Below are positions 1 through 6,283 of a DNA stretch of 6,283 nt, in pieces (within the stretch, counting starts at the first letter, position 1; each line of letters begins with the position of its first letter). Both the position numbers and the translations under genes were made by a program. This DNA is from Nitrospinae bacterium RIFCSPLOWO2_12_FULL_45_22 (GTDB lineage Bacteria > 2-12-FULL-45-22). Below the pieces are notes generated by a model. That model did not search any database and was not told the origin of the DNA. It was given only the letters and a program-made list of their open reading frames with translations. The stretch spans positions 1-6,283 of the forward strand of contig MHDQ01000204.1 in assembly GCA_001803565.1 (NCBI GenBank). Direction: 5' to 3'.

Positions 1-7
1 ATTTTTC

Positions 8-274
8 TCAATACGCACTTCCTCGTGGAAGGATGGCGTAAACATGAATAAGCTTTTTATTTTTGTCTGGTGTAAAGAGGATTCTCCAGTTCCCAACCCT
101 CATGCGATAATCCCCTCTGAGTTCTCCTGTTAAATGTCTGACATTGCGGTGCAGTAGCGGGTTCCCTTCATGCTCCAATTCTGCCAAGGCTTCCTTGATC
201 CTTTTTCTAATGTTTTTCCCCAGTTTCAGATATTGCTTTTCTGCGGTTGGCTTGATCTCAATCTTCCAGTTCAT
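8..274 (-). CDS. RelE/ParE-family toxin of a type II toxin-antitoxin pair
   Basis: This is an 88-residue basic protein of the RelE/ParE fold. The diagnostic part is the second half: the LTGELRGDYRMRVGNWRILF segment (residues 48-67), followed by a charged turn and IHVYAILPRGSAY at the C-terminus. This matches the family pattern of a Gly-Glu-Leu-Arg turn, a Tyr-Arg strand and a final beta strand. Arg53, Arg57, Arg59 and Arg64 are candidate functional residues. RelE members cleave mRNA on the ribosome and ParE members poison gyrase; the sequence does not decide which applies. The ATG at 274 is chosen because AAAGGG lies 10 nt upstream and MNWKIEIKP is a typical family start; a longer frame would begin with ten unlikely residues. 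The gene overlaps the antitoxin by 17 nt, implying coupled translation and a shared promoter. The frame is complete, with TGA at 8-10. Confidence 0.9.
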   Translation of the reverse strand: MNWKIEIKPTAEKQYLKLGKNIRKRIKEALAELEHEGNPLLHRNVRHLTGELRGDYRMRVGNWRILFTPDKNKKLIHVYAILPRGSAY

Positions 275-497
275 TAAGGAATTTCCCTTTGACACCCTTT
301 GCAACTTCCTCTTTGCCCTTCCTGATTATTTCTACCCATTTGGGGTCAGAAAGGAGCTCAAGGGTCTCCTTATGCCTCTCAATGTATTCATCTATAATCT
401 CAGACAGTATCTCTTTTATTTCCCTCTTCTCCATGCTTGCGATAATTTTCAGGATATCCCTTTTGTCTTCAGGGATACGAACTGTTGCAGTGTACAT
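258..497 (-). CDS. Antitoxin with ribbon-helix-helix type N-terminus, partner of the RelE/ParE toxin
   Basis: This is a 79-residue protein. It begins with a short beta-like stretch (YTATVRIPED) and continues with helical, charged segments, as in ribbon-helix-helix antitoxins. Residues 1-42 would be the DNA-binding dimer. The charged C-terminal part, from about residue 45 (LELLSDPKWVEIIRKGKEE onward), would wrap and neutralise the toxin. The assignment rests on fold pattern, size and position directly ahead of a clear RelE/ParE toxin; I do not recognise a specific named family. The ATG at 497 is preferred over an in-frame GTG at 506, because that GTG lies inside the Shine-Dalgarno sequence. 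The gene comes first, is preceded by its own promoter with a palindromic operator, and is probably autoregulated by the antitoxin or the complex. Confidence 0.8.
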   Translation of the reverse strand: MYTATVRIPEDKRDILKIIASMEKREIKEILSEIIDEYIERHKETLELLSDPKWVEIIRKGKEEVAKGVKGKFLNELED

Positions 498-503
498 ATT
501 ATT

Positions 504-510
504 CACCTCC
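504..510 (-). promoter_or_regulatory. Ribosome binding site of the antitoxin gene
   Basis: GGAGGTG reads on the minus strand from 510 to 504, with a 6-nt AATAAT spacer before the ATG at 497. It also contains an in-frame GTG (506-504). Because that GTG is part of the ribosome binding site, it cannot plausibly be the start, which fixes the antitoxin start at 497. Confidence 0.8.
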
Positions 511-524
511 TTCAGGCTATTAAT

Positions 525-553
525 AGTATAAGCGCTTAGTAGCTAAGCGTCAA
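525..553 (-). promoter_or_regulatory. Sigma-70-type promoter of the toxin-antitoxin operon
   Basis: On the minus strand a TTGACG -35 box (553-548) and a TATACT -10 box (530-525) are separated by exactly 17 nt, each one mismatch from consensus. The -10 box ends 27 nt before the antitoxin ATG, leaving room for a short leader with the GGAGGTG ribosome binding site. The spacer is filled by a perfect palindrome, described separately, so promoter access would be controlled by whatever binds there. Confidence 0.75.
533..549. promoter_or_regulatory. Palindromic operator between the -35 and -10 boxes
   Basis: CGCTTAG-TAG-CTAAGCG is a perfect 7-bp inverted repeat with a 3-bp centre. It occupies the spacer between the two promoter boxes of the toxin-antitoxin operon and its last two bases overlap the -35 box. 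Toxin-antitoxin operons are typically repressed by the antitoxin dimer or the complex binding such a site; binding here is inferred from position and symmetry. In RNA the same sequence could form a small hairpin, but it lies upstream of the expected transcription start. Confidence 0.7.
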
Positions 554-730
554 ATTTAACCGAGAAATACTCAGGGTGGTTAGCAAAATAAGGAAAGTGG
601 ATAAACTGGCATACTGTATTGTGAAGGATAGATTTCCGGTGGTAAGCAACACTATTGAATGCCCTTCATAAAGGGTAGACTTCTACGAGAAAGCGGGATT
701 TTAGGGAGGGGTTTTCACTGATCACGAGCC
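554..730. other. Gene-poor stretch, possibly holding decayed coding sequence
   Basis: There is no intact gene between the toxin-antitoxin promoter and the endonuclease-domain remnant. On the plus strand, one frame is open from 543 to 662 without a start codon (NREILRVVSKIRK, then LAYCIVKDRFPVV). After one stop, the same frame reads RVDFYEKAGF at 672-701, then a second stop, then GGVFTDHE. The FYEKAGF motif is reminiscent of the C-terminal part of GNAT acetyltransferases. Forty open codons can occur by chance at this base composition, so this is only a hint of a degraded gene. Confidence 0.25.
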
Positions 731-855
731 AGTAGTTACCGGGTTATGCCTCAGTTTGAGATAGCAGGTTACCGCATCGACTTAGTGGTCGAGGGGATGC
801 AGGGCCGTCTTGCGGTCGAGTGCGATGGTGATGCCTGGCATGGAGCCGAGCGTTA
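731..855 (+). pseudogene. Remnant of a restriction-endonuclease-fold domain, as found at the C-terminus of large helicases
   Basis: The plus strand encodes, without a start codon, YRVMPQFEIAGYRIDLVVEG followed by MQGRLAVECDGDAWHGAER (737-853). From memory this closely matches a PD-(D/E)xK-like nuclease module (Vsr/DUF559/REase_MTES_1575 type) found at the end of large superfamily 1 helicase-like proteins. In that module Arg-Ile-Asp and Glu-Cys-Asp-Gly supply the metal site. In intact relatives Trp-His-Gly is followed by a Pro-Glu-Arg-Tyr helix and a further 40 or so residues. Here the match ends at Ala-Glu-Arg plus two bases of the expected Tyr codon, exactly where the opposing UPF0175 gene begins to match its own family. 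Upstream the frame is stopped at 719-721. By eye the fragment is clearly more GC-rich than its surroundings, which suggests a foreign origin. It is a fragment, not a gene. Confidence 0.7.
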
Positions 856-1093
856 GTTGGCGCTGGAGCTCTTCTGGGGGAAAGTTAGCTATTGGTATAT
901 CATACTTAGCCATCAAATCAAAAAGAGTGTGCCTGTCTATGGCTAAAAGCTCGGCTGCTTTTCCCTGGGATATCTCCCCCTTTCGTAAAAGCTCTAAAAT
1001 TATTGTTTCCTTGCCCTTCCTTATGACTTCTTTGTCTTGTAAACTTTCTTCTGGTAGCTCAACCGGAAATTTTAAAACCACCTGCTTTGGCAT
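782..1093 (-). CDS. UPF0175 family protein (putative antitoxin) with an aberrant C-terminal tail
   Basis: This is a 103-residue frame. Residues 1-80 fit the UPF0175 family: an N-terminal strand (KQVVLKFPVELPEE), a helix ending ELLRKGEIS, then a helix-turn-helix-like QGKAAELLAIDRHTLFDLM and the closing DIPIANFPPEELQRQL. UPF0175 proteins are small DNA-binding-like proteins, often encoded beside PIN-domain toxins and considered antitoxins. The last 23 residues (TLGSMPGI onward) do not look like the family. They are the antisense reading of the plus-strand nuclease-domain fragment, so the native stop has been lost at a junction near 855. The ATG at 1093 is preferred to one at 1099, because AGGAGG at 1106-1101 is only 1 nt from the latter but 7 nt from the former. 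It follows the glutaredoxin-like gene by 26 nt. No toxin partner is visible downstream. Confidence 0.75.
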   Translation of the reverse strand: MPKQVVLKFPVELPEESLQDKEVIRKGKETIILELLRKGEISQGKAAELLAIDRHTLFDLMAKYDIPIANFPPEELQRQLTLGSMPGITIALDRKTALHPLDH

Positions 1094-1100
1094 CCTCATC

Positions 1101-1106
1101 CCTCCT
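1101..1106 (-). promoter_or_regulatory. Ribosome binding site deciding the UPF0175 start
   Basis: AGGAGG on the minus strand lies 7 nt before the ATG at 1093 and 1 nt before the ATG at 1099. The spacing supports the second ATG. The site sits in the 26-nt gap after the preceding stop, so this gene is probably translated from a shared message. Confidence 0.7.
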
Positions 1107-1119
1107 TTAATGATAGCTA

Positions 1120-1377
1120 TCAGTCCGGGAAAATATGCCCATAAAAAAGGGAATTATTTATGACTATGTCATGTATTGTTTTAGGCCCCAAACAAAATCC
1201 CTGATCAATAAAGATCACGGGGATTTTCTCTTTAAACTCTTCATATATAACCTTATCTGATGTAATATCAACCTCTTCCAGCTTAAAGAGAAAATCTTTC
1301 TGGACGGCTAAGAAGGTCCTCCTGGCTTCTTCACATAAATGGCAACCCTCTTTAGGATAGATTTTAACCGTGATCAA
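1120..1377 (-). CDS. Glutaredoxin-like (thioredoxin-fold) small protein
   Basis: This 85-residue cytosolic-type protein has a beta strand (MITVKIYPKEG), then Cys-His-Leu-Cys at residues 12-15 and a helix (EEARRTFLAV). A strand follows (KLEEVDIT), then the cis-proline loop KIPVIFIDQG around Pro53. This is the layout of the DUF836/glutaredoxin-like family, whose active-site CxxC reduces or exchanges disulfides. No signal peptide is seen. The start is a TTG at 1377, placed 14 nt inside the end of the TlpA-like gene in another frame. There is no strong ribosome binding site, so translation is probably coupled to the upstream gene. The residue after the start fits the family strand, and no ATG or GTG in frame would keep the first strand intact. 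Its place behind CcmH and TlpA homologues suggests a thiol-redox partner role, which is inference. Confidence 0.75.
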   Translation of the reverse strand: MITVKIYPKEGCHLCEEARRTFLAVQKDFLFKLEEVDITSDKVIYEEFKEKIPVIFIDQGFCLGPKTIHDIVINNSLFYGHIFPD

Positions 1378-1957
1378 AAGGGTTCTTGCCCTTCTCCATC
1401 AGGGTTCCAAAAAATCTCTCTACTTCGCTGCCGGACCAATCTCTAGGGCCGATAACCTTATCCACTATCAACCCTTTTTGGTTAATGATGAAGCTTTCGG
1501 GGACCCCAGTGGTATTATAAATCTTTTTAATACTACCCTTTGGGTCTAATAAAGTTGGAAAGTCTAACTTATGTTTTTCCAGGAAGGGCTTAACTACCTG
1601 AGCGCCTAAGGCATCTATGCTTATGGTTAACAATTGGAAATCTTCATGGTCCTTTAAATCATCATAGAGCCGTTGGAGTTGAGGCATTTCTTCTAAGCAA
1701 GTAGGGCACCAGGTAGCCCATATGTTGATGAGTACTACTTTACCCCGTAAGGAGGACAAGCGTACTGTTTTGCCGGCTAGGGTGGGTAAGCTGAAATCTG
1801 GTGCCTGATCCCCTATGGTCAGGGGGATGAATCTAGTAGCCGCTGCTCGTTCTGGTGAATTTTTTATATAGAAGAATATAAGTATAGCCAGAAAGATTAT
1901 TATCGGACCAAAGACCAGATACTTGATGGCTTTCCGCCTTCCCTCCAGGTTAATCAT
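1364..1957 (-). CDS. Membrane-anchored TlpA/ResA/CcmG-like thioredoxin-fold oxidoreductase
   Basis: This is a 197-residue protein with an N-terminal transmembrane anchor (about residues 13-31, after a basic GRRKAIK start), placing the rest outside the cytoplasmic membrane. The AhpC/TSA-redoxin domain starts at IGDQAPDFSLPTLAGK (48-63). The active site is WCPTC (Cys84 and Cys87), the cis-proline loop is TGVPESFIIN with Pro153, and Gly164 or so begins the final strands. Such proteins reduce disulfides in apocytochrome c or CcmH during cytochrome c maturation (CcmG/ResA), or act as general extracytoplasmic thiol reductases. The upstream neighbour is CcmH-like, ending 1 nt before this ATG, which favours the cytochrome role. 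The ribosome binding site AAGGG lies within the end of that gene. Length is usual for the family, and nothing is missing. Confidence 0.88.
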   Translation of the reverse strand: MINLEGRRKAIKYLVFGPIIIFLAILIFFYIKNSPERAAATRFIPLTIGDQAPDFSLPTLAGKTVRLSSLRGKVVLINIWATWCPTCLEEMPQLQRLYDDLKDHEDFQLLTISIDALGAQVVKPFLEKHKLDFPTLLDPKGSIKKIYNTTGVPESFIINQKGLIVDKVIGPRDWSGSEVERFFGTLMEKGKNPFDHG

Positions 1958-1958
1958 G

Positions 1959-2429
1959 TTAAAACCCTTGAAATTCTTTTAATTCCTCTTCTAACCTTTG
2001 TTTAAAGACATCATCGGTGTTGCTTTCAGGCAGCTTTGCGCAGATGTCTTCACTCAAATGGGGCGCTCTTCTGAGCCAGAGCCGTATTATCAGGTATACT
2101 ATAAGGCCGCTATACATGATTACTAATAGGGGTAAGGTCCAGGCAGTTAGATAAAAACCTTTTTTGGGCGGTGAGGCCAGGACCTGTTCGCCATAAACCT
2201 CTACAAAATACTTAATAATATCCTCCTTGCCCTGACCTTGCTGGAGTTTTTGTCTAATAAGTTCCCGCAACTGCTTAGCTTCTCCGCTGGTACAATCTAC
2301 CAGGAGTTTACCCGGACAGGCAGGACTCATCAGCTCCCGGCCTACCTCATTGAACGTAAGCTCAGCCACCCCATCCCGGCCAGGAAAGAATAGACTAAAG
2401 AAGATCAAAATCAGCACTAGCTTTTTCAT
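1959..2429 (-). CDS. ccmH: CcmH/CycL/NrfF-type cytochrome c maturation protein, variant cysteine motif
   Basis: This 156-residue protein has a signal peptide (KKLVLILIFFSLFF, residues 2-15), a helical extracytoplasmic domain, a transmembrane helix at about 97-116 (TLPLLVIMYSGLIVYLIIRL) and a charged tail. The domain shows the CcmH pattern ELMSPACPG, REL, KEDIIKYFVEVYGEQVLASPP and GFYLTAWTLP. CcmH normally carries an LRCxxC motif that handles the apocytochrome haem-binding cysteines. Here the only domain cysteines are Cys38 and Cys46, in CPGKLLVDC, with no CxxC. A third cysteine (130) is in the tail. I recall similar SPxCPG...DC variants in other phyla, so the gene is probably functional. The ATG at 2429 is chosen because it begins the signal peptide; an upstream extension would overlap the nuclease gene. 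It follows the nuclease stop by 7 nt. Confidence 0.82.
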   Translation of the reverse strand: MKKLVLILIFFSLFFPGRDGVAELTFNEVGRELMSPACPGKLLVDCTSGEAKQLRELIRQKLQQGQGKEDIIKYFVEVYGEQVLASPPKKGFYLTAWTLPLLVIMYSGLIVYLIIRLWLRRAPHLSEDICAKLPESNTDDVFKQRLEEELKEFQGF

Positions 2430-2436
2430 ATTTATA

Positions 2437-3063
2437 TCACTTACTACCTTTACCACCGCAGCCACCCCAAAGACCCCGGTCATTATCCCTGGCCTCCCTC
2501 TGTAATCCCAGGAATAGCTCATGATATTTAAGATTAGTCCGGGAAGCAGTTACTCGGGCATAGCCCTGCTTTATCAATTCAGCATTTACAAAATTATCAC
2601 CCGCAAATACATAAGCCAGTAGCCGGCCATATCTATCCTTTTTTGTCCGATCAAATTCCAGTCTTATCTCTTTACCCTCAACCAGTTCGTTGTTGGCCTT
2701 TAGAGCTTCTTGACCACACTCTTCTGGCATGCGGGCGGGGTGATGGATTTCTGGGGCATCAATACCATTATACCTAACTTTTTTACCGTTTGCTAGAACA
2801 ATGGTGTCTCCATCAATCACTTTAGCCACTTGCATGGTTTCAGATGTTTCTTTAAAAAGAGGGTTTAGCTCCCAACCTTTCTGGAGAATCACTCGCTCCC
2901 TAAAAGATTCAGGCACCTGACCCCAATTATCCGTAAAATGTACCTGGCCTTCATTGTCTACCCATTGGTATATTTCCCCACGAACTCTACTCGTTGCTAG
3001 AAAAATAGCCATACCTAAGACAAAACTTATAATTAGTTGCCTCTGGCCCACTTTTTGATACAT
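2437..3063 (-). CDS. DUF4124 plus staphylococcal nuclease-like (thermonuclease) exported protein
   Basis: This 208-residue protein has three parts. The first is a hydrophobic export segment (about residues 9-25, IISFVLGMAIFLATS). A DUF4124 module follows at 29-55 (IYQWVDNEGQVHFTD). The last is a full SNase domain at about 78-200. All expected SNase residues are visible: Asp84 and Asp86 in VIDGDT, Arg97, Asp102 and Glu105 in VRYNGIDAPE, and Arg147 in DRYGRLL. The C-terminal ARDNDRGLWGG is also typical. It should be a calcium-dependent nuclease acting outside the cytoplasm, released or membrane-tethered. The start is uncertain. The ATG at 3063 gives a normal signal sequence but has no clear ribosome binding site. 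A TTG at 3117 would add 18 residues that come entirely from an intergenic repeat, so it was rejected. It heads the run leading into ccmH. Confidence 0.85.
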   Translation of the reverse strand: MYQKVGQRQLIISFVLGMAIFLATSRVRGEIYQWVDNEGQVHFTDNWGQVPESFRERVILQKGWELNPLFKETSETMQVAKVIDGDTIVLANGKKVRYNGIDAPEIHHPARMPEECGQEALKANNELVEGKEIRLEFDRTKKDRYGRLLAYVFAGDNFVNAELIKQGYARVTASRTNLKYHELFLGLQREARDNDRGLWGGCGGKGSK

Positions 3064-3082
3064 GGGAGTAAGTATTGCATAA

Positions 3083-3161
3083 ACCACCAAGGCACAAAGA
3101 ACACCAAGAAAAGCCAAGAATGTAATCTAGAGATTCTTTGTGTCCTTGGTGTCTTTGTGGT
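3083..3161. repeat. Imperfect inverted repeat made of degenerate ACCACAAAG units
   Basis: The arms at 3083-3110 and 3134-3161 are inverted copies agreeing at 23 of 28 positions, around a 23-bp centre. Each arm is itself built of degenerate units of about 9 bp (CACCAAGG, CACAAAGAA, CACCAAGAA). A pairing shifted by one unit also works, with a single-base gap. It fills most of the 121-bp gap between nrdR and the nuclease gene. From memory, related repeats rich in ACCACGAAGG-type units are scattered between genes in many environmental bacteria. As RNA it could form a long hairpin separating two transcription units, but no T-run follows, so I do not call it an intrinsic terminator. Confidence 0.75.
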
Positions 3162-3184
3162 AAAAAAGTGAAGGAAAGGGGAAT

Positions 3185-3643
3185 TTAGGGACGGCCGTTG
3201 AGGATATCTTTCAGTTCGCTCATAAAGTCATTAATATCTTTAAATGAGCGATAAACCGAGGCAAACCGGACATAGGCAATTTCATCCAGGGTATGTAATT
3301 CCTGCATCACCTTTTCTCCTATAACCTTAGAAGGGATTTCTCTATCACCTAATTCCTGGACAAATTTTTCTACCCTATCCAGGAGGGCCTCTCTCTCCTC
3401 CACACCAACCGTCCTCTTTTCTAACGCCTTATTTATACCAATCAGGATCTTGTGCCTATCAAAGGTTTCTCGCCTGCCATCCTTCTTTATTATTACCGGC
3501 AGACAATCTTCTACCTTTTCATAGGTAGTATAACGCTGGCCGCAGTCTATGCACTCCCGGCGGCGGCGAATAGAATTTCCTTCTTTAGATAGCCGGGAAT
3601 CTATCACCTTGCTATCTAAGGAGCGACAATAAGGACACTTCAC
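3185..3643 (-). CDS. nrdR: Transcriptional repressor NrdR
   Basis: NrdR represses ribonucleotide reductase operons by binding NrdR boxes when its ATP-cone holds dATP plus ATP. This 152-residue protein shows the whole family layout. A zinc ribbon holds Cys3, Cys6, Cys31 and Cys34 (MKCPYC and [13 protein letters not shown]), with the RRRR basic patch between the pairs. The ATP-cone runs at about 49-139, starting [18 protein letters not shown] and ending [17 protein letters not shown]. Length is normal. The start is GTG at 3643, supported by AAGGAGGAG 7 nt upstream and by the invariant MKCPYC start. It overlaps the dCMP deaminase stop by 4 nt, so the two are translationally coupled. No ribonucleotide reductase gene or recognisable NrdR box lies in this window, so its targets are elsewhere. 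Confidence 0.97.
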
Positions 3644-4143
3644 AACAACTCTCCTCCTTGGCGGGGGAATTGGATGTTTTCCAGCCCAGCTTCTTCCATC
3701 AGATTACGGGCCAGCTCATCAGGATAGCCATTACTATAAATAACCTTCTTTACCCTGGCATTGATAAGCATCTTGGTACAAAGGCTACAAGGGAAGTGGG
3801 AGCAGTAAAGGATGGCATCCTTTATGGTTACCCCATGCAAGGCAGCCTGGATAATAGCATTTTGCTCGGCATGCAGGCCCCGGCATAGCTCATGTCTCTC
3901 ACCTGATGGTATGCCGGCCTTTTCTCTTAGACATCCTGTATCCAAACAGTGCCTTAACCCCGAGGGGGCGCCATTATAACCAGTGGCCAATATCCTCTTT
4001 TCCCGCACTATAAGGGCCCCTATTTGCCGTCTCAGACAGGTAGACCTTTGGGATACTAGAAAGGTAATATCCATGAAATAGTCATCCCAATCGGGCCGCT
4101 TTATAAGAGACTTAGTAATAATCTGGGGAGTTTCGTCGGTCAT
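3640..4143 (-). CDS. comEB: dCMP deaminase (ComEB-type cytidine/deoxycytidylate deaminase)
   Basis: This zinc enzyme converts dCMP to dUMP, feeding dTMP synthesis. The 167-residue protein has the family's start [11 protein letters not shown] (16-26) and the characteristic [13 protein letters not shown] and [11 protein letters not shown]. The zinc site follows: His91-Ala-Glu93 in [11 protein letters not shown], and Cys119 and Cys122 in PCSLC. Glu93 is the catalytic proton carrier. The extra His/Cys residues around [20 protein letters not shown] and CSHFPC match the deoxycytidylate deaminase subgroup with additional cysteines. The ATG at 4143 overlaps the last base of the rpiB stop (TAATG) and there is only a weak A-rich ribosome binding site, so coupled translation is likely. 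A shorter start at Met24 would cut off conserved residues. It directly precedes nrdR, a sensible deoxynucleotide pairing. Confidence 0.95.
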
Positions 4144-4604
4144 TACTTTTTAATACCCAATCTTTGTTCTAGATCTTTGATCTGCTCTAAACGGCGGCTA
4201 TGCCTCCCACCTTCAAACTCTGTCTCTAACCAAGTCTTTACCACTTCCCGGGCTAAACCCTTCCCCAAAATCCTTCCCCCTAAGACCAATATATTGGCAT
4301 CATTATGGCGTCGGCTCATAAAGGCCGTATATTGGTCATGGCAGAGGGCGGCGCAGACATTGGGATATTTGTTAGCCACAATAGTCATGCCAATACCGGT
4401 ACCGCATATCAGTACCCCTCGCTCTACTTTGCCCCGAGAGACCAACTCTGCTATTTTGCTGCCAAACAAAGGATAATCTACCGATTCCTGGCTGGCTGGG
4501 CCTAAATCTTGAACCTGATAACCTTCTTGGGCCAGGTATTCTTTTATATCCTCTTTCAGTTCATAGCCACCATGATCACTGGCTAAAGCTATACTTCCCT
4601 TCAT
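4143..4604 (-). CDS. rpiB: Ribose-5-phosphate isomerase B
   Basis: The enzyme interconverts ribulose 5-phosphate and ribose 5-phosphate in the cytosol, supplying ribose for nucleotide synthesis. The 153-residue protein has the RpiB/LacAB motifs in order. [10 protein letters not shown] includes Asp10 and His11, and SVDYP is at 41-45. [19 protein letters not shown] carries the catalytic Cys67 and the phosphate-binding glycine loop. [14 protein letters not shown] has His100, and [11 protein letters not shown] lies near the C-terminus. Length is normal. The ATG at 4604 has GGAG 6 nt upstream and begins 3 nt after the preceding stop. A LacA/B galactose-6-phosphate isomerase is excluded in practice by context, since no tagatose pathway genes are present. 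In many bacteria rpiB is followed by glyA; here it is followed directly by the dCMP deaminase gene. Confidence 0.95.
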
Positions 4605-4607
4605 CTT

Positions 4608-5318
4608 TTACTCCAATATATACTCCTGCCCTGGAGTTAAGACAATAGTCTTCACCCCAGGCTTTTTATTCTGGATAAGGTTTACAAATCCTCCGGGTTC
4701 CTGAACCAGGAAGGGAAAAGTCTTAAAATGCATGGGGATAACTACTTTAGGGTTTAAGAGTTCTACCGCTTTAGCCGCTTGAACCGGGTCCATGGTAAAA
4801 CATCCACCAATAGGCAGCAGGGCCACATCTATTGGGTATATCTCCCCCAGCTCTTTCATAGTACCAAAAAGACCTGTATCACCGGCATGGTAAAAAGTCT
4901 TACCATTTTCTATCTTTACTATATACCCACAAGGGCTTCCCGTCTCCGAGGAATGGAAGGCCTGGGTCATAGTAATATTTATCCCCTTCACTTCTACTGT
5001 CCCACCAATATTCATACCGAATCCGGCATTGACCACCTGGTTATCGGCTAAACCCAGGGCTGTTTTGAAGCGATTAGCGGTCTCGGGCTGGGCCACCACC
5101 ATTGCCCCGGTATTCTGTGCCAGCCTTACGGCATCACCAGCATGGTCAAAATGGTCATGAGAGACCATTATCACATCGGCTTTATCAATATCCTGTGCCT
5201 TAATCGGACAGGATGGATTCCCTTCTATCCATGGGTCCATCAGTATTACTCTGCCTTGAGATGAAGTAACAGCAAAAAAGGCATGGCCTAGCCACTTCAC
5301 TTTGACCTCAGAAACCAT
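4608..5318 (-). CDS. UPF0173 family metal-dependent hydrolase (metallo-beta-lactamase fold)
   Basis: This 236-residue cytosolic protein of the metallo-beta-lactamase superfamily belongs to the UPF0173 (YtkL-like) group. Family signs are the opening VKWLGHAFFAVT and the LMDPWIEGNP loop. The metal ligands are His54, His56, Asp58 and His59 in SHDHFDHAGD, His122 in AFHSS, Asp147 in YHAGDTGLF and His197 in VIPMHFKTFP. All are present, so the enzyme should bind two metal ions. UPF0173 proteins have no settled physiological substrate, and the neighbours do not reveal one. The ATG at 5318 has a strong AAGGGGGATG ribosome binding site just upstream. The gene follows the methyltransferase by 24 nt and precedes rpiB by 3 nt, so it is firmly inside the operon. 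Length is usual for the family. Confidence 0.92.
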   Translation of the reverse strand: MVSEVKVKWLGHAFFAVTSSQGRVILMDPWIEGNPSCPIKAQDIDKADVIMVSHDHFDHAGDAVRLAQNTGAMVVAQPETANRFKTALGLADNQVVNAGFGMNIGGTVEVKGINITMTQAFHSSETGSPCGYIVKIENGKTFYHAGDTGLFGTMKELGEIYPIDVALLPIGGCFTMDPVQAAKAVELLNPKVVIPMHFKTFPFLVQEPGGFVNLIQNKKPGVKTIVLTPGQEYILE

Positions 5319-5342
5319 AAAGACATCCCCCTTCCCACCACT

Positions 5343-5978
5343 CTATTTATTATTATTAGCAACTATAACGCTCCATAAATCTAATTTTTTCATCTTATAG
5401 TGGTTATCTACTTCCAAATTGCCATTCTTTATTAAATAATCGAGGGCCAGGTCAGACCGCCAGCCTACTTTTGTGCACAGAGGAGAAATAATCTCTTCTA
5501 TTTTAGCCACCACTTTGTGCCTGCTCTGAAAATGATTAACAATAACTATCCTTCCATCTTTCTTGCTAACGCGCTTCATTTCCTCGATCAATTGTACCGG
5601 GTTCGGGACTACACTTATGACAAAGGTAGCTATGACATAATCAAAGGTATCATCCTTCAAGGCTAACTTCAAGGCATCCATCTCTGCCAGACAAACATGA
5701 CCGAAACCGTTCTTCATTACCTTCTTGGCAGCTACCTTCAGCATGGGGCCAGATAAGTCTATACCTAAGACATTACAGTAAGGGGGATAAAGGCTAAGAG
5801 ATAAGCCGGTACCAATACCTACGTCTAACACCCATTCCCCAGGCTTAATCCCTAAAGATTGGATAACATGGCGTTGCCTGGGGTAAAAAAAATTCTTAAA
5901 GATCAGGTCATAGAACTTGGCATAGCCGGCATAAATCTTCTTCATCTTCTCGGTTTCTAAAACCAAACTCTCTCTCAT
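5343..5978 (-). CDS. Class I SAM-dependent methyltransferase, PmtA-like
   Basis: This 211-residue protein has a Rossmann methyltransferase fold. Motif I is VLDVGIGTGLSLSLYP (50-65), the acidic residue binding the SAM ribose is Asp74 in GIDLSGPML, and then come AEMDALKLALKDDTFDYVIA and FVISVVPNPVQLIEEMKRV. GRIVIVNHF closes motif III. The start YAKFYDLIFKNFFYPRQR, the GTGLSLSLYP run and the VVPNP...VNHF pair are characteristic of the bacterial phosphatidylethanolamine N-methyltransferase PmtA group. That enzyme turns phosphatidylethanolamine into its methylated forms. Family members of this subtype also act on other small substrates, so lipid methylation is a likely but not certain role. The ATG at 5978 is preceded by AAGGGAAAAG with a rather long spacing; Met12 is an alternative. 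It is first in its operon, just downstream of a repeat element. Confidence 0.85.
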   Translation of the reverse strand: MRESLVLETEKMKKIYAGYAKFYDLIFKNFFYPRQRHVIQSLGIKPGEWVLDVGIGTGLSLSLYPPYCNVLGIDLSGPMLKVAAKKVMKNGFGHVCLAEMDALKLALKDDTFDYVIATFVISVVPNPVQLIEEMKRVSKKDGRIVIVNHFQSRHKVVAKIEEIISPLCTKVGWRSDLALDYLIKNGNLEVDNHYKMKKLDLWSVIVANNNK

Positions 5979-5995
5979 CAGTTCTTTTCCCTTCG

Positions 5996-6138
5996 GTTAA
6001 GCTACTAGTAACAGTTCAGGTTCTTTGTCATTTCGAGCGCAGCGAGAAATCTTTCCGAGACCGGAGGTAAATAAAGATTCCTCCCTTAGGTCGGAAGGGA
6101 CATTTATTTTCGATAGAGGCTGAATTGTTAAGCTACTA
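5996..6138. repeat. Perfect 12-bp direct repeats flanking a palindromic element
   Basis: GTTAAGCTACTA occurs at 5996-6007 and again, identical, at 6127-6138, 131 bp apart. Between them lies the palindromic TGTC...GACA element. This arrangement resembles a small non-coding mobile element bracketed by a target duplication, though a tandem duplication or chance recombination could also make it. The left copy is 18 bp from the methyltransferase start. Confidence 0.6.
6026..6102. repeat. Dispersed palindromic repeat of the TGTCATTTCGAGCGCAGCGAG type
   Basis: The left arm begins TGTCATTTCGAGCGCAGCG at 6026 and ends AATCTTT at 6054. The right arm begins AAAGATTCCTCC at 6073 and ends GGGACA at 6102. 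The arms are inverted, matching best at their ends (TGTC, then GAATCTTT-like). From memory this is a widespread intergenic repeat family seen in many unrelated genomes. Its role is unknown. As RNA it would form a long imperfect hairpin. Confidence 0.7.
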
Positions 6139-6184
6139 ATTTTCCCAGGACGGCCACAAATTGCTATCCCTCACACCAATGATC

Positions 6185-6201
6185 TCAGGCAAGATGCCTG
6201 A
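6185..6201. repeat. Short palindrome TCAGGC-AAGAT-GCCTGA
   Basis: A perfect 6-bp inverted repeat surrounds a 5-bp loop. Its core GGCAAGATGC (6188-6197) recurs in inverted orientation at 6260-6269 as GCATCTTGCC. The motif resembles short palindromes scattered between genes in some genomes. There is no T-run beside it, so it is not a terminator. Confidence 0.55.
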
Positions 6202-6283
6202 CCTATCTCATGATCCAGACAGAAAATGCCGAGCGTAATTCAAATAGAAAATAGCCCGTGCATCTTGCCCGGGGAAAAAACTA

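Follow-up and report, generated by a model that had tools for sequence, protein, structure and literature searches.

Proteins of the UPF0175 family (COG2886, PF03683) have been predicted to be the antitoxins of PIN toxins (PMC2701414). The DUF4011/Hhe-type helicases, for their part, carry an MTES_1575 nuclease domain at their C-terminal end. Moreover, the extension of proteins at the C-terminus by reading into formerly non-coding DNA has been described in yeast and Drosophila, with the warning that assembly errors can mimic such extensions and so produce false positives (PMC4494051). All three bear on a small locus in the genome of Nitrospinae bacterium RIFCSPLOWO2_12_FULL_45_22, a fragmented metagenome assembly of 321 contigs (GCA_001803565.1). 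The stretch analysed, here called the window, comprises 6,283 nt, positions 1 to 6,283 of contig MHDQ01000204.1 on the forward strand. On one side of the locus lies a ParE/RelE-like toxin gene (8-304), which has its own small upstream ORF (258-506) and is the sole toxin-like neighbour of the UPF0175 gene. An adjoining PIN toxin gene was recognised neither among the window ORFs read nor, by Pfam, in the neighbouring window proteins scanned, and Rfam gave zero matches within the window. Another UPF0175 gene of the same genome, on contig C22, adjoins an ORF that by eye resembles a PIN protein.

The UPF0175 gene is found on the minus strand as an ORF of 103 aa (1093-782), or of 105 aa when read from an upstream ATG at 1099. 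The ATG at 1093 is preceded, at a distance of 7 nt, by the Shine-Dalgarno sequence AAAGGAGG (1101-1108, minus strand); therefore, the protein is probably 103 aa long, with a tail of 23 aa. The Pfam match covers residues 20-82 of the 105-aa reading with 41.3 bits, above the gathering cut-off of 27.9 bits, and ends at the codon 854-856. The conserved part thus corresponds to codons 1-80 counted from the ATG at 1093 (854-1093, minus strand), as also established by comparison with the closest relative, L018, from a Chloroflexi groundwater MAG, which is 78% identical across residues 2-82 and shares 63 of the 80 residues of codons 1-80. The differences between both genes over these 80 codons are distributed among the three codon positions as 12/5/44, the pattern of a conserved gene, which in this comparison with L018 indicates purifying selection on the core. 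In its HTH-like core, its size and its Pfam score above the cut-off, the protein agrees with the predicted antitoxins of its family (PF03683; PMC2701414), from which it differs in that its native C-terminus has been replaced.

On the opposite strand, a remnant of an MTES_1575 nuclease domain of DUF4011/Hhe-like helicases (ASSYRVMPQFEIAGYRIDLVVEGMQGRLAVECDGDAWHGAER) occupies positions 728-853 (plus strand) and is truncated at both ends. The plus-strand translation of 743-853 matches this restriction-like nuclease domain in Pfam with 40.5 bits, and a profile search of the genome returned 728-853 at 43.2 bits, both above the cut-off of 38.2 bits. Only profile positions 11-54 of 96 are covered (about 44 of 96), the open frame spans 44 aa, and in-frame stops are found on either side (719-721 and 854-856). 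The three best matches are intact helicases of other genomes, located in large open frames of about 1,260-1,800 codons, to which the remnant is 72-93% identical over 28-40 residues. In these helicases the alignment runs past the arginine encoded at 851-853 into (F/Y)EQDMARQR..., at which point the window has TAG. In NCBIfam the remnant scores best, though below threshold, against two antiphage proteins, the DUF4011 protein Hhe and ProA. The 42-residue segment of the window has the VECDGDAWHG motif in common with the DUF4011/Hhe-type helicases, but neither a complete nuclease domain nor the large open frame. Read in this way, the sequence is that of a pseudogene fragment lying on the strand opposite to the UPF0175 gene. 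A further small nuclease-like protein is encoded elsewhere in the same genome (G000:C215:1011-1439, minus strand), by an intact open frame of 142 aa whose MTES_1575 match stays below the cut-off (34.6 against 38.2 bits).

The two homologies meet at one point. An earlier sequence-only reading of this DNA had proposed that the family similarity of the protein extends to LQRQL, beyond which the antisense strand of the nuclease fragment is read as far as a stop at 782, with both family matches breaking near 855. The ORF and the Pfam matches bear this out, the UPF0175 and nuclease homologies both stopping within about 3 bases of 854. DNA similarity of the UPF0175 gene to L018 stops at 857-858, and in the 19 codons that follow codon 80 the differences from L018 by codon position become 14/13/15, as between unrelated sequences. 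Furthermore, the GC content changes in a step, from 58.6% in 743-853 to 42% in 854-1093. From the ends of both alignments, the collapse of the codon-position pattern and the change in GC, the breakpoint is therefore placed at 853-857. The bases TA (854-855) are compatible with both parents, with the nuclease F/Y codon TAy as well as with the UPF0175 codon, and microhomology at the junction would thus amount to at most about 2-3 nt. Judged from these alignments, the recombination scar in the UPF0175 gene is real.

Beyond the junction, the reading frame continues through 23 codons, TLGSMPGITIALDRKTALHPLDH, antisense to the nuclease fragment, to a TAA stop at 784-782 (the whole at 782-853, minus strand). 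This tail has no homology to UPF0175 relatives. The relative L083 (genome G265), 62% identical, ends in ELERQRQDAHK, 5 residues past the junction and 85 aa in total, while L018 ends in HRQVQETEKRKISPASSKYPERN, 19 residues past the junction and 99 aa in total; the tail shares nothing with either end. Among the UPF0175 members whose C-termini were inspected (about 30, with 29 loci including L018 in the main set), none has the tail, and in those compared the conserved part is followed by no more than roughly 3-20 residues of other, unrelated sequence. The tail was accordingly rejected as a sequence of the family. No relative of the UPF0175 protein was found in viral contigs or in plasmids. Since other sequence follows the junction in the relatives, over 5 residues in L083 and 19 in L018, the native last 5-19 residues are, on this comparison, replaced together with the stop. 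The proposal that the gene had lost its stop codon is thus correct as regards the native stop, but imprecise in its wording, since native residues were replaced too and the change is more than mere stop loss. The 'new protein tail' of the same reading exists at the level of the ORF, as 23 codons, but it finds no support in conservation or structure and its length is that expected by chance: with the base composition of the fragment, antisense stops should occur every 37 codons on average, and a stretch of 23 or more open codons has P = 0.53. In an AlphaFold2 model of the 103 aa, a weak one built on single-sequence input (mean pLDDT 65.5), helices are assigned at residues 19-37, 43-50, 54-63 and 73-82; no secondary structure is assigned after residue 82, and pLDDT falls below 50 for residues 83-94. 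The tail is therefore predicted to be unstructured, and with its open length within chance expectation it looks accidental.

The sequence to the left of the nuclease remnant (622-697, plus strand) is one copy of a dispersed repeat, about 75 bp long, whose imperfect inverted arms (TTTCCGGTGGTAA...TTCTACGAGAAA) have the pattern TTTC..GTAGTAA / TTACTAC..GAAA. Nine copies exist in the genome: that of the window and those of contigs C261, C167, C132, C42, C240, C186 (two) and C315. A search of 385 other genomes at E <= 1e-4 gave no copy of the repeat. Its arms are 78% paired, against 28-58% when slid, and they show no covariation beyond that of shuffles. The segment that links the repeat to the nuclease remnant (698-768, plus strand) is common to contig C261, window positions 624-768 being 80% identical to C261:986-1131. 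Contig C261 contains the same join of repeat and nuclease, with the first residues of the nuclease segment, but its break falls some 85 bp earlier, corresponding to about position 770 of the window. The repeat-plus-nuclease unit thus pre-existed, the point of truncation differing from copy to copy.

The explanation that we hold to be highly probable is that illegitimate recombination in a decaying region cost the UPF0175 gene its native 3' end. In an intergenic region rich in toxin-antitoxin genes, recombination with little or no homology, most likely the end of a deletion or of an insertion, would have joined the 3' end of the otherwise conserved gene to a plus-strand helicase-nuclease remnant of the DUF4011/Hhe type that, as we infer the order of events, was already broken. 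The native last 5-19 residues and the stop would have been removed, and translation would then take in 23 antisense codons, open by chance, before reaching the TAA. With its HTH-like core intact, the protein could still bind DNA, and the tail would probably be an inert, disordered by-product. The unbroken locus was sought in close relatives and not found, the phylum being represented by two genomes, and the repeat and nuclease DNA is absent from the other one.

That the contig is an assembly or binning chimera, joining two unrelated molecules at 854, is unlikely. The fragmentation of the genome, the abrupt shift in GC and homology at 854 and the failure to find a second copy of the junction (viral contigs searched) speak for it; against it, the left side is tied to its own genome through the repeat family and C261, the left end of the contig overlaps contig C240 by 94 bp, and a k-mer assembler should not be able to build a join on an overlap of 2-3 nt unless reads cross the junction. 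The antisense-derived sequence could also be conceived as a now functional C-terminus, a bacterial protein tail born de novo from the antisense of a defence-gene pseudogene, and the intact ORF, the good Shine-Dalgarno and the purifying selection on the core relative to L018 are in its favour. This is very improbable, as is its more concrete form, in which the tail alters how the antitoxin-like protein dimerises or binds a toxin, given that the tail is common to no relative, is as long as chance would make it and has no predicted structure. Hardly credible, finally, is a tail ancestral to a branch of UPF0175, with the plus-strand nuclease similarity incidental: L018 also extends 19 residues past the conserved part, so tails of this length do exist, but nothing is shared with L018 or L083, the nuclease match exceeds the Pfam cut-off and the identity to three intact helicases remains to be accounted for.

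Compared with the stop-codon-loss extensions of yeast and Drosophila (PMC4494051), an existing gene of the window likewise reads on into formerly non-coding DNA, with the difference that a rearrangement severed its native end instead of leaving it to be read through. The case may thus be regarded as a rearrangement version of a known process of C-terminal extension. The event is one of ordinary genome decay, and it provides an example, near base level, of how chance sequence comes to replace the end of a bacterial gene where a region next to toxin-antitoxin genes decays. Being single and unreplicated, the case mainly illustrates a known process.

More may be learnt about this genome from the dispersed repeat that is joined to the debris. 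Judged by eye, eight of its nine copies follow an ORF on the same strand, on its 3' side. The sequence directly after the repeat differs among copies yet recurs in pairs: C132 and the second copy of C186 (C186b) are 91% identical over 248 bp, C240 and C315 94% over 84 bp, and the window and C261 80% over 146 bp. The C261 copy is followed by a weak match to PIN, which at 20.9 bits falls short of the cut-off of 23.6 bits. An integron attC site was considered for the repeat and rejected, the expected GTT/AAC core boxes not being visible by eye. The overlap with C240 is exact, window positions 1-94 (the contig start) being the end of that contig; if both contigs join, the ParE-like gene region would be flanked by two direct copies of the repeat within about 1.1 kb. 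Two other repeats were seen in the window. An intergenic inverted repeat at about 3085-3165 (accaaggcacaaagaacaccaagaa ... ttctttgtgtccttggtgtctttgtggt) resembles the palindromic intergenic repeats of many environmental genomes, and a between-gene stretch at about 6025-6115 contains 'tcatttcgagcgcagcgagaaatcttt', a motif found again in other bacteria as a short palindromic repeat.
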